Source: Nocardioides sp. BP30 (GTDB lineage: Bacteria; Actinomycetota; Actinomycetes; Propionibacteriales; Nocardioidaceae). Taken from it: 64,000 bases of DNA. The translations under genes and the position numbers were made by a program. Under the pieces are notes generated by a model, which saw only the letters and a program-made list of their open reading frames with translations, was not told where the DNA came from and ran no database searches. Below, one piece after another: positions 1-64,000 of this stretch (the first letter of the stretch is position 1; each line of letters opens with the position of its first letter). Where the stretch lies: positions 3,782,001-3,846,000 of the forward strand of contig NZ_CP123620.1 of NCBI RefSeq assembly GCF_029873215.1, written 5' to 3'.

Positions 1-2
1 TG

Positions 3-1070
3 ATGCCGCCCGTACTTCCCATGCTGGCCAAGTCCGTGCCGTCGGTGCCGACCACCGAGGGGCTCTCCTTCGAGCCCAAGTGGGACGGCTTCCGCTGCCT
101 GATCTTCAAGGACGGCGAGGAGGTCGAGCTCGCCTCGCGCAACACCAAGCCGCTGACCCGCTACTTCCCCGAGGTGGTCGCCGCGGCGCGCGCGCAGCTG
201 CCGGCACGGTGCGTGCTCGACGGCGAGCTGTTCGTCGCGGGCGGGGACCGGCTGGAGTTCGAGGTGCTGCAGGAGCGCATCCACCCCGCCGCGTCACGGA
301 TCAACCTGCTCGCCGAGCAGACCCCGGCACAGTACGTCGCCTTCGACCTCCTCGCCCTGGACGAGACCTCGTACGTCGATCGCCCGTTCGCTGAGCGCCG
401 TGCCGCCCTGGAGGAGGCGCTCGGCGGGCTGGCCGGGCAGGCGGGGGCGTGCCACCTGACCCGGACGACCACCGACCCGGCAGAGGCGGAGCGGTGGTTC
501 CGCCAGTTCGAGGGCGCCGGGCTCGACGGCGTGGTCGCCAAGAGCCTGGACGCACCGTACGCGCCCAACCAGCGCACCATGCTCAAGATCAAGCACGCCC
601 GCACGGCCGACGTCGTCGTGGCGGGCTACCGGCTGCACAAGACCTCCACCGAGGAGCGCCCCCTGCTCGGCAGCCTGCTGCTCGGGCTCTACCAGGACGG
701 CGAGCTGCAGCACATCGGGGTGGCCGCCTCGTTCACGGCCAAGCGACGCGCGGAGTTGATCGACGAGCTGGCGCCCCTGGTCGTGCCGATCGAGGAGCAT
801 CCGTGGGGACGGTGGCAGGAGTTCCTGACCGCCAATCCGGACCGCGTTCCGGGCACCCAGTCGCGCTGGTCCCAGGGCAAGGACCTCTCCTTCGTCCCCC
901 TGCGCCCGGAGCGGGTGCTGGAGGTCGGCTACGACCATATGGAGGGTCGGCGGTTCCGGCACACCGCGCAGTTCAAGCGCTGGCGGCCTGACCGCGATCC
1001 CGAGACCTGCGGCTACGACCAGCTGGAGGAGCCGGTCTCCTACGACCTGGGCGACGTCCTGGGCGGCTGA
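3..1070 (+). CDS. ligC: ATP-dependent DNA ligase, LigC type
   Basis: Seals nicks in DNA using ATP. The adenylation motif KWDGFR lies near residue 27, with the lysine as the expected nucleotide acceptor. It is followed by a SRN segment, DGE near residue 73, DGVVAK near 174 and KIKH near 196, which are the nucleotidyltransferase motifs in order. An OB-fold half ends with the SFVPLRPERV and RFRHTAQFKRWRPDR segments typical of mycobacterial LigC. At 355 residues it matches LigC (about 358) and is far shorter than LigD. Position 3 is the first in-window ATG; family members often begin a few residues earlier, so the true start may lie outside the window. A Prim-PolC homologue lies 0.8 kb downstream on the other strand, the same pairing as in mycobacteria, where the two act together in excision repair. 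Confidence 0.93.
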   Translation: MPPVLPMLAKSVPSVPTTEGLSFEPKWDGFRCLIFKDGEEVELASRNTKPLTRYFPEVVAAARAQLPARCVLDGELFVAGGDRLEFEVLQERIHPAASRINLLAEQTPAQYVAFDLLALDETSYVDRPFAERRAALEEALGGLAGQAGACHLTRTTTDPAEAERWFRQFEGAGLDGVVAKSLDAPYAPNQRTMLKIKHARTADVVVAGYRLHKTSTEERPLLGSLLLGLYQDGELQHIGVAASFTAKRRAELIDELAPLVVPIEEHPWGRWQEFLTANPDRVPGTQSRWSQGKDLSFVPLRPERVLEVGYDHMEGRRFRHTAQFKRWRPDRDPETCGYDQLEEPVSYDLGDVLGG

Positions 1071-1095
1071 GGCGGCCGGCCGCCGAGCATGCGAC

Positions 1096-1101
1096 TAGGC
1101 T
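1096..1101 (+). promoter_or_regulatory. -10 box (TAGGCT) of a leaderless transcript
   Basis: TAGGCT ends 6 nt before the ATG at 1108 and no Shine-Dalgarno sequence is visible. The spacing predicts transcription starting at or next to the start codon. Confidence 0.55.
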
Positions 1102-1107
1102 CCGGCC

Positions 1108-1641
1108 ATGGCTGACTACGACGTCGTACTCCTCGTCGAGCAGGCGCTCAGCGCCGCCGACGCCGCTCGGGTGCGCTCCCTGCACGAGGCCCTCGAGGAC
1201 CCGGTGACCTATCACGTCCTGCTGCCGGTGGACGACGCCGCCGCGCGTGTCGAGGCGGCGATGGGCACCCTGCCGAGCAGCGAGCTGCTCGGTGCGCCAG
1301 GCGTCCTGGCCAACAGCGCCGACCTGGCCGCTGTCGAGGAGGACGCCCGTGAGCGCGCCGACAAGGCACTGGCCGACACGCTCGCCGCGCTCACCTCCGC
1401 CGGCGCCACCGCGTCCGGACAGCTCGTCCAGGACCCGATCGAGGCGCTCGCCGCGAAGGTCAAGGAGGTCGACGGCCGCGAGGCGATCATCCTCACCCAG
1501 CCCCACGTCGTGGCCGAGTTCTTCCACGTCGACTGGACCGCGCAGGCTCGTCGCAAGCTCGGCGTCCCGGTGCTGCACCTGCTCGAGCATGAGACCTTCG
1601 ACGAGCAGGCCGGCGAAGGCGAAGGCATCCAGGGCTTCTGA
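1108..1641 (+). CDS. Conserved actinobacterial protein of unknown function
   Basis: A soluble, acidic 177-residue protein with no signal peptide or membrane segment. It alternates predicted beta strands (DYDVVLLVEQ, TYHVLLPV) and Ala-rich helices, and ends with an IILTQPHVVAEFFHVDW segment, suggesting an alpha/beta fold distantly like universal-stress proteins. That comparison is only by eye and no ATP-binding motif is clear. It stands between ligC and the convergent Prim-PolC gene, so a DNA-repair link is possible only by position. The ATG at 1108 is supported by a -10 box 6 nt upstream. Confidence 0.75.
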   Translation: MADYDVVLLVEQALSAADAARVRSLHEALEDPVTYHVLLPVDDAAARVEAAMGTLPSSELLGAPGVLANSADLAAVEEDARERADKALADTLAALTSAGATASGQLVQDPIEALAAKVKEVDGREAIILTQPHVVAEFFHVDWTAQARRKLGVPVLHLLEHETFDEQAGEGEGIQGF

Positions 1642-1900
1642 GACCACCGACCCGCCCGACCTGTTCCCGTTCTGTTACCGAACCCTGCCGCTCCCGTGGA
1701 TGTCGCGAGGAGGCGGCTTGCCTAGGGTTCCCTATGGTGTTCGCCTCCCCGGAGGCGGGTGCCGCAACATGGGAGGCGTCGAAGCACCACGGACGTAAGG
1801 CCAGCGGTAGGTCGGGGGACAGACCGCGCGTGTGTCTTCGGTGAGTGGCCCGTCGTGCGATCGGGGGATCGGCACGGCGGGTCGGCCTCATTTCGGGGCC
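1642..1900. other. 259-bp convergent intergenic region with hairpins
   Basis: No convincing gene is seen. It holds CGCCTC/GAGGCG at about 1745-1760, a GGTGC...GCACC pairing at about 1759-1788 and GGTC...GACC at about 1818-1833. TAGGGT at 1723-1728 could be a -10 box for a short plus-strand RNA, but its -35 is poor. The hairpins may simply end transcription of the two converging genes. Confidence 0.35.
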
Positions 1901-2977
1901 CTACCGCTCGATCCGGTTGCCGTCGTCGTCCCAGTGTCCGGCGACCTTCTTGCTCGGCTGCACGCGCGGCGGCTCCCCCGGCATCTTGGGGTAGTCGGGC
2001 GGGAAGTTGAGCTCGCCGCCCGGCAGCTCCTCCCACAGCCGCAGCAGCGGCGTCAGTTCGTGCGCCACCTCGTCGATGCCCGCCCACGGATCCGCGTCGG
2101 CCAAGCGATCGGGCACGGTGACGATGTTCAGACCGCGGGGGTCGTCGAGCTCGGCGAGCTCGGCCCAGGTCAGCGGCGTGGAGACCGGCGCACCCGGTCG
2201 TGGTCGCAGGCTGTAGGCGCTGGCGATGGTGCGGTCGCGGTTGTTCTGGTTGTAGTCGACGAAGATCCGCTGCCCGCGCTCCTCCTTCCACCAGGCGGTG
2301 GTGACGCCGCCGTCGCGGCGCTCCAGCTCGCGGCCGAACCCGATCGCGGCGTGCCGGACCTCCTCGAAGGACCACTCCGGCCGGATCCGGACGTAGATGT
2401 GGATACCGCGGTTGCCGCTGGTCTTCGGGTAGCCGACGATGCCCAGCTCCCGCAGCAGCTCGTCGGCCACCGCGGCGACACGGCGGGCGTCAGCGAACCC
2501 GGTGCCCGGCTGCGGGTCGAGGTCGATGCGCAGCTCGTCGGGGCGGTCGACGTCGGCGCGCCGGACCGGCCACGGGTGGAAGGTCAGCGTGCCCATCTGG
2601 GCGCACCACACCGGCACCGCCGCCTCGGTGGGGCACACCTCGTCGGCCGTGCGACCGCTCGGGAAGGTCACCGTGACCGTCTCCAGGTAGTCGGGCGCAC
2701 CCTTGGGGACCCGCTTCTGGTAGAACGCCTCGGCGTCCTTCTGCGTGGTGCTCGTCGCGAGCCGGTAGCCCTCGCGGACCCCCGAGGGCCAGCGCTCCAG
2801 CGCTGTCGGCCGCTCCCCGAGCGCGCGCATCAGGCCGGCGCCGACGGTCGCGAAGAACTCGCACACGTCGAGCTTGGTGATCGCCGGCGTACGGTCCGTG
2901 GCCTCGTAGATCACCCGGTCGGGGCTGGAGATCCTGACCTCCCGGTCACCCGCGGCGACGTACGCGTCCTTGGCCAT
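1901..2977 (-). CDS. Prim-PolC, LigD-type polymerase/primase-domain protein
   Basis: An archaeo-eukaryotic primase-superfamily polymerase, stand-alone (358 residues) rather than fused to a ligase as in LigD. Visible family features are the ELRIDLDPQPGTGF segment carrying the metal-binding DLD aspartates, the KTSGNRGIHIYV segment for nucleotide binding, and the IFVDYNQNNRDRTIASAYSLR block. These are diagnostic of the LigD polymerase family. In mycobacteria the free-standing version beside ligC (Prim-PolC) adds short nucleotide patches that LigC seals. The start was chosen at 2977 (MAKDAYV), 24 codons inside the longest frame, because TACGGT lies 6 nt upstream and homologues begin there. Confidence 0.9.
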   Translation of the reverse strand: MAKDAYVAAGDREVRISSPDRVIYEATDRTPAITKLDVCEFFATVGAGLMRALGERPTALERWPSGVREGYRLATSTTQKDAEAFYQKRVPKGAPDYLETVTVTFPSGRTADEVCPTEAAVPVWCAQMGTLTFHPWPVRRADVDRPDELRIDLDPQPGTGFADARRVAAVADELLRELGIVGYPKTSGNRGIHIYVRIRPEWSFEEVRHAAIGFGRELERRDGGVTTAWWKEERGQRIFVDYNQNNRDRTIASAYSLRPRPGAPVSTPLTWAELAELDDPRGLNIVTVPDRLADADPWAGIDEVAHELTPLLRLWEELPGGELNFPPDYPKMPGEPPRVQPSKKVAGHWDDDGNRIER

Positions 2978-2983
2978 GGAGTC

Positions 2984-2989
2984 ACCGTA
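2984..2989 (-). promoter_or_regulatory. -10 box (TACGGT) of the Prim-PolC gene
   Basis: On the minus strand TACGGT is followed by 6 nt and then ATG at 2977, with no Shine-Dalgarno sequence. This supports leaderless initiation and the shorter N-terminus. Confidence 0.55.
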
Positions 2990-3044
2990 GACGCTGGTGG
3001 AGGCCCTACCTCCGCCACGCCCCCGACGCCACTCGGCGTGTCCG

Positions 3045-3050
3045 TACACT
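3045..3050 (+). promoter_or_regulatory. -10 box (TACACT) of msrB
   Basis: TACACT is followed by exactly 6 nt and the GTG at 3057, with no Shine-Dalgarno sequence. It fixes the msrB start at the GTG instead of the upstream ATG at 2997. Confidence 0.6.
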
Positions 3051-3056
3051 GGAGTC

Positions 3057-3455
3057 GTGTCCTACAACGTGGAGAAGACCGACGCCGAGTGGCGCGACGA
3101 GCTGAGCCCTGAGGAGTACCACGTGCTGCGCGAGGCGGGCACGGAGCGGGCGTTCACCGGGGAGTACACCGACACCGAGACCAAGGGCGTCTACCGCTGC
3201 AAGGCGTGCCAGGCCAAGCTCTTCGAGTCCGACACCAAGTTCCACTCCGGCTGTGGCTGGCCGTCGTTCTACCAGCCGATCACGGACACCGTGGAGTACA
3301 TCGAGGACGACTCCTATGGGATGAAGCGGGTCGAGGTGCGCTGCGCCAACTGCGGCTCGCACCTGGGCCACGTCTTCCCCGACGGCTACGGCACCCCGAC
3401 CGGCGACCGCTACTGCATCAACTCGATCTCGGTCACCCTCGAAGCCGCCGAGTAG
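3057..3455 (+). CDS. msrB: Peptide-methionine (R)-S-oxide reductase MsrB
   Basis: Reduces methionine-R-sulfoxide in proteins. The 132-residue product carries both zinc CxxC pairs (CKAC and CANC), the GCGWPSF block, GSHLGHVF and the C-terminal RYCINS motif with the catalytic cysteine. The GTG start at 3057 gives the usual MsrB N-terminus and is preceded by a well-placed -10 box. In related actinobacteria msrB lies next to hemQ/hemG; here a permease and a chemotaxis receptor separate them. The stop codon TAG lies inside the first unit of a 22-bp repeat. Confidence 0.96.
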   Translation: MSYNVEKTDAEWRDELSPEEYHVLREAGTERAFTGEYTDTETKGVYRCKACQAKLFESDTKFHSGCGWPSFYQPITDTVEYIEDDSYGMKRVEVRCANCGSHLGHVFPDGYGTPTGDRYCINSISVTLEAAE

Positions 3456-3518
3456 TCACCCCGTCACACTCGAGGCGTCACCGGGTCGCCCTCGAGGCGT
3501 CACCGAGTCCCCCTGAGG
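3451..3518 (-). repeat. 22-bp-period repeat at the msrB stop codon
   Basis: GTCACC recurs at 3455, 3477 and 3499, spaced exactly 22 bp, with TCGAGGCGTCACC identical in the last two units. Read on the minus strand the unit begins GGTGACGCCTCGAG, matching the repeats at 24.7, 30.9, 58.9 and 59.2 kb. The msrB stop codon is inside the first unit. Confidence 0.8.
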
Positions 3519-3582
3519 ACTTCCGCCGTACGGCCGTCTTCGGACATCCTTTGCCGACGACGACGGTGGCGGAAGGGCTGAC

Positions 3583-4845
3583 ATGCGACTCGGGTGGGAC
3601 CTGCACGGTGACGGACGAAGCATCCGCGAGGGCGAGATCGTCGCCCCGTGGGAGCGGCTGACCTGGCCACGGACGATCGGCTTCGGTGCCCAGCACATCG
3701 TGGCGATGTTCGGTGCCACGTTCCTGGTGCCGCTGCTGACGCACTTCCCGCCGAGCACCACGCTGTTCTTCTCCGGCGTCGGCACGCTGCTGTTCCTGGT
3801 GCTCACCGGCAACCGGCTGCCGAGCTACCTGGGGTCCTCGTTCGCGTTCATCGCACCGATCCTCGCCGCGGAGGCCGAGCCGAGCCAGGGCGTCGGTGGC
3901 GCGCTGTTCGGAGTGGTGGCGACAGGCGTCCTGCTGGCGGTCGTCGGCGGGATCGTGGTCGCCACCGGGACCCGCTGGATCGAGGTGCTGATGCCGCCGG
4001 TGGTCACCGGCGCGATCGTGGCGCTGATCGGGCTCAACCTCGCCCCCACGGCCGCCGGCAACTTCCAGGCCAAGCCCTGGCTGGCTCTCGTCACCCTGGT
4101 CACCGTGCTGGTCACGTCGGTGGCGTTCCGCGGCATGGCGGCACGGCTCTCGATCCTCATCGGCGTCGTGGTCGGGTACGCCGCTGCCGCCGTCGCCGGC
4201 GACATCAGCTTCAAGCAGGTGCGTACGGCCAACTGGTTCGGCCTGCCCGACTTCGCCCATCCGCACGCCACCTGGTCGGTGGTGCCGATGTTCCTACCGG
4301 TCGTGCTGGTGCTCGTCGCCGAGAACGTCGGCCACGTCCGCTCGGTGGCCCATCTCGCCCAGGACCCGACCATCAACCGGCTGACCGGCAGGGCACTGGT
4401 AGCGGACGGTCTCGCCACCACCCTCGCCGGCCTCGGCGGCGGGTCGGCGACCACGACGTACGGCGAGAACATCGGCGTCATGACCGCCACCCGGGTGTTC
4501 TCCACCGCTGCATACTGGGTGGCCGGCCTCGTGGCGCTGCTGCTGAGCATGAGCCCCAAGGTCGGCGCCGTCCTCAACACCGTCCCGGCCGGCGTGCTGG
4601 GCGGCGTCACGGTGGCGCTCTACGGGCTGATCGGTCTGATCGGCATCCGGATCTGGCTGGACAACGACGTCGACTTCTCCGCGCCGGTCAACCAGTTCAC
4701 TGCCGCCGTCGCGCTGGTGATCGGGATCGGCAACCTCACCCTGAGCGCCGGGGACCTGACCTTCACCGGCATCGCGCTGGGCACGATCGCCGCCGTGGTG
4801 GTCTTCCACGGGATGACAGCCATCACCCGGCTGCGGCGCGCTTAG
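3583..4845 (+). CDS. Uracil permease, NCS2 family (UraA-like)
   Basis: Inner-membrane proton symporter for uracil or a related nucleobase. The 420-residue protein has about 14 hydrophobic segments. The UraA substrate-site signatures are visible: AENVGH near residue 247 (Glu and His that bind the base and couple to protons) and TTYGENIG near 293 (second Glu). The half-helix PSYLGSSFAFIAP near 86 is also typical. GGAAGGG lies 6 nt before the ATG at 3583. Homologues are usually this length. Substrate is most likely uracil, though xanthine cannot be excluded from sequence alone. It converges on the chemotaxis receptor gene, with a strong terminator between them. Confidence 0.9.
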   Translation: MRLGWDLHGDGRSIREGEIVAPWERLTWPRTIGFGAQHIVAMFGATFLVPLLTHFPPSTTLFFSGVGTLLFLVLTGNRLPSYLGSSFAFIAPILAAEAEPSQGVGGALFGVVATGVLLAVVGGIVVATGTRWIEVLMPPVVTGAIVALIGLNLAPTAAGNFQAKPWLALVTLVTVLVTSVAFRGMAARLSILIGVVVGYAAAAVAGDISFKQVRTANWFGLPDFAHPHATWSVVPMFLPVVLVLVAENVGHVRSVAHLAQDPTINRLTGRALVADGLATTLAGLGGGSATTTYGENIGVMTATRVFSTAAYWVAGLVALLLSMSPKVGAVLNTVPAGVLGGVTVALYGLIGLIGIRIWLDNDVDFSAPVNQFTAAVALVIGIGNLTLSAGDLTFTGIALGTIAAVVVFHGMTAITRLRRA

Positions 4846-4938
4846 CGCCGGCTCCGGCGCCGGCTCCGGCGTCAGCTCCGGCGTCGGTGCGGGCGTCGGG
4901 AGTCGGGTGTGGGTGGCTCGAGGTAGGTCGGGAAGCAG

Positions 4939-4972
4939 ACGCTCCCCGTGCGGAACACCGCACGGGGAGCGT
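4939..4972. terminator. Bidirectional terminator between uracil permease and receptor genes
   Basis: A perfect 15-bp inverted repeat, ACGCTCCCCGTGCGG with AACA loop, lies between two convergent genes. There is no long T-run, as is usual for high-GC actinobacterial terminators. Just upstream, 4850-4900 is a low-complexity GGCTCC/GGCGTC-rich stretch. Confidence 0.8.
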
Positions 4973-5051
4973 GGGTCGGGCTGCATCCCTCGACGAACCA
5001 GCAACCTGCGCCGGTCCGCCTGCCCTGATCCTGCGGGGTCGGCCCCGTGGT

Positions 5052-7235
5052 TCAGTAGCGGAAGGTGCTGACCAGCCGGTCCAGGGTGGTGGCCATCCCG
5101 GCCAGCTCCGCGGCTGCCGCGGAGGTCCCCGCCGCACCCTGCTGAGTCTCCGCGGCAGCACCAGCAACCTTGGTGATATCCGCAGCGATCCCGTTCGCAC
5201 CCGTCGCAGCCTCGGTCACCGAACGAGCGATCTCATTGGTCGTAGCAGTCTGCTCCTCCACCGCCGAGGCAATCGTCCCGGTGATGTCATTGATCTGCCC
5301 GATCACCGCCGTGATCTGAGTAATCGCCTCCACCGCATTGGTCGTATCACCCTGGATCGCCTCGATCCGACGCCCGATCTCCTCAGTCGCCTTCGCGGTC
5401 TCCCCAGCCAACTCCTTGACCTCGTTGGCCACCACCGCGAACCCCTTGCCCGCATCCCCAGCCCGAGCCGCCTCGATCGTGGCATTCAACGCCAACAAAT
5501 TGGTCTGCTGCGCAATCGAGGTGATCACCTTGATCACCTGCCCGATCTCCGCACTGGAGACCCCCAAGGAATCGATCGTGCCCCGCGCCGTGGTCGCCAC
5601 CTGCACCGCATCCGCAGCCACCGTCGAAGCATCAGTCGCGTTACGAGCGATCTCCCGGATCGAGGACGACATCTCCTCGGCCGCCGTGGCGACCGTGGCG
5701 ATATTGACCGAGACCTGCTCCGCCGCCGCCGAGACATTCCCCGCCAGATCCGAGGCCTGCCCCGTCCCCCGCGTCATCTCCCCCGACACAGCCGTCAACT
5801 CCTCAGCCGCAGCCGCCATCGACGTCGAGGTCTGCCCGATCTGAGCGATGCTGCCCCGCAACGCCCCCGCCAACCGCCGCAACGCATCCGCAACCTGACC
5901 CAGACCATCCTCCCCCGAAACCTCCAACTCACCGGTCAGATCACCAGCGGCCAACCCCTGGGCATAGGTCAACATCACCGCCACCCGCTGCGCATCCTCA
6001 CTGGCCTTCGCCGCGACCTGCGCAGCACGAGCCCGCTCCTGCTCCGCCGCCGCCAACTCCCGAGCCCGCTGCTCAGCCTGCGCCGCATCAGCCGCCGCCC
6101 GCTGCTCAGCCTCCACCGCAGCCTCACGATCCCGCCGCTCCGCCTCGACCCGGGCCTCCCCAGCCACCCGCTCAGCCTCCGCAGCAGCCCGCTCCTCGGC
6201 CTGCCGAGCCTCCAACTCAGCCCGCTCCACCGCAGCCCGCTGCTCAGCCACCAACCGAGCCTCCCGCTCAGCCTGCGCCACCGCAGCAGCCTCATCAGCA
6301 GCATCCAACGACGAGATCACCGCATCGATCGAGGTCGCGATCGACCCGATCTCATCAACATTGCGATGCACCACCCGCTTCGAACGATCACCCGAAGCAA
6401 TCGCCCGCAACACCACCACCACACGACCCAACGGCCCCGCAATCGACCGAATGATCAACCACGCCACCACCCAGAACAACACCGCACCCACCAACGCCAC
6501 CAACGCCAAACTCAACCGCAACGACTTCAACGAGTCGTTGCCCTTCTTGATGTTGGCTTCGGCGGCGGCATCGCCGCCGGTGGTGAGGGTGGTGAAGATC
6601 TTGTCGATCGCCAGGTACGGCGCATAGGCCTTGATGATGGCCACCCGGGAGGCGCCGGCCTCGTCGCCCTTCTGCATCAGCGCGAGGGCCTTGGCCTGGA
6701 TGTCGTCGTGGTAGGCGACGACCTTCGCCCGCAGGTCGGTGAACTGGGGCACCACGGCCTGCGCCGAGGGCGTCCCGATGCCCTTGATCACCTTGATCGC
6801 CGTGTCGAGCGACTTCAGAGTCGCCGCGTAGTCGCTGGCGACGTAGCCGACACTGGTCTGGGTGATGCCCGGCTGCTCGGACTCGATCGGCGGCGAGTTC
6901 AGCGCCGACTCCATCATGTCGTCGCTGGCGATCCATGAGTTGCGGGCGGCGCTGATCGCCGCGATCGCCTGGTTGGTGGTCCCCGAGGACTCGTTCTGGC
7001 TGATCAAGGGTCCGATCCGGAGCAGGCCGAGGCCCGTCATCACGGCGAACACGACGATGGCGATGGCCGCCATCGCCCACAGCTTCTGCTTGATCGTGAC
7101 CCGGGTGAGCAGCCCACCGCGGCGGCGGCCTGTCCCTGGGTCTTCCGACGAGCCTTCGGGGCGGTGCCCGATCAGACGCTCGGTCAGGGGCGTGGTCGGG
7201 CGCTCGGTCTCGCGCTCGAAGGCCAGCGTGGCCAT
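5052..7235 (-). CDS. Methyl-accepting chemotaxis protein
   Basis: A 727-residue membrane chemoreceptor. Order: short cytoplasmic N-tail, TM1 (about 55-75), a periplasmic four-helix sensor (to about 235), TM2 (about 240-262), HAMP, then a long Ala/Glu/Arg coiled coil (about 310-420), a second HAMP-like segment and the signalling hairpin. The hairpin tip is intact: [18 protein letters not shown] followed by [15 protein letters not shown]. The start at 7235 is supported by GGAGGAG 6 nt upstream; the longest frame starts 21 codons earlier without a site. No other chemotaxis gene is nearby. Codon usage changes sharply near 6535: the part encoding TM2 onward uses many A/T-ending codons, unlike the sensor and neighbours, suggesting a mosaic gene. 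Confidence 0.93.
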
Positions 7236-7350
7236 GGGCTCCTCCAACGGGGTGTGGGTTGCTGCACCCATCGGCCGAGCCGTCGGCGGACCAAGCAATA
7301 CCGCCCAGAAGCGGGACCCGTCCCAGGTTCCGCTGCTGGAGTGAGGCGGA

Positions 7351-8094
7351 TCAGGGCAGCTGCGTCAGCAGCTCGCCGATCTCGACGCGCCGGCCCGTGT
7401 AGAACGGCACCTCCTCGCGCACGTGGCGCCTGGTCTCCGAGCCGCGGAGGTGGCGCATCAGGTCGACGATCCGGGACAGGTCGTCGGCCTCGAAGGCGAG
7501 GATCCACTCGTAGTCACCCAGCGCGAACGACGGCACCGTGTTGGCCCGTACGTCGGGGTAGTCGCGAGCCATCTGGCCGTGCTCGGCCAGCAGCGCACGC
7601 CGCTCCCCCTCCGGGAGCAGGTACCACTCGTAGGACCGGATGAAGGGGTACACCGCCACGTAGTCGTGCGAGCGCTCCTCGGCGAGGAAGGCCGGCAGGT
7701 GCGAGCGGTTGAACTCGGCCGGCCGGTGCAGCGCCATCTGGGACCACACGGGAGTGAGCCGCTGGCCGAAGGCGGTGCGGCGCAAGCGGTGGTAGGCGCG
7801 CTGCAGCTTGTCCGAGGAGTCCGCATGCAGCCACACCATCAGGTCCGCGTCCGCCCGCAGTCCGGCGACGTCGTAGAGGCCGCGCAGCACCACGTCGTCG
7901 GCTGCGAGCTCGGCCACCAGCGCCTCGACCTCGGCGGTCTCCTCCTCGCGGACGCCCGCCTCGGCGTCGGCGAAGGGCTCGTCGAGCGCGAAGACGGACC
8001 ACATCGTGTAGCGGATCGCGGCGTTGAGCTCGTTGATCTTCGCGGCGTTGGTCTTGAGGTGGGCCTGCGGGTCGGCTGTCTGCGGCGTGCTCAT
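7351..8094 (-). CDS. hemQ: Coproheme decarboxylase (HemQ/ChdC)
   Basis: Last enzyme of the coproporphyrin-dependent heme route: it removes two carboxyl groups from coproheme using hydrogen peroxide. The 247-residue chlorite-dismutase-fold protein carries the YVAVYPF segment with the catalytic tyrosine, an [10 protein letters not shown] segment with the probable heme-ligand histidine, and [14 protein letters not shown] near the C-terminus, all typical of actinobacterial HemQ. It starts 18 nt after the class V aminotransferase gene on the same strand, so it can be cotranscribed from the SAM-IV-controlled promoter. CACAAT 6 nt before the ATG could also give it its own start. Confidence 0.94.
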
Positions 8095-8112
8095 GCCTCT
8101 ATTGTGCGGGGC

Positions 8113-9492
8113 TCACCCGCGGCACGCGGAGGCGGTCCGGGCCAAGGCCGCCAGCCCGGCGATCCGGGGCAGTGGACGCGGATCTGCGGCGAGACCCCAC
8201 AGCCCGTCCGCCGACCGGTAGCGCCCCTCCAGCTCGCCCGTCGCGAGAGCGCTGACGAAGGCGCGCAGGCCCGCCAGGAGCCGGTCGACGTCCTCGCTGC
8301 CGTTGCCCAGGCCGACGCTGGCCCGCAGCGCACCCTCCACGAGACCGAGCCGCGTCACCAGCGGGTGCGCGCAGAACTTGCCGTCCCGCACGCCGATGCC
8401 GTGTTCGGCCGAGAGGTACGTCGCCACCAGCCCGGCGTCGGCCCCCGCCACCGTGAAGGTGACCACGCCGACCGGCTCCGCGGCGTCCTCCCACAGGGCC
8501 GCGGTGCTGACCTCCGGGATCGCGCCGAGGCCCTCGACCAGCCGCTCGCGCAGCACCCGCTCGTGGTGCTCCCATGCGACCGGGTCGAGCGCTGCCAGGG
8601 CCTCACAGGCCGAGGCGATGGCGAGAGCGCCGATCAGGTTCGGCGTGCCGCCCTCGTGTCGGGCCGGGGCGGGTGACCAGGTGGCTCCCTCGACGGTGAC
8701 ACGCTGGACCGAGCCTCCCCCGGCCAGGTACGCCGGCGCGTCGTCGAGCCAGTCGCGCCGCCCGATCAGGGCTCCGGCGCCGTACGGGGCGTAGAGCTTG
8801 TGGCCGGAGAACGCCACGTAGTCGACGCCGGTCGCCGTCAGCGAGAAGCGCCGGTGCGGCAACAGCTGGGCGCCGTCGAGGAGGACCCGCGCACCGTGCT
8901 CGTGGGCGAGCGCGACGACCCGGTCGATCGGCAGGCTCTCGCCGGTGACGTTGGAGGCACCGGTGATCGCGAGCAGGGCGTGCCGGCTGCCGACCAGCTC
9001 GGCCTCGAGGGCGGCCAGCGTCCGCGCCACCGTCGACTCACCCGTCACCACCGTGACGCCATGCGGCGACCGCTGCCAGGGCAGCAGGTTGGCGTGGTGC
9101 TCGATGTCGAGGACGAGCGTGCGCCCGGGGACGGCGGAGGCGAGCAGGTTGACCGCGTCGGTGGTGTTCCGGGTGATCACCGCGATGTCGTCCTCGCGAG
9201 CGTCGACGAAGGTGGCGATGGTGTGGCGCGCCTCCTCGTAGAGCGCGGTGGAGACCTGGGAGAGGTAGCCGGCACCGCGGTGGACGCTGGAGTACCACGG
9301 CGTGACCTCGGCGACCCGGGCCGCCACGCTGGCCAGCGCCGGGGTGCTGGCGGCGCCGTCGAGGTTGGCGTAGCGCACCCAGCGACCGTCGAGCAGCGGC
9401 ACGCGCGTCTCGTCGGCCGCCAGCGGCAGCAGCGCCTCGATGTTCGCGTCGGCGGCGGGGAGGACGGGGCCCGAAGGGGTGGACAGGGACAT
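8113..9492 (-). CDS. Class V aminotransferase / cysteine desulfurase-like enzyme
   Basis: A 459-residue PLP enzyme of the NifS/SufS fold. The PLP lysine is in FSGHKLYAPYGAGAL; upstream lie DIEHHANLLPW and VLLDGAQLLPH with the cofactor Asp and stacking His. A C-terminal RDGKFCAHP segment resembles the mobile loop cysteine of SufS-type desulfurases. It is not next to suf genes, so it is probably not the housekeeping iron-sulfur enzyme. A SAM-IV riboswitch in its leader ties it to methionine/cysteine metabolism; the actual substrate is not known. GAGGTGAT lies 6 nt before the ATG. It is probably cotranscribed with hemQ. Confidence 0.85.
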   Translation of the reverse strand: MSLSTPSGPVLPAADANIEALLPLAADETRVPLLDGRWVRYANLDGAASTPALASVAARVAEVTPWYSSVHRGAGYLSQVSTALYEEARHTIATFVDAREDDIAVITRNTTDAVNLLASAVPGRTLVLDIEHHANLLPWQRSPHGVTVVTGESTVARTLAALEAELVGSRHALLAITGASNVTGESLPIDRVVALAHEHGARVLLDGAQLLPHRRFSLTATGVDYVAFSGHKLYAPYGAGALIGRRDWLDDAPAYLAGGGSVQRVTVEGATWSPAPARHEGGTPNLIGALAIASACEALAALDPVAWEHHERVLRERLVEGLGAIPEVSTAALWEDAAEPVGVVTFTVAGADAGLVATYLSAEHGIGVRDGKFCAHPLVTRLGLVEGALRASVGLGNGSEDVDRLLAGLRAFVSALATGELEGRYRSADGLWGLAADPRPLPRIAGLAALARTASACRG

Positions 9493-9526
9493 GGACGATC
9501 ACCTCGTGTTGTTCGCGCTTGCCCGA

Positions 9527-9626
9527 CGTCGCGTCGACGTGGGCCTGGTCGTCACCCGGAGCACCCCACCGCGAAGGAGGGTTGCCCGCCAGCTAGCCGG
9601 GGCTTGTCGCTGGCAGTCGTGACCTG
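9527..9626 (-). promoter_or_regulatory. SAM-IV riboswitch
   Basis: Read on the minus strand, the leader follows the SAM-IV plan: P1 arm GGTCACGAC, P2 arm GCCAGC, the AAGCCCCGGCT core, returning P2 arm GCTGGC, GGCAACCCTCC, the P3 hairpin around TTCGCGG, GGGGTGCTCCGGGTGACGACC closing P1, then a 3-prime hairpin CCCACGTCG/CGACGTCGGG (P5). SAM-IV elements repress sulfur-metabolism genes in actinobacteria when SAM is high. It lies just before the aminotransferase ribosome-binding site, so control could be translational. The assignment is from recalled consensus; a covariance-model search would settle it. Confidence 0.88.
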
Positions 9627-9632
9627 CGGGAG

Positions 9633-9638
9633 AGTCTA
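9633..9638 (-). promoter_or_regulatory. -10 box (TAGACT) of the riboswitch transcript
   Basis: TAGACT on the minus strand places the expected transcription start at about 9626, exactly where the first arm of riboswitch helix P1 begins. No good -35 hexamer is seen. Confidence 0.5.
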
Positions 9639-9694
9639 GGGCGAGGGGCGGGCGGATCGTCGAGTTGGTCTACCGACATATGAGACAAAGACGC

Positions 9695-10996
9695 TCAGTC
9701 GCGGGTGAGGCCGGCCGCAGCCCGCTGGGCCGAGCCGATCACGGCGGGGATCCCGACGCCGTCGTAGGCAGCGCCACAGACGGCGAGCCGGCGGGTACCG
9801 GGGACGCTCTCGACGGCGGCCCTCACCCGCTCGACCAGCTCGCGATGTCCCACGGCGTACTGCGGCAGTCCGTCGACCCAGCGCTGCACGTGCACGTCGA
9901 CCGGCACCGCCGTCACGCCCGCGATCCTCGCCAGGTCCCGGCGCGATGCGGCGACCAGCTCGGCGTCGTCCGCGTCGATGGTCTCGCCCGCCCGGCCCAG
10001 CGAGGTGCGCAGCAGGAGCAGGTCCCCCGCGGCCCGGCCGGCCTCGCGCACCCAGTCCCACTTGGCGAAGGAGAAGGTCGCCGCCTTGATCGCCGTCGGC
10101 TCCACCGGCGGCACCAGGAAGCCGGAGCGGTCGTCGCCGAGATCGAGCTCGCCGGCCTCGAAGGCGAGGGTCACCACGGCGCTGGTCGCCGACTCGATGC
10201 CGTCGAGCAGCTGGGCCGCCTCGGGCGCGAGGGAGCGCACCAGCCGCGCTGTCGCGGCAGCGGGCGTGGCGAGCACGATCGCGTCCGCGTCGAGATCGTC
10301 GAGGGAGCGCACCGGCGAGGAGAGCCGTACGTCGAGGCCTTCCGCGAGCAGCTCCGGCAGCCGTCCCATCCCACCCGCCACGCCGGCGAAGACCGGCGCG
10401 GAGGAGACCGGCGCCGCCACGGCCTGGGGGGTGAGCGGGCCGCGGGCGAGCATGGTCAGCAGCTGCGGCACGGCGGCCCGCGTGGAGATCCGGCGGGCGT
10501 TGCCGGCGTACACGCCTCCCAGCAGCGGCTCCACGAGCCGATCGGTGAGCTCGTCGCCGTACCGCTCGGCGACCAGGTCGCCGACCGAGACGTCCCTGGT
10601 CGGCGACACGACCGGGAGTCCGGCCTCTTCCCGCACGCGAGCCATGCCCGCCTCGCTGAGGATGCCGGATGCGGCCAACCCGTCGAGGTCGGTCGGGACG
10701 CCCATGATGGAGCGCGGCATCGGCCGCAGCGCGCCTCGCGACAGGATCCGGGAGGCGGCACGGGTCGGGTGCACCACGGGCAGGCCGAGGGAGGCCGCCA
10801 GGGCGAGGCCCTCCGGCCGCCGGGCCAGCATCGCCTCGGCGCCGACGTCGACACCGACCCCGGCGACGCTCTCCACGCGCAACTTGCCCCCGACCCGGTC
10901 CGAGGCCTCGAGCACACTCACCTCGTGGCCGGCGACGGCCAGCTCGCGGGCGGCAGCCAGACCGCCGATCCCTGCTCCCACGACGATGACGCGCAC
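9695..10996 (-). CDS. hemG: Coproporphyrinogen III/protoporphyrinogen oxidase (HemY type, CgoX)
   Basis: FAD-dependent oxidase that aromatises the porphyrin ring; in actinobacteria this HemY-type enzyme acts on coproporphyrinogen III before iron insertion. The 433-residue protein begins directly with the dinucleotide-binding motif VGAGIGG and the VLEASDRVGGK segment, and ends with the second FAD block around CGAAYDGVGIP. The GTG at 10996 was chosen because the longer frame runs into the neighbouring gene and the flavin motif must be near the N-terminus; GAAACT lies 6 nt before it. hemE and hemQ, the steps on either side in the pathway, are in this window. Confidence 0.93.
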   Translation of the reverse strand: MRVIVVGAGIGGLAAARELAVAGHEVSVLEASDRVGGKLRVESVAGVGVDVGAEAMLARRPEGLALAASLGLPVVHPTRAASRILSRGALRPMPRSIMGVPTDLDGLAASGILSEAGMARVREEAGLPVVSPTRDVSVGDLVAERYGDELTDRLVEPLLGGVYAGNARRISTRAAVPQLLTMLARGPLTPQAVAAPVSSAPVFAGVAGGMGRLPELLAEGLDVRLSSPVRSLDDLDADAIVLATPAAATARLVRSLAPEAAQLLDGIESATSAVVTLAFEAGELDLGDDRSGFLVPPVEPTAIKAATFSFAKWDWVREAGRAAGDLLLLRTSLGRAGETIDADDAELVAASRRDLARIAGVTAVPVDVHVQRWVDGLPQYAVGHRELVERVRAAVESVPGTRRLAVCGAAYDGVGIPAVIGSAQRAAAGLTRD

Positions 10997-11072
10997 CGCT
11001 CGAGTTTCGCAGGTAGGACCCGACGGGGTCGCGGCCGGGTGCTGACCGCGACCCCTCGGGCGTCGTGGGGGG

Positions 11073-11576
11073 TCAGCCGGCGAGGCGGCCGAAGCCGGAG
11101 CGGTGGAAGACCAGCGGCTGGCCGGCCGCGTGCTCGGCCGCATGGAGCTGCAGCAGCACGATGACGTGGTCGCCCGCCTCCACCTCGCGGTAGATCGTGC
11201 AATCGAAGCGGGCCAGGCCCTCGTCGAGGGTGAGCGCGCCGTCGCCGGAGACCGAGACGGCGATGCCGTCGAACCGCTCGTCCGGCTCCCCCGCGAGCTG
11301 GCGGCACACGTCACCGTGGTGCTCGGCCAGGATCGTCACGCCGACATGGGTGGCGCGGCGCAGGTCGGGCCAGGTCTTCGACGTCCGCGCGATCGAGAAC
11401 GAGACCAGCGGCGGGTCCAGGCTGACCGACGTGAACGACGACGCCGCCAGGCCGACCGGCCGGCCGTCGACGACGGCCGCCACCGCCACCACACCGGTCG
11501 GGAAGACGCCGAACGCCTGCCGCAGCGCGATCGGGTCGAGGTCCTGGTTGGTGGTCAGGGCCGACAAGGTGCTCAT
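11073..11576 (-). CDS. Flavin reductase domain protein (two-component monooxygenase partner)
   Basis: A 167-residue FMN-binding split-barrel protein of the flavin reductase family. Characteristic segments are AFGVFPTGVVAVAA near the N-terminus, GLAASSFTSVSLDPPLVSFSI (the flavin-binding region, about residues 42-62) and FDCTIYREVEAGDHVIVLL near the end. Such proteins supply reduced flavin to monooxygenases. It is the third gene behind an LLM-type monooxygenase and a permease, so it probably feeds that enzyme. Start at 11576 (MSTLSAL) with GAGAGG 6-7 nt upstream; an in-frame ATG 25 codons earlier has no site. Confidence 0.88.
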   Translation of the reverse strand: MSTLSALTTNQDLDPIALRQAFGVFPTGVVAVAAVVDGRPVGLAASSFTSVSLDPPLVSFSIARTSKTWPDLRRATHVGVTILAEHHGDVCRQLAGEPDERFDGIAVSVSGDGALTLDEGLARFDCTIYREVEAGDHVIVLLQLHAAEHAAGQPLVFHRSGFGRLAG

Positions 11577-11622
11577 GTGTGTCCTCTCGGGACCGGAGTC
11601 TTTGATCAGATTCTCCATAAGT

Positions 11623-12996
11623 TTACTCGACATACGACGCAATCCCGCCACGACCGTCCCCCGTGGACACCGGCGTCATCTCCCGCCTCGTGCGACGCAC
11701 CGCTCGATCGTCCAGCTCGCGCCCCAGCGTCTCGGGGAGCGCCCGCATGCAGGCGAGGCTGATGATCGCGAGCAGCACGTTGTACGCCGCCACGAACCAC
11801 AGGCTCCGGTCGCCGGAGAGCTCGACGAGCCAGGCCGCGATCAGGGGGGTGAACCCCGAGGCGAGCACGCCGGAGACCTGGTAGAGCGCGTTGAGCGCGG
11901 AGAACCGGTAGCGGGTGTCGAACAGCTCGCTCCAGAAGGCCGCCAGCGGCCCGTAGACAGTGCCGTACACGAGGCCCAGGCCGCCGATGAAGGCGGCAGA
12001 GATGGCCCGGAGGTCGCCGGACTGCACCATCGCCGCCACCGGGAAGGCGATCAGCAGGCCGAAGCCCGCACCGATGCTGTAGATCCGGCGTCGGCCGAAG
12101 CGGTCGCTGAGCGCACCCGAGACCACCGTCAGGACCACCCCGAGCAGGGCTCCGACCATGATCGCGTTCAGGACAGACGACCTCTTCACCCCGAGGTCGT
12201 TGACCGCATAGGTGAGCAGATAGACCGAGTAGAGGTTGTAGGTGAAGCCCTCGATCAGTCGCGTGCCCATCCCCAGCAGGAGCGTCCGCGGCTGCGCCCG
12301 GATCACCTCGGCGATCGGCAGCCTGCTGACCTGCTGGTGCGCCTGCACCTGCTGGAAGACCGGTGTCTCCATGATGGAGAGCCGGATCCACGAGCCGATC
12401 GCCAGCAGCACGATGCTGAGCAGGAAGCAGACCCGCCAACCCCAGTCCAAGAAGGCCTGGTCGGGCAGCCGGCTGGCCAGGGCGAAGGCACCCGAGGCCA
12501 GGAACAGCCCGCCGGGGACACCGATGTGGGCGAAGCTGCCGTAGAGCCCCCGACGGCCGCGGGGTGCGAACTCGGTGGCCAGCAGCACCGCGCCGCCGTA
12601 CTCGCCGCCGACACCCACGCCCTGCAGGATCCGCAAGGCCACCAGCGCGACCGGCGCGAGCACGCCGATCGAGTCGTACGTCGGCAGCAGCCCGACCAGT
12701 GCCGTGCCGAACCCCATGATCACCAGCGTCCAGATCAGCATGGCCTTGCGGCCGATGCGATCGCCGAAGTGGCCGAAGATCAGGCCACCGACGGGACGGG
12801 CCAGGAAGCCGACGGCGAAGGTGCCGAACGAGGCGAAGGTGGCGGCCGACCCGGAGAGACCGTTGAAGTAGAGCTTGTTGAAGACCAGTCCTGCGGCGGT
12901 GCCGTAGAGGAAGAAGTCGTACCACTCGATGGTGCAGCCGACGGCGGCCGCCAGCGCCACTCGGCGCGGGGACGCCGGCCGTGCGGGCGCGCTCAC
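11623..12996 (-). CDS. MFS transporter, metabolite:proton symporter (MHS) family
   Basis: A 457-residue, 12-helix membrane permease. The MHS family is indicated by GCTIEWYDFFLYG at the N-terminus, GHFGDRIGRKAML in the loop after helix 2, GVGVGGEYGGAVLLATE in helix 4 and SDRFGRRRIYS after helix 8. The GTG start at 12996 overlaps the stop codon of the monooxygenase gene by 4 nt, so the two are translationally coupled. The much longer open frame upstream is a shadow of the monooxygenase gene. Substrates of this family are small organic acids, sugars or osmolytes; context suggests an organosulfur compound, which is inference. Confidence 0.9.
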   Translation of the reverse strand: MSAPARPASPRRVALAAAVGCTIEWYDFFLYGTAAGLVFNKLYFNGLSGSAATFASFGTFAVGFLARPVGGLIFGHFGDRIGRKAMLIWTLVIMGFGTALVGLLPTYDSIGVLAPVALVALRILQGVGVGGEYGGAVLLATEFAPRGRRGLYGSFAHIGVPGGLFLASGAFALASRLPDQAFLDWGWRVCFLLSIVLLAIGSWIRLSIMETPVFQQVQAHQQVSRLPIAEVIRAQPRTLLLGMGTRLIEGFTYNLYSVYLLTYAVNDLGVKRSSVLNAIMVGALLGVVLTVVSGALSDRFGRRRIYSIGAGFGLLIAFPVAAMVQSGDLRAISAAFIGGLGLVYGTVYGPLAAFWSELFDTRYRFSALNALYQVSGVLASGFTPLIAAWLVELSGDRSLWFVAAYNVLLAIISLACMRALPETLGRELDDRAVRRTRREMTPVSTGDGRGGIASYVE

Positions 12997-14153
12997 GACG
13001 GGGCCCCGAAGTGCGCCCCGAAGGGCACCGCGGCGCGCCCGACGACGGGGTTCGGGTGCGACCAGCGCCCACGTCGCGCCAGCTCGGGCAGGACGCCCTC
13101 GCCGAACCAGTACGACTCCTCCAGGTGCGGGTAGCCGGAGAGGATGAACTCGTCGATGCCGATCGCGGCGTACTGCTCGATGAGGTCGGCGATCTCGGCA
13201 TGGCTGCCCACCATCGCCGTGCCCGCTCCACCCCGGACCAGGCCGACACCGGCCCACAGGTTGGGGTGGATCTCGAGGCCGTCCTTGGACCCGGCGTTGA
13301 GCTCGAGCATGCGACGCTGCCCCTCGGACTCGCTGCGCATCAGGCCCGACCGCACCCGCTCGATGTCCTCGGGCGAGATCTGGGCCAGCAGCCGGTCCGC
13401 CTCGGCCCAGGCGGCGTCCGAGGTGTCTCGGGCGATGGTGTGCAGCCGGATGCCGAACCGGAGCTCGCGACCGACGTCCGCGGCCCGCTTGCGGACCCGC
13501 TCCAGCTTCTCCTCCACCGCTGCCGGGGGCTCGCCCCAGGTGAGGTAGACGTCGGCGTACCGGGCGGCGACATCCAGGGCCGCCGGCGAGGAGCCGCCGA
13601 AGTAGATCTCGGGCCGCGGGTCGGGGATCTGGGAGAGGGTGGCGTGGTCGAGCTGATAGTGCTTGCCGCTGTAGCTGAGCGTCTCTCCGCGCCACAGCGC
13701 GGTGACAGCCTCCAGGAACTCCGCGCACCGCTCGTAGCGGGCGTCCTTGTCGAGGAAGTCGCCGTACATCCGCTGCTCGGCGCTCTCCCCACCGGTCACG
13801 ACGTTGAGCAGCAGCCGGCCGTTGGTCAGGTTCTGGAAGGTGCCGGCCATCTGGGCGGCCAGGAACGGCGCGATCAGGCCGGGCCGGAACGCCACCAGGA
13901 ACTTCAACCGCTCCGAGACCGAGCTGAGCATCGCGGTGGTCAGCCAGGCGTCCTCGCACCACGCACCGGTGGGCGTCAGCGCCGCCTCGAAGCCGAGCTG
14001 CTCGGCACTGCGCGCGACCTGCCCCAGGTAGGGCACCGACGCGGGCCGGCCGTGCAGGCCGTCTCCGGCGCTGACGCCATGGCCGCCGCCCACCACCGAT
14101 CGGCCGTCGCCGCCGTTGGTCGGCAGGAACCAGTGGAACCTCAGGTCGTTCAT
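12993..14153 (-). CDS. LLM-class FMNH2-dependent monooxygenase, alkanesulfonate monooxygenase (SsuD)-like
   Basis: A TIM-barrel flavin monooxygenase of 386 residues, the length of SsuD-type enzymes. SsuD-like segments include LKFLVAFRPGLIAPFLAAQM near residue 80, NVVTGG near 115, PEIYFGGSSPAALDVAARYA near 185 and YLTWGEPP after it. Members cleave the C-S bond of sulfonates, or oxidise sulfones (SfnG), releasing sulfite for growth. The flavin reductase two genes downstream and the permease between them fit such a sulfur-scavenging operon, as does the divergent LysR regulator. The exact substrate cannot be read from the sequence. Start at 14153 with AGGGAGGA 7 nt upstream. Confidence 0.87.
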   Translation of the reverse strand: MNDLRFHWFLPTNGGDGRSVVGGGHGVSAGDGLHGRPASVPYLGQVARSAEQLGFEAALTPTGAWCEDAWLTTAMLSSVSERLKFLVAFRPGLIAPFLAAQMAGTFQNLTNGRLLLNVVTGGESAEQRMYGDFLDKDARYERCAEFLEAVTALWRGETLSYSGKHYQLDHATLSQIPDPRPEIYFGGSSPAALDVAARYADVYLTWGEPPAAVEEKLERVRKRAADVGRELRFGIRLHTIARDTSDAAWAEADRLLAQISPEDIERVRSGLMRSESEGQRRMLELNAGSKDGLEIHPNLWAGVGLVRGGAGTAMVGSHAEIADLIEQYAAIGIDEFILSGYPHLEESYWFGEGVLPELARRGRWSHPNPVVGRAAVPFGAHFGAPS

Positions 14154-14221
14154 GTCATTCCTCCCTCTCGAGCGCTCAGAGCTGGCCGTGCCGCGGCCGC
14201 GGCGTGCCGGCGGCGGCCCTC

Positions 14222-14244
14222 GCACCGGTCGGCGCCACCGGTGC
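14222..14244. promoter_or_regulatory. Inverted repeat in the LysR/monooxygenase intergenic region
   Basis: GCACCGGT and ACCGGTGC are perfect inverted 8-mers separated by 7 nt. They lie 70-90 bp upstream of the monooxygenase start and 150 bp from the LysR start. This may be an operator or a leader hairpin. Confidence 0.45.
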
Positions 14245-14253
14245 GGTCACGTG

Positions 14254-14283
14254 ATCCATCCTTCGTTGGAAAAACGAGTGGAT
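14254..14283. promoter_or_regulatory. Candidate LysR-type operator
   Basis: An imperfect dyad with outer arms ATCCA/TGGAT and inner arms CGTT/AACG lies in an unusually A-rich patch between the divergent regulator and monooxygenase genes. Position and shape fit a LysR-family binding site. No experimental consensus was available for comparison. Confidence 0.45.
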
Positions 14284-14396
14284 TACTAGAGAATGGCACA
14301 GGGTCGCCGACCGGCGGAGAGGTCCGACGCTCGGCATCGCCGACCGGGTGATCGGCAGGGCCTTTCATGACGCCTGGAGGAGAGAGGTACGCCGGC

Positions 14397-15329
14397 ATGC
14401 GCATCGAGCAGCTCGAGTACATCGCGGCAGTGACACAGCTCGGGTCGCTCCGGCGCGCGAGCGAGCACCTGCACGTCTCTCAGCCGGCCTTGAGCGAGGC
14501 CGTCAGCAAGCTGGAGCGGGAGCTCGGCGTGGCGCTGCTCGACCGGCGCCGCTCCGGAGCGCGGATCAGCCGCGCCGGACGGGATCTCCTGCCCCGGATC
14601 GAGGAGGTGCTGCAGGCGGTCGACGCGTTGCGCACCGCCGCCGGGGACCAGCGCACGGCCGCCCGCGCCGTCCGGCTCGGCACCGTCAACACCGCCACCT
14701 CGCAACTGCTCTTCCCGAGCCTGCGCAGCCTGCAGCAGAGTCACCCCGAGGCAACCGTCGAGGTCCTCGACATGCTCCAGGCCGAGATCGAGGCCGGCCT
14801 GGCGGAGGGCACGCTGGATCTGGGCCTGGTCAACGTCCTGCCCGGCGACGACCTGCCGATCAGCGTGCAGGCCACGCCCCTGCTGACCGGCCGCCCTGTC
14901 GTCGTCCTTCCCGCCTGGCACCCGTACGCCGCTCAGCCGGAGGTCAGCGTCGAGGACCTGCGCCGCGAGCCGTTCATCCTGATGCGCTCGGGCTACGTGA
15001 TGCACCGGCTGGCGCACCGGCTCTTCGGCGAGAGGCTACCGCCGAGCTGCCGCACCACCGACGGCGCCGAGATGGGCAAGCTGATGGTGTCCGAGGGGCT
15101 CGGGCTGACGCTCCTGCCCGCGTTCAGCGTGACCGGCGACCCGCTCGAGCGGGCGGGCGCGATCGTGGCGCGCCCGATCGTCGGTGCCGGTGATGCCGCT
15201 GCGGCGATCACCCTGCTGCTGGTGGAGCGCCGCGATCCGCATCCCTCCGAGCAGGTCGCCGCCCTGGTCGACACGCTCACGCAGCGAGCGCGCACCTGGA
15301 CCGAGCAGGTCAGCGTCCGGACCCGGTGA
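14397..15329 (+). CDS. LysR-family transcriptional regulator
   Basis: A 310-residue regulator. The N-terminal winged helix-turn-helix starts MRIEQLEYIAAVTQLGSL and contains SLRRASEHLHVSQPALSEAV. The periplasmic-binding-like effector domain covers about residues 90-300. It is divergent from the LLM monooxygenase operon and very likely controls it, with an effector related to sulfur status or the substrate. The start at 14397 is supported by GGAGGAGAGAGG about 10 nt upstream; the in-frame ATG at 14367 lies before this site. The gene converges on hemE, whose stop is 22 nt away. Confidence 0.9.
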   Translation: MRIEQLEYIAAVTQLGSLRRASEHLHVSQPALSEAVSKLERELGVALLDRRRSGARISRAGRDLLPRIEEVLQAVDALRTAAGDQRTAARAVRLGTVNTATSQLLFPSLRSLQQSHPEATVEVLDMLQAEIEAGLAEGTLDLGLVNVLPGDDLPISVQATPLLTGRPVVVLPAWHPYAAQPEVSVEDLRREPFILMRSGYVMHRLAHRLFGERLPPSCRTTDGAEMGKLMVSEGLGLTLLPAFSVTGDPLERAGAIVARPIVGAGDAAAAITLLLVERRDPHPSEQVAALVDTLTQRARTWTEQVSVRTR

Positions 15330-15351
15330 CGGCGGCCCGTGCGGGCCGGGC

Positions 15352-16404
15352 TCAGGCGGACTGCACGAACTCGGTCAGCCGTTTGAGCTGGTCGGGGTCG
15401 GTGGCGGGGATCACCCCGTGGCCGAGATTGAAGATGTGCCCCTTGGCCCGACGGCCCGCCTCGATCACCTCGGCCGCCCGGGCGAGCATCACCTCGGTCG
15501 GGGCGAACACCAGCGTCGGGTCGAGGTTGCCCTGGACCCCGCGGTCGGGACCGATCCGGTCGATCGCCCAGTCCAGCGGCGTACGCCAGTCCACACCCAC
15601 GACGTCCGCGCCGGCAGCACCCATCTGGTCGAGCAGCAACGCGCTGTTCACCCCGAAGTGGATGCGCGGGACGCCGAGCGCACCGGCCCGCTCCAGCACG
15701 TGCGCGGAGTAGGGCCGCACGTAGTCGCGGTAGTCGTCGGGAGCGAGCGCGCCGGCCCAGGAGTCGAAGAGCTGTACGGCGGAGGCGCCCGCACGCACCT
15801 GCGCCTCGAGGAAGGCCGCCGAGATGCCGGCGACCTTGGTCATCAGCGCCTGCCAGATCTCCGGCGCACCGAACATCAGCGCCTTGGTCTTCGCGTACTC
15901 CTTCGACGGGCCGCCCTCCACCAGGTAGGAGGAGACGGTGAACGGCGCGCCGGCGAAGCCGATCAGCGGCGTACCGCCGAGCTCACCGACGAGGGTGCGG
16001 ACCGCCGCGGTGACGAAGGGCACGTGCTCGGGCGTGAGGTCCGGGATGGCCTCGACGTCGGCGAGGGTCCGCACCGGGTGGGCGATGACGGGGCCGACGC
16101 CGGGCTTGATCTCCAGGTCGACGCCGACCGCCTTGAGCGGGAGCACGATGTCGGAGTAGAAGATGGCCGCGTCGACGCCGTACCGGCGGACCGGCTGGAG
16201 CGTGATCTCGGTGATGAGGTCGGCGTCCATGCACGAGTCGAGCATCGCGATGCCCTCGCGCACCCGCAGGTACTCCGGCAGCGACCGGCCCGCCTGTCGC
16301 ATGAACCAGACCGGCGTGTGCTGGGGCGTCTCGCCGCGGGCCGCCTTGAGGAAGGCGGAGTCGGCCAGGCGAGGGTCAGCGGTGCCGGTGGTCGCGGGGG
16401 TCAC
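15352..16404 (-). CDS. hemE: Uroporphyrinogen decarboxylase
   Basis: Removes four acetate carboxyls from uroporphyrinogen III to give coproporphyrinogen III. The 350-residue protein has the N-terminal signature [16 protein letters not shown], the catalytic aspartate in [16 protein letters not shown], and [16 protein letters not shown] at the C-terminus. The GTG at 16404 gives the usual length; GACGAT lies 6 nt upstream and could be its -10 box. It is divergent from the DUF3000 gene. In many actinobacteria hemE is directly followed by hemG; here the sulfonate module and LysR gene (11.0-15.3 kb) lie between them. Confidence 0.96.
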
Positions 16405-16419
16405 GCTGCGATCGTCGCA

Positions 16420-16457
16420 CCAGGACCGGCGTGTTCGCACATCCGTGCGAGTCCTGG
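16420..16457. promoter_or_regulatory. Nested inverted repeat between hemE and DUF3000 gene
   Basis: Outer arms CCAGGAC/GTCCTGG enclose inner arms TCGCAC/GTGCGA with an ATCC centre. It fills most of the 69-bp divergent promoter region and covers the expected -35 region of the DUF3000 gene, so it could serve as an operator for both directions. Confidence 0.5.
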
Positions 16458-16461
16458 GACC

Positions 16462-16467
16462 TACGCT
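16462..16467 (+). promoter_or_regulatory. -10 box (TACGCT) of the DUF3000-rnd operon
   Basis: TACGCT is followed by 6 nt and ATG at 16474 with no Shine-Dalgarno sequence, predicting a leaderless message. Confidence 0.6.
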
Positions 16468-16473
16468 GAGCGC

Positions 16474-17112
16474 ATGGTCGTTCGGGAGGAGGCACGCCCG
16501 GGTACGGGCTCCGCCGTGCCTGACGTGTTCCGTGCTGCCGTGGCGTCGATGCACGCGGCCGTCCTGCGCCCGGAGATCTTCTGCGAGGAGATGCCCGCGC
16601 CGCAGCGGATCGCGCCGTACGCGAGTGCTCTGTCGGCGGACGTGACGGTCGACACCGGCGCCAACGAGCCGGCGGACCTCGGCACCGGCCGGCTGATCCT
16701 GCTGCACGACCCCGAGGGCAACGAGGCGTGGGGTGGGGGCACCTTCCGCTGCGTGCTCTACACCCGCGCGGAGGTCGAGGTCGACCTGATCAGCGATCCG
16801 ATGCTCGGCGAGGTGGGCTGGTCCTGGCTGACCGAGGCGCTGGAGTCCCACGAGGCCGACTACCTGGCCGCCTCCGGTTCGGTGACCCGGGTCGCGACGG
16901 AGAGCTTCGGTGGCATGGCCGAGGAGGCGGCGACCGCGCAGGTGGAGATCCGGGCGTCGTGGACGCCCCGCGCCGACGAGAACGGGTACGTCGACGTCCG
17001 GCCGCACGTCGAGGCATGGGCCGAGCTGATGTGCACCGCCGTGGGCCTGCCGCCCGTCCCCGAAGGGGTAGCGGTGATCCCGAGCCGGCGTGGGCAGCGA
17101 GGGCCTGCGTGA
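16474..17112 (+). CDS. DUF3000 family protein
   Basis: A 212-residue actinobacterial protein of unknown function. Recognisable family features are the N-terminal [33 protein letters not shown], and [12 protein letters not shown] followed by an [15 protein letters not shown] segment. No catalytic motif or membrane segment is visible. It always tends to occur between hemE and the RNase D gene in actinobacteria, as here. The start is set by the leaderless promoter. Its stop overlaps the rnd start (GTGA), so the two proteins are coupled. Confidence 0.88.
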
Positions 17113-18431
17113 CGGAGAAGGCGGAACCGACGCCGGACGGCACCACCGACAGCAGCGCCGAGAGCACCACCGATGCCGGGGCAGGGACCGGGACCGGCGA
17201 GGAGCAGGACGCCGCTGCGCAGTCGCCGCTGCTGACTCTGCGCGACGGCCTGCCTGCTGTCACCGACACCGACGCCGGCCTGCTCGAGGCCGCCGCCGCG
17301 ATCGCCGCCGGCACCGGCCCGGTCGGCGTCGACGCCGAGCGTGCCTCCGGGTACCGCTACAGCAACCGCGCCTACCTCATCCAGCTGCGTCGGGAGGGCT
17401 CGGGCACCTGGCTCATCGACCCGATCGGTCTGACCACCCTCGAGCCGTTGGCCGAGGCGCTGGCCGGGACGGAGTGGATCCTGCACGCCGCCACCCAGGA
17501 CCTGCCCTGCCTGGCCGAGGTGGGGCTTCGACCTTCGGCCCTGTTCGACACCGAGCTGGCCGGCCGCCTGCTGGGCTATCCGCGCGTGGGTCTGGCCACG
17601 CTGGTGGAGACGGTGCTCGGCTTCCACCTGCTCAAGGAGCACTCGGCGGCCGACTGGTCGACCCGGCCGCTTCCGGCCTCCTGGCTGGAGTACGCGGCCC
17701 TGGACGTCGAGGTGCTGGTCGAGCTGCGCGCGGCGCTCCTCGACCAGCTCGAGGCCGCCGGCAAGGCGGAGTGGGCACGCCAGGAGTTCGAGGCCGAGCG
17801 GTCCTTCGAGCCGACCCCGCGGACCGAGGCCTGGCGCCGCACCTCCGGGATGCACCGCATCCGCGGCCGGCGCGAGCTGGCACTGGTCCGGGCGCTGTGG
17901 GAGACCCGCGACGAGATCGCCCAGCAGCGCGACGTCACGCCGGGCCGGATCATTCCCGACGCCGCCATCGTGGCGGCGGCGGCCGCGGCTCCCACCGACC
18001 GCGCCACCCTGCTGGGCACGAAGGGCTTCCACGGCCGTGGCGCGGAGCGCTACTCCTCGCGGTGGATCGCCGCCATCAAGGCGGCGCTCGCGCTCAGCGA
18101 CGAGGAGCTCCCCGCCCGCAACCCCCGCGGCGACAACTCGCCCCCGCCGCCGCGCGCGTGGGCGGAGAAGGACCCGGTCGCCGCCCGCCGGCTGACCCTG
18201 GCCCGTGACGCTATCGCGCAGCTGGCCGAGGAGAAGAGCGTCCCCCTGGAGAACCTGCTCACTCCCGACTACCTGCGCCGGGTGATGTGGACGCCGCCGG
18301 CGACCCGTGACCCGGGCACGCTGCTCGACGAGATGGCCACCCAACTCTCGACGTACGGCGCCCGCGGGTGGCAGATCGCGCTCACGGCGCCGCTGCTGGT
18401 CGACGCGGTGCTCGGGGCCGAGCGGGACTAG
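17109..18431 (+). CDS. rnd: Ribonuclease D-like 3-5 exonuclease with HRDC domain
   Basis: A DEDDy-family 3-5 exoribonuclease, expected to trim stable RNA ends. The 440-residue protein has a 45-residue acidic, Ser/Thr-rich tail, then the exonuclease domain: GVDAER (first Asp and Glu), [10 protein letters not shown] (Asp), and [12 protein letters not shown] with the Tyr/Asp pair. A HRDC-like helical domain follows at about 240-320, starting around [16 protein letters not shown]. The C-terminal part resembles the second helical domain of RNase D. The GTG at 17109 overlaps the DUF3000 stop by 4 nt. Confidence 0.9.
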
Positions 18432-18462
18432 CGTCGTTCGACCCGCGAGGGTCGCGCCCGGC

Positions 18463-19878
18463 TCAGGAGCCGCCCGACCCCGTCGCCGTCGCGGACGCCG
18501 AAGGGCTCGGGCTGAGCGAGGCGTTGAGCGCCTCGAAGATCGGCTTGCTGGTGGCGTCGATCTGCGCCGTGGTGCCGCCGACGTCCGCGGCCGGCTTGAG
18601 CAGCTGCGCGACCAGCCCACCCACCTGGCCGTCGAGCGTCACGAGGGTCGCGGACGGGATCGGCAGGATGTGCATCGAGCGCGTGTTGTTCACGAAGACC
18701 TTCGCGTGCAGAGGCTGCTGGGTCGGCTGCAGGAAGTCGTCCGACATCGCGACCTCGGTGTTGACCGGGACGATGAAGCCCGACTGGGCGACCAGCGACA
18801 CCGCCGGCTTGGAGACCAGGTAGGCCAGCAGGTCGGCGGCCGCCTGGGTCTGCTTGGTGTGCGCGCTCAGGCACAGGCCGCTGTAGTCGCCGATCGTGGT
18901 CGTGCCGGAGACCGACGGCAGCGAGATGACGTCCCAGTGCAGGCCTGGCTGCTTGCGCAGCTCGGGCACCAGCGAGCGGTCACCGACGAGCATGCCGAGC
19001 TTGCCCCGCTCGAACCACTGCAGCGGGGAGTGCTTCTTCAGCTGCTTCGCGCTCAGCATGGCGCCGTGGCCGCTGAGCACGGGCAGGAGCTGGTCCCAGG
19101 TGCTCTGGTTGCTGGGGTCGGAGAACGCCAGCGAGGTCGGCTTCGACTCGTCGTCGACGACCTTGCCCTTGCCGGAGTAGAGGTACGGCGCGAGCCCCTC
19201 CACCGACGTCGGCAGCGAGAGGGCCCGCTCGCCCGTCGCCGGTCGCGACGCCCACTCCACGGCCGCCGCGAAGGTGGGCACGGTCCAGCGACCGCTGTCG
19301 AGGTTGCCCGGCGTGGCCAGGCCCTCGGCCTTCATGGTCGTGAAGTCGATGAGGTCGGTGTTGTAGTAGATCACCTGCGGGGTCGCGGCGTACGGCATGC
19401 AGGTCAGGTGCCGGTCGGCCGAGAAGGCCTCCAGCGCCTCGCGCGAGTAGGCGTCACCGAGGTCGACGTTGCGCGCGGCGAGCAGCTCGTCGACCGGGGA
19501 GATGAGCTTGTCCTGCTCCAGCACGTCCAGGTCACCGCGACCGGCGAGGAAGACGTCGGGTGCCGGCTTGCCGGCGGCGAGATCGGTCATCATGGCGGCG
19601 GCGGTCGGCCAGGTCTCGAGGGTGAGGGTCACCGACTGCTGGGCGGCGTCGTAGTTGTCGACGGCCTGCTTGTAAGCGGCGATCTCGTCGGCGGTTCCGT
19701 AGAACCCGACGGTCAAGGCCGTCGGCTCGGCGCTGGCAGTGGCCGAGGGCCGCGGGGCGTGACTCCGCTTGGCGGGGTGGTCGCCCCCGCCACACCCACT
19801 GAGGACGAGCGCTCCGATCACCGCGATCGCGCCAGCGACCGTCCGCACCGACCTCAACCCGAGCCTCCCCTTCGCCAT
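18463..19878 (-). CDS. Extracellular solute-binding lipoprotein (ABC importer type)
   Basis: A 471-residue lipoprotein with a hydrophobic signal and lipobox LVLSGC (Cys near residue 29), a Ser/Thr/Ala linker, then a type 2 periplasmic-binding fold of the sugar class. Segments such as GKPAPDVFLAGRGDLDVLEQ, YAATPQVIYYNTDL and MLVGDRSLVPELRK fit that family. No permease or ATPase gene is adjacent, so it is an orphan binding protein that must share a transporter or act alone. The tail is low-complexity Ser/Ala/Thr. TACAGT 16 nt before the ATG is a plausible -10 box. It converges on rnd. Confidence 0.85.
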   Translation of the reverse strand: MAKGRLGLRSVRTVAGAIAVIGALVLSGCGGGDHPAKRSHAPRPSATASAEPTALTVGFYGTADEIAAYKQAVDNYDAAQQSVTLTLETWPTAAAMMTDLAAGKPAPDVFLAGRGDLDVLEQDKLISPVDELLAARNVDLGDAYSREALEAFSADRHLTCMPYAATPQVIYYNTDLIDFTTMKAEGLATPGNLDSGRWTVPTFAAAVEWASRPATGERALSLPTSVEGLAPYLYSGKGKVVDDESKPTSLAFSDPSNQSTWDQLLPVLSGHGAMLSAKQLKKHSPLQWFERGKLGMLVGDRSLVPELRKQPGLHWDVISLPSVSGTTTIGDYSGLCLSAHTKQTQAAADLLAYLVSKPAVSLVAQSGFIVPVNTEVAMSDDFLQPTQQPLHAKVFVNNTRSMHILPIPSATLVTLDGQVGGLVAQLLKPAADVGGTTAQIDATSKPIFEALNASLSPSPSASATATGSGGS

Positions 19879-19996
19879 CCGCTACGGCCGGTTCACTGTA
19901 GCGGGCCGACCTGAGCGGAGCCTGTCGGCGAGGACGTGGGGATGGTCACCACGACGATGATGAACACGCCGGACCGGGAGCGCCTCACGGCGCGTG

Positions 19997-20011
19997 GCCG
20001 CTCGCAGCGGC
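19997..20011. terminator. Short hairpin after the micro-ORF, with T-rich plus-strand flank
   Basis: GCCGCT-CGC-AGCGGC is a perfect 6-bp stem. On the plus strand it is followed by TTATTTT, which is the form of an intrinsic terminator for rightward transcription. On the minus strand it lies immediately after the stop of the 15-codon ORF, followed by a second hairpin (GCGCC/GGCGC near 19980). Confidence 0.5.
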
Positions 20012-20059
20012 TTATTTTGGGACCCGGGGCTGCCACGGCCCGACGTGCTCGTTGTCCAT
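20012..20059 (-). CDS. Candidate 15-residue micro-ORF
   Basis: An ATG-TAA frame encodes MDNEHVGPWQPRVPK. A very strong Shine-Dalgarno, GGGGAGGAG, lies 8 nt upstream, and the message around the start is A-rich (GTTAAAATG), which favours initiation. A hairpin follows the stop directly. It sits alone between the conserved hypothetical gene (20146-20742) and the solute-binding lipoprotein gene. It could be a small protein or a regulatory leader peptide for the downstream gene. No family is recognised, and conservation could not be tested here. Confidence 0.4.
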   Translation of the reverse strand: MDNEHVGPWQPRVPK

Positions 20060-20145
20060 TTTAACGGCTCCTCCCCAACGATGCGCACTTCTGCACCGGC
20101 TCGTTCGATCAGTGCAGGTCAGCGCGGCAGATCCCGGCGAGCGAC

Positions 20146-20742
20146 TCAGTGCAGCCGGCCCTCGAGCTCGAGATGACCGGCCGCCTCGAGCTGCTCGGAG
20201 AGCACCAGGGTGTGACGCACCTCGACCGGATCGTGCTCCAGCGCGGCCCGGCCGGTCGCGATCACCCGGGCGAAGGCTGCCGCCCGCAGCAGGACGTCGG
20301 CGAAGTCGCTCGTGGCGATACCGCGCAGCACCTGGTCGACCAGGGCCTTCAGCTCCTCGGGCCCGGGCGGCTCGGCCACGCCCGCGACCACCCGCGCGAC
20401 CGGCGCCCCGCGGCGCCCGACGTCGAACTGCCGCGCCAGCTCGTGCGGCTCGCCGTACACCCAGCTGCGCAGCAGGAACAGCCGCCACAGGCACCCTGCC
20501 AGCGAGTCGGCGGGCGAGCCCGACCACACCTCGGCGATGGTCTCGATTCCTTCGGTGTCCGCCAGGTGCAGCAGCCGTTCGGCGACAGCCGGATCGTCGC
20601 TGGTGCGGGCGCCTCGCACCAGCAGCGTCGCGGCGCGGTCGGCGGCCTCGCGGACCTGGATCGGGTCGACGCCACCGGCGACGGCCTCGAGGAACCGGTC
20701 GCCCGGCTTCATCGGGCGGTGATGGGGTCGGTCGGAGCTCAC
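20146..20742 (-). CDS. Conserved actinobacterial hypothetical protein
   Basis: A 198-residue, mostly helical soluble protein. It has a central segment LAGCLWRLFLLRSWVYGEP and several Ala/Leu-rich helices, and no catalytic motif is apparent. The GTG start at 20742 overlaps the hrpA stop by 4 nt (GTGA), so it is translationally coupled to the helicase and probably functions with it or is simply co-expressed. It is not recognised beyond being a conserved family in high-GC Gram-positives. Confidence 0.72.
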   Translation of the reverse strand: MSSDRPHHRPMKPGDRFLEAVAGGVDPIQVREAADRAATLLVRGARTSDDPAVAERLLHLADTEGIETIAEVWSGSPADSLAGCLWRLFLLRSWVYGEPHELARQFDVGRRGAPVARVVAGVAEPPGPEELKALVDQVLRGIATSDFADVLLRAAAFARVIATGRAALEHDPVEVRHTLVLSEQLEAAGHLELEGRLH

Positions 20743-23700
20743 CCCAGCATTTTACGAATGCGCTGGTCACTGACCGTCTGGGCGGTGCCCAGGTGCTGCG
20801 CCCACAGCTGCACCCGGTACTCCTCCAGCATCCACCGCACCTGGCGCAGCCGCTCCCCCGGCGGCCGCCCGGGCGGCAGCGCCGCGATCTGGTGCAGGTA
20901 GTGCTCCTGCAGGTCGCTGATCCGATCCTGCAGCTGGCGGTCGGCGTTGACCCCCTTGTTGGGCCCGGCCGCGTCGAGCTTGCGACGGCGCTCCACGATC
21001 GCGGCCAGGTAGGTCGGGTAGCGCCGCAGCTGGGTCACGCCGGCCGCACGGATGAAGCCTCCCCCGGATCCGGTCGAGCCCATCAGCCTGCCGAGCTGGT
21101 CCCTCATGTCGGTCAGCGCCGGCAGCTGGTACATGTCGGCACGGCCGCTGAGCTCCTTGTCCGTCTCCCGCCAGGCGGCCAGGGCCCGGAGGGCGTCGCC
21201 CAGCACGGCCGCGACCGCGGCCTCGTGCTCGGCAGGCGTGCCGAGGGCCGCGCGGAGCTCGTCGAAGGCCTCCCGGGTCATGGCGCGCGGCCGCGCGTCG
21301 ACCACCTGCTGCACCACCGCCGCCCGGCAGTCCTCGACCAGCGCCTGGGTGGTCGCGTACGGCGTGGAGGCCAGCGCCAGCTTGTCCTGCAGCGACAGCG
21401 CGTCGATCACCCGCCTGGTCGGGTCGGCGGTGCCGAGCAGGAGCAGTCGCGTCGTACCGAGCCGGTGTCGCGCCTCGGCCTCCTCCAGGGAGCCGCAGAC
21501 GACGACACCCGCGGCCGCGCCCTCGTCCTGCAGGGCGGGGTAGACGGTGACCTCGTGCCCGGCCCGCTTCTCGGTGACGGTGGCCGGCAGGTCGCCGAGC
21601 ACCCAGTCGGTCAGGCCGGTGCGAGTCAGGCCGGCGTCCGCTGCGACCTCGGCGATCGCCTGCCGGAACTCGCCGGCCAGGGGCGCCTTCAGCGCGGCCA
21701 GGTCCTTGCCGCGGGCCCGCTCACGGCCCGCCTCGTCCACGACGCGGTACGTCGGACGCAGGTGTTCGGGGACCCTGGCCCAGTCCCACGCCTCGCGCGG
21801 GATGTGCACCCCGGCCGTCGCCCGTCCCCAGCGCTCCAGGGCGTCCAGCAGCGGCTCCTCCCCCGGCGGCGTCTCGGCGAGGAACTGGCGGGCCCTGTCG
21901 GGCGCCGGCACGAAGCTGGTACGCAGGGCCTTGGGAAGGCTGCGGATCAGCGCCGTGACCAGCTCCTCGCGCAACCCCGGGACGTTCCAGGAGAAGTCGT
22001 CGTCGCCGACCCGATTCAGGGTGGCGACCGGGACGTCGATCGTCAGGCCGTCCTCGGCCGAGCCGGGCTCGAAGTGGTAGCCGAGGGAGAACGTCAGCGG
22101 CCCCGACTCCCAGGTGGTGGGGAACTCCTCGGCGGAGACCTCCACCTCCCGGGTGAGCATGTCGAGGTCGAAGGTGAGCAGGCTCTTGTCGCGCTGCTGC
22201 TTCCACCAGCGGTCGAAGTGCGCCCCGCTGACGATGTTCTCGGGCAGCCGGGCGTCGTAGAAGTCGAAGAGGGTCTGCTCGTCGACGACGATGTCGCGTC
22301 GCCGGGCGCGGTGCTCGAGCTCGCGCGCCTCGTCCAGCAACGCCGCGTTCTCGCGCAGGAAGCGGTGGTGGCCCGAGGGCCCGGCGCCGTGCCACTCGCC
22401 GTAGACCAGCGCGTGCCGGATGAACAGCTCGCGCGCGAGCTCCTGGTCGATCCGGCCGTAGTTGACCAGACGGTCCGCCACGAGCGGCACGCCGTACAGC
22501 GTCACCCGCTCGCGCGCCATCACGGCGGCTCGCTTGCGCGACCAGTGCGGCTCGGAGTAGGTCCGCTTGACCAGGTCGCCGGCCAGCCGCTCGGCCCACT
22601 CGGGCTTGATCTCGGCGTTCTGCCGGGCCCACAGCCGGGAGGTCTCGACCAGTTCGCCGGCCATCACGAACTGCGGGTTCTTCCGGTGCAGGACGCTGCC
22701 GGGGAAGATCGCGAACCGGGTGTTGCGCGCGCCCAGGTACTCCCGCTGCGGTCGGCGGGCCGGGCGAGCTGCGCCCGCCTTCGCGCCCTGAGCGGGTCGC
22801 GCCGGCTCGCGTTCCTCGAGCAGCCCGATGTGGCTCAGCAGACCCGAGAGCAGCGCCTGGTGGATGCCGTCCGCGTCCGGGGCGTCGGCGGGCTGCCCGA
22901 GCTGGATCCCCATCTCCTTGGCGACCTGGCGCAGCTGCGACTCGAACTCCTGCCACTCCCGCACCCGCAGGTAGTTGAGGAACTCGCGTCGGCACATCCG
23001 GCGGAAGGCGCTGGAGGAGAGCTCGCGCTGCTGCTCGCGCAGGTAGCGCCACAGCTGGAGCCAGGTCAGGAAGTCACTGCGCTCGTGCTTGAACCGGGCG
23101 TGCAGCTGGTCGGCCTGGGCCTGCTCCTGGGGGTGGTCCTGGCCCGGCCGCTCGCGCGGATCCTGGAGGCTGAGCGCGGCGGCGATCACGATCACCTCGC
23201 GGACGCAGCCGAGCCGCTCGGCCTCCAGCACCATCCGGGCCAGCCGCGGATCGATCGGCAGCCGCGCGAGCCGCCTGCCCACCTGCGTGAGTCGCGGATG
23301 GCGCCGCGCGGAGTCGGGCTTCGCGCGGTCCTGCTGGGCAGGTCCGAGCGCGCCGAGCTCCTCCAGGAGCTGTACGCCGGCGGCGACGTTGCGACCGTCC
23401 GGCGGCTCCACGAAGGGGAACCGGGCGATCTCGCCCAGCCCCAACGAGGCCATCTGCAAGATGACCGAGGCCAGGTTGGTGCGCAGGATCTCCGGGTCGG
23501 TGAACTCGGGGCGGCCCTCGAAGTCCTCCTCGGAGTAGAGCCGGATCGCGATGCCTGCCTCGACCCGACCGCACCGGCCGCTGCGCTGGTTGGCGCTGGC
23601 CTGCGAGATCGGCTCGATCGGCAGCCGCTGCACCTTGCTGCGGGCCGAGTAGCGGCTGATCCGCGCCACCCCGGTGTCCACGACGTACCTGATCCCTGGC

Positions 23701-24662
23701 ACCGTCAGCGAGGTCTCGGCCACGTTCGTGGCGAGGACGACCCGCCGCCCCGGGTGTGGCTGGAAGACCCGGTGCTGCTCGGCCGCGGAGAGGCGGGAGT
23801 AGAGCGGCACGACCTCGACGCCCCCGCCGCGGGTCGAGCGGGTCAGGTCGGCCAGGGCGTCGGCGGTGTCGCGGATCTCGCGCTCCCCGGGCAGGAAGAC
23901 CAGGATGTCACCCGGCCCCTCCGCCGAGAGCTCCTTGACCGCGTCCACGATCGCCTCGGTCTGGTCCCGGACGACGGGCTCGCCCTCGCCATCGTCCGGG
24001 TCGTCCGACGCGCCCAGCTCGTCGGGCAGCGCCATCAGCGGCCGGTAGCGCACCTCGACGGGATAGGTGCGACCGGAGACCTCGATGATCGGCGCGGGCT
24101 CGCCCGTCCGGGGGTCGGCGAAGTGCTCCGCGAACCGCTGGGTGTCGATGGTCGCCGAGGTGACGATCACCTTGAGGTCGGGCCGGCGGGGCAGCAGCCG
24201 CTTGAGGTAGCCCAGCAGGAAGTCGATGTTGAGCGAGCGCTCGTGCGCCTCGTCGATGATGATCGTGTCGTAGCGCTTGAGGTCGCGGTCGCGCTGCAGC
24301 TCCGCGAGCAGGATGCCGTCGGTCATCAGCTTGATCCGGCTCGCCGCCGAGGTGCGGTCGGTGAAGCGGACCTGGTAGCCCACGACGTCGCCGAGCTCGG
24401 TGCCGAGCTCCTCGGCGATCCGCTCCGCCACCGAGCGCGCCGCGATCCGACGCGGCTGGGTGTGCCCGATCAGACCGCCGTGGGGGCGGCCCGCGCCACG
24501 CCCCAGCTCGAGGCAGATCTTCGGCAGCTGGGTGGTCTTCCCGGAGCCGGTCTCGCCGGCCACGATGACGACCTGGTGGTCGCTGATGGCGGCCGCGATG
24601 TCCTCGCGTCGCTCGCTGACCGGAAGCTGCGGCGGGTAGGTGATCTCCATGTCGGGATCCAT
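20739..24662 (-). CDS. hrpA: ATP-dependent RNA helicase HrpA
   Basis: A DEAH-box helicase of about 1307 residues, the size of HrpA. Motifs in order: GETGSGKTTQLPK (Walker A, near residue 38), TQPRRIAARS (Ia), DEAH in IIIDEAHERSLN (II), SATI (III), TNVAETSLTVPGIRYVVD (V) and QRSGRCGR (VI). The helicase-associated and OB-like regions follow, then the long HrpA-specific C-terminal half. Bacterial HrpA acts on structured mRNA and stalled ribosomes. The start at 24662 (MDPDM) is a judgement: ATG at 24650 and a longer frame to 24734 are possible, and the longer one runs through a 22-bp repeat. Confidence 0.94.
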   Translation of the reverse strand: MDPDMEITYPPQLPVSERREDIAAAISDHQVVIVAGETGSGKTTQLPKICLELGRGAGRPHGGLIGHTQPRRIAARSVAERIAEELGTELGDVVGYQVRFTDRTSAASRIKLMTDGILLAELQRDRDLKRYDTIIIDEAHERSLNIDFLLGYLKRLLPRRPDLKVIVTSATIDTQRFAEHFADPRTGEPAPIIEVSGRTYPVEVRYRPLMALPDELGASDDPDDGEGEPVVRDQTEAIVDAVKELSAEGPGDILVFLPGEREIRDTADALADLTRSTRGGGVEVVPLYSRLSAAEQHRVFQPHPGRRVVLATNVAETSLTVPGIRYVVDTGVARISRYSARSKVQRLPIEPISQASANQRSGRCGRVEAGIAIRLYSEEDFEGRPEFTDPEILRTNLASVILQMASLGLGEIARFPFVEPPDGRNVAAGVQLLEELGALGPAQQDRAKPDSARRHPRLTQVGRRLARLPIDPRLARMVLEAERLGCVREVIVIAAALSLQDPRERPGQDHPQEQAQADQLHARFKHERSDFLTWLQLWRYLREQQRELSSSAFRRMCRREFLNYLRVREWQEFESQLRQVAKEMGIQLGQPADAPDADGIHQALLSGLLSHIGLLEEREPARPAQGAKAGAARPARRPQREYLGARNTRFAIFPGSVLHRKNPQFVMAGELVETSRLWARQNAEIKPEWAERLAGDLVKRTYSEPHWSRKRAAVMARERVTLYGVPLVADRLVNYGRIDQELARELFIRHALVYGEWHGAGPSGHHRFLRENAALLDEARELEHRARRRDIVVDEQTLFDFYDARLPENIVSGAHFDRWWKQQRDKSLLTFDLDMLTREVEVSAEEFPTTWESGPLTFSLGYHFEPGSAEDGLTIDVPVATLNRVGDDDFSWNVPGLREELVTALIRSLPKALRTSFVPAPDRARQFLAETPPGEEPLLDALERWGRATAGVHIPREAWDWARVPEHLRPTYRVVDEAGRERARGKDLAALKAPLAGEFRQAIAEVAADAGLTRTGLTDWVLGDLPATVTEKRAGHEVTVYPALQDEGAAAGVVVCGSLEEAEARHRLGTTRLLLLGTADPTRRVIDALSLQDKLALASTPYATTQALVEDCRAAVVQQVVDARPRAMTREAFDELRAALGTPAEHEAAVAAVLGDALRALAAWRETDKELSGRADMYQLPALTDMRDQLGRLMGSTGSGGGFIRAAGVTQLRRYPTYLAAIVERRRKLDAAGPNKGVNADRQLQDRISDLQEHYLHQIAALPPGRPPGERLRQVRWMLEEYRVQLWAQHLGTAQTVSDQRIRKMLG

Positions 24663-24707
24663 TCTCCCCGACTGCACCACCGGGTTCTGCGGCCCTCCGG
24701 TCGAGCC

Positions 24708-24779
24708 GTCACCTTCCACGGGTCGAGCCGTCACCTTCCGCGGGTCGAGCCGTCACCTTCCGCGGGTCGAATGGTCATG
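24708..24779 (-). repeat. 22-bp-period tandem repeat between TetR gene and hrpA
   Basis: GTCACC occurs at 24708, 24730 and 24752 and as GTCATG at 24774, each exactly 22 bp apart. Minus-strand unit core: GGTGACGGCTCGACC. The last, degenerate unit (TGACCATTCGACC) supplies the TGA stop codon of the TetR gene. The array also occupies the region just upstream of hrpA. Confidence 0.9.
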
Positions 24780-25356
24780 GCGTGACGCCGACCAGCGCCG
24801 GCAGCGACCCGGCGAGCAGCTGCACCACCTGCTCGCGGCCGACCCCGCCGGGATCCGCGACCCAGGAGAGCACCAGCTCCTCGGCGAAGGCCGCCCAGGC
24901 CCGGACCAGCAGCCGAGCCGCCGCGGTGTCAGGCAGCAGGCCGGTCTCGTCCTCCACGAAGATGCGGTCGGTCAGCGCCGCGCGGGCCTCGTCGTACACC
25001 TCCCGCAGGGTGGGGTCCGAGGCGGCGCCGCGCACCAGCGACAGGTAGCCCTCGTGGTTCTCCTCCACCCAGTCCAGATAGGCGGTCATCGAGCACAGCA
25101 GCCGCTCCAGCGGCTCGCCCGTGCTGGGGGGCGCGGTCTTCGCGAGCAGGTCGGCCGCTGCCCTGCGCACCACCGCCTCGCGGAAGCCGAGCTTGTCACC
25201 GAAGTAGTGGTAGAGCAGCCCGCGCGAGATGCCTGCCTCCTGGGCCATGGCGTCCACGGAGAGCTCGTCCAGCGAGCGCCGCGCGAAGAGCCGTACGCCG
25301 AGGTCGAGCAGCTGCTCGCGTCGCTGCGCGGGCGACAACCGGATCCGGGAGGCCAT
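24775..25356 (-). CDS. TetR-family transcriptional regulator
   Basis: A 193-residue repressor. The N-terminal helix-turn-helix reads LSVDAMAQEAGISRGLLYHY followed by FGDKLGFREAVV; the remainder is an all-helical ligand-binding domain of the type seen in regulators of lipid and hydrophobic-substrate genes. It is divergent from the monooxygenase-SDR operon, and a 19-bp dyad lies in the spacer of both promoters, so it probably represses both. TAGACT lies 7 nt before the ATG with TTGCTT as -35. The stop codon is within a 22-bp repeat unit. Confidence 0.92.
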   Translation of the reverse strand: MASRIRLSPAQRREQLLDLGVRLFARRSLDELSVDAMAQEAGISRGLLYHYFGDKLGFREAVVRRAAADLLAKTAPPSTGEPLERLLCSMTAYLDWVEENHEGYLSLVRGAASDPTLREVYDEARAALTDRIFVEDETGLLPDTAAARLLVRAWAAFAEELVLSWVADPGGVGREQVVQLLAGSLPALVGVTP

Positions 25357-25363
25357 GCGAAAG

Positions 25364-25369
25364 AGTCTA
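25364..25369 (-). promoter_or_regulatory. Promoter of the TetR gene (-10 TAGACT)
   Basis: On the minus strand TAGACT is preceded by TTGCTT with 17-bp spacing and followed by 7 nt to the ATG at 25356. The 19-bp dyad lies in its spacer region. Confidence 0.55.
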
Positions 25370-25386
25370 TTGACATCTGTTCAATA
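25368..25386. promoter_or_regulatory. TetR operator candidate
   Basis: TATTGACATCTGTTCAATA is a dyad with 6-bp arms TATTGA/TCAATA. It overlaps the -35 of the monooxygenase promoter and the spacer of the TetR promoter, an arrangement expected for autorepression and repression of the divergent operon. Confidence 0.65.
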
Positions 25387-25399
25387 AGCAACCTACCGT
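25370..25399 (+). promoter_or_regulatory. Promoter of the monooxygenase-SDR operon
   Basis: TTGACA (25370-25375), an 18-bp spacer and TACCGT (25394-25399) stand 7 nt before the ATG at 25407. No Shine-Dalgarno sequence is present, so the message is probably leaderless. Confidence 0.65.
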
Positions 25400-25406
25400 C
25401 GGGTAC

Positions 25407-26945
25407 ATGAGTGAGATCGAGGTCGACCACCTGGTCATCGGGGCCGGTTTCGCCGGGTTGTGCGCGGCGATCAAGCTGGACGAGAGCGGCGAGCGCGACT
25501 TCGTCGTGGTCGAGAAGGACAGCGACGTCGGGGGCACCTGGCACATCAACACCTACCCGGGCGCGGAGTGCGACGTGCCGAGCCAGCTCTACAGCTACTC
25601 CTTCGCGCTGAACCCGGACTGGTCGAAGGTCTACTCCCCCCAGCAGGAGATCTGGGAGTACACCAAGCGGGTGGCCGAGCGCGCCGGCGTGCTCGACCGG
25701 TTCGTGCTCGGCACCGCCGTGGACGACGCCCACTGGGACGCCGGCCGGCAGCGCTGGCTCGTGAACACCAGCGCGGTCGGGAGCGGGGCGCGCACGACGT
25801 ACGCCGCCCGGACGGTGATCGCCGGCAGCGGCGGCCTCTCCGAGCCGAGCCTGCCCGACATCGAGGGCATCGAGTCCTTCGCCGGCGCCACCTTCCACAG
25901 CGCCCGCTGGAACCACGATGTCGACCTGACCGGCAAGCGGGTGGCGGTGATCGGCACCGGCGCCTCGGCGATCCAACTCGTCCCGGAGGTCGCCAAGGTG
26001 GCCGGCCGGCTCGACGTCTACCAGCGCACCCCGAACTGGATCATCCCGCGCAACGAGCGCCACTTCAGCACGCTGGAGAAGACGTTGTTCCGGCATGTTC
26101 CGGGCGTCCAGCGCGCGGTGCGCGCCGGCGTCTACGCGATGCTCGAAGCGCGCGTGCCCGCCTTCACCCGCTTCCCGAGGGCGATGGCGGCGGTCGAGGC
26201 CCAGGTCAAGCGCAACATCGCCCAGGGCATCTCCGACCCGGAGCTGCGGGCGAAGGTCACCCCCACCTACCGCGCCGGATGCAAGCGGATCCTGGTCTCC
26301 AACAAGTGGTACCCGGCACTGGACCGGGACAACGTGGAGCTGATCACCGACGGCATCGCGCGGGTCACGCCCACCGGGATCGTGACCGCCGACGGGACCG
26401 AGCGCGAGGTCGACGTCCTGGTCATCGCGACCGGCTTCCACGTCACCGACCCGCCGATCGCCCAGCACCTGACCGGGCGCGAGGGGCGCACCCTGGCCGA
26501 TGTGTGGGCCAAGACCGGGATGCGCGCCTACAAGGGGACGACCATCCACGGCTTCCCCAACCTGTTCCAGCTCGTCGGTCCCAACACAGCGCTGGGACAC
26601 AGCTCGATGATCTTCATCATCGAGTCGCAGGTGCGCTACGTCGTCGACGCCGTCACCACGATGCGGCGCCAGGAGTGGGCGACCGTCGAGCCGACCCTCG
26701 CTGCCCAGGAGCAGTGGAGCGCTGCCGTCCAGCGCCGGATGCGGCGCACGGTGTGGACGACCGGCGGCTGCGCGAGCTGGTATCTGGACCAGTTCGGTCA
26801 CAACACCACCCTGTGGCCCGGTCAGACCTTCACCTTCCGCCGGCGCCTCGCCCGCTTCGATCCCGAGCAGTACGACGTCACAGCACTCAGCAGCGTGTCC
26901 GACGACAAGGGCACGCCGACCGCCAAGGAGGCAGTCTCCGCATGA
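25407..26945 (+). CDS. Flavin-containing monooxygenase, Baeyer-Villiger type
   Basis: A 512-residue FAD/NADPH enzyme that inserts oxygen into ketones. FAD motif GAGFAG near residue 13, GGTWHINTYPG near 44, the Baeyer-Villiger fingerprint FAGATFHSARWNHD near 152, the NADPH motif GTGASAIQ near 180, and ATGFHVTDPP near 335 are all present. It overlaps the following SDR gene by 4 nt (ATGA), so an alcohol dehydrogenase/ketone monooxygenase pair is likely: the SDR would make a ketone that this enzyme converts to an ester. The substrate is unknown; steroid-like, terpenoid or long-chain ketones are common for such pairs. Confidence 0.92.
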   Translation: MSEIEVDHLVIGAGFAGLCAAIKLDESGERDFVVVEKDSDVGGTWHINTYPGAECDVPSQLYSYSFALNPDWSKVYSPQQEIWEYTKRVAERAGVLDRFVLGTAVDDAHWDAGRQRWLVNTSAVGSGARTTYAARTVIAGSGGLSEPSLPDIEGIESFAGATFHSARWNHDVDLTGKRVAVIGTGASAIQLVPEVAKVAGRLDVYQRTPNWIIPRNERHFSTLEKTLFRHVPGVQRAVRAGVYAMLEARVPAFTRFPRAMAAVEAQVKRNIAQGISDPELRAKVTPTYRAGCKRILVSNKWYPALDRDNVELITDGIARVTPTGIVTADGTEREVDVLVIATGFHVTDPPIAQHLTGREGRTLADVWAKTGMRAYKGTTIHGFPNLFQLVGPNTALGHSSMIFIIESQVRYVVDAVTTMRRQEWATVEPTLAAQEQWSAAVQRRMRRTVWTTGGCASWYLDQFGHNTTLWPGQTFTFRRRLARFDPEQYDVTALSSVSDDKGTPTAKEAVSA

Positions 26946-27772
26946 AGAACTTCAAGGACAAGGTCGTCGTCATCACCGGTGCCGGCTCCGGCATCGGCCG
27001 AGCGCTCGCCCTCGACTTCGCGGGCCGCGGCGCCCGGCTCGCGCTCTCCGACATCAACGAGGCCGGCCTCGCCCAGACGGTGGAGGCGGTCAAGGCCGCC
27101 GACGCCGAGGTCCGCTCGGACCGGCTCGACGTCGCCGACCGGGCAGCGTTCGAGGCGTACGCCGCCGAGATCGTGGCGCACTTCGGCGTGGTCAACGTGG
27201 TGATCAACAACGCCGGCGTCGCCCTGGCCGGCGATCTGGTCGACCTCGAGTGGGAGGACATCGACTGGATCCTGGGCATCAACTTCTACGGCGTGCTGCA
27301 CGGCACCAAGTTCTTCCTGCCGGCCCTGATCGAGTCCGGCGACGCCCACCTGGTGAACATCTCCTCGCTCTTCGGGCTGGTCTCCATGCCCGGCCAATCG
27401 ATGTACAACGCCGCCAAGTACGCCGTGCGCGGCATGACCGAGGCACTGCGCGAGGAGATGCTGATCGCCCGGACCGGGGTGGGCGTCACGGCCGTCCATC
27501 CCGGCGGGATCAAGACAGCGATCGCGCGCTCGGCCCGCACCTCGGCCAAGGAGGACCAGGAGGCCACCGCTCGGTTCTTCGACGAGAAGCTGGCTAAGAC
27601 CACCCCCGAGAAGGCCGCTCAGGTGATCATCCGCGGCATCGAGAGGAAGCAGGCTCGCGTGCTGGTCGGCCTGGACGCGCACGCCATCCACAACTTCGGC
27701 AAGTTCACCGGCTCGCGCTACCAGGACCTGATCGCGCTGGGCGCGCGCAAGGTGATGCCGCCGAAGCGTTGA
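26942..27772 (+). CDS. Short-chain dehydrogenase/reductase
   Basis: A 276-residue classical SDR. Cofactor motif TGAGSGIG near residue 14, NNAG near 91, the catalytic Ser in VNISSLFG and YNAAK with the Tyr/Lys pair near 158 are present; the segment AVHPGGIKTAIARSA follows. Translationally coupled to the upstream monooxygenase by an ATGA overlap, which points to oxidation of an alcohol or reduction of a carbonyl in the same degradation or modification pathway. Confidence 0.92.
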   Translation: MKNFKDKVVVITGAGSGIGRALALDFAGRGARLALSDINEAGLAQTVEAVKAADAEVRSDRLDVADRAAFEAYAAEIVAHFGVVNVVINNAGVALAGDLVDLEWEDIDWILGINFYGVLHGTKFFLPALIESGDAHLVNISSLFGLVSMPGQSMYNAAKYAVRGMTEALREEMLIARTGVGVTAVHPGGIKTAIARSARTSAKEDQEATARFFDEKLAKTTPEKAAQVIIRGIERKQARVLVGLDAHAIHNFGKFTGSRYQDLIALGARKVMPPKR

Positions 27773-27801
27773 GGCGGCATCGCCGGGGCGGTCCTGGCGG
27801 A

Positions 27802-27821
27802 ACGGCTGTCGGATGAGCCGT
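27802..27821. terminator. Weak hairpin between convergent SDR and FUSC genes
   Basis: ACGGCT and AGCCGT form a 6-bp stem with an 8-nt loop in the 72-bp gap between two convergent genes. Its role as a terminator is suggested mainly by position. Confidence 0.35.
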
Positions 27822-27844
27822 CTGGCCGGCCATCTCGTCCAGGA

Positions 27845-28927
27845 CTACCCCAGCGCCGGCAGCGCGTCCGTCGCCTCGTACTGCCCCATCCCGGTCAGCT
27901 GCAGCAGGTCGACCAGCACCGAGCGCAGCTGCAGCAGCACACCCTCGGCGTTGATGACCTCCGAGCGCGGGACCCGTCCGGTGGCCTCGCCGATGGCCAG
28001 CAGCTCCGGCTGCACGGCGAGTGCCATCCGGTTCGCCCGCAGCTCGGTGACGATCTGGTCGGTGGCCAGCGCGAGTCGCAGGGCGAGCTCGGCGTACTCC
28101 TCGGGCACCGGCTGGCCACGGTAGGCGGCCACCGCGACCTGCCGGACCAGCACGCGGGTCGAGCGCAGCGCCCGGTCGAGCGGCTCGACCAGCTCGCTCA
28201 TCGCCCGGAGGTTGGCGCGGTGCCGGACCCGGAACGGGCTCGAGGCGACGACGGACATGCCCTCGTCCGCCGCCGCCTGCAGCTCGCGCACGAGCGGGTC
28301 GGTGCTGCGCGCCTCGGCCAGCACCGCCATGCCGTGCACGGCGTCCGCCTCGCGCATCACCTCCGCCGCCGCCCGCAGCAGGGTGGAGATCTTGGCGACC
28401 ACCACCGCCGCCTGCTCCCGCGGACGGCGCAGCGGCGCGGCCGGCACGATCGTCGCTGCGACCAGCGCCACCCCGCCGCCGACGAGCGCATCGGTCCACC
28501 GGGTCCAGGCGGTGCCCGAGCTCGGCACGAGCGCTGTGACGAAGATGCCCTGCACCGCCGCCTGGTTGACGAAGAGCTGGCCGCCGTTGACGAACAGTGC
28601 GATGGACATGCCCAGCGCGACGATCAGCATGATCTGCAGCGGGCCGGTGCCCAGCCACGCGACGAGCAGGTCGCCGAGCAGGACGCCGAGCGCGACGCCG
28701 AGCGTGACCTCCGCGACCCGGCGCAACCGCTGGCCGTAGGAGGTGCCGAGCGAGACGATCGCCGCCACGCCCGCGAACACCGGCGCCTTGTGGTGCAGCA
28801 GCTCGTGCGCCAGCAACCAGGCGACACCGGCCGCGATGGCACACTGCGCCACCTGCCAGCGCCGCGCCTTCCAGCGCGCCAGACCCCGCCGCCACGCCGC
28901 GCGCGCCTCCTCACCGCGCAGCCGCAT
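27845..28927 (-). CDS. FUSC-like / aromatic acid exporter family membrane protein
   Basis: A 360-residue protein with about six N-terminal transmembrane helices (residues 25-160), with GVAAIVSLGTSYGQRLRRVAEVT-like spacing over residues 53-75 and LGVALGVLLGDLLVAWLG after it, then a soluble helical C-terminal half. This is the layout of the FUSC/ArAE family of possible exporters and of related mycobacterial membrane proteins. The start at 28927 has GGAGGAG 4 nt upstream and overlaps the methyltransferase gene by 17 nt, indicating coupling. Transport function and substrate are inferred only from family. Confidence 0.8.
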   Translation of the reverse strand: MRLRGEEARAAWRRGLARWKARRWQVAQCAIAAGVAWLLAHELLHHKAPVFAGVAAIVSLGTSYGQRLRRVAEVTLGVALGVLLGDLLVAWLGTGPLQIMLIVALGMSIALFVNGGQLFVNQAAVQGIFVTALVPSSGTAWTRWTDALVGGGVALVAATIVPAAPLRRPREQAAVVVAKISTLLRAAAEVMREADAVHGMAVLAEARSTDPLVRELQAAADEGMSVVASSPFRVRHRANLRAMSELVEPLDRALRSTRVLVRQVAVAAYRGQPVPEEYAELALRLALATDQIVTELRANRMALAVQPELLAIGEATGRVPRSEVINAEGVLLQLRSVLVDLLQLTGMGQYEATDALPALG

Positions 28928-30110
28928 CCCGCTCCTCCAGTCCCCCACCGACGGTCTCGGCCACGGCACGCAGCCGGGCGCGGGTGATCTCGGCGACGGT
29001 CGCCAGGCCGGCCCGCTCGGCGTTCGAGCCGACGCGGGTGGGCTCGGCGTGGTTGACCGACAGGCACGTACGCCGCCCGCCGTCCGCGAGGTTCTGCAGC
29101 GCCACGGCGTGACCGGTGGTCCCGGAGCCGGCGAAGAAGTCGAGCACCCGCGCGTCGGCGGGCATGGTGCCCAGGACACGACGCAGCAGGCCGGTGGGCT
29201 TCGGCGACTCGAAGACGTGCCCGACCAGCGACTTCAGCTCGGCCACCGCGGTGTCGGTGGACCCCACCTCGGCGGCTGTCCAGATGGTGCGCAGCTTCTT
29301 GCGCCGCGGCGTCCCCTCGCCACCGGTCACGTCGAGCCAGTCGCGCTGGAAGACGTCGATCCGCTCCCCCAGCCTGCCGAGGAGCTGTCGACAGACCAGG
29401 TCCTCGGTCCGGGCCGCGACCAGCGGCGCGCTCCAGCGCCACACCGCCGGGGAGCCGTCGCCGAAGACCGGCTTGATCTCGACAGCGCCCTCGAACGGCG
29501 CCACGTCGACCCGACCCGAGACGGGGTCGCCCCACAGTGGGTAGTGCAGCGTCGGCGCGGTGACCGGGTTGAACTTCTTGTTGGTGTTGCGCAGTGGCAG
29601 CCGCCGGTAGCGGCGGCCGTCCTCGGCGACGAGGCGGAAGTCGGCCTCGTCCACCAGGTCGGGCGAGGAGGCGTCCAGCACGCAGGTGCGCGCGTCGAGG
29701 GCGTAGACCAGCAGGTACTCGTGCGAGGTGGCGAAGCCCTTGCCGAGCTGACGACCCTTGGCATTGAGGTTCACCACCACCTGCGCCAGGAAGTTGGCCT
29801 CGCCGTACACCTCGTCCAGCAGCAGCCGCAGGTAGGCGACCTCGTTGTCGTCGATCGAGACGTAGAGCGCCGATCCGGGCGCCATCACGGCACGGGCAGC
29901 CTCCAGCCGGGGGCGCATCATCGCCACCCACGCCTCGTGCCTGCCCTTGCGCCGCCCGTCGGCGCCGCGCAGGTCGTCGCTGTAGGAGAAGGCGCTGCCG
30001 GTGTTGTAGGGCGGGTCGATGTAGACGAGGTCGAACGTCTCGCCCGCCTCGGCGAGCCCGCGCAGCACGTCGAGGTTGTCGCCTTCGATGAAGGTGTTCC
30101 ACGGCCGCAC
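28911..30110 (-). CDS. Orphan site-specific DNA methyltransferase (beta-class, Type III Mod-like)
   Basis: A 399-residue adenine- or cytosine-N-methyltransferase. Motif IV comes first (VYIDPPYNTGSAFSY near residue 30) and motif I (LDFFAGSGTTGHAV near 345) last, the beta-class order; the segment between carries the target-recognition region. Mod subunits of Type III systems are usually longer (about 600). No endonuclease or helicase subunit is adjacent, so this looks like a solitary methylase. The GTG at 30110 has TAGGGT 7 nt upstream. It is divergent from the protease gene and overlaps the FUSC gene downstream. Confidence 0.88.
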   Translation of the reverse strand: MRPWNTFIEGDNLDVLRGLAEAGETFDLVYIDPPYNTGSAFSYSDDLRGADGRRKGRHEAWVAMMRPRLEAARAVMAPGSALYVSIDDNEVAYLRLLLDEVYGEANFLAQVVVNLNAKGRQLGKGFATSHEYLLVYALDARTCVLDASSPDLVDEADFRLVAEDGRRYRRLPLRNTNKKFNPVTAPTLHYPLWGDPVSGRVDVAPFEGAVEIKPVFGDGSPAVWRWSAPLVAARTEDLVCRQLLGRLGERIDVFQRDWLDVTGGEGTPRRKKLRTIWTAAEVGSTDTAVAELKSLVGHVFESPKPTGLLRRVLGTMPADARVLDFFAGSGTTGHAVALQNLADGGRRTCLSVNHAEPTRVGSNAERAGLATVAEITRARLRAVAETVGGGLEERDAAAR

Positions 30111-30117
30111 ATGCCGA

Positions 30118-30123
30118 ACCCTA
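30118..30123 (-). promoter_or_regulatory. -10 box (TAGGGT) of the DNA methyltransferase gene
   Basis: TAGGGT on the minus strand is followed by 7 nt and GTG at 30110 without a Shine-Dalgarno sequence. Confidence 0.45.
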
Positions 30124-30170
30124 TGCGGCCGGGCCGTGCCGGCGTTGCGACGCACCGGCATAGTGAGGAC

Positions 30171-30899
30171 ATGGGTAGGTGGACCCGTTCGACGCCGACG
30201 CTGATGCTCGCCTCGCTCGTGTTCACGGTGGGCATCCTGCTGGTCGTTCCGACGGCGGTCGGCCAGCAGTTCCGGGGGTTGATCCACTTCCGTCAGCCCA
30301 GCCGGATCCTGCCGGCGGTACCGCTGCCGGCCGAGCACGGCCCCTACGCGTTCGAGCAGACCCAGCCCGGGAGCGACGATCCGGTCACGTACAACCCGTG
30401 CAAGCGGATCGAGTACGTCGTGAACCCGGCCGGCGGACCGCCCGACGCGCTCGCCTTCATCTCCGCGGCGGTGGCCACCGTCAGTCGGGCATCGGGACTG
30501 GCCTTCCAGGACGACGGCACCACCGCGGACACCGACTTCGAGCACCGCAGTGCCGGTGATCCGGTGCTGATCGGCTTCGTCGAGCCGGGCGAGATCAAGG
30601 GCATGAGCGTGGAGAGCGGTCACATCGGCCTGGGCGGCAGCACGGCGTACGACGTCGGCTTCGGCCACCGGGCCTATCGCACGGGCATGGTGGCGCTGCG
30701 CTCGGACTGGTTCGACACCGGCGAGGTGAGCCGGGCCGAGAAGCAGGCGGTGGTCATGCACGAGCTGGGCCACGTGCTCGGTCTGGACCACGTCAAGGAC
30801 CCGCACCAGCTGATGGCGGCCGAGAACACCGGCCTGACCACGCTCGGGCCGGGTGACCGCGAGGGGCTCGCACTGCTCGGGCGCGGCGCCTGCCGGTGA
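30171..30899 (+). CDS. Matrixin-like zinc metalloprotease, membrane-anchored or secreted
   Basis: A 242-residue protein with an N-terminal hydrophobic segment (about residues 10-30) and an extracytoplasmic domain holding the metzincin motif HELGHVLGLDH (near residue 200; three zinc His and the catalytic Glu). QLMAAE downstream is in the place of the metzincin Met-turn. The preceding FISAAVATVSRASGLAF fits the matrixin active-site helix context. It may act on cell-envelope proteins. Its TGA stop is the TGA inside the first unit of a 22-bp repeat. Confidence 0.87.
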   Translation: MGRWTRSTPTLMLASLVFTVGILLVVPTAVGQQFRGLIHFRQPSRILPAVPLPAEHGPYAFEQTQPGSDDPVTYNPCKRIEYVVNPAGGPPDALAFISAAVATVSRASGLAFQDDGTTADTDFEHRSAGDPVLIGFVEPGEIKGMSVESGHIGLGGSTAYDVGFGHRAYRTGMVALRSDWFDTGEVSRAEKQAVVMHELGHVLGLDHVKDPHQLMAAENTGLTTLGPGDREGLALLGRGACR

Positions 30900-30960
30900 C
30901 CACTCGACCGGCGATAGGTGACCACTGGAGCCGCGGTAGGTGACGTCTGGGGCGTGCGGT
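30895..30960 (+). repeat. 22-bp-period repeat at the protease stop codon
   Basis: GGTGAC occurs at 30895, 30917 and 30939, exactly 22 bp apart. Unit cores: GGTGACCACTCGACC, GGTGACCACTGGAGC, GGTGACGTCTGGGGC. The TGA of the first unit ends the protease gene; the last unit runs up to the Mug ribosome-binding site. Confidence 0.88.
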
Positions 30961-30975
30961 CTGGGAGGGTGAGGC

Positions 30976-31554
30976 ATGCCCCGCTTCAGCCGTGCCGAGC
31001 TCGAGTCGTTCCGCGACGCCCGCGTGCCCGATCTCCTCCCGCACCCCGGTCAGGACCTCAGACTGCTCTTCGTCGGCATCAACCCCGGGCTGTGGACAGC
31101 CGCGACGCAGACGCATTTCGCGCACCCGGTCAACCGGTTCTATCCGGCGCTGCTGGCGGCCGGCGTCATCACGCGTCCGATCGACCCCGCTGCCGGGATG
31201 AGCGAGAAGGACCGCGAGCACCTGCGCGGTCGCGGGATCGGCATCTCCAACCTCGCCCACCGCGCCACCGCCCGTGCCGACGAGCTGAGCAAGGAGGAGC
31301 TGCGTGCCGGGGCCGAGGTCCTCACCGCCCTGGTCATCGAGCGCCGGCCCCGGGTGGTGGCGGTCGCCGGGATCACGGCGTACCGGACGGCCTTCGGCCT
31401 GCCGAAGGCGATCCTCGGCCGCCAGCCGACGACCCTCGGCGAGGCCGAGCTGTGGGTGGTGCCCAACCCGAGCGGCCTCAACGCCCACGAGACGGTCGCC
31501 TCGCTCGCCCAGGCGTACGGCGCCGCAGCCCGCGCGGCCGGCGTGATCAGCTGA
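30976..31554 (+). CDS. mug: G/U mismatch-specific DNA glycosylase
   Basis: A 192-residue uracil-DNA-glycosylase superfamily enzyme that removes uracil or related bases from G:U or G:T mismatches. Motif 1 LFVGINPGLWTA (near residue 31) has the Mug-type Asn, and motif 2 VVPNPSGLNAH (near 161) is present; NRFYPAL near 53 is also typical. GGGAGGGTGAGG precedes the ATG. The last 8 nt overlap the convergent sortase gene. The repair role complements LigC/Prim-PolC at the other end of the window. Confidence 0.92.
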   Translation: MPRFSRAELESFRDARVPDLLPHPGQDLRLLFVGINPGLWTAATQTHFAHPVNRFYPALLAAGVITRPIDPAAGMSEKDREHLRGRGIGISNLAHRATARADELSKEELRAGAEVLTALVIERRPRVVAVAGITAYRTAFGLPKAILGRQPTTLGEAELWVVPNPSGLNAHETVASLAQAYGAAARAAGVIS

Positions 31555-32188
31555 CCGACGCCAGCACGCCGAAGGCGACCATCCGGTTGTCGGTGTGGAA
31601 CAGCTCGCTGCAGGTGGTGAGCGTGAGCAGGCGCTGTCCGGCCCGCTGGGCCGGCTCCACGCCGCCCTCGGGGTTGGTCGGCAGCGCCGCCGTGACCCAG
31701 GTCGAGGTGAACGGCACCACCAGCGCGTCCCCAGCGCTGGTGAGTCGGTAGGTGTAGGTGGCGGCCCTGGTCTGCACGATCACCCGGTCGCCGACCCTCA
31801 GGTCCGGCATCCGGCGCAGCGGCTCGCCGTGGGTGATGCGGTGCGCCGCGAGCGCGTAGTTGCCGACCTGGCCGGGACCGACGGCGCCGCTGAAGTGCCC
31901 GAAGCCGGTGGCCAGGACCGCATCGGAGGTGCCCTCCAGCACCGGCACCGCGTAGGACGCGCCGAAGCGCGGGATCCGGATGATGGCGTCGGCGTCGCCC
32001 CAGCGGGTGCGCACCGATCCGTCCCCGTCGTGCCAGGCCTGACGGAGCGCGCCGACCGCCTGGTCGCGGTGCCGGTGGCTGACCCAGGTCGTGCCCCAGA
32101 ACTCCCACGCCACGTAGCCCAGCAGCGCGAGCCCCGCCGCTACCAGCGCCAGTCCGGGCCAGAGCAGCAGCCGGCGACGTCTTCCCAC
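31547..32188 (-). CDS. Class E-like sortase (catalytic residues intact)
   Basis: A 213-residue membrane-bound transpeptidase. One N-terminal transmembrane helix (about residues 7-28) is followed by the sortase barrel. Catalytic His is in ALAAHRITHGEP (near 110), Cys in LLTLTTCSELFH (near 185) and Arg in the following DNRMVAFG. Class E enzymes in actinobacteria attach surface proteins to the wall. No LPXTG or LAXTG sorting signal was seen in any protein of this window, so its substrates are elsewhere. The GTG at 32188 has GAGGAT 6 nt upstream. Confidence 0.88.
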   Translation of the reverse strand: MGRRRRLLLWPGLALVAAGLALLGYVAWEFWGTTWVSHRHRDQAVGALRQAWHDGDGSVRTRWGDADAIIRIPRFGASYAVPVLEGTSDAVLATGFGHFSGAVGPGQVGNYALAAHRITHGEPLRRMPDLRVGDRVIVQTRAATYTYRLTSAGDALVVPFTSTWVTAALPTNPEGGVEPAQRAGQRLLTLTTCSELFHTDNRMVAFGVLASVS

Positions 32189-32245
32189 GGCACCATCCTC
32201 GCCGACCCGTCCCCCGCCGACCGCAAGGGCTCGCTGGAGCACGAC

Positions 32246-32273
32246 GGGGGCGTGGCCCGCAGACCACGCCCCC
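32246..32273 (-). terminator. Terminator downstream of the secreted amidase gene
   Basis: GGGGGCGTGG and CCACGCCCCC form a perfect 10-bp stem with an 8-nt loop, 16 nt after the amidase stop. Confidence 0.75.
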
Positions 32274-32288
32274 GCCGGTGCCTTCGGA

Positions 32289-35200
32289 CTAGCGGACGAC
32301 CTTGAGCACCACCGCCCGGCTGGTGGCCGGCGCGTACGACGCGTCACCGGCGACGTACACCTTGATGCGGTGCTTGCCCTTGGCGAGCCTGGGCAGCTTG
32401 ACCGAGCCGTGGGCGGAGTCGAGCGTGGCCGAGGTCAGGATCCTCTTGCCGTCGTACACCAGCACGGTGTGCGTGCCGGCGACCGCGCCCGTCGAGGAGA
32501 TCCCCACCGTGAGCCTGGCCCGGTGTCCGACCCGCACCTTCTTCTTGGCCAGCTTCACCGTCACGCTCGGTCGTGCGTACCGGACCGTCAGCGTCGCCGT
32601 CGCCGTGCTGGCGGCGACCTCCGTCGACCCGGCGTAGGTAGCTGTCACGACGTAGGTGCCGACCCCGATCCCGGCCGGCACCGCCACGGTCGCCTTGCCG
32701 CCGGCGAGGGTGCCCGTGACCGTCTTGCCGGCGACCTGCACCGTGACGGTCCCGGTGGGCTTCGCGTCGCTGGCGACCGTCACCGTCGCCGAGGTCGTCG
32801 AGCCGTAGGTGATCGCCGTGCTCGCCAGCGACAGACCCGTCGTCGACGCCGCCGCTCCGGCGAACGCCAAGGCGGGCGCGAACGTGGTGTGCAGACGCGC
32901 GTGCGACTGCTGGTCGACGGCGTACCCGTAGCCGAGCACCTGCGCGTCGCTCCACGACGGACCGACGATCTGCAGGTTGTCGGACTGACCGTTGGCGTTC
33001 ACGCCGATCGGCATGATCACCGTCGGCAGGCCGACGTTGGAGGTCGGCACGTTGGTGCCGCGGTCGGAGCTGAAGATGTCCGAGGACTCGTCGTTGTTGC
33101 CCACGCCGGTCAGGAAGCCGGGGTAGATGACCGCGGAGACGCCGGCCGAGGACATCCAGGAGTCGTACGCCGCCTTGTAGGCGTCACGACGGGCCAGGTA
33201 GTTCGTGATGTCGGTGTCGGTCATCGGCACCGAGGTGCTCGGCCGCGAGACGTTGTAGGGCAGGTTCGCCGGCGACGACTTGAGGTCGCCGGGCGTCGCG
33301 AACGGGAAGCCCTGATTCTCGTCGATGTACTTCCACCAGCCCTCGGTGCTGCTGCCGGCGCCGGAGGTGATCGTGTAGGGGTTGCCGTTCGCGTCGAGCA
33401 GGGGCGGCTGTGCGGGCACGGGCGTGGTGATCGGGACCAGTGTGCCGCCCGCAGCCTCGATGGCGGCCGTCGCGTGCGCCAGCGCGATCGCGCCGGTGGT
33501 GTCGTCGGCGATCTTCGTGGACTGGAACGAGCTGGGCAGATAGCCGATGACCTTGCCCTTCAGAGCGTCGGCGTTGAGCGCGGTCTTCCACTCCGTTGGC
33601 CGCTTGGCGTTGTCCACCCGCGAGGTCAGGATGTCGTCGGGGTCGTTGCCCGTCGTCTGGGTAGCTGTCGCGTCCAGCAGCGAGGCGAGGTCCGGGATCG
33701 ACTTGGCGATCGGGCCGGCGTAGTCCTGGCCCCAGGTCAGCGGCATGACACCGTCGGTGCTGCTGAGCCCGTCGGTGCCACGGAACGCGTAGACGCTGCT
33801 CCCGGTGGACGGCGCGTAGAGCGAGACACCCGTCTGGGTGCCCATCGCCGCCGCCGCCATGTCCGTCGCGACGGCGACGGCCGAGCCGCCACTGGAGCCG
33901 AAGGACGACTTGGACGGGTAGAGCGCGTTCCAGGTCTGCTCGAAGCCGCTCTCGCTCCACGAGCCGGAGTTGGCGAACTCGGACAGGTTGGTCTTGCCGA
34001 TGATCACCGCTCCCGCCTTGCGCAGGTCCGCGACCTGCCAGGCGTCGGTGGCAGGCTGCCAGTCCTCCAGTGCGCGCGTGCCGCCGGTGGTCGGCATGTC
34101 CTTGGTGTTGTAGAGGTCCTTGACAGCGATCGGGATCCCGAGGAGGTCTCCGGTCTTGCCGGCCGCGCGCGCCTGGTCGGCGGCCATCGCCTGGGCGATG
34201 GCGGTCTTGGCGACAGTGATGAAGGCGTGGAAGCCGAGCTGCCCCTGGTCGTAGGCCTGGATCCGGTCGAGGTAGGCCTTGGTCAGCTGGACCGACGTCA
34301 CCTTGCCGGCGCTCAGGTCGGCCTGGAGCTGCTGGATCGTCTTGCCCGTCACGTCGTAGCCGACGGTCGTGGTGGCACCGGTCGCCGGGTCGAGGGGCGC
34401 GGCCGGCAGCCTGAGCGGCTCGGCGCCGGAGCAGATCGCGTCGCTGAGGCCGAGGCTGGTGCGATCCCAGTTGGCGACCGTGCACAGCTCGTCGACCGAC
34501 AGGTTGCCCACCTTGGGAGCAGTCGCCAGCGCCGCGGTGGTGGTGCTGATCGTGCTGGTGTCACCCTGCGCCCCCACGACCACGTAGTGCAGCAGCGAGC
34601 TGGTCGCGCCCGGCTGGATGGTCAGCGTCTGCACGAAGCCGGGGTTGTTCGAGGCGCTCCCGGTCGTCGAGTACGTCGAGGTGAACGGGTCGAGCTGCTG
34701 GTTGCCGAGGTGGCTGCTCCCGGTGCTGCCGAGCACCACCCCGGTGGGCCGGTAGGAGGCGCCCTGGTAGGTGGCGGTGGCCCAGGTGTCGTCGGTGTCG
34801 ATGGTCGTGTTGCCGTCGCTGGAGGCCGAGACCGTGGCAGCGGTCGCCGCACCGCCGCCCGAGGCCAGGTCCGCGGGATCGCCGTACCCCAGGGAGCCGC
34901 CGAAGGAGACCTCGATCGTCTCCGGCTCGGTGGAAGTGTTGGTGAAGGTGTCGAAGAAGGAAGCGGTGTCGGCGGTGGTCGCGAGGTCCAGCTTGCGGGT
35001 CACCGTGATGTTGCCCAGCCGCACCGACCGGGTCGAGAGATAGCTGCCGTTGCCGCTCGGCTCCAGGCCGAACCCGCGCATCATCTGGTCGTTCATCCGC
35101 GGCGCCGAGGACTCGTCGACGTGCAGGAACAGGCTGCCCATCCCCTCGGCGCGGGAGTTGGTCACCGCGCGCAGGCTGCCCGTGTCCAAGGCGGAGCGGC

Positions 35201-35372
35201 GGGCGTCGTTGACGGTCCAGCCGACGCCGTCGGAGCTGGTGTAGACGGAGTAGGCCGAGGCCGGGGAGGCGCCGAGGATCGTGGCCAGGGCGGATGCAGC
35301 GAGCGATCCGGCCACCACGAGTCCGACGGCACGGCGGCGTGCGAACGGCCGCGCTGAGAGTGCAGACAACAC
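32289..35372 (-). CDS. Secreted amidase-signature protein with Ig-like C-terminal repeats
   Basis: A 1027-residue exported protein. A signal peptide ends near ASPASA (residue 40). Residues about 40-310 form a beta-rich N-terminal domain of unknown role. Residues about 320-850 are an amidase-signature domain with the catalytic Lys in GIPIAVKDLYNT, the cis-Ser in FGSSGGSAVAVAT, and the nucleophile region GTQTGVSLYAPS, which differs from the usual GTDTGGS form. Two Ig-like modules (about 855-945 and 945-1027) end the protein. GAGAGG precedes the GTG start at 35372. Its amide substrate (peptide, wall fragment or other) is unknown. Confidence 0.88.
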   Translation of the reverse strand: MLSALSARPFARRRAVGLVVAGSLAASALATILGASPASAYSVYTSSDGVGWTVNDARRSALDTGSLRAVTNSRAEGMGSLFLHVDESSAPRMNDQMMRGFGLEPSGNGSYLSTRSVRLGNITVTRKLDLATTADTASFFDTFTNTSTEPETIEVSFGGSLGYGDPADLASGGGAATAATVSASSDGNTTIDTDDTWATATYQGASYRPTGVVLGSTGSSHLGNQQLDPFTSTYSTTGSASNNPGFVQTLTIQPGATSSLLHYVVVGAQGDTSTISTTTAALATAPKVGNLSVDELCTVANWDRTSLGLSDAICSGAEPLRLPAAPLDPATGATTTVGYDVTGKTIQQLQADLSAGKVTSVQLTKAYLDRIQAYDQGQLGFHAFITVAKTAIAQAMAADQARAAGKTGDLLGIPIAVKDLYNTKDMPTTGGTRALEDWQPATDAWQVADLRKAGAVIIGKTNLSEFANSGSWSESGFEQTWNALYPSKSSFGSSGGSAVAVATDMAAAAMGTQTGVSLYAPSTGSSVYAFRGTDGLSSTDGVMPLTWGQDYAGPIAKSIPDLASLLDATATQTTGNDPDDILTSRVDNAKRPTEWKTALNADALKGKVIGYLPSSFQSTKIADDTTGAIALAHATAAIEAAGGTLVPITTPVPAQPPLLDANGNPYTITSGAGSSTEGWWKYIDENQGFPFATPGDLKSSPANLPYNVSRPSTSVPMTDTDITNYLARRDAYKAAYDSWMSSAGVSAVIYPGFLTGVGNNDESSDIFSSDRGTNVPTSNVGLPTVIMPIGVNANGQSDNLQIVGPSWSDAQVLGYGYAVDQQSHARLHTTFAPALAFAGAAASTTGLSLASTAITYGSTTSATVTVASDAKPTGTVTVQVAGKTVTGTLAGGKATVAVPAGIGVGTYVVTATYAGSTEVAASTATATLTVRYARPSVTVKLAKKKVRVGHRARLTVGISSTGAVAGTHTVLVYDGKRILTSATLDSAHGSVKLPRLAKGKHRIKVYVAGDASYAPATSRAVVLKVVR

Positions 35373-35462
35373 AGGTACCTCTCGATTGAAGGACGAGAGC
35401 CCTGTTTTTACTTTGCGCCGGTTGCGCGCTCCGTCACCTCGTGTGAGCGCGGTGTTACGCGC

Positions 35463-35495
35463 CCCGCCCGCCGGTTACGAGTCCCGGCGGGCGGG
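35463..35495 (-). terminator. Terminator downstream of the aldo/keto reductase gene
   Basis: CCCGCCCGCCGG and CCGGCGGGCGGG form a perfect 12-bp stem with a 9-nt loop, 8 nt after the stop codon. Confidence 0.78.
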
Positions 35496-35503
35496 CGCCG
35501 GCA

Positions 35504-36517
35504 TCACCAGCGCGGGTGGATGGCCGCGCGCAGGTGGGTGTCGTAGATCCGCCGTACGCCGTCGAGGAGCTCGGCGCTCAGCGGGGGCAGCGTGCCGGCC
35601 GCGGCGTTCGCTCGAGCCTGGTCGACGTTGCGCGCCCCCGGGATCACCGTCGTCACACCCGGCTGCTGAGCGGCCCAGGCGATCGCCACCTGTGCAGGGG
35701 TCGCGCCCTCCGGCCCGTGCTCGGCGACCAGGGCGGCGAACTCCGCGGCCGCCGCCAACCCGGTCTCGTAGTCGACCCCGGAGAAGGTCTCGCCCACGTC
35801 GAACGCCTCGCCGCGGCGGTTGTAGCTGCGGTGGTCGTTGTAGGCGAAGACCGTCTGGTTGCTGTAGCGGCCCGACAGCAGCCCGCTGGCGAGCGGCACC
35901 CGCACGATGATCCCAACACCCTGGGCCTGAGCGGTCGGGAGCACCTCGTCCAACGGCTTGAGCCGGAACGCGTTGAGGATGATCTGGACGCTGGCAGCGC
36001 CGTGCTCGATCGCCGCGAGGGCCTGGTCGCACGTCTCCACGCTGACGCCGTACGCAGCGATCGCGCCCTCGGAGACCAGGGTGCGCAGCGCGTCGTAGGT
36101 CGCCTCGTCCTCGATGGTGGCCGACGGCGGGCAGTGCAGCTGGACGAGGTCGAGGGTGTCCACGCCGAGGTTGCGCCGCGAGCGGTCGGTCCAGGCGCGG
36201 AAGTTGTCGAGCGTGTAGTTCTCCGGCACCTGGTCCAGCCGGCGGCCCATCTTGGTGGCCACCGTGATCGGTGCGCCGTCCGAAAGCGCGCCGGACGCCT
36301 TCAGAAGCGTGCCGATGATCTGTTCGCTGCGGCCGTCGCCGTACACGTCGGCGGTGTCGAAGAAGGTGACGCCGGCCGCGACGCTGGCCTCGAGGACGGC
36401 GCGAGCGTCGGCCTCACTGACATCGCCCCAGTCTGCGCCGAGCTGCCAGGTGCCGAGGCCGACGATCGAGACGTCCTTGCCGGTGGTGCCGAGAGTGCGT
36501 TGGTCCATGCGCCCCAT
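35504..36517 (-). CDS. Aldo/keto reductase
   Basis: A 337-residue NADPH-dependent oxidoreductase with a TIM barrel. The tetrad is visible: Asp and Tyr in FFDTADVYGDG (near residue 53), Lys in TVATKMGR and His in DLVQLHCP. The C-terminal VTTVIPGARNVDQARANA segment is the usual cofactor-binding part. It is monocistronic by layout. Two starts are possible, ATG at 36517 or 36508; the second has GGGGCG closely upstream and matches the common MDQRTLGTTG beginning. Substrate unknown. Confidence 0.9.
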   Translation of the reverse strand: MGRMDQRTLGTTGKDVSIVGLGTWQLGADWGDVSEADARAVLEASVAAGVTFFDTADVYGDGRSEQIIGTLLKASGALSDGAPITVATKMGRRLDQVPENYTLDNFRAWTDRSRRNLGVDTLDLVQLHCPPSATIEDEATYDALRTLVSEGAIAAYGVSVETCDQALAAIEHGAASVQIILNAFRLKPLDEVLPTAQAQGVGIIVRVPLASGLLSGRYSNQTVFAYNDHRSYNRRGEAFDVGETFSGVDYETGLAAAAEFAALVAEHGPEGATPAQVAIAWAAQQPGVTTVIPGARNVDQARANAAAGTLPPLSAELLDGVRRIYDTHLRAAIHPRW

Positions 36518-36588
36518 CTTGTCCGATCGGGTACCTCGTGCGTCACCACCCCCTGACCCAGCCCGATGTCGGGCGAGAGGAGAGCACG

Positions 36589-36954
36589 ATGGCTGTCACG
36601 GCGTTCGGTGACCTGCCGCTCGCGGACCGCGACCGGCCGTGGGACGGAGCGGCGGCGGAGAAGCGGGTGCGCGCCTGGGCGAAGGCCGAGGACGAGCCCA
36701 ACCAGCGCTACCGCGACGCCCACGTCTGGTACGACGCGGACAGCAAGCAGAACTTCACCGCCTACAAACTGCTGATCGCCGACGTGGTCGACGGCAGGCT
36801 GGTAGCGGTCCCGCGCGGCGTGATGGCGGCCGGGAACGTCGTCGACGGCGCCCGTGGTGGGGTGAACCTGCCGGAGAAGGACGTCGCGAGGGTGAAGAGC
36901 CACCTGGCGAAGTACTACCGGAAGATGGGCGACCAGCCGCCCTGGGAGCGCTGA
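36589..36954 (+). CDS. DUF6582-like small protein
   Basis: A 121-residue soluble protein whose C-terminal half (AVPRGVMAAGNVVDGARGGV, then a helix and AKYYRKMGDQPPWE) resembles a family also seen in phage head-protease regions and in free-standing actinobacterial genes. The name is a tentative recollection. N-terminal half WDGAAAEKRVRAWAK and DADSKQNFTAYKLLIADV fit the same family. No phage genes are nearby. GAGAGGAGAG precedes the ATG at 36589; the longer frame from 36538 has no ribosome site. Confidence 0.7.
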   Translation: MAVTAFGDLPLADRDRPWDGAAAEKRVRAWAKAEDEPNQRYRDAHVWYDADSKQNFTAYKLLIADVVDGRLVAVPRGVMAAGNVVDGARGGVNLPEKDVARVKSHLAKYYRKMGDQPPWER

Positions 36955-36955
36955 G

Positions 36956-37708
36956 TCAGCTCGCTGCCGGGTGCGTGGCCGGGTGCGTGGCTGGGTGCGT
37001 GGCCGGGTGCGTGGCGACGAAGGCCGCCACGGCGTTGCCGAACGCGTCCGCGCCGGCCTGGGTCGGGTGCAGCTCGTCCCGCTGGTAGCCGAGCTTCAGG
37101 CTGACGGTGGAGAGGTAGGGGACGCCGGCCCGCTTGCTGAGCGAGGCCAGCAGCCGGTCGACCCGCGGCACCTGCGCGGCCCGACTGGGCGCCATCGCCG
37201 GCCCGACGACGATCACCCGCAGGCCGTGCAGCTCGCTCATCAGCCGGCCGAAGCCGGCGGCGATCGCGCCGGAGCGCTGGTCGAAGTCGTTGAGCCCACC
37301 CTCGACCACGACGAGCGAGGCGCCGGTGCGTACGTCGGCGCTCGCGCGGTCGGCGTAGGAGACCAGGTGGCAGCTGGAGTCGCCCTCGCTGAACCCCGAC
37401 CCCGGGAAGCCGTCGACGTGGACGCGTCCCGCGAGCCGGACCGGCCAGGACCGGCCGGGGTTCGCCAGCCCGAACCCGGCCGACCACGAGTCCCCGATCA
37501 CCACCACCTTCGCGCCGCTCCCGGTCGTGTGGGCGGCACGCCAGTGCTGGTCGTGGGTGAAGCGCGCGCAGCGGGCGTGGCGGACCGCCTCGGCAGCCGC
37601 GCGGTCATGCCAGGCGACGCCTCCGAGCACGGCGCCGACCATCAGCACCAGGACCAGCGCGAGGAGCAGATAGAGGCGGCGGGACCGCCCCAGGACCAGC
37701 GATGTCAC
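36956..37708 (-). CDS. SGNH/GDSL-family hydrolase, membrane-anchored
   Basis: A 250-residue esterase/lipase-like protein. One N-terminal transmembrane segment (about 10-32) is followed by a SGNH domain: block I GDSWSAGFG (Ser), block III GGLND (Asn) and block V RDELHPT (Asp/His). It probably deacylates a cell-envelope glycan or lipid. The C-terminus is an ATHP tetrapeptide repeated four times, encoded by a 12-bp tandem repeat. The GTG at 37708 is accepted because CATCAT lies 6 nt upstream. Confidence 0.87.
   Translation of the reverse strand: MTSLVLGRSRRLYLLLALVLVLMVGAVLGGVAWHDRAAAEAVRHARCARFTHDQHWRAAHTTGSGAKVVVIGDSWSAGFGLANPGRSWPVRLAGRVHVDGFPGSGFSEGDSSCHLVSYADRASADVRTGASLVVVEGGLNDFDQRSGAIAAGFGRLMSELHGLRVIVVGPAMAPSRAAQVPRVDRLLASLSKRAGVPYLSTVSLKLGYQRDELHPTQAGADAFGNAVAAFVATHPATHPATHPATHPAAS
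36968..37015 (-). repeat. 12-bp tandem repeat in the SGNH hydrolase gene
   Basis: Four near-identical copies of CGGGTGCGTGGC (plus strand) encode the ATHP repeats at the protein end. Exact in-frame units make slippage-driven length variation likely. Confidence 0.85.
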
Positions 37709-37723
37709 TCCTTCATGATGCGT

Positions 37724-37740
37724 CGCACAGCGGGTGTGCG
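37724..37740 (-). terminator. Hairpin downstream of hflX
   Basis: CGCACA/TGTGCG stem with a 5-nt loop, 33 nt after the hflX stop codon and just upstream of the SGNH hydrolase start. Confidence 0.4.
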
Positions 37741-37773
37741 CAGCAGAATCCGGCAGGTCCGGTCAGGTTGCGA

Positions 37774-39279
37774 TCAGATCGCGTACGGCGCCAGCTCGCC
37801 GGCCAGGTCGGCGTTGACCCGCCCGGTGATCTCGGTGCCCTCGGCGGTGTGCTCGATCCGGTCGATCTCCCCGTGCTGGTGGACCCGGTTGACCAGGTCG
37901 CCGCGCTCGTAGGGCACCAGGACGTGGACGCCGGTGCCGGGCCGCGGCAGGTCCGCCTCGACCGCCTGCAGGGCATCGGCGATGCCCAGGCCGGTCTTGG
38001 CCGAGACCACCACCGAGTGCGGCTCGGCCCGCTGCAGGCGCTGCAGCACCAGCGGGTCGGCGGCATCGGCCTTGTTGATCACCACCAGCTCGGGCACCTG
38101 GCCGGCACCGATCTCGGCGAACACCTCGCGCACCGCGCTCAGCTGCCCCTCGGGGTCGGGGTGCGAGCCGTCCACGACGTGCAGGATGAGGTCGGCGTCG
38201 GCCACCTCCTCCAGCGTCGAGCGGAACGCCTCGACGAGCTGGTGCGGCAGGTGCCGGACGAAGCCGACGGTGTCGGACATCGTGTAGACGCGGCCGTCGG
38301 CCGTCGTCGTACGCCTCGTGGTGGGGTCGAGCGTGGCGAACAGGGCGTTCTCGACCAGGACACCTGCATCGGTGAGCCGGTTGAGCAGCGAGGACTTGCC
38401 GGCGTTGGTGTAGCCGGCGATCGCCACCGCCGGGATCTGGTTGCGCCGCCGCGTCGCCCGCTTGGTGTCGCGGGTGCCCTTCATCTCGCGCAGGTCGCGG
38501 CGCAGCTTGGCGATCTTGTCGTTGATCCGGCGCCGGTCGGTCTCGATCTTCGTCTCACCGGGGCCGCGGCCACCGATGCCGACGCCGTTGGCTGCCCGAC
38601 CGCCGACCTGCCGGGAAAGGTTGCCACCCCACCCGCGCAGACGCTGCTTCATGTAGTTGAGCTGGGCCAGCTCGACCTGTGCCTGGCCCTCCCTGGACTT
38701 GGCGTGCTGGGCGAAGATGTCGAGGATCAGCGCGGTCCGGTCGACCACCTTGACCTTGAGCCGGTCCTCCAGGTTGCGCAGCTGGCTGGGCGCGAGCTCG
38801 CCGTCGCAGATGACGGTGTCGGCGCCGGTGGCGCGGACGATCTCACCGATCGCCTCGACCTTGCCGCGGCCGACGTACGTCGCCGGATCCGGCGACTGCC
38901 GGCGCTGGTAGATCGCCTCGAGCACCTCCGAGCCGGCCGTCTCGGCCAGCAGCGCGAGCTCGGCCAGGCTGTTCTCCGCGTCGGCGGTGGTGCCCTCGGT
39001 CCACACCCCGACCAGGACGACCCGCTCCAGCCGCAGCTGTCGGTACTCGACCTCGGTGATGTCCTCGAGCTCGGTGCGCAGGCTCGCCACCCGGCGCAGG
39101 GCGTGCCGCTCGGCGAGCTCCATCGCGCCGAGCGTCGGCTCGTCGGCGAGCTCCTCGGGGTCCTCGTCGGTGTAGCCCGACTCGAACTGGTCCTCGGGCT
39201 CGTCCGTCTCACCGGGGGTGTCCCAGCCGGTGGTCTCCTCGAGCTCGGTCTCGAGGCTGAAGTCATGTGCGTTCGTCAT
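37774..39279 (-). CDS. hflX: GTPase HflX
   Basis: A ribosome-associated GTPase that splits or rescues stalled ribosomes. The 501-residue protein has an acidic tail, the HflX N-terminal domain with TYVGRGKVEAIGE near residue 130 and QVELAQLNYMKQRLRGWG near 195, a linker, then G1 GYTNAGKSS (near 285), G3 DTVGF and G4 NKAD. The start at 39279 is preferred because TACTCT lies 9 nt upstream and the upstream frame crosses the promoter. It belongs to the conserved miaB-miaA-dapF-hflX neighbourhood, here with an SDR gene between dapF and hflX. Confidence 0.95.
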   Translation of the reverse strand: MTNAHDFSLETELEETTGWDTPGETDEPEDQFESGYTDEDPEELADEPTLGAMELAERHALRRVASLRTELEDITEVEYRQLRLERVVLVGVWTEGTTADAENSLAELALLAETAGSEVLEAIYQRRQSPDPATYVGRGKVEAIGEIVRATGADTVICDGELAPSQLRNLEDRLKVKVVDRTALILDIFAQHAKSREGQAQVELAQLNYMKQRLRGWGGNLSRQVGGRAANGVGIGGRGPGETKIETDRRRINDKIAKLRRDLREMKGTRDTKRATRRRNQIPAVAIAGYTNAGKSSLLNRLTDAGVLVENALFATLDPTTRRTTTADGRVYTMSDTVGFVRHLPHQLVEAFRSTLEEVADADLILHVVDGSHPDPEGQLSAVREVFAEIGAGQVPELVVINKADAADPLVLQRLQRAEPHSVVVSAKTGLGIADALQAVEADLPRPGTGVHVLVPYERGDLVNRVHQHGEIDRIEHTAEGTEITGRVNADLAGELAPYAI

Positions 39280-39334
39280 ACATGTCCAAGAGTACGGCGG
39301 CACACCAGCGGATTTCTCCTGGGAACGCACCGAT

Positions 39335-39373
39335 GGCCGCCGAGCCCGCGTCTCGGACGCAGGCTCGGCGGCC
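39335..39373 (-). terminator. Terminator between SDR gene and hflX
   Basis: GGCCGCCGAGCC/GGCTCGGCGGCC is a perfect 12-bp stem, extended by inner GCGTC/GACGC arms around a TCG loop. It lies 17 nt after the SDR stop codon. Confidence 0.8.
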
Positions 39374-39390
39374 GTTCGGCCCGCTCGGCG

Positions 39391-40167
39391 TTACTTCGGG
39401 GGCATCCGGATGCCGCCGTCGACCCGGACGACCTCGGCGTTCATGTAGTCGTTGGTGAGCAGCTCGAGCACCATCGAGGCGAGCTCGTCGGCGCTGCCCA
39501 GCCGCCTGGGGAAGAGCACGTTCTGGCCGAGGTTGGCCTTGAACTCCTCCGGGTTGGGGAAGCCGTCGTAGATCGGGGTGTCGATCAGCCCCGGGGCGAC
39601 CGTGTTGAGCCGGATGCCGGCGGCGGCGAGGTCACGGGCGATCGGCAGGGTCATCCCGACGACGCCGCCCTTGGAGGCGGAGTAGGAGGCCTGGCCGATC
39701 TGGCCGTCGAAGGCCGCGACCGAGGCCAGGTTCACGATGGCGCCGCGCTGCCCCTTCGCGTCGGGCTCGTTGCGGCTCATCACCGTGGCGGCCTGCCGCG
39801 TCACGTCGAACGTTCCGATCAGGTTGATCGCGACGACCTTGGCGAAGGCCTCCAGCGAGTGGGCCGAGTCCAGCAGGCCGTCCTTGCCGATGGTGCGCTG
39901 TGCCCAGCCGATGCCGGCCGAGTTCACGCACGCCCGCAGCGGCGCGATCGAGGCCGCCTGCTCGACGGCCGCGGTGATCTGCTCGGTGTTCGTGACGTCG
40001 ACCTGCGCGAAGATGCCCTTGACCTCCTCGGCCAGGGCCTCGCCCTTGTCGGCCTGCAGGTCGGCGATCACGACGGTCGCGCCCCGGACCGCGAGCCCGC
40101 GCACGCACGCCGCGCCGATGCCGCTCGCCCCGCCGGTGACGATGGCTGTGCTGTTGGTGAGATCCAT
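39391..40167 (-). CDS. SDR, 3-hydroxyacyl-CoA dehydrogenase type 2-like
   Basis: A 258-residue SDR with TGGASGIG near residue 10, NSAG near 83, catalytic VNLASVAAF and YSASK near 158, and a C-terminal MNAEVVRVDGGIRMPPK. The closest recognisable group is the HSD17B10-like 3-hydroxyacyl-CoA dehydrogenases, which act in fatty-acid or branched-chain degradation. The ATG at 40167 has TAGGTT 7 nt upstream; the frame extends three codons further to a TTG, which was rejected. It interrupts the usual dapF-hflX neighbourhood. Confidence 0.88.
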   Translation of the reverse strand: MDLTNSTAIVTGGASGIGAACVRGLAVRGATVVIADLQADKGEALAEEVKGIFAQVDVTNTEQITAAVEQAASIAPLRACVNSAGIGWAQRTIGKDGLLDSAHSLEAFAKVVAINLIGTFDVTRQAATVMSRNEPDAKGQRGAIVNLASVAAFDGQIGQASYSASKGGVVGMTLPIARDLAAAGIRLNTVAPGLIDTPIYDGFPNPEEFKANLGQNVLFPRRLGSADELASMVLELLTNDYMNAEVVRVDGGIRMPPK

Positions 40168-40174
40168 GTCTCGC

Positions 40175-40180
40175 AACCTA
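40175..40180 (-). promoter_or_regulatory. -10 box (TAGGTT) of the SDR gene
   Basis: TAGGTT on the minus strand is followed by 7 nt and the ATG at 40167; no Shine-Dalgarno sequence is seen. Confidence 0.5.
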
Positions 40181-40203
40181 ACAGCGCGGCTGTCAGCCGA
40201 TGT

Positions 40204-41046
40204 TCACAGCCCGGTGGTGCCGGTGGCGACCAGTGCGGCCGGGCCGGTCAGCAGGACCCGGTCGTCGGCGGTCCAGGTGACGGTGAGCCGGCCGCCCGGC
40301 ACGTCGACGACGTACGTCGCCCCGTCCGCCACGTGCCCGTCCGCCTCCATCGTGGCGACGGCCGTGGCGCCGATCCCGGTGCCGCACGACCGGGTCTCCC
40401 CCACGCCGCGCTCGTGCACCCGCATCCGCAGGCGACCCTCGCCGAGGCGCTCGACCAGTTCGATGTTCACCCCGTGCGGGTAGATCGCCGCATCGAAGGC
40501 CGGCTGTCGGCCCAGGTCGAGGCCGGCCACCGGCTCCTCGACCAGCGCGACCGCGTGCGGGTTGCCCATGTCGACGTGGCGCGCCTTCCAGGTGCTCTCG
40601 CCGACCGACACCTCGGACCAGCCCAGCAGCAGCGGCTCGCCCAGGTCGACGGTCCACAGCTCGCCGTCGAAGGTCAGCCTCTTGTCGCCGGCGCGGGTCG
40701 CGACGACGATCTCCTCGCCGGCGCGGTGGTGCGCCCGCAGGTAGGCGGCGAAGACGCGGGTGCCGTTGCCGCACATCTCGGCGATCGAGCCGTCGGCGTT
40801 GCGGTAGTCCATGAACCACTCGCCCTCGGCGGTGGTGGCGGGCGCGCCCGGCCAGTCGGCCGCGTACGCCGCCGTACGGATGACGCGCAGGACGCCGTCG
40901 CCGCCGATGCCGGCGTGGCGGTCGCACAGCGCCCGGACGCGCTCGTCGCTGAGCGGTCCGTGCACCGACCCGTCGGGGTCGGGCAGCAGGACGAAGTCGT
41001 TCTCGGTGCCGTGGCCCTTGACGAAGTCGTAGGTGGATCCGCTCAT
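40204..41046 (-). CDS. dapF: Diaminopimelate epimerase
   Basis: Converts LL- to meso-diaminopimelate for lysine and peptidoglycan synthesis. The 280-residue protein begins DFVKGHGTENDFVLL and carries the two catalytic cysteines in AEMCGNGTR (near residue 93) and TRSCGTG (near 225). Its ATG overlaps the stop of the PPOX-fold gene (TGATG), so both are coupled from the leaderless promoter at 41670. Confidence 0.95.
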   Translation of the reverse strand: MSGSTYDFVKGHGTENDFVLLPDPDGSVHGPLSDERVRALCDRHAGIGGDGVLRVIRTAAYAADWPGAPATTAEGEWFMDYRNADGSIAEMCGNGTRVFAAYLRAHHRAGEEIVVATRAGDKRLTFDGELWTVDLGEPLLLGWSEVSVGESTWKARHVDMGNPHAVALVEEPVAGLDLGRQPAFDAAIYPHGVNIELVERLGEGRLRMRVHERGVGETRSCGTGIGATAVATMEADGHVADGATYVVDVPGGRLTVTWTADDRVLLTGPAALVATGTTGL

Positions 41047-41663
41047 CAGTAGAGCCCCTCGCGGTAGGCCTCGCCGTAATAGGCGTCGAGCTCCTCCAGG
41101 GTGCCGGGCGCGTTCTCGAACTGCTTCGCGATCACGGCCCGCCGCGGGATGGTCTCGGTCGGCGCCCACGTCTCGTGGTCCCACAGCCCGCTGCGCAGGA
41201 AGGCCTTGGCGCAGTGGAAGAAGATCTGCTCGATCTCGACCACCAGTGCCAGCACCGGCCGCCGCTCGCGCACGCTCATCGCGTCGAAGAAGTCGGCGTC
41301 GCTGACCAGCCGGGCGCGGCCGTTGATCCGCAGCGTGTCGCTGCGGCCCGGGATGATGAACAGCAGGCCGACATGCGGGTTGAGGAGCACGTTGCGGTAG
41401 CCGTCCGCACGACGGTTCCCGGGCCGCTCGGCGATCGCGATGGTCGTCTCGTCGATGACGTGGACGAGGGAGCCGGCCGGGTCACCCTTGGGACTGGCGT
41501 CGCAACGGCCTTCGGCGTCACTGGTCGCGAGCACGCAGAAGGAGCTGGCGGCCAACCAGTCGCGGTCGATGTCGAGGAGCCGGGTGCGCTCCTTGTTCAC
41601 CGCGCGCTGGTTGGGCTCGCCGAGCAGCGCTCGCAACTCGTCGACGGTCTCGATCGGCGTCAC
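41046..41663 (-). CDS. Pyridoxamine 5-phosphate oxidase-fold (MSMEG_1061-like) protein
   Basis: A 205-residue split-barrel protein. ELRALLGEPNQRAVNKERTR at the start, LLDIDRDWLAASSFCVLATS and CDASPKGDPAG near residue 55 are typical of a PPOX-like family whose members bind FMN, F420 or heme. The exact cofactor and substrate are unknown. The longer open frame upstream runs through a hairpin; the GTG at 41663 is chosen because TACGCT lies exactly 6 nt before it. It is coupled to dapF. Confidence 0.85.
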   Translation of the reverse strand: MTPIETVDELRALLGEPNQRAVNKERTRLLDIDRDWLAASSFCVLATSDAEGRCDASPKGDPAGSLVHVIDETTIAIAERPGNRRADGYRNVLLNPHVGLLFIIPGRSDTLRINGRARLVSDADFFDAMSVRERRPVLALVVEIEQIFFHCAKAFLRSGLWDHETWAPTETIPRRAVIAKQFENAPGTLEELDAYYGEAYREGLY

Positions 41664-41669
41664 GGGACC

Positions 41670-41675
41670 AGCGTA
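41670..41675 (-). promoter_or_regulatory. -10 box (TACGCT) of the PPOX-dapF operon
   Basis: TACGCT on the minus strand is followed by 6 nt and GTG at 41663. Its -35 region would fall at about 41693-41698, on the edge of the large composite hairpin. Confidence 0.6.
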
Positions 41676-41695
41676 GGGGGTGCCCGGCGGAGACG

Positions 41696-41771
41696 CCTTG
41701 TAACGCGGTGTCCACCGCTCTTCTGCGGTGCTGTGGCACCGCAGAAGAGAACCGAACACCGCGTTACAAGG
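41696..41771. repeat. 76-bp two-tier palindrome overlapping the miaA stop
   Basis: Outer arms CCTTGTAACGCGGTGT (41696-41711) and its perfect reverse complement (41756-41771) enclose inner arms CTCTTCTGCGGTGC (41718-41731) and its perfect complement (41736-41749), with a TGTG loop and 6-nt internal loops. The miaA stop codon TAA lies in the outer arm. An alternative small hairpin GCGGTG-TC-CACCGC can form on one side. It may end miaA transcription, or be a small mobile palindrome. Confidence 0.85.
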
Positions 41772-42708
41772 AGCGCACGGCCGCGATCGCCCGCTCCACC
41801 CGGTCGGGAGCGTCGAAGCCGACCCACACCACCCGCGGGTCCTTGCGGAACCACTGGTCCTGGCGCCGGGCGAACTGGCGGGTCTTGACCGCCGTCCGCA
41901 GCTTCGCCTCCGCCAGGGTGAGGTCGCCGGCCAGGTGGGCGGCGACCTCGCGGTAGCCGATGGCCATGCTGGCGGTCCGGGCGCCGGCGAGACCCTCCTC
42001 GAGCAGGCGCGCGACCTCCTCGACGAAGCCGGCGGCGAACATCTCCTCCACCCGCTGCAGGATGCGGGCGTCGAGGGTCTCGCGGTCGATGTCGACGCCG
42101 ATCTGGACGGTCAGCGGATCGGCGTACTCCTGCACCGGCAGCCGTGCGCTGAACGGCTCGCCGGTGATCTCGATGACCTCCAGGGCTCGGACGACGCGAC
42201 GGCCGTTGTCGGGCTCGATCCGCTCTGCGGCGACCGGGTCGAGCTCGGCCAGGCGCTGGTGCAGCGCTCGGCCACCGACCCGGTCGAGCTCCGCCTCCCA
42301 GCGCTCGCGGACCGCCGCATCGGTGCGCGGGAACTCGAACCGGTCCAGCAGCGCACGGGTGTAGAGGGCGCTCCCGCCGACCAGCACGGGCACCGTCTCG
42401 GCTGCCCGCAGTCGCGCGATCACCGTGCGGGCCCGGTCCTGGAAGTCGGCGACGGTCGCCGGGTGGGCGACGTCGAGTACGTCGATGAGGTGGTGGGGGA
42501 TGCCGCGTCGCTCGCGGGCCGGAAGCTTCGCCGTACCGATGTCCATGCCGCGGTAGAGCTGCATGGCGTCGGTGTTGACGATCTCGCCGCCGAGCCGCTC
42601 CGCCAGGTCGAGGGAGAGCGCCGTCTTGCCCGCAGCCGTCGCCCCGACCACCGCCACCAGCGGGACGCTCGCGGGGCCGTCGTCGGGTCTCGAGGGGGTC
42701 GCCGGCAT
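41764..42708 (-). CDS. miaA: tRNA dimethylallyltransferase
   Basis: Adds the dimethylallyl group to A37 of tRNAs reading U-starting codons, the step before MiaB. The 314-residue protein has the P-loop GATAAGKT near residue 22, DAMQLYRGMDIGTAKL near 47, the VPVLVGGSALYTRALL block near 107 and FARRQDQWFRKD at the C-terminus. The start at 42708 follows CACACT by 6 nt. Its last codons and stop lie in the arm of a 76-bp palindrome. miaB is 0.3 kb upstream on the same strand. Confidence 0.95.
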   Translation of the reverse strand: MPATPSRPDDGPASVPLVAVVGATAAGKTALSLDLAERLGGEIVNTDAMQLYRGMDIGTAKLPARERRGIPHHLIDVLDVAHPATVADFQDRARTVIARLRAAETVPVLVGGSALYTRALLDRFEFPRTDAAVRERWEAELDRVGGRALHQRLAELDPVAAERIEPDNGRRVVRALEVIEITGEPFSARLPVQEYADPLTVQIGVDIDRETLDARILQRVEEMFAAGFVEEVARLLEEGLAGARTASMAIGYREVAAHLAGDLTLAEAKLRTAVKTRQFARRQDQWFRKDPRVVWVGFDAPDRVERAIAAVRSL

Positions 42709-42772
42709 GTGGTTAGTGTGGCAGCCGGACGCGGCGCCGCTCGGGCCGCCGCCGGACACCGAGGGGGAACCC

Positions 42773-42955
42773 GTGGGATTTCTCGACGACGCGCTCGACA
42801 AGGCCAAGGACGCGGTGCACGAGCACCCCGACAAGGTCGCCGAGGCGCTGGACAGGGCGGCCGACTTCGCCGACGGCAAGACCGGCGGGAAGTACGGCGA
42901 CCAGATCGACAAGGGCAAGGACAAGGCGAAGGAAGCGCTCGGGCTCGAGGAGTAG
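42773..42955 (+). CDS. MT0933-type antitoxin-like protein
   Basis: A 60-residue, highly charged helical protein (FLDDALDKAKDAVHEHPDK, then DKTGGKYGDQ-like and KGKDKAKEALG segments) matching the MT0933/Rv0909-like antitoxin family. The family toxin (an SRPBCC-type protein) is not next to it, so it may have another role, perhaps stress-related. GAGGGGGAACCC precedes the GTG at 42773. It lies between miaA and miaB on the opposite strand. Confidence 0.8.
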   Translation: MGFLDDALDKAKDAVHEHPDKVAEALDRAADFADGKTGGKYGDQIDKGKDKAKEALGLEE

Positions 42956-43039
42956 CCCGCCGCCGGTCAGCCGCGCCGGTCAGCCGCCCGACGGGACGCC
43001 TCGGGGCGGCTGACGCTCACACCGGGCCGAGCTGTCCCC

Positions 43040-44506
43040 TCACCCGCAGACCGGAGCCGCCGGCAGCGGAGCGGGAGCGCCGACGCCCGGCATGCCCAGC
43101 CCGACCGCGGCGGCGGCGCGCTCGCCCGGGCCCTGGTCCTGCCGACGCTCCCAGGCGTCCCCCGAGCGCGTCCGGCGAACCGACAGCACCCGGTCGGCGA
43201 CCAGGTGGTGCGGGGCGGCGTAGGTGATCTCGGCGGTGACCATGTCGCCGGGACGGGCGTCGGTCGGCGCGAAGTGGACGAGCCGGTTGTCGGGCGCACG
43301 GCCCGACATCCGCTGCGTCTCGCCGTCCTTGCGTCCCTCGCCCTCGGCGACCATCAGCTCGACGGTGCGGCCGACCTGCGCCTTGTTCTCCTCCCAGGCC
43401 AGCTCGTTGACCAGCGCCACCAGCCGCTGGTAGCGGTCCTTGACCACGGCGGGCGCGACCTGGTCGGCCATCGTCGCCGCCGGCGTGCCCGGCCGCTGCG
43501 AGTACTGGAAGGTGAAGGCACTGGAGAACCGCGCCCGCCGTACGACGTCCATGGTCGCCTCGAAGTCCTCCTCGGTCTCACCGGGGAAGCCGACGATGAT
43601 GTCGGTCGTGATGGCGGCGTGCGGGATGGCGGCGCGGACCCGGTCGATGATGCCCAGGTACTTCTCCTGGCGGTAGGAGCGCCGCATCGCCCGCAGGATC
43701 CGGTCCGAGCCGGACTGCAGGGGCATGTGCAGGGAGGGCATCGCGTTCGGCGTCTCGGCCATGGCCTCGATCACGTCGTCGGTGAACTCCGCTGGGTGAG
43801 GGCTGGTGAAGCGCACCCGCTCCAGCCCCTCGATCGCGCCGCACGCGCGCAGCAGCTTGGAGAAGGCCTGGCGGTCGCCGAACTCGACGCCGTACGCGTT
43901 CACGTTCTGGCCCAGCAGCGTGATCTCGGAGACCCCCTCCGCGACCAGCGCCTCGATCTCGGCCAGGATCTCGCCGGGCCGGCGGTCCTTCTCCTTGCCG
44001 CGCAGGCTGGGGACGATGCAGAAGGTGCAGGTGTTGTTGCAGCCGACGCTGACCGAGACCCAGGCGGCGTACGCCGACTCGCGGCGGGTCGGCAGCGTGG
44101 AGGGGAAGACCTCGAGCGATTCGAGGATCTCGACCTGCGCCTCCTCCTGGATCCGGGCGCGCTCCAGCAGCACCGGCAACGAGCCGATGTTGTGAGTGCC
44201 GAACACGACGTCGACCCACGGCGCCTTGCTGGTGATCGTCGAGCGGTCCTTCTGCGCCAGGCAGCCGCCGACCGCGATCTGCATGCCCGGCCGCTCGCGC
44301 TTGACCGAGGCGAGGTGGCCGAGGTTGCCGTAGAGCTTGTTGTCGGCGTTCTCCCGCACCGCACAGGTGTTGAAGACGACCACGTCCGCCTGCTCCCCCG
44401 CGGGTGCCGCCAGATAGCCCGCGTCCTCCAGGAGCCCGGAGAGGCGCTCGGAGTCGTGGACGTTCATCTGGCACCCGTAGGTGCGGACCTCATACGTGCG
44501 AGCCAT
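43040..44506 (-). CDS. miaB: tRNA-2-methylthio-N6-dimethylallyladenosine synthase MiaB
   Basis: Radical-SAM methylthiotransferase that thiomethylates the MiaA product. The 488-residue protein has the three N-terminal cluster cysteines ([21 protein letters not shown]), the radical-SAM motif CNNTCTFC near residue 155 and a C-terminal TRAM domain, then a 35-residue Ala/Pro-rich tail. TACGCT lies 10 nt before the ATG. It is divergent from the Ser-rich repeat protein gene, with only 58 bp between starts. Confidence 0.95.
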
Positions 44507-44564
44507 AACAGATCAGAGCGTACGGCGGGGCGCGGGCGGCGCCGGAATCTGCGAGGCTGAGGTC

Positions 44565-44924
44565 ATGGCGAACGCTGGTTCCCGCTGGTCGGTCGGGTCC
44601 ACCGACTCGGTGCTCTCGCTGTGGTCCGACAGCTCGATCCTCTCGATCGGAAGCGTCGGCTCGGTGGCCTCGCTAGGCAGCGTCGCGTCCTTCGCCTCGT
44701 CGTTCTCGCTCGGCTCCTCGATGTCGGTCGCCTCCTGGGGCTCGAACCAGTCCGGCGGATCGCTGCTCTCCCACCAGAGCAGCGGGTCGGTGCTCTCGGC
44801 CCAGGCCAGTCGTGCGGTGCGGGCCTACCGCGCCGACGGGCCGCTGCCCCGGGCGACGCTCAGCGGGATCGTGCTCGGTGCAGCGTCGGTCGGGCTCGTC
44901 CTGCTCGTACGCCGCCGCCGATGA
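44565..44924 (+). CDS. Ser-rich repeat protein with C-terminal membrane anchor
   Basis: A 119-residue protein. Residues about 5-80 are built of short repeats of the form S-(hydrophobic)-x-S-(hydrophobic)-G-S, for example SVLSLWSDSSILSIGSVGSV. Alternating Ser/Gly and hydrophobic residues suggest a small beta-solenoid or zipper-like structure. A basic segment, one transmembrane helix (about 98-115) and an RRRR tail follow. GAGGCT lies 6 nt before the ATG at 44565. Divergent from miaB. No function is known to me; the composition recalls conserved actinobacterial small proteins found beside miaB. Confidence 0.75.
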   Translation: MANAGSRWSVGSTDSVLSLWSDSSILSIGSVGSVASLGSVASFASSFSLGSSMSVASWGSNQSGGSLLSHQSSGSVLSAQASRAVRAYRADGPLPRATLSGIVLGAASVGLVLLVRRRR

Positions 44925-44937
44925 CCCGAGCCCGCGG

Positions 44938-45687
44938 CTACCTGCGCCGCCCGACCACGAAGATGCGCCGGAACGGCATCACCACCACGCCGTCACGTGC
45001 GGGGTAGGCGGCCCGCAGGCGCACCTTCACCTCCTCGACGAACCGCTCCCGCAGGTCCTCGGGCAGCGCCTGCAGGATCGGTCGCAGGCCCGTGCCGCTG
45101 ACCCAGTCGAAGACGGCGTCCTCCCCGGCCAGCACGTGCAGGTACGTCGTCTCCCAGGCGTCGACCTCGAAGTCGTCGCGCAGCACGGCGAGGTAGGTGG
45201 CGGCATCGTGGGAGCCGGGCAGCTCGACCGCGGCGGTGTGCTCGACGTACTCGGTCGAGGCTGCCAGCTCGATCGGGATCGTGTGCGAGGGTTCGGCGAA
45301 GTTCGCCGGGACCTGGAAGGCGACCCACTCACCCGCCAGCGCGGCGAGGGCGGGCAGCAGCGCGAGGTGATCGGGCACCCACTGCAGCATCGCGTTCGAG
45401 ATCAGTACGTCGGCCGGCTCGAGCCAGTCACGCACGTCGGCCTGGATCCACCTCAGCTCGGGGTGGTCGGACCGAGCTCGCGCGACCATCTCCGCGGAGC
45501 TGTCCACCCCGATCACGTCGGCACCCGGCCAGCGTTGCGCAAGCAGCCGGGTCATGTTGCCCGGGCCGCAACCGAGGTCGACGACCCGCGCGGGTGACAC
45601 CGCTCCGATCCTGGCGACCAGATCGACGAACGGTCGGCCGCGCTCGTCGGCGTAGGTCAGGTAGTGCTGCGGATCCCAGCTCGGCAT
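44938..45687 (-). CDS. tam: Trans-aconitate 2-methyltransferase
   Basis: SAM-dependent methyltransferase that methylates trans-aconitate, an inhibitor of aconitase. The 249-residue protein starts WDPQHYLTYADERGRPF, has motif I VVDLGCGPGNMTRLL near residue 36, acidic VIGVDSSAEM, and SNAMLQWVPDH near 98, all typical of Tam. TTGACA and GATGGT with a 17-bp spacer stand 6 nt before the ATG. A TCTTGATGTCAAGA dyad covers the -35 box, so expression is probably repressed by a MarR-type regulator. Confidence 0.9.
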   Translation of the reverse strand: MPSWDPQHYLTYADERGRPFVDLVARIGAVSPARVVDLGCGPGNMTRLLAQRWPGADVIGVDSSAEMVARARSDHPELRWIQADVRDWLEPADVLISNAMLQWVPDHLALLPALAALAGEWVAFQVPANFAEPSHTIPIELAASTEYVEHTAAVELPGSHDAATYLAVLRDDFEVDAWETTYLHVLAGEDAVFDWVSGTGLRPILQALPEDLRERFVEEVKVRLRAAYPARDGVVVMPFRRIFVVGRRR

Positions 45688-45693
45688 GGGTCC

Positions 45694-45722
45694 ACCATCG
45701 ATCCGAATTATCTTGATGTCAA
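45694..45722 (-). promoter_or_regulatory. tam promoter
   Basis: Minus strand: TTGACA (45717-45722), 17-bp spacer, GATGGT (45694-45699), then 6 nt to the ATG at 45687. The -35 box is a consensus match. Confidence 0.65.
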
Positions 45723-45724
45723 GA
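45711..45724. promoter_or_regulatory. MarR-type operator candidate
   Basis: TCTTGATGTCAAGA has 6-bp inverted arms and overlaps the tam -35 box. It differs only at two paired positions from TCTCGATGTCGAGA at 58353, upstream of the MarR gene. Confidence 0.55.
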
Positions 45725-45726
45725 GA

Positions 45727-46566
45727 TTAACCGAACCGGCCGTGCACGTAGTCGGACGTGCGCTGGTCGTGGGGTGCCTCGAACATCGCCTCGGTCTCCC
45801 CGTGCTCGATGATCACCCCGGGCTGGCCCTGCTCGGCCAGGAAGAACGCGCACCGGTCCGAGACACGACGGGCCTGCTGCATGTTGTGGGTGACGATCAC
45901 GATCGTCACCTCGTGCCCGATCTCCTTGATCGTCTCCTCGACCACCCGGGTCGAGGTCGGGTCCAGTGCGGAGCAGGGCTCGTCCATCAGCAGCACCTGG
46001 GGCCGCACCGCCAGCGACCGGGCGATGCACAGCCGCTGCTGCTGCCCACCCGACAGTGCGCCGCCGGGCTGGTCGAGCCGGTCCTTGACCTCGTTCCACA
46101 GGCCGGCACGACGCAGCGACTCCTCGACGAGTTGCTCGCGGGCCGCCCGCTGCACCCTCGCGCCGGTCAGCGAGAGCCCCGCGAGCACGTTCTCCCGGAT
46201 CGACATCGCCGGGAACGGGTTCGGCTTCTGGAAGACCATCCCGATCGCCTTGCGAGCGTCGATGACCTGGCGCTGCCGGTCGTAGATGTCCTCGCCGTCG
46301 AGCCGGACCTCGCCGGCCAGCGACGCGGTCGGGATCAGCTCGTGCATCCGGTTGAGGATCCGCAGGAAGGTCGACTTCCCGCACCCCGAGGGGCCGATCA
46401 GGGCCGTCACCTGCCCCGCCGGCATCTCCAGCGTCACCCGGTCGAGGACCTTGCGACGCCCGAACCACGCCGATACGTTCTCGGCACTCAGTGCCGAGGT
46501 GCGCGCCGCCCGCGTCGCCGTCGGTACGGCGACGGTGGCGGCCTGGTCGTCCAGGACAGCGGTCAT
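45727..46566 (-). CDS. pstB: Phosphate ABC transporter ATP-binding protein PstB
   Basis: Energises high-affinity phosphate import. The 279-residue ATPase has Walker A GPSGCGKST near residue 60, the Q-loop region FQKPNPFPAMSIRENV typical of PstB, signature LSGGQQQR near 172, Walker B VLLMDEPCSALD and VTHNMQQA. An Ala/Thr-rich N-terminal tail of about 25 residues is extra. It lies about 8.5 kb downstream of pstA, separated by five other genes of the locus. A long hairpin stands between it and the upstream gene, but GGAG 5 nt before the ATG gives good translation. Confidence 0.96.
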   Translation of the reverse strand: MTAVLDDQAATVAVPTATRAARTSALSAENVSAWFGRRKVLDRVTLEMPAGQVTALIGPSGCGKSTFLRILNRMHELIPTASLAGEVRLDGEDIYDRQRQVIDARKAIGMVFQKPNPFPAMSIRENVLAGLSLTGARVQRAAREQLVEESLRRAGLWNEVKDRLDQPGGALSGGQQQRLCIARSLAVRPQVLLMDEPCSALDPTSTRVVEETIKEIGHEVTIVIVTHNMQQARRVSDRCAFFLAEQGQPGVIIEHGETEAMFEAPHDQRTSDYVHGRFG

Positions 46567-46589
46567 GTCGTCTCCGGTGCTGGGAGGGT

Positions 46590-46628
46590 GGCCGGCTGGT
46601 GGCGCGGGTGCTGCGCCGCCAGCCGGCC
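46590..46628 (-). terminator. Terminator between the Ig-like protein gene and pstB
   Basis: GGCCGGCTGGTGGCGC pairs with GCGCCGCCAGCCGGCC over 16 positions with one T/G mismatch and a 7-nt loop. pstB transcription must read through it or start at an unseen promoter downstream. Confidence 0.7.
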
Positions 46629-46642
46629 GGTCTGGGACACCG

Positions 46643-47599
46643 TCACTTGGAGGTGACGGTGACGGTCTTGCTGCTCGCGGCCGCGACGGTGGCCGAGCCG
46701 GCGTAGGTGGCCTTGATCTTGTGCTTGCCCTTCTTCAGCTTCTTCAGCTTGATCGAAGCCTTGCCCCCGCTGAGCGTCGCGCTGGCGAGCTTCTTCTTGC
46801 CGTCGTACACGGTCACCGCGCCGGTCACCGCCTTGCTGGCCTTCACCGTGACGGTGAGTGGCACCTTCTTGGTGTGCTTGACCTTCTTGGCGACCTTGAG
46901 GGTCACCGTCGCGGCGACCTTCTTGACCACGGGCGGGGCGGTGGTGGCCGACTTCGTCGGGGTCGGCGAACCGGTGGTCGGCGTGCCGCTCGGCGAGTCG
47001 GGGGCGGTCGTCGACGGCCCGCTGCTGGGCGAGCCGGTCACGCCGGTGCTGCTGGTGCTCCACGTGCCGTGGGCGCTGTCGACGTAGATGTCGATGGCGT
47101 CATAGGCGGCCGAGACCGCCGCACCGGGGCTGATGGTCTTGAGCCGGAGCTCGACCAGGCCGTCGGCCGCGGGCTGGTAAGCGTTGAGGAACTGCTCGAG
47201 CGTGACACTCGAGCCGAGCGGCACCGTCAGGCTGCTCGTGTCGACGGCCTGGGTCAGCTGGGCGCCGGTCCAGGTGCCCTCCGCGGTCGGCTGGTAGGCG
47301 CTCAGGTCCGCGGTGGTCGTCGGGCCGCCGTACGCGTAGGCGGAGTGGACGTAGCCGTAGACGACCGACTTCGATCCGCTCAGCGCCGCGTCGGACTCGC
47401 CGACGGCGGTGATCGCGTCGCTCAGGCTGCCCGAGGTGACGGCGTTGCCGCCGACCTTGAGCGTGATCGCGCCGACATTGTTGGTGTCCGGCGCGGCGGT
47501 GGTGTCGCCCGAGGCCGAGACCGCGACGATCCCGGCACCGACGAGCGCGGCAGCGCCGACGGCGGTGACCGCCGCGACACGAGTGGCCCGCTTGTTCAT
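46643..47599 (-). CDS. Secreted protein of unknown function with Ig-like C-terminal domain (pst locus)
   Basis: A 318-residue exported protein. Signal/anchor helix at about 8-28, then a domain (about 40-175) homologous to the next upstream product: shared features are GAITL near its start, YQP, WTGAQL, TLEQFLNAYQ and the AYDAIDIYVDSAHGTW ending. A Ser/Thr/Pro-rich linker (about 175-225) leads to a Lys-rich Ig-like module with VTVYDGKKKLASATL and KGKHKIKATYAGS, similar to the tail of the secreted amidase at 32.3 kb. No LPXTG signal. GAGAGG precedes the ATG. Function unknown. Confidence 0.8.
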   Translation of the reverse strand: MNKRATRVAAVTAVGAAALVGAGIVAVSASGDTTAAPDTNNVGAITLKVGGNAVTSGSLSDAITAVGESDAALSGSKSVVYGYVHSAYAYGGPTTTADLSAYQPTAEGTWTGAQLTQAVDTSSLTVPLGSSVTLEQFLNAYQPAADGLVELRLKTISPGAAVSAAYDAIDIYVDSAHGTWSTSSTGVTGSPSSGPSTTAPDSPSGTPTTGSPTPTKSATTAPPVVKKVAATVTLKVAKKVKHTKKVPLTVTVKASKAVTGAVTVYDGKKKLASATLSGGKASIKLKKLKKGKHKIKATYAGSATVAAASSKTVTVTSK

Positions 47600-47641
47600 G
47601 GTTGTCCTCTCAAACTTCAAGTCGTTGGATCGCTCGGGCGA

Positions 47642-48250
47642 TCAGGAGCTCGGGCAAGCGGCGGTGCCGGCACCCACGGCGGTCCAGGTGGTGCCGTCGA
47701 TGTGCAGGTCGAGCGTCGCGTACGACGCGGTCTGCGGCGCCTGCCCGGCAGCGCCGAGGATCAGCCGCAGCTGGATCCAGCCGCCGTCCTGCGCCGGGTA
47801 GGCGTTGACGAACTGTGCGAGGGTCGTGTCCGCCTTGACCAGCACGGCCGCGGGCGCCTTCGGGTCGGTCACCTGAGATGCCGGGCCCAGCTGAAGACCG
47901 CTCCAGCTCTCGGGGCCGACACCCTGTCGCGGCTGGTAGGCGAACACGGTGGCGGTGCCGTTGCTGGCATAGCCACCGGCGGCCGCCTGGCCACCGACCG
48001 CGACGGTCGCGAAGGGCTGGTCGACGGTGCTGCCCGACGTGATCGGACGGCCGCCGCGACACAGCGTGATGGCACCCGCCGAGGCCGGGTCCGTGTACGG
48101 CGCCGACCCCACCTCGCGGTGGTGACGGATCGCTACCCAGACCGCGGCGACGACGGCGAGGAGGACGATGACGACGCCGGCCGCGATCGTTCCGCGGCGG
48201 TCTCGCCACGACGCCTGCTGGCGCTCGCGGTGCTGTTGGGTCATGGTCAT
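47642..48250 (-). CDS. Single-pass membrane protein, paralogue of the adjacent Ig-like protein
   Basis: A 202-residue protein with a charged cytoplasmic N-tail, one transmembrane helix (about 22-42) and an extracytoplasmic domain. That domain aligns with residues 40-175 of the downstream product: GAITL, TSGS, YQP, WSGLQL, TLAQFVNAYP, LRLILGAAGQ and YATLDLHIDGTTWT. Two cysteines (one early, one in the last five residues) could form a disulfide. Start at 48250, where GAGAGGAGG lies 6 nt upstream; a GTG at 48286 opens the longer frame. The two genes are 42 nt apart. No known family recognised. Confidence 0.78.
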   Translation of the reverse strand: MTMTQQHRERQQASWRDRRGTIAAGVVIVLLAVVAAVWVAIRHHREVGSAPYTDPASAGAITLCRGGRPITSGSTVDQPFATVAVGGQAAAGGYASNGTATVFAYQPRQGVGPESWSGLQLGPASQVTDPKAPAAVLVKADTTLAQFVNAYPAQDGGWIQLRLILGAAGQAPQTASYATLDLHIDGTTWTAVGAGTAACPSS

Positions 48251-48297
48251 CGTGTCCTCCTCTCCGTCGATGTCCTCGTCGCTCACCCTGGGAAGGG

Positions 48298-49548
48298 TCA
48301 GCCCTTGGTGCCCTCACCCGGCTGGCTCACGCCGACGGCGTTGGCCGTCACACCCGGGTAGTACGGGGTCAGACCGAGGCTGGAGATCAGCTGCTGACCG
48401 GCCGCGCTGACGATCCACGGCGCGGGGGCGCCCGAGGCGTCGTCCGGGTCGTAGGCGGGGTTGTAGAACAGCGTCCTGACCCAGTTCAGCGTGCTGCCCG
48501 GCTGCCAGGCCTTGTTCGAGTCGATAGCCGACTCGCGGAAGATCACGTAGAACGGCAGGTCCGCGACGTACGCGCTGGCGCTGACGCCGTTCGAGCCCGG
48601 CACCTGCAGGGTGATGCCCGAGGCGCTGAGCGGCGTCGTGGTCTTACCGTCGGAGCCGTTCGCCACGCTGCCGGTGTAGGACGCGCTGGACGGGTCCGGG
48701 AAGTAGTTCTGCTGAAGCAGCTTGTAGCGGCTCTGCGGGAACGGCACGATCGCGTCAGGGTTACCCGCCACGGTGCTCGGGTCGTTCTGCTGGACGGCCT
48801 TCACACTCGTCTTCCAGGTGCAGGCGGTGTTGCCGTTGCCAGCCTGGAGGACGGCCTGGAACTGCTTCAGCACGCCGGCGCTGTCCTGCGGGCGCTCGGC
48901 CACGATCGTCGAGGTGCCGGTGCCGCCGACCTGGTCCCAGGTGGTGTAGTCGTTGGCTGCGTTCGAGCAGTAGATGCCGGCGAGCTGTGCCGGCGTGAGG
49001 CCGACGGCGGGCGCGTTGGTCGTCGCCGCGGTCGCGATGTACTGCTTGTCGTCGGCGAACTGGATCGTGTAGAGCTTCGAGCCGAGGTTGCTGGTGGCGG
49101 TGGTCTGGTCCGCCGCCTTTGGCAGGTTGGGGCTGCGGGCGAAGTCGATCGCACCCGCGGTGTCCTTCTCCAGTGCCGTGATGCCGGCGCCACCGCCGTT
49201 CGGCCGCAGTACGGGCGAGGTGCCCGCACGCAGCACGACCGAGGGGTTCAGGGCGACGGACGTGCCCAGGCTCGGGTCGGTGAACGCGTTGCGGCCGTTG
49301 GCGTCGGCCGAGGCGTCGAAGTTGAAGAGCCGGTTGACGTTGCCCGCCGAGTTGAAGCCGGGGAGGCCGCTGGGCGATCCGTCGGCGAGGAAGTCGACGG
49401 AGTTCTGGATCACGTCGGATCCGACCCCGACGACGTCCTGCGCCTGCGGGGCGATGTCGGCGCTCGCCGACCCCTGCCCGAAGGAGAGGGCGCCAGCAGC
49501 CACCAGCCCGAGGAGGGAGGCGCCGACCGCCACATGCCGCTTCGACAT
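48298..49548 (-). CDS. Secreted PstS-like substrate-binding protein
   Basis: A 416-residue exported protein without a lipobox. Signal peptide ends near GSASADI (residue 31). The mature part begins QDVVGVGSDVIQNSVDFLAD, a PstS-like opening, and has a TPAQLAGIYC segment near 190 where PstS proteins have their hinge-region LTxxqlakIF motif, and PQDSAGVLKQFQAVL where phosphate binders have the S-x-T/A-phosphate loop. It lacks a membrane anchor, so it may be free in the envelope. It begins a separate transcription unit with a leader that shares an element with pstC. Ligand unproven; phosphate or a phosphorylated compound is likely from context. Confidence 0.82.
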   Translation of the reverse strand: MSKRHVAVGASLLGLVAAGALSFGQGSASADIAPQAQDVVGVGSDVIQNSVDFLADGSPSGLPGFNSAGNVNRLFNFDASADANGRNAFTDPSLGTSVALNPSVVLRAGTSPVLRPNGGGAGITALEKDTAGAIDFARSPNLPKAADQTTATSNLGSKLYTIQFADDKQYIATAATTNAPAVGLTPAQLAGIYCSNAANDYTTWDQVGGTGTSTIVAERPQDSAGVLKQFQAVLQAGNGNTACTWKTSVKAVQQNDPSTVAGNPDAIVPFPQSRYKLLQQNYFPDPSSASYTGSVANGSDGKTTTPLSASGITLQVPGSNGVSASAYVADLPFYVIFRESAIDSNKAWQPGSTLNWVRTLFYNPAYDPDDASGAPAPWIVSAAGQQLISSLGLTPYYPGVTANAVGVSQPGEGTKG

Positions 49549-49643
49549 GATGTGCCTTTCTGAAGACCTACGACCGGCCCCGGGGTCGAGGACGGTGGAA
49601 CTGAGATGGCACCGAGCCACGGCCGAACATTAACTGATTTCAG

Positions 49644-49660
49644 ATCGAGTTAGGCGACTT
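49644..49660. promoter_or_regulatory. Shared pst-locus element, copy 2
   Basis: ATCGAGTTAGGCGACTT (plus strand) matches 15 of 17 positions with ATCGAGATTGGCGACTT at 57418 upstream of pstC. Both are about 100 bp from the respective start codons and in the same orientation. The area is unusually A/T-rich. It is a candidate binding site for the phosphate-responsive regulator. Confidence 0.55.
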
Positions 49661-49696
49661 TGTCCATTTGCGTGACTTTCTTTTCGCGAGTCCGCT

Positions 49697-50599
49697 TCAG
49701 AGCAGGTTCGGCAGCAGCCGCGTGGCCACCATCGAGGCCAGCCACAGACTCGCCAGGAGCACCGGCAGACCCGCGATCCAGGCAGCCAGCCGCGACCAGC
49801 GGTAGCGCGCCCAGGTGATCGCGACGAGCCCGCCCACCAGCAGCTCGAGCGCCAGCGCCAGGAGCGCGAGCGTGCCCGCGCTGGCGTCGCGCGCCATGGC
49901 GCTCCCGCCGGGGTCCGTGGCGGACACGGCGCTGGCCGGCTGCGGGGCACCGACCAGGGAGGCGTCGGCGTAGACGGTCTCGGAGTGCGCCAGCGGGGCC
50001 GAGCCGGCCGCGGAGGCCAGCGTCAGCCGGCTGGCGCCGTCCGCGAGCGGTGCCAGCAGGTCACCGTTGCGACGGACGTCGTCGACGCGGTAGTGGAAGA
50101 CTCCCTGCGCGGTGGTGACCGTGATCGCGGCGCCCGGCTTCAGCGAGGCCAGGTGCCGGAACGGGCCGCCGTAGGAGACCGCACGGCCGAGCAGCACGCT
50201 GTTGCCGACCTGACCGGGCAGCACGGTGCCCAACTGGTGGCCCGGACCGTCCTGGAGCTGCGCCGGCCGGGTGCCCTCCACCACCACCAGGTGGTGGAGG
50301 CCGAGGGCCGGCGCGTCGAGCAGCGCGACGGGCGCACCGGCCTCGATCGGGGCAACGGTGGGCGCCGTACCCTCCGCCAGCTCCTGCCGCAGCTGTCCGT
50401 AGAGCTGCTGCTGGGCGTGGCCCTGGCTGAAGCCGCTCAGCACGTAGACGTAGAGGAGCAGCCAGCCGAGCAGCCCGGCGAGCAGCAGGATCGCCTGCCC
50501 CACGCCGATCCGCAGCCGGCGGGTGTCCGCACGCTCCAGGGGGGTGGCGTCGACGGCCCCCTCCCGGACGGTGGTCCGCGCCGGTGTGGTCGTGCTCAT
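49697..50599 (-). CDS. Sortase-fold membrane protein lacking catalytic His and Cys
   Basis: A 300-residue protein: one N-terminal helix (about 33-55), a sortase-like beta-barrel (about 85-235) and two C-terminal helices (about 243-265 and 273-297). The domain keeps LPGQVGNSVLLG, SYGGPFRHLASLKPGAAITV and a FHYRVDDV strand. The usual AGHR is LGRA here, and the usual TLxTC is TLASA, so His and Cys are absent; the Arg also appears lost. It cannot be a normal transpeptidase and may be a scaffold. Coupled by an ATGA overlap to the 935-residue PstS-like gene. Confidence 0.82.
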   Translation of the reverse strand: MSTTTPARTTVREGAVDATPLERADTRRLRIGVGQAILLLAGLLGWLLLYVYVLSGFSQGHAQQQLYGQLRQELAEGTAPTVAPIEAGAPVALLDAPALGLHHLVVVEGTRPAQLQDGPGHQLGTVLPGQVGNSVLLGRAVSYGGPFRHLASLKPGAAITVTTAQGVFHYRVDDVRRNGDLLAPLADGASRLTLASAAGSAPLAHSETVYADASLVGAPQPASAVSATDPGGSAMARDASAGTLALLALALELLVGGLVAITWARYRWSRLAAWIAGLPVLLASLWLASMVATRLLPNLL

Positions 50600-53403
50600 C
50601 CATGCCTCCGGGCCAGTCGCGCCGAGGTCCGGCTCAGCCACGGACCGGACCACCGACCGATGACGCGACTGCCGGCGGCGATCTCCTCGCACCAGCGCAG
50701 TGCCAGGCCGGCGACGAGGAGGCACAGCCCGGCAATCAAGGCGAACGGCAGGCCGAAGCGACCGATCCGGGAGTACGCGCCGACGGTCTTGATCGAGTCG
50801 GCGGTGGTGGTCACCGGGGAGGTGGCGGGCGCCGGGGAGACGCTCGCCGACGGGACCGGCGGGGCGGCCACCGCGGCGGTGCTCGTCGTCGCGGTGGCGG
50901 CGGCGGCGCTGGGCGTCGCGCTCGCGTTGGCCGAGGCGGTCGCCGACGGCTTCGCCGTCTTCGGTACGGCGGGGCACGCTCCGCTCAGCGACGGCACCAC
51001 GCCCGTCTGCGCGCGCACCTGAACGGCGACGCAACGCGTGTAGGCGGCCTCCGCGCCCAGGCCGTTAGCCGAGGTCATCGGCAGCGCTCCCGGCGCCAGC
51101 TGGCCGTTGGCGGTGCCGGCACTCTGCCCCGACCCGGCCGCGAAGTCGAGGAGCTGCGCGACCCGCGCGGCGTCGGCGGAGCCGAGCCCCTTCGTCGGGA
51201 CGTCGGCGTACACCGGCATCAGCCCGGGGTAGGCGCCGGTCTGGGAGTCGAGCTCGTCGTAGTCCACCGTCCAGGCTCCGGCGTCGGTGTCGGCGCTGAG
51301 CAGCTTGACGGCCGTCTTCATGCCGGCGGTGTCGGGTGAGGCGAAGGTCTTGCCCGAGGCGTCGGTGAACGTCGTCTCCGGACCGATGTCGGAGCTCGTC
51401 TCGAGCGCCGCGGCGCGCAACCCGTACCTGCTCACGGCGGTGAGCGGAACGACGCCGATGACGAATCGGTGGCCGACGGGCTGCTGCCCCTCGGTCTTGG
51501 GCACCAACTGGCTCGGGTCGTTCGCGTCGGTGATCGTCGGGCACACCGTCTGACTGTTCGAGATGGCGAACTCGAGGTCCTCCTCGATCGTGGAGACCTG
51601 TGAGAGCGGGTGCGCGATCTGCGCCAGGTAGGGCACGTCCTTCATGCAGGCGTTGCTCCCGGTGCCGTCCAGCTCGAAGTCGTCGAGCAGCGGCCACGAG
51701 CTCACCGGCAGCGTGAGGTGCGGACTCGAGGGGTTCTGAGAGGCCGGCAGGTCCAGCTGGTACGCCGGGTTGACCTTCATTCCCCAGGGGTCCCGCTCGC
51801 CGTCGAGCCAGTGCTTGGCGTCGGAGTCGGAGAGGATGTAGCTGCTCAGCGCGGTCAGCATGTCGGAGTCGTTCGACAGCGAGATGAGAGCGGCAGCGGC
51901 GTTCGCGACGCCAGGGATGCTGGTGTCGACGTCGGGGTTCAGGGCGTGAAACTCGGGGTCGGCGAAGATCGTGCGCGGATTGCCCGCCAGCGCCGGATAC
52001 GCCTTGCGTCCCTGCAGGTCACCGTTGTAGGACTCGGTCAGCAGCTTGGCGAGCAGCCGCGCGTTGAGCTTGAGGTCGGTCACCGGCTGCCCGTCGGCAC
52101 CGTCGATGTTGTAGGCGATCGCGAACCCCGTGACCGCGACCGGCGCCTGGGCGATCGGTGCGGTGAAGCCCCCGTCGGGGGGATCGGAGCTCAGGCCGAT
52201 CTTGATGCTCTGCTGGTCGACTAGCGAGCGCGCCTGGATGTCGGTGGCCTGCACGTGCAGGAACGGCTGGTACCCCTTGGTCGTGCAGAAGGCCGGCTGC
52301 CACTGCGCAGCGATGTCGGTCATCAGGATCGAGCCGTACGCGAGCAGCGGCGCCGTGCTGTTCACCAGGGAGCAGGTGCTCCCCGAGACCGCGAAGTTGA
52401 GGGGCACGACGATCCGGTTGTCCCAGTTGGAGGCCGACCACCACAGCCGTCCTGACGTGGCGAGGTTGAAGTTCGCACCGGAGCCGTCCGCCGACTGCCC
52501 GGGCTGGTATACGTCCGGCTTCTCGCAGGAGGTGGCGTAGCGCGCCTGCTGGGCGGCGGTCGGGATGATCGGGTCGCCGGCGTCGACCTGGGTGAAGTTC
52601 GGGTCGCAGTCGATGCCGGTGACCGGGATCGCCACCAGGGAGCAGGCCACCGAGGCCGAGCAGCCGAGGGTGGCGTTCTCGTCTGCGGTCCACACCGCGA
52701 ACTGCGCCGTACCCTTGCCATCGGTGCCGGTGATGCCGTAGGTCGTGTTGTCGGGGACACCCGTGGTCGGCTCGTCCGATCCCTCCGGAGCCAGGTCGTA
52801 GCAGCCGACACCACCCCCGTAGTAGGTCGTTCCGCTCGCCGCCACCAGCGGCACCCAGCGCTCGAAGCGCTGGGTGGCACACGTCGACGGGCGGTTCACC
52901 GTCGGCAGGTCCACCTGAGCCGCGCGGTCTGCCGACGCGGCGGCCCCGTCGGCGCGCCAGACCGGCGCACTCGTCACCGTGTTCGCGGTCTGGATCCGCT
53001 CCGCCGACGTCTGCGTCCAGCAGGTCTCGGGCTTGACGGTCGCCGCGGTGCCGCGGCACTCCATCAGGACCAGGGGGTATTCCTGCTCGGATCCGTCGTA
53101 CCCGTAGCTGGGATCGCTCACCACACCACCGGTCGGGTGGGCGCCGCTCCAGCTGACAGTGATCGGCTGGTTGCCGCGCAGGTTCTGGGTCGAGGAGACG
53201 GTGAGCTTCACGTCGTACCCGTCGGGGTTCGCGGGGTCGGCCGGCGTGGTGGTGCCGTCCGCGCCGTAGAAGACCCGGTTCACCGTCTTCGCATACGTCT
53301 GCGTGCCGGTGGCCTGGGCGCTCGGGGTGAGGGCGAAGCCGGTCAGCGCCGCGACGACGAGGAGAACACCGGCCACGACCAGCGCGGCCCAGCGGCGCCT
53401 CAT
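50596..53403 (-). CDS. Large PstS-like binding protein with C-terminal membrane anchor
   Basis: A 935-residue exported protein. Signal peptide (about 1-32); an N-terminal Cys-containing beta-rich domain (about 35-340); a second domain (about 360-800) with PstS-like features, for example APVAVTGFAIAYNIDG and LNARLLAKLLTESYNGD, the counterpart of the PstS hinge motif. A Ser/Ala/Pro-rich stalk (about 825-885) leads to a transmembrane helix (about 893-912) and a basic cytoplasmic tail. There is no lipobox or sorting signal. Overlaps pstS upstream and the pseudo-sortase downstream by 4 nt each. It probably works beside PstS at the cell surface; ligand not known. Confidence 0.82.
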   Translation of the reverse strand: MRRRWAALVVAGVLLVVAALTGFALTPSAQATGTQTYAKTVNRVFYGADGTTTPADPANPDGYDVKLTVSSTQNLRGNQPITVSWSGAHPTGGVVSDPSYGYDGSEQEYPLVLMECRGTAATVKPETCWTQTSAERIQTANTVTSAPVWRADGAAASADRAAQVDLPTVNRPSTCATQRFERWVPLVAASGTTYYGGGVGCYDLAPEGSDEPTTGVPDNTTYGITGTDGKGTAQFAVWTADENATLGCSASVACSLVAIPVTGIDCDPNFTQVDAGDPIIPTAAQQARYATSCEKPDVYQPGQSADGSGANFNLATSGRLWWSASNWDNRIVVPLNFAVSGSTCSLVNSTAPLLAYGSILMTDIAAQWQPAFCTTKGYQPFLHVQATDIQARSLVDQQSIKIGLSSDPPDGGFTAPIAQAPVAVTGFAIAYNIDGADGQPVTDLKLNARLLAKLLTESYNGDLQGRKAYPALAGNPRTIFADPEFHALNPDVDTSIPGVANAAAALISLSNDSDMLTALSSYILSDSDAKHWLDGERDPWGMKVNPAYQLDLPASQNPSSPHLTLPVSSWPLLDDFELDGTGSNACMKDVPYLAQIAHPLSQVSTIEEDLEFAISNSQTVCPTITDANDPSQLVPKTEGQQPVGHRFVIGVVPLTAVSRYGLRAAALETSSDIGPETTFTDASGKTFASPDTAGMKTAVKLLSADTDAGAWTVDYDELDSQTGAYPGLMPVYADVPTKGLGSADAARVAQLLDFAAGSGQSAGTANGQLAPGALPMTSANGLGAEAAYTRCVAVQVRAQTGVVPSLSGACPAVPKTAKPSATASANASATPSAAAATATTSTAAVAAPPVPSASVSPAPATSPVTTTADSIKTVGAYSRIGRFGLPFALIAGLCLLVAGLALRWCEEIAAGSRVIGRWSGPWLSRTSARLARRHG

Positions 53404-55070
53404 CGGGCACCCCGCAGCAGCCGGGTGAGGATCGGCGGCACGACCAGCCCCAGCACGAAGAGCAGGATGACGAGCACCGTCAGCGGCCGGGACGGACCGG
53501 CGTGGTCGTCGGCGGCCAGGGTCGTCGCCACCACGGTGCCCGTCGCCGCGGTGCCGCCGGCGGCGGTGCCGGTGCCCGCGGCGGAGGTGCCGCCCGCGGC
53601 GACGTTGCCTGCTGCCGGCCCGGCCGCGGCCCCCGACCCGGCCGCCGCGGCGGCACCCGTGCCCGTACCGGCGCCGGTGCCGGTGCCGGTGGTGGCGCCG
53701 GCCGCCTTGGTCGCGGTGCTCTGCGGCGCCTTCCCGTCCACGGGGTTGGCGTTCGCGGTGCCCTCGGTGCCGGTGCACGGTCCGGCCCCCTGCTTGTCGC
53801 AGGCCGCCGGCTGCGGGGCGATCTGGGCGAGGTAGTTCTCACTGGGATGCCCGGCGATGAACGTCGGGTTGTGGCAGGTCGAGACGTTGCGGTTGGTCAG
53901 CACGACGCCGCTGTCGGCGGCCTTGAGCTTGGCGATCTGGGTGAACCCCGCCTGCACCAGGTTGACCGGCAGCGAGGAGTAGCCGATCGGGCCGATCTCG
54001 GACTGGCCGGCGCAGATCGAGTAGTAGAGGAAGTCGCCGACGGTCTGCCGGGCGGCGGTGGTGTTGGTCTTCGTGTCCTTCGCCGAGGTCGGGATGATCG
54101 CGTAGACGTAGGACGAGAGCGGGTAGGTCCGCTTGTCGGCGTTGGTGTAGACGTCGTCCAGGTCCTGCGTCAGGTAGTCCGGGGAGGACGGGTTCATGTT
54201 GATCTGCGCCTTCGTCAGCGCGACCGCGACGTTGTACTGCGTCGGCAGCGTGTAGTACCCCGAGCTGTTGAGCAGCTTGGCCGACGGGTAGTTCTTGCCC
54301 AGCGGGTAGGAGTACTCCTCGATCGCGATCGCGCCGTTGGCACCGCTGCTGGTGAGGAAGTTCATCACGCCGTCCGAGCCGGAGAACGACTTCATCGCGC
54401 CGCTGCCGCCGCAGTTGGTCGGGAAGTACTCCGTGGCGACGTTCTTGCCACCGTTGCAGGCCCCCCACAGCGCGGGGAACTCCTTGGCGAGGTACCGGGT
54501 GAACTCGTAGGTCACGCCGGCCCCCTCGGAGTGCACCACCGGAACGATCGGGATCGAGGGCAGGGCGTGGCCGTTGTTGTCCGCCGTGATCGAGGGATCG
54601 TCCCAGTTGGTGATCTTGCCGGTGAAGATCTTGGCCACGGTCAGGCCCGAGAGCCGCAGGTTGCGCACCAGCTGACCCGCGACCTGCACGTGGTACGGCA
54701 GCGCGGTGCCGCCGGCCGCGATCGGAAGGTAGGCGTAGGAGCGGCCGAGCGAGGAGTCCTGCTGACCGGTCGAGGGATCGGTGCCCTGATAGCCGATGTC
54801 CGAGACGCCGAAGTCTGTCAGGTTGTGCGCGAAGTCGGAGCGGCCCAGCGCGGCACCGTTCGGGTTGAAGTCGACGTGCAGGCCGCCGTTGGTGGCGACG
54901 TCGGCCTGCCACTGCGCGATCGCGTTGGCCGCCCAGCTCGAGCCCGAGCCCTTGATCGGCGAGTGGCTCACCGGGGCGTCGGCCGCGCCGGCGGCGGAGG
55001 AGAACCCGATCACCGCGATGGCGAAGGCCGATGCGAGCGCACCGGCGAGGGCAAGAAGTCGGCGAGTCAT
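53400..55070 (-). CDS. pstS: Phosphate-binding protein PstS, membrane-anchored form
   Basis: High-affinity phosphate receptor. Signal peptide ends near SSAAGA (about residue 29), with no lipobox. The binding domain (about 35-400) has IKGSGSSWAANAIAQW, the phosphate-loop ISDIGYQG-like segment VSDIGYQG, GGTALPYHV, and LSGLTVAKIFTGKITNWDDP. Unlike the usual 370-residue lipoprotein it continues as a Gly/Ala/Thr-rich stalk (about 440-515) and a C-terminal transmembrane helix (about 525-547) with an Arg-rich end. So it is tethered at its C-terminus. Start overlaps the pstA stop (ATGA). Confidence 0.93.
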   Translation of the reverse strand: MTRRLLALAGALASAFAIAVIGFSSAAGAADAPVSHSPIKGSGSSWAANAIAQWQADVATNGGLHVDFNPNGAALGRSDFAHNLTDFGVSDIGYQGTDPSTGQQDSSLGRSYAYLPIAAGGTALPYHVQVAGQLVRNLRLSGLTVAKIFTGKITNWDDPSITADNNGHALPSIPIVPVVHSEGAGVTYEFTRYLAKEFPALWGACNGGKNVATEYFPTNCGGSGAMKSFSGSDGVMNFLTSSGANGAIAIEEYSYPLGKNYPSAKLLNSSGYYTLPTQYNVAVALTKAQINMNPSSPDYLTQDLDDVYTNADKRTYPLSSYVYAIIPTSAKDTKTNTTAARQTVGDFLYYSICAGQSEIGPIGYSSLPVNLVQAGFTQIAKLKAADSGVVLTNRNVSTCHNPTFIAGHPSENYLAQIAPQPAACDKQGAGPCTGTEGTANANPVDGKAPQSTATKAAGATTGTGTGAGTGTGAAAAAGSGAAAGPAAGNVAAGGTSAAGTGTAAGGTAATGTVVATTLAADDHAGPSRPLTVLVILLFVLGLVVPPILTRLLRGAR

Positions 55071-56212
55071 CGGGAAGGCCTTTGCTTGGCGACGAAACGG
55101 GCGAGCAGGAACAGCATCAGAACCAGGAGGAGCAGCACGGTGGCGGCGGCGTACCCGCGCGTCTCGAACGTGGGCTCGCCGGACTTGACAGCGGTGAAGA
55201 CGTAGAGCGGCAGCGACGTCATCGGGTTGTGCAGCGGGTTGGTGTTGAGGAAGTTCGTCGCCCCCGAGGTGAGCAGCAGCGGCGAGGTCTCCCCCACCAT
55301 CCGGGCGATGCCGAGGATCAGCGCGGTGGCCAGCCCCGGCCGCGCGGTCGGCAGCACCACCCGCCACACCGTCTGCCAGCGTCCGGCCCCCAGCGCGTAC
55401 GACGCCTCGCGCAGCCCGCCGGGGACCACCCGCAGGACCACGTCACTGGCCCGGGCCATGATCGGCAGCCCCATCACCGCGAGCGCGAGGCTGGCGGCCA
55501 GACCGGAGGGCTGCATGTGCAGCCGGATGATCAGCACCGAGTAGATGAACAGGCCGGCCACGATCGAGGGCAGCGCCGTCATCGCCTCCACCACGGTCCG
55601 TACGACGCGGGCACCACGGCCGCCGACCTCGGACATGTACACCGCCGTGGTCACCCCGAGCGGCAGCGCGATCGACACCGAGATCGCGACCTCGATCAGG
55701 GTGCCGACGATGGCGTGCAGGATGCCGCCGCGGTCGTAGGGATCGGTGGGCCGCACGCCCGCCATGTCATGGGTGTAGAAGTTCGGGTGCACCAGCACCG
55801 TCAGGCCCTTGAACACGGTCGTCAGGACCATGTCGGCCAGGGCCAGGCCCACGATCGCGGGCGCGGCGACGACGACGGTCGTCATCATCCGGTCGAGCAC
55901 CACCGGCCACGGCCGGGTCAGCGCGGTCAGGCCGGCGTAGAAGGCCATGAAGACGAGGTACGCCGAGACGACGAAGCCGATGGTGCCGCTGAACGGCAGC
56001 ACCTGGCCGTAGAGCACCCACGTGGTCGCCAGCGCGGCCAGCGCCGCACCCACCAGGGTCAGCACGTCGTCGCGGTGGCGCGACCCGGTCGGCCGCGGCG
56101 TCTCGCGGCGGACCTCGGGAAGGCGCTCCTCGGCGGTGGGCTGAGCGGACCGGCGGGCGGTCCCGTCGGCGGGTCCGTCCGGCGTAGCGGGCCGGGACTC
56201 CAGGGCGGTCAC
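55067..56212 (-). CDS. pstA: Phosphate ABC transporter permease PstA
   Basis: A 381-residue inner-membrane permease. After a 45-residue charged, Pro-rich tail come about eight transmembrane segments, more than the usual six, with the transport domain in the second half. The permease loop motif is EASYALGAGRWQTVWRVVLP near residue 285, followed by RMVGETSPLLLTSGA, which is diagnostic of PstA. The GTG at 56212 overlaps the pstC stop by 4 nt. Confidence 0.95.
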   Translation of the reverse strand: MTALESRPATPDGPADGTARRSAQPTAEERLPEVRRETPRPTGSRHRDDVLTLVGAALAALATTWVLYGQVLPFSGTIGFVVSAYLVFMAFYAGLTALTRPWPVVLDRMMTTVVVAAPAIVGLALADMVLTTVFKGLTVLVHPNFYTHDMAGVRPTDPYDRGGILHAIVGTLIEVAISVSIALPLGVTTAVYMSEVGGRGARVVRTVVEAMTALPSIVAGLFIYSVLIIRLHMQPSGLAASLALAVMGLPIMARASDVVLRVVPGGLREASYALGAGRWQTVWRVVLPTARPGLATALILGIARMVGETSPLLLTSGATNFLNTNPLHNPMTSLPLYVFTAVKSGEPTFETRGYAAATVLLLLVLMLFLLARFVAKQRPSR

Positions 56213-57300
56213 AGGTCGGTCCCCTGTCCGCTGCGGCTGCGCTTGACCACCTGGGCGGCGACGGTGTTGACCAGCAGCGTCATGCAGAACAGCACGAACC
56301 CGCAGGTCAGCAGGGCCGACAGCTGCGCGGGGGTCGCCTCCGCGTAGTTGGTGGCGATCAGCGCCGAGATCGTCGACGTACCGGACTCCAGGACGTTGAT
56401 CTTGACCTGGAACGCCTGGTTGATGATGAGGAGCACGCTGATCGTCTCGCCCAGCGCGCGGCCCAGCGCGAGCATGGTGCCGCCGATGACACCGCTGCGG
56501 CCGAACGGGATGACCACGGTGCGCACCATCGCCCATCGGGTGGCGCCCAGCGCGAGCGCCGCCTCCTTCTCGCCGGCAGGTGCCTCGCCGAAGACCTCTC
56601 GCATCACCGAGGTGGCCATCGGGAAGATCATCGCCGCCACCGCGATCGAGGCGATGAACGCGCTGCCGGCATAGGCGGCGTAGCCCGGCGACTGGTTCCA
56701 GATCGGGTAGTTCACGTCGGTGTGCACCTTGAAGATCGGGATCCACCCGAAGTACTTGCTCAGCCAGTGCGCGATCTGGGCCGCGTGCGGCTGGATGTAG
56801 AAGAGCACCCAGAGGCCGAAGACGATGCTGGGCACGGCGGCCATCAGATCGACCACCCGGACCAGCACCGGCCGCAGCCGGGCCGGCGCCCAGTCGGTGA
56901 TGAACAGCGCGGTGAAGAAGGCGAGCGGGAACGCGATCACCAGCGCGCACGCGGCGACCTCGATGGTGCCGACCAGCACCGCTCGGATCCCGATGATGTC
57001 CTGGCTCGGCAGCCAGCGTGACTCGGTGAAGAAGTGCCAGCCGTAGTGGCTCAGGGTCGGCTTGGCCTGCAACCCGAGGAAGATGCCGATGGAGCCGACG
57101 ATGACCAGGACCAGCAGGCCGACCGCCCGGACGCCCTCGAGGAAGACGCGGTCCTGCCGGGAGTAGCGGGTGACGATCCGCCGCGGCGTCGGCTCGGGGC
57201 CCTCATCGGGCCGATCGGTCCGCGGTCGCTGGGTCCCGGGCGGCGTCGGCGGGCCTGCCGCGGGCACCACCGCGAGAGCCTGGGTCGGCTCAGCTGCCAT
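56209..57300 (-). CDS. pstC: Phosphate ABC transporter permease PstC
   Basis: A 363-residue inner-membrane permease, first gene of the pst operon. Cytoplasmic Pro-rich tail, then six transmembrane helices. The coupling loop motif is EAALALGATRWAMVRTVVIP near residue 245, and GALGETISVLLIINQ-like sequence (LGRALGETISV) follows. The leader of about 130 bp carries a GGCAGGG/CCCTGCC hairpin at 57356-57378 and the shared 17-nt element at 57418. GAGAGAAGGA lies 5 nt before the ATG. Confidence 0.95.
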   Translation of the reverse strand: MAAEPTQALAVVPAAGPPTPPGTQRPRTDRPDEGPEPTPRRIVTRYSRQDRVFLEGVRAVGLLVLVIVGSIGIFLGLQAKPTLSHYGWHFFTESRWLPSQDIIGIRAVLVGTIEVAACALVIAFPLAFFTALFITDWAPARLRPVLVRVVDLMAAVPSIVFGLWVLFYIQPHAAQIAHWLSKYFGWIPIFKVHTDVNYPIWNQSPGYAAYAGSAFIASIAVAAMIFPMATSVMREVFGEAPAGEKEAALALGATRWAMVRTVVIPFGRSGVIGGTMLALGRALGETISVLLIINQAFQVKINVLESGTSTISALIATNYAEATPAQLSALLTCGFVLFCMTLLVNTVAAQVVKRSRSGQGTDL

Positions 57301-57417
57301 CGGCGTCCTTCTCTCGGGTCCTGCGCGGCCCGAACCGACGCATGCGCGAAGAGAGGGCAGGGACGAGCACGCCCTGCCGAGGACAGCACCCTTGCCCTCT
57401 CAATCCGGATCAGAATA

Positions 57418-57434
57418 ATCGAGATTGGCGACTT
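57418..57434. promoter_or_regulatory. Shared pst-locus element, copy 1
   Basis: ATCGAGATTGGCGACTT on the plus strand, 118 bp upstream of the pstC start, inside an A/T-rich patch. It matches the element at 49644 at 15 of 17 positions. The Streptomyces PHO-box unit GTTCACC is not present here. Confidence 0.55.
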
Positions 57435-57488
57435 GGTGTGCTTCTGTCCGAAATTGAGATGGGCGCGCCGAGGACGGCGCCGTCGCGG

Positions 57489-57971
57489 CTAGGCCCGCTT
57501 GTCCTTCTTCGGCGTCACCCAGAGCTTGATGACGCCCTCCGCGACCACGGTGCCGTCGGCACGGGTACCGGTGACCCGCACCTGGAGCTCGCCGTCGGCG
57601 TCGTCCCACTGTGCCTGGTCCGTCTCGGCGGTACACACGATGTCGCTGGTGGACTTGGCGGTGTAGCGCACGTCCATGCCCATCGGGATCCAGCGCTTGC
57701 TCGCGGGGATCGTCACCTCGGCGAGCGCGCCCATCGCCATCTCGAAGCCGTTGCAGACGGCGATCGCGTGCACCGTGCCGATGTGGTTGTGGTTGCTGCG
57801 CCGGTCGGGCACCACCACCTCGGCGTAGTTCGGCCGCAACTGGCTGACCCGCGGGTGGATCGAGCCGAAGTACGGCGCCTTGCGGCTGAACGCGAAGGAG
57901 AAGACCCGCTTGCCGACGATCGGGATGGCGGAGGTGGTGTTCCAGAGCCTGTAGAGCTGCGACTGCGACAT
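57489..57971 (-). CDS. DUF4442 hotdog-fold protein
   Basis: A 160-residue thioesterase-like hotdog protein. Recognisable DUF4442 parts are MSQSQLYRLWNTTSAIPIVG, VVVPDRRSNHNHIGTVHAIA near residue 50 and KRWIPMGMDVRYTAKSTSD near 92. The NHNHIGTVHA segment is in the active-site position. A role in acyl-CoA hydrolysis is inferred from the fold only. TAGGAT lies 7 nt before the ATG. Confidence 0.87.
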   Translation of the reverse strand: MSQSQLYRLWNTTSAIPIVGKRVFSFAFSRKAPYFGSIHPRVSQLRPNYAEVVVPDRRSNHNHIGTVHAIAVCNGFEMAMGALAEVTIPASKRWIPMGMDVRYTAKSTSDIVCTAETDQAQWDDADGELQVRVTGTRADGTVVAEGVIKLWVTPKKDKRA

Positions 57972-57978
57972 GCCGCAG

Positions 57979-57984
57979 ATCCTA
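57979..57984 (-). promoter_or_regulatory. -10 box (TAGGAT) of the DUF4442 gene
   Basis: TAGGAT on the minus strand is followed by 7 nt and the ATG at 57971; no Shine-Dalgarno sequence. Confidence 0.55.
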
Positions 57985-58000
57985 CTTGTCGGTAACTTCC

Positions 58001-58264
58001 TCAGGCCAGCGCCAGGAACACCCGCTCCAGCTCCTCGAGCTCCTCGGGGGGCGCACCCTCGGCGGTCTTGCGGCGCAGCTCCTCCACCAGAAGGGTGAAG
58101 GCTGCCTTGTCGAGCGCGCGGGTGACCGCCTTGAGCTGGGAGACCACCTCGCTGAGACTGCGGCCCTCCTCCATCATGCGCTGCACGCCGCCGAGCTGGC
58201 CCTGCGCCCGGCGCACCCGGTTGAGGACGACGGGGTTCTTCGACGGGCCTGCTTCGACGCTCAT
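58001..58264 (-). CDS. CsoR/RcnR-fold regulator without metal-ligand residues
   Basis: An 87-residue all-helical protein of the DUF156 family (KNPVVLNRVRRAQGQLGGVQ is the typical helix 1). CsoR members normally have a Cys in helix 2 and a His-Cys pair in helix 2-3; this protein has no cysteine and no histidine at all. It therefore cannot sense copper, persulfide or formaldehyde in the known ways and may be a structural variant or use another ligand. ATG at 58264; longer frame upstream crosses the MarR promoter. Divergent from the MarR gene. Confidence 0.82.
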   Translation of the reverse strand: MSVEAGPSKNPVVLNRVRRAQGQLGGVQRMMEEGRSLSEVVSQLKAVTRALDKAAFTLLVEELRRKTAEGAPPEELEELERVFLALA

Positions 58265-58352
58265 GCGGTCAGGTAACCATCCGGGCCTCCGGCGATTCCA
58301 CGCGATCACGACCGGCCTTCGGACCCGACGGGCCCCGGGCTCGTCACAGGTC

Positions 58353-58366
58353 TCTCGATGTCGAGA
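58353..58366. promoter_or_regulatory. MarR autoregulation site candidate
   Basis: TCTCGATGTCGAGA lies upstream of the -10 TAGCGT of the MarR gene and in the divergent promoter region with the CsoR-fold gene. It is nearly identical to the TCTTGATGTCAAGA dyad on the tam promoter. Confidence 0.55.
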
Positions 58367-58380
58367 ATCTCGACCTCTGC

Positions 58381-58386
58381 TAGCGT
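58381..58386 (+). promoter_or_regulatory. -10 box (TAGCGT) of the MarR gene
   Basis: TAGCGT is followed by 7 nt and the ATG at 58394, with no Shine-Dalgarno sequence. Confidence 0.5.
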
Positions 58387-58393
58387 CGGCAGC

Positions 58394-58879
58394 ATGAGGG
58401 ACGAGGTCGACGACCTTTCCGAGGACTGGGCCCGGGAGCGGCCCGACCTCGACCTGTCCCCGGTCGCGATCTTCTCCCGGCTCGGCCGGCTCTCCCGCCA
58501 TCTCGACCTGGCCCGTCGCGAGGCCTTCACCCGGCACGGCATCGAGTCCTGGGAGTTCGACGTGCTGGCCGCACTGCGCCGCGCGGGCACGCCGTACGAG
58601 CTCTCGCCGGGCCGGCTGCTGCGCGAGACGCTGGTGACGAGCGGGACGATGACCAACCGGGTGGACCGGCTCGCCGCGCGCGGCTTCGTGGAGCGCAACC
58701 CCGACCCCGAGGACCGCCGCGGCGTCCTGGTCCGGCTGACCCCGGAGGGCAAGACGGCCGTCGACGGCGCCTTCGGAGCGCTGCTGCAGGCCGAGGCGAC
58801 CTTCCTCACCGAGCTCTCCGAGGCGCAGCAGGAGCAGCTGGCCGACCTGCTGCGGCAGCTGCTCGTCCGGTTCAGCTGA
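58394..58879 (+). CDS. MarR-family transcriptional regulator
   Basis: A 161-residue winged-helix repressor. The DNA-binding core runs from GIESWEFDVLAALRRAG through ELSPGRLLRETLVTSGTMTN to the wing DPEDRRGVLVRLTPEGKTAV, with flanking dimerisation helices. MarR proteins usually bind short palindromes in their own promoters; TCTCGATGTCGAGA is upstream. ATG at 58394 is set by the -10 box. Ligand unknown. Converges on the ABC-F gene through a 22-bp repeat. Confidence 0.92.
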   Translation: MRDEVDDLSEDWARERPDLDLSPVAIFSRLGRLSRHLDLARREAFTRHGIESWEFDVLAALRRAGTPYELSPGRLLRETLVTSGTMTNRVDRLAARGFVERNPDPEDRRGVLVRLTPEGKTAVDGAFGALLQAEATFLTELSEAQQEQLADLLRQLLVRFS

Positions 58880-58887
58880 GCCGAGAC

Positions 58888-58915
58888 GTCACCTTTCGCC
58901 GGTCGAGTGGTCAGT
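58888..58915 (-). repeat. 22-bp-period repeat at the ABC-F stop codon
   Basis: GTCACC at 58888 and GTCAGT at 58910 are 22 bp apart on the plus strand. On the minus strand the unit reads TGACCACTCGACCGGCG; its TGA is the stop codon of the ABC-F gene. Confidence 0.82.
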
Positions 58916-60722
58916 CGAGGACCTCGGCGGCCTCCAGCCACTCCAGCTCGAGATCGGACTTCTCCGCCGCGAGCACGTCGAGCTCGGCGCTGAGCTCGGC
59001 CAGCCGGGCGTAGTCCGCCGCATGCTCGGCGATCGCCGCGTTCAGCTCCGCCTCACGAGCCGCGATCCGCTCCAGCCGCTTGTCGATCCTGGCCACCGTC
59101 TTCTTGGCCTCGCGCTCCTCTGCGGAGCCGGCCTTGGCCTTCGGCGAGGCAGGAACTGACGCCTCGGCCGGCGGAACCTGACCCTTCGACCCACCGGACG
59201 TGACCTCTCGGGTCCCCGAAGGTGACGTCTCGGCGGGGAGGCGGCGCTCCAGGTACTCCTCCACCCCCCGCGGCAGCATCGAGATCTGGCCGTCGCCGAG
59301 CAGGGCCCAGATCGAGTCGGTGACCCGCTCGAGGAAGTAGCGGTCGTGCGAGACCACGATCAGGGTCCCGGGCCAGCCGTCGAGGAAGTCCTCGAGCACT
59401 GTCAGCGTCTCGATGTCGAGATCGTTGGTCGGCTCGTCGAGGAGCAGCACGTTCGGCTCGGTCAGGAGCAGCCGCAGCAGCTGGAAGCGCCGTCGCTCGC
59501 CACCGGAGAGATCGCCGATCCGGGTGACCAGCTTGTCGCCGGTGAAGCCGAACCGCTCCAGCATCGAGGTCGCCGAGAGCTCCTGGCCGTCCAGCGTCTT
59601 GGAGACCCGGCGGATCGACTCGACCGTCGGCAGCACCCGCGCCTCGGGATCGAGGTCGTCGAGCTGCTGGGTCAGGTGCTGGAGCGCGATCGTGCGGCCG
59701 TGCTTGACCTTGCCGACCGCCGGCGGCAACGAGCCGTCGAGCAGCGAGAGCACCGATGTCTTGCCGGCGCCGTTGACGCCGACGATGCCGATCCGGTCGC
59801 CCGGACCGATCCGCCAGGTCGCGTGCGAGAGCAGCTGCCGCTCGCCGCGGAACAGGTCGACGTCCTCGACGTCGATCACGTCCTTGCCGAGCCGCTGGGT
59901 GGCGAAGCGCTGCAGCTCGAAGCGGTCGCGCGGCGGCGGGACGTCCTCGATCAGCGCGTTGGCGGCATCGATCCGGAACTTCGGCTTGGAGGTGCGGGCG
60001 GGCGCACCTCGGCGCAGCCAGGCGAGTTCCTTGCGAGCGAGGTTCTGCCGGCGTGCCTCGACAGCACTCGCCTGCCGGGAACGCTCGGCCTTCGCGAGCA
60101 CGAACGCGGCGTACCCACCCTCGTAGGCGTCCACGACGCCGTCGTGCACCTCCCAGGTGTACTGGCACACGGCGTCGAGGAACCAGCGATCGTGCGTGAC
60201 CACGACCAGCGCCGAGGAACGGCCGACGAGGTGGTCGGCCAGCCAGGCGACCGCCTCGACGTCGAGGTGGTTGGTCGGCTCGTCGAGGACGATGAGGTCG
60301 TGCTCGCCCAGCAGCAGCTGGGCCAGCGCGCACCGGCGGCGCTCGCCGCCGGAGAGTCCGTCGACGATCCGTTCCAGGCTGATCCCGGCGAGCAGCACCT
60401 CCACGATCTCGCGGGTGCGCGACTCGGCCGCCCACTCGTGGTCGCTGCGGCCCTGCAGCACTGCCTCGCGGACGGTGTGGGTGTCGACGAGCTGGTCGCC
60501 CTGGTGCAGGTAGGCGATCTCGAGGCCGCGGCTGCGCGAGACCCGGCCGGTGTCGGGCTCCTCGATCCCGGTCATCACCTCGAGCAGCGTGGTCTTGCCG
60601 TCGCCGTTGCGGCCGACGATCCCGATCCGCTCCCCGGCACCGATGCCGAGGGAGACGTCGGAGAGCAGCGGCCTGATGCCGTAGGACTTGGAGACGTGTT
60701 CGAGATTGAGGAGGTTGGCCAT
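58911..60722 (-). CDS. ABC-F family ATPase (Uup-like)
   Basis: A 603-residue soluble protein with two ATPase domains, acting on ribosomes or DNA structures rather than in transport. Domain 1: GRNGDGKTT near residue 38, LSGGERRR near 125, DEPTNHLD near 147. Domain 2: GVNGAGKTS near 320, LSGGERRR near 415, DEPTNDLD near 440. A C-terminal coiled coil (about 545-600) resembles Uup. The linker at about residues 495-515 is encoded by three 22-bp repeat units. GGAGG lies 5 nt before the ATG. The stop codon lies in another copy of that repeat. Confidence 0.93.
   Translation of the reverse strand: MANLLNLEHVSKSYGIRPLLSDVSLGIGAGERIGIVGRNGDGKTTLLEVMTGIEEPDTGRVSRSRGLEIAYLHQGDQLVDTHTVREAVLQGRSDHEWAAESRTREIVEVLLAGISLERIVDGLSGGERRRCALAQLLLGEHDLIVLDEPTNHLDVEAVAWLADHLVGRSSALVVVTHDRWFLDAVCQYTWEVHDGVVDAYEGGYAAFVLAKAERSRQASAVEARRQNLARKELAWLRRGAPARTSKPKFRIDAANALIEDVPPPRDRFELQRFATQRLGKDVIDVEDVDLFRGERQLLSHATWRIGPGDRIGIVGVNGAGKTSVLSLLDGSLPPAVGKVKHGRTIALQHLTQQLDDLDPEARVLPTVESIRRVSKTLDGQELSATSMLERFGFTGDKLVTRIGDLSGGERRRFQLLRLLLTEPNVLLLDEPTNDLDIETLTVLEDFLDGWPGTLIVVSHDRYFLERVTDSIWALLGDGQISMLPRGVEEYLERRLPAETSPSGTREVTSGGSKGQVPPAEASVPASPKAKAGSAEEREAKKTVARIDKRLERIAAREAELNAAIAEHAADYARLAELSAELDVLAAEKSDLELEWLEAAEVLD
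59177..59242 (+). repeat. 22-bp-period repeat inside the ABC-F gene
   Basis: TGAC cores begin at 59177 (CCTGAC), 59199 (CGTGAC) and 59221 (GGTGACGTCTCGGC), exactly 22 bp apart. Three units are 66 bp, which keeps the reading frame and encodes a Ser/Gly/Thr-rich linker of the protein. Confidence 0.75.
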
Positions 60723-60783
60723 CGCGCCTCCATTGTCTCAGGCGGGCGGTCAGACGCCCCAGTCGTGGCCGCGACCGCCCCGG

Positions 60784-61686
60784 TCAGTCGTAGCTGACGA
60801 CGTGCGCGCCGGCCACCGGCGCCGGCACCGCCCAGCAGTGCTCGTGGCCGGCCGCCTGCATCGCCCCGGCGATCTCGCGCGCGTGCGCAGCGTCGCGACA
60901 CAGCAGCAGCACCGTCGGCCCGGACCCGGAGAGCAGCGTCGCCAGCGCACCGGCCTCGGCGCCGTCGGCGAAGGTACGCCGCAGGTCGGCGCGCAGGTCC
61001 AGGGCCGGCTCCTGCAGGTCGTTGCCCACGCTGGCCGCGAGCAGCTCGAGGTCGCCGTTGCGCAGTGCCTCGACGAGCGAGTCGGGGATCACCGGATCGG
61101 TGGCAGCGGGGGTCAACTCGTCGAAGTGCCGGTAGACGGCAGGGGTGGAGAGCCCGACCGCGTTGCCGACGACCACCCACCACCAGGCGCCGTGGTCCTC
61201 GAGCGGCTCGACCAGTTCTCCGCGCCCGTGCCCGGCGGCGGCACCGCCGAGCAGCGCGAACGGTACGTCGGAGCCGAGCTCGCCGGCGATCCGCAGCAGG
61301 TCCTCGTCGGTCGTCCCCAGCGACCACAGCCGGTCCAGGGCGAGCAGGGTCGCGGCGGCATCGGCGGACCCGCCGGCGAGACCCCCTGCCACCGGGATGC
61401 CCTTGTGGATCTCGATCCGCGCCGCCCTGTCGATGCTGTGGTGGGCAGCCAGTGCCCGGCCGGCCCGGATGGCGATGTTGGACCCGTCCTGCGGCACCTC
61501 CGCGAGCGCGACGTGGGCCTCGCCGGTCACCGTCACGACCCACTCCTCCGCATCGGCGACGAGGACGTCGTCGTAGAGCCCCACCGCCTGGTAGACCGTG
61601 GCGAGCGGGTGGAACCCGTCGGCCCGCACGGGACCCACGCCGAGATGGAGGTTGATCTTGGCCGCGGCCCGGACGGTCACGGTCAT
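60784..61686 (-). CDS. ispE: 4-diphosphocytidyl-2-C-methyl-D-erythritol kinase
   Basis: Phosphorylates CDP-methylerythritol in the non-mevalonate isoprenoid pathway. A 300-residue GHMP kinase with [12 protein letters not shown] near residue 7 and the glycine-rich ATP loop [20 protein letters not shown] near 98; the C-terminal [13 protein letters not shown] is the third GHMP motif. The ATG overlaps the ksgA stop (ATGA). Confidence 0.96.
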
Positions 61687-62534
61687 GCGTGCAGCCTCTC
61701 GGTGATCGCGATGAAGTCGTCGACGGTCAGCATCTCCCCGCGCGCCATCGGATCGATGCCGGCGCCGGTCAGCGCCGCCTCCGCCGCCTCCGCGGAGCCG
61801 GCCAGCTCGCGCAGCGCACCGCGCAGCGCCTTGCGGCGATGGGCGAAGGCGGCGTCGACCACCGCGAAGACCTGCTGCCTGGTCGCGGTGGTGGGCCGCG
61901 GCGGCCGGTGCACCCAGGCGACGAGTCCGGAGTCGACGTTGGGAGCGGGCCAGAAGACGTTGCGCCCGATCGCACCGGCCCGGCGGACGTCGGCGTACCA
62001 GGCCGCCTTGACGCTCGGGACGCCGTAGACCTTGGACCCGGGTGCGGCGGCGAGCCTGTCGGCGACCTCGGCCTGCACCATCACGAGGCCCTTCCGCAGC
62101 GTCGGCAGCAGGGCCATCAGATGCAGCAGCACCGGCACCGAGACGTTGTAGGGCAGGTTGGCCACCAGCGCGGTCGGCGCGGGTCCCGGCAGGTCGGAGA
62201 CCTTCAGCGCGTCCTCGTTGACCAGCCGGAACCGGTCGGCGACATCGGCCGCGTGCTCGCGGATCGTCTGCGGCAGGCGGCCCGCCAGGAGCGGGTCGAT
62301 CTCGATCGCCGTCACCTCGGCACCGGTCTCCAGGATCGCCAGCGTCAGGCTGCCCAGCCCGGGCCCCACCTCGACCACCACGTCCCCGGCGCCCACGCCC
62401 GACTCCCGCACGATCCGGCGGACCGTGTTGGCGTCGATGACGAAGTTCTGTCCGCGCTGCTTGGTGGGTCGCAGCTCCAGCTCTGCGGCGAGTGCGCGGA
62501 CCTCGGCGGGTCCGAGCAGGCGGAGGTCGGGCAT
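61683..62534 (-). CDS. rsmA: 16S rRNA dimethyladenosine transferase
   Basis: Also called KsgA; dimethylates two adenines in the 3-prime helix of 16S rRNA during 30S maturation. The 283-residue protein has [17 protein letters not shown] near residue 26, motif [16 protein letters not shown] near 52, and the substrate-binding NLPYNVS near 125. TAGCCT lies 7 nt before the ATG. Order rpfB-rsmA-ispE is conserved in actinobacteria including mycobacteria. Confidence 0.96.
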
Positions 62535-62541
62535 GGGCGAC

Positions 62542-62547
62542 AGGCTA
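62542..62547 (-). promoter_or_regulatory. -10 box (TAGCCT) of the rsmA-ispE operon
   Basis: TAGCCT on the minus strand is followed by 7 nt and the ATG at 62534; no Shine-Dalgarno sequence. Confidence 0.55.
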
Positions 62548-62575
62548 GCGGGGAGGCCCGTCGGCGCCGCGGTCG

Positions 62576-62626
62576 CCGACGTCCGCCGACCCGTCGAGGT
62601 GCCTCGACAAGCTCGGCGGACGTCGG
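62576..62626 (-). terminator. Terminator downstream of rpfB
   Basis: CCGACGTCCGCCGA and TCGGCGGACGTCGG form a perfect 14-bp outer stem; the loop holds a second stem GTCGAGG/CCTCGAC. It begins 22 nt after the rpfB stop and lies upstream of the rsmA promoter. Confidence 0.75.
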
Positions 62627-62648
62627 TCGCGCGGTGCTGGAGGGCCGG

Positions 62649-64000
<1,352 letters not shown>

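Follow-up and report, generated by a model that had tools for sequence, protein, structure and literature searches.

A second Pst lineage with a putative array of surface-anchored receptors in actinobacteria

The nine genes at positions 45727..57300 of the window, namely the whole stretch of 64,000 nucleotides of Nocardioides sp. BP30 DNA that we have analyzed, are on balance best explained as one copy of a second Pst lineage equipped with a surface-anchored receptor array, the clade of this copy probably having a ligand other than free phosphate. On the sequences compared here, the cluster is a recurrent set across actinobacteria and no local oddity. A previous reading based on the sequence alone had called it a phosphate-uptake locus, which holds for the importer, of the PstCAB type, but is questionable for its substrate, since this copy is boxless, has lost phosphate-holding side chains in both PstS and the 416-aa binding protein and coexists with a separate ordinary pst locus that does have a box.

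Gene organization and the PstCAB core

All nine genes lie on the minus strand with four 4-nt overlaps, as previously read from the sequence, and such overlaps are conserved among the clusters of relatives; that the genes are made together is also supported. The first unit opens with a pstC-type permease of 363 aa (56209..57300), which scores 234.9 bits with TIGR02138 (cut-off 196.45) and overlaps by 4 nt a pstA-type permease of 381 aa with a GTG start (55067..56212), scoring 228.9 bits with TIGR00974 (cut-off 193.45); both permeases are therefore above the Pst equivalog cut-offs. They are followed by a PstS-type binding protein of 556 aa (53400..55070; PF12849, E 2.3e-27), the 935-aa protein (50596..53403) and a sortase-like protein of 300 aa (49697..50599), hereafter called pseudo-sortase. 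The second unit contains the 416-aa binding protein (48298..49548), a membrane-anchored beta-sandwich protein of 202 aa (47642..48250) and its paralogue of 318 aa (46643..47599), which carries a C-terminal Ig-like domain (PF16640 Big_3_5, E 9e-16); the two envelope genes are indeed paralogous, as initially proposed. A pstB-type ATPase of 279 aa (45727..46566) comes last, so that pstC, pstA, pstS, the 935-aa and 416-aa families, the pseudo-sortase and pstB are all together at this locus. An element common to both units is present upstream of the first (AAGTCGCCAATCTCGAT, 57418..57434) and of the second (AAGTCGCCTAACTCGAT, 49644..49660), again on the minus strand.

The window PstB lies 4 bits under its equivalog cut-off (TIGR00972, 339.3 vs 343.2 bits). 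Its own genome contains three PstBs of the extended type and one ordinary PstB; the window protein is 68 and 71% identical to the two other extended ones and 56% to the ordinary one, and a separate ordinary pst locus (L074) is found in the same genome. In every one of 11 other genomes carrying the system we find one or more PstBs that are 68-78% identical to that of the window, plus exactly one at 52-58% (E 1e-75). Judged from sequence comparison, the PstCAB core of the cluster is distinct from ordinary Pst.

Phosphate-binding loops and promoter signals

The presence of three PstS-like proteins, noted earlier, is confirmed by our analysis; two of them, PstS and the 935-aa protein, have predicted C-terminal membrane helices, and the third, the 416-aa protein, which is PstS-like by profile, has a signal peptide without an anchor. 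The window PstS combines an N-terminal signal, a flexible tail and a C-terminal membrane anchor (hydropathy peaks at 3-30 and 524-555), and falls under the cut-off of the TIGR00975 PstS equivalog (157.6 vs 205 bits). With the residue numbering of E. coli PstS, which we take as the reference for phosphate-coordinating sites, its changes are S38A, R135H, D137E, S139A and T141V; consequently, positions S38, D56, R135, S139 and T141 read A, D, H, A and V, with D56 alone retained. The PstS proteins of the window clade show S38A, S139A and T141V/I, with S139 and S38 lost in all six rows (five systems), whereas outside this clade S139 is kept in 66/66 rows and S38 in 63/65, most phosphate residues being retained. 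Matching changes are found in the 416-aa protein, in which the SGT loop has become AGV and the GSG loop GGG: the former position is SGT or SGS in 42/42 other proteins of this type but AGM or AGV in 6/6 of the window clade, and the Ser of the latter is kept in 42/42 and lost in 6/6, respectively. As the changes in the two proteins sit in one clade, they represent a single historical coincidence rather than several. Proline replaces the phosphate-binding Arg in 41 of the 42 proteins of the 416-aa type outside the window clade. The 935-aa protein comprises an N-terminal beta region, a PstS fold (residues 348-799), a linker and the membrane anchor; no PstS-type phosphate loops are visible by eye in the profile alignment of its PstS fold.

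We then consider the promoters, using a motif scan for the PhoP-type box (11-bp direct repeats of the GTTCACC type, scored out of 14). A score of 11 is reached by 34 of 59 regions upstream of pstC vs 26 of 294 other upstream regions, with other repeat spacings giving at most 10/59 and 59 other permuted motifs at most 9/59; the stricter threshold of 12 yields a weaker result (10/59 vs 18/294). Upstream of the second unit, boxes are infrequent (3/41). In the window cluster the scan finds no PhoP-type box, the best score being 9 before either unit, whereas a box scoring 13 precedes both the ordinary pst locus L074 and the L072 cluster. Within the window clade, to which L010 of Nocardioides Root240 belongs, no cluster out of five reaches the threshold (window 9, L009 10, L010 9, L011 8, L012 9) vs 34/55 outside it; L009 and L011 each have a second cluster with a score of 11, and boxlessness is not special to the clade, given that the remaining 21/55 clusters are likewise under 11. 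The window clade may instead be controlled through the promoter element common to both units.

Because 34/55 clusters outside the window clade have a box and their PstS proteins mostly keep the phosphate residues, many lineages probably use phosphate, or a small compound containing it, as the ligand. In the window clade, phosphate-holding hydroxyls have been lost from both binding proteins and the scan finds no box; a shift of ligand, to a different phosphorus compound or a different anion, is therefore probable. The loss of hydroxyls is not proof that phosphate is no longer bound, for the PstS of SAR11 bacteria lacks the conserved Arg and still binds phosphate (PMC12421899). The system might then be a back-up phosphate importer, an additional Pst copy provided with spare binding proteins, in which changes in the loops are tolerated as that of Arg is in SAR11. 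Such an interpretation would agree with the equivalog scores of PstC and PstA, with the phosphate residues and PhoP-type boxes of many relatives and with the boxless clusters common outside the clade, yet the matching alterations in both binding proteins within one clade, and Arg135His in the window PstS itself, count against it; we regard it as rather doubtful.

Pseudo-sortase, surface proteins and distribution

The pseudo-sortase matches PF04203 (E 1e-12) and has a membrane helix, a sortase domain with Arg in place of the catalytic His and Ala in place of the catalytic Cys, and a C-terminus with two hydrophobic stretches ending in LLPNLL. In an alignment of 57 rows, the His column contains R in 55, K in one and H in one, the residue being lost in 56, while the Cys column contains A in 47, G in six and S in four (lost in 57/57); the ordinary sortases fetched from the same genome sample retain both residues in 18/18 cases. 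The description of this protein as a dead sortase is thus correct, for its catalytic residues are absent, and a word search of the literature returned no paper on a conserved family of sortases of this kind.

Scanning 75 accessory proteins gave 14 matches to WxLIP, seven to WxL and 32 to Big_3_5, and LxxTG-type protein ends occur in 16/52 loci; the domain of the 202-aa and 318-aa proteins matches the N-domain of surface proteins of this kind (hhalign 49.5 vs at most 17.4 in 40 controls). Some relatives' clusters add WxL, WxL-interacting or LAxTG proteins (for instance, L036 with WxL-complex proteins and L060 with a WxL-interacting protein); for the nine window proteins, the profile search yields neither a WxL nor a WxL-interacting match, and no LPxTG-type end is visible by eye. 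A surface apparatus around a PstCAB-type importer, as the sequence-only reading suggested, is supported by these predictions. One might go further and regard the system as a surface complex, comparable to Csc/WxL, that serves mainly in adhesion or in organising the wall, and in which the Pst part senses or powers but imports little. The WxL, WxL-interacting and LAxTG proteins of some relatives and the Ig-like domains would fit, as would the 935-aa PstS fold without recognizable phosphate loops. However, 61 of the 63 loci at which the 935-aa protein occurs also carry pst genes, and this association counts against it together with the retention of S139 outside the window clade, because a pure adhesion complex needs neither; we deem it improbable.

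The pseudo-sortase shows the same association. Sixty genomes sampled across the class contain 18 full-length dead-sortase genes, three of which belong to this genome; 17 adjoin pst genes and the 18th lies at a contig end, or 14/15 adjoin them when this genome's own three are left out. Neither of these two families is thus common without pst genes, an outcome that would have refuted the sequence-only reading. Their co-occurrence, which that reading had proposed to look for within Propionibacteriales, extends far past this order, the extended system occurring, among others, in Nocardioides, Streptomyces, Actinoplanes and Leifsonia (the L117 cluster has no own pstB in the stretch examined). Such recurrence in many families and the conserved 4-nt overlaps refute the notion of an ordinary pst operon lying by chance beside unrelated envelope genes, which is hardly credible even if no profile library searched links the accessory genes to phosphate uptake.

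Returning to a second Pst lineage with a receptor array, the tethered binding proteins would crowd sites beside PstCA, with the surface proteins extending into the wall. The dead sortase would hold this array together rather than cut it, so that a scarce anion trapped within the wall could be handed inward; both the geometry and the part assigned to the dead sortase are our inference. In Streptomyces lividans, PstS that was fully secreted was unable to support uptake (PMC2605767), which disfavours a simple transfer of ligand from the 416-aa protein. More tentatively, we can envisage a general actinobacterial surface relay in which the dead sortase would bind membrane-proximal tails or sorting signals without cutting them and would thereby dock the wall proteins, together with the three PstS-like receptors, on a dedicated PstCAB. 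In one nocardioid clade this whole relay, two receptors at once, would have been re-tooled for a ligand that is not free phosphate.

Significance and comparison with known systems

Phosphorus is a scarce nutrient in many soils, and antibiotic production in Streptomyces is under phosphate control. A second, surface-armed Pst lineage, if true, would alter how the genomes of Nocardioides, Streptomyces, Actinoplanes and Leifsonia are read for phosphorus scavenging, the more so as genes of the extended clusters are easily taken for plain pst and sortase genes. The pseudo-sortase represents a conserved family of pseudoenzymes, sortases whose catalytic residues are missing, and the window clade would offer a natural experiment in ligand change, with matching loops altered in two receptors of one importer.

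The cluster resembles the PstSCAB importer in its homologues of PstC, PstA and PstB and in its receptors of the PstS fold. It differs in that its PstB belongs to a separate lineage that coexists with the ordinary PstB, in the lack of a phoU gene among the nine, in its three PstS-like proteins (two of them membrane-anchored), its dead sortase and its surface proteins and, in the window clade, in the loss of phosphate residues. Actinobacterial class E sortases share the sortase domain, and theirs is the best NCBIfam model for the pseudo-sortase, which nevertheless remains under its cut-off (73.6 vs 160 bits), has His and Cys replaced, carries the two extra hydrophobic stretches at the C-terminus and is associated with pst genes in nearly all sampled loci. 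The Csc/WxL cell-surface complexes of lactobacilli and enterococci consist of WxL, WxL-interacting and LPxTG-type proteins, all of which appear in some relatives' clusters; unlike these complexes, the extended clusters are joined to an ABC importer, and the window has just the 202-aa and 318-aa beta-domain proteins in this respect. In the Isd haem relay of staphylococci, surface receptors pass a scarce nutrient to an ABC importer and a sortase gene lies in the cluster. This would be an analogy of idea, surface receptors feeding an ABC importer with a sortase gene nearby, whereas fold, ligand and phylum differ, the window sortase is dead and its relay is a proposal. Finally, the SAR11 PstS (PMC12421899) has Pro for the phosphate-binding Arg, like all but one of the 416-aa-type proteins outside the window clade, but keeps its Gly-Thr and Ser phosphate contacts, whereas the window clade has no SGT loop.

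Gene layout and conservation of the extended pst cluster

The extended pst cluster of the window (45727..57300, minus strand) consists of nine genes that all read in the same direction, as the sequence-only reading had it. Its first unit comprises pstC, pstA, pstS, a 935-aa gene and a sortase-like gene, connected, again as that reading claimed, by four 4-nt overlaps; 148 nt separate it from the second unit, with the 416-, 202- and 318-aa genes followed by pstB. By homology, the transporter core is a Pst system, and the likeness of three proteins to PstS, also claimed earlier, is evident. Membrane tethers are present among the cluster proteins: by hydropathy, PstS and the 935-aa protein each have a signal at the N-terminus and a helix at the C-terminus, the sortase-like protein has one hydrophobic stretch at its N-terminal end and two at its C-terminal end, the 202-aa protein has an anchor at its N-terminus, and the 416- and 318-aa proteins have no more than an N-terminal signal. 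On the same strand, 39 nt after pstB, comes a gene for a class I methyltransferase (44938-45687).

The gene set is conserved, and the proposed check on co-occurrence with pst, run for two of its accessory families (the 935-aa and the sortase-like one), came out in favor of the association. When genome contigs were scanned once with the 935-aa protein as query, 63 loci came up, 61 of which have pst genes beside the 935-type gene; the other two, L039 and L070, lie on contigs (7.6 and 4.0 kb, respectively) that end just before this gene. Of these loci, 55 include a sortase-like gene; in seven of the remaining eight the sequence extends at most 3.7 kb past the match on the downstream side, and L039 shows no such gene despite 5.1 kb. 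(The contigs of L035, L039 and L070, metagenome bins labelled Melainabacteria or Bifidobacterium breve, hold genes of this actinobacterial cluster, and their labels look doubtful). The order pstC-pstA-pstS-935-[416 and accessory]-sortase-pstB is kept, with local changes, across many genera, namely Nocardioides, Pimelobacter, Aeromicrobium, Janibacter, Cellulomonas, Streptomyces, Actinoplanes, Phytomonospora, Actinokineospora, Leifsonia, Schumannella and Microbacterium.

A second test, which partly overlaps the first (sampled genome G045 appears to be that behind L010), used the sortase-like protein as query against a 60-genome sample spanning the class. At E 1e-12, 36 of these genomes gave a match of some kind, and full-length matches (at least 121 bits) amounted to 18 in 12 genomes, three being from the window's own genome. 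The fetched stretch contains pst genes for 17 of these 18 (14 of 15 without the window's genome); the last, L118, sits at a contig edge, the 935-type gene and extended PstB of its genome being on other contigs. Around 18 ordinary sortases, short loci of 3.3-3.5 kb contained no pst-level match, a general ABC ATPase appearing in two.

A sortase family without catalytic residues and accompanying surface proteins

The 300-aa sortase-like protein carries a sortase domain (PF04203, E 1e-12) and scores 73.6 bits, below the class E sortase cut-off of 160. Aligned with one real sortase, its 57 cluster-linked homologues have R (55), K (1) or H (1) in the catalytic His column and A (47), G (6) or S (4) in the catalytic Cys column, with no Cys within eight columns of the latter position. 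These columns bear out the earlier claim of a dead sortase and extend it to the family, which is without the catalytic residues. Full-length homologues in the class-wide sample likewise have R or K at the His position and A or S at that of Cys, and all 18 ordinary sortases fetched by the same search keep both residues. The loss is thus old and retained, in a family that also conserves motifs of its own (GRxxxYGGPF, RLTLVTAxG and a C-terminal LLPNLL).

A surface module accompanies the cluster in relatives. Between binding proteins and sortase, Actinoplanes L036 encodes WxL (PF13731), WxL-interacting (PF06030) and LPKTG-ended proteins, and Leifsonia L060 one WxL-interacting protein. We scanned 75 proteins, the window's 318-aa protein and 74 of the 97 listed accessory proteins (out of 131 in 52 loci), and Pfam identified Big_3_5 in 32, WxLIP in 14, PBP_like_2 in 12 and WxL in 7. 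C-terminal signals of the LxxTG type, under a strict pattern, occur in 16 of the 52 loci, 14 of these 16 being from Streptomyces. The 202- and 318-aa proteins have a domain in common, the profile of which matches the N-domain of one family of the relatives' surface proteins with a score of 49.5, none of the controls (2 reversed, 8 from unrelated families, 30 column-shuffled) exceeding 17.4; plain HMM search missed this link. In L108, a protein that by eye reads as WxL-interacting adjoins both 202- and 318-type proteins. The 202-aa protein is confidently modelled as a beta sandwich, its model having no specific match.

Binding pockets, PstB lineage and PhoP-type boxes

Phosphate residues were placed onto our PstS rows by E. 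coli numbering. Outside the window's clade (66 rows, leaving out L074, the ordinary pst locus of the window's genome), S139 is kept in 66/66, R135 in 62/66 and S38 in 63/65; position 141 is T or S in 62/66 and Glu replaces Asp56 in 59/66. The PstS of the window and of loci L009-L012 share S38A, S139A and T141V or I, with R135H and D137E in addition in the window; together with L111, identical to L010, they form one clade in a quick tree (SH-aLRT 98). The pocket is altered in its sisters too: L113 and L114 carry R135H and D137E, and L107 and L108 carry S38D, D56S, R135Q and D137E. The matching loop of the 416-aa family reads SGT or SGS in all 42 rows outside the clade versus AGM or AGV in all six inside (the window, L009-L012 and L014); the GS loop retains its Ser in those 42 and has lost it in those six, and the 416-type proteins of L112-L114 keep GSG and SGT. 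Within a single clade, two different receptors of one cluster have thus lost hydroxyls that hold phosphate. Outside this clade, 41 of 42 rows of the 416-aa family have Pro at the position of PstS Arg135. The SAR11 PstS shares this Pro and binds phosphate, and organic phosphates weakly (PMC12421899).

The window's genome, a single 4.28-Mb contig, has four PstB-level genes. Those of two other extended clusters, L072 and L073, are 71% and 68% identical to the window's PstB, and that of L074, an ordinary pstSCAB, 56%. A pseudo-sortase occurs in 11 further genomes of the sample, and at E 1e-75 each of these has one or more PstB 68-78% identical to the window's and a single one at 52-58%. PstB of extended clusters therefore forms a separate lineage, and the extended system is carried alongside an ordinary transporter. 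No own pstB was found in the stretch covered for L117, one of two clusters in genome G059. In L072 (L072:2702-13129; G000:C1:1222000-1241000) the GSG and SGS loops are intact by eye, a real sortase gene lies some 2 kb upstream, and pstB is immediately followed by a putative lytic transglycosylase, so labelled by eye; in L073 (L073:1-10868; G000:C1:614000-633500) a 935-type gene and an Ig-repeat protein precede pstC. In one small genome of low G+C content, the ordinary PstB (G004:C169:1815-2606) reads with two internal TAG codons.

Candidate PhoP-type boxes, scored as matches out of 14 to a GTTCACC pair at 11-bp spacing, precede many extended clusters. Of 59 regions preceding pstC, 34 score at least 11, versus 26 of 294 regions preceding other genes of these loci (controls: at most 10/59 for other spacings and at most 9 for 59 other permuted motifs); the contrast is weaker at 12/14 (10/59 versus 18/294). 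L074 scores 13, as does L072 before both pstC and its 416-type gene, a location generally rare for the box (3/41; single cases in L109, L113, L114 and L116 of the class-wide sample). The window scores 9 before each of its two units, which have the element AAGTCGCCNANCTCGAT in common upstream, and L009-L012 score 8 to 10. Hence none of five clusters in the window's clade has a box versus 34 of 55 outside, where 21 also lack it, including L073 (9/14 before pstC). Loci L009, L011 and L014 hold tandem pairs of extended clusters, window-type first and ordinary-pocket second; the second clusters score 11, 11 and 12, the first 10 in L009 and 8 in L011.

A possible surface array and its relation to known systems

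We infer that the whole gene set may form one array, for which the dead sortase would act as a scaffold. At the surface, most members would scavenge phosphate or its compounds, and the window's clade may have shifted to another ligand. It should not be assumed that the 416-aa protein hands its ligand over, since in Streptomyces lividans a fully secreted PstS was unable to feed uptake (PMC2605767).

Pst importers, sortases and WxL complexes are each already known; in the literature searched, which included few subscription journals, we found no description of their stable union. Compared with PstSCAB importers, the window's cluster departs in two tested Pst features, the phosphate residues and the PhoP-type box, and its PstB misses the cut-off of the PstB model by 4 bits.
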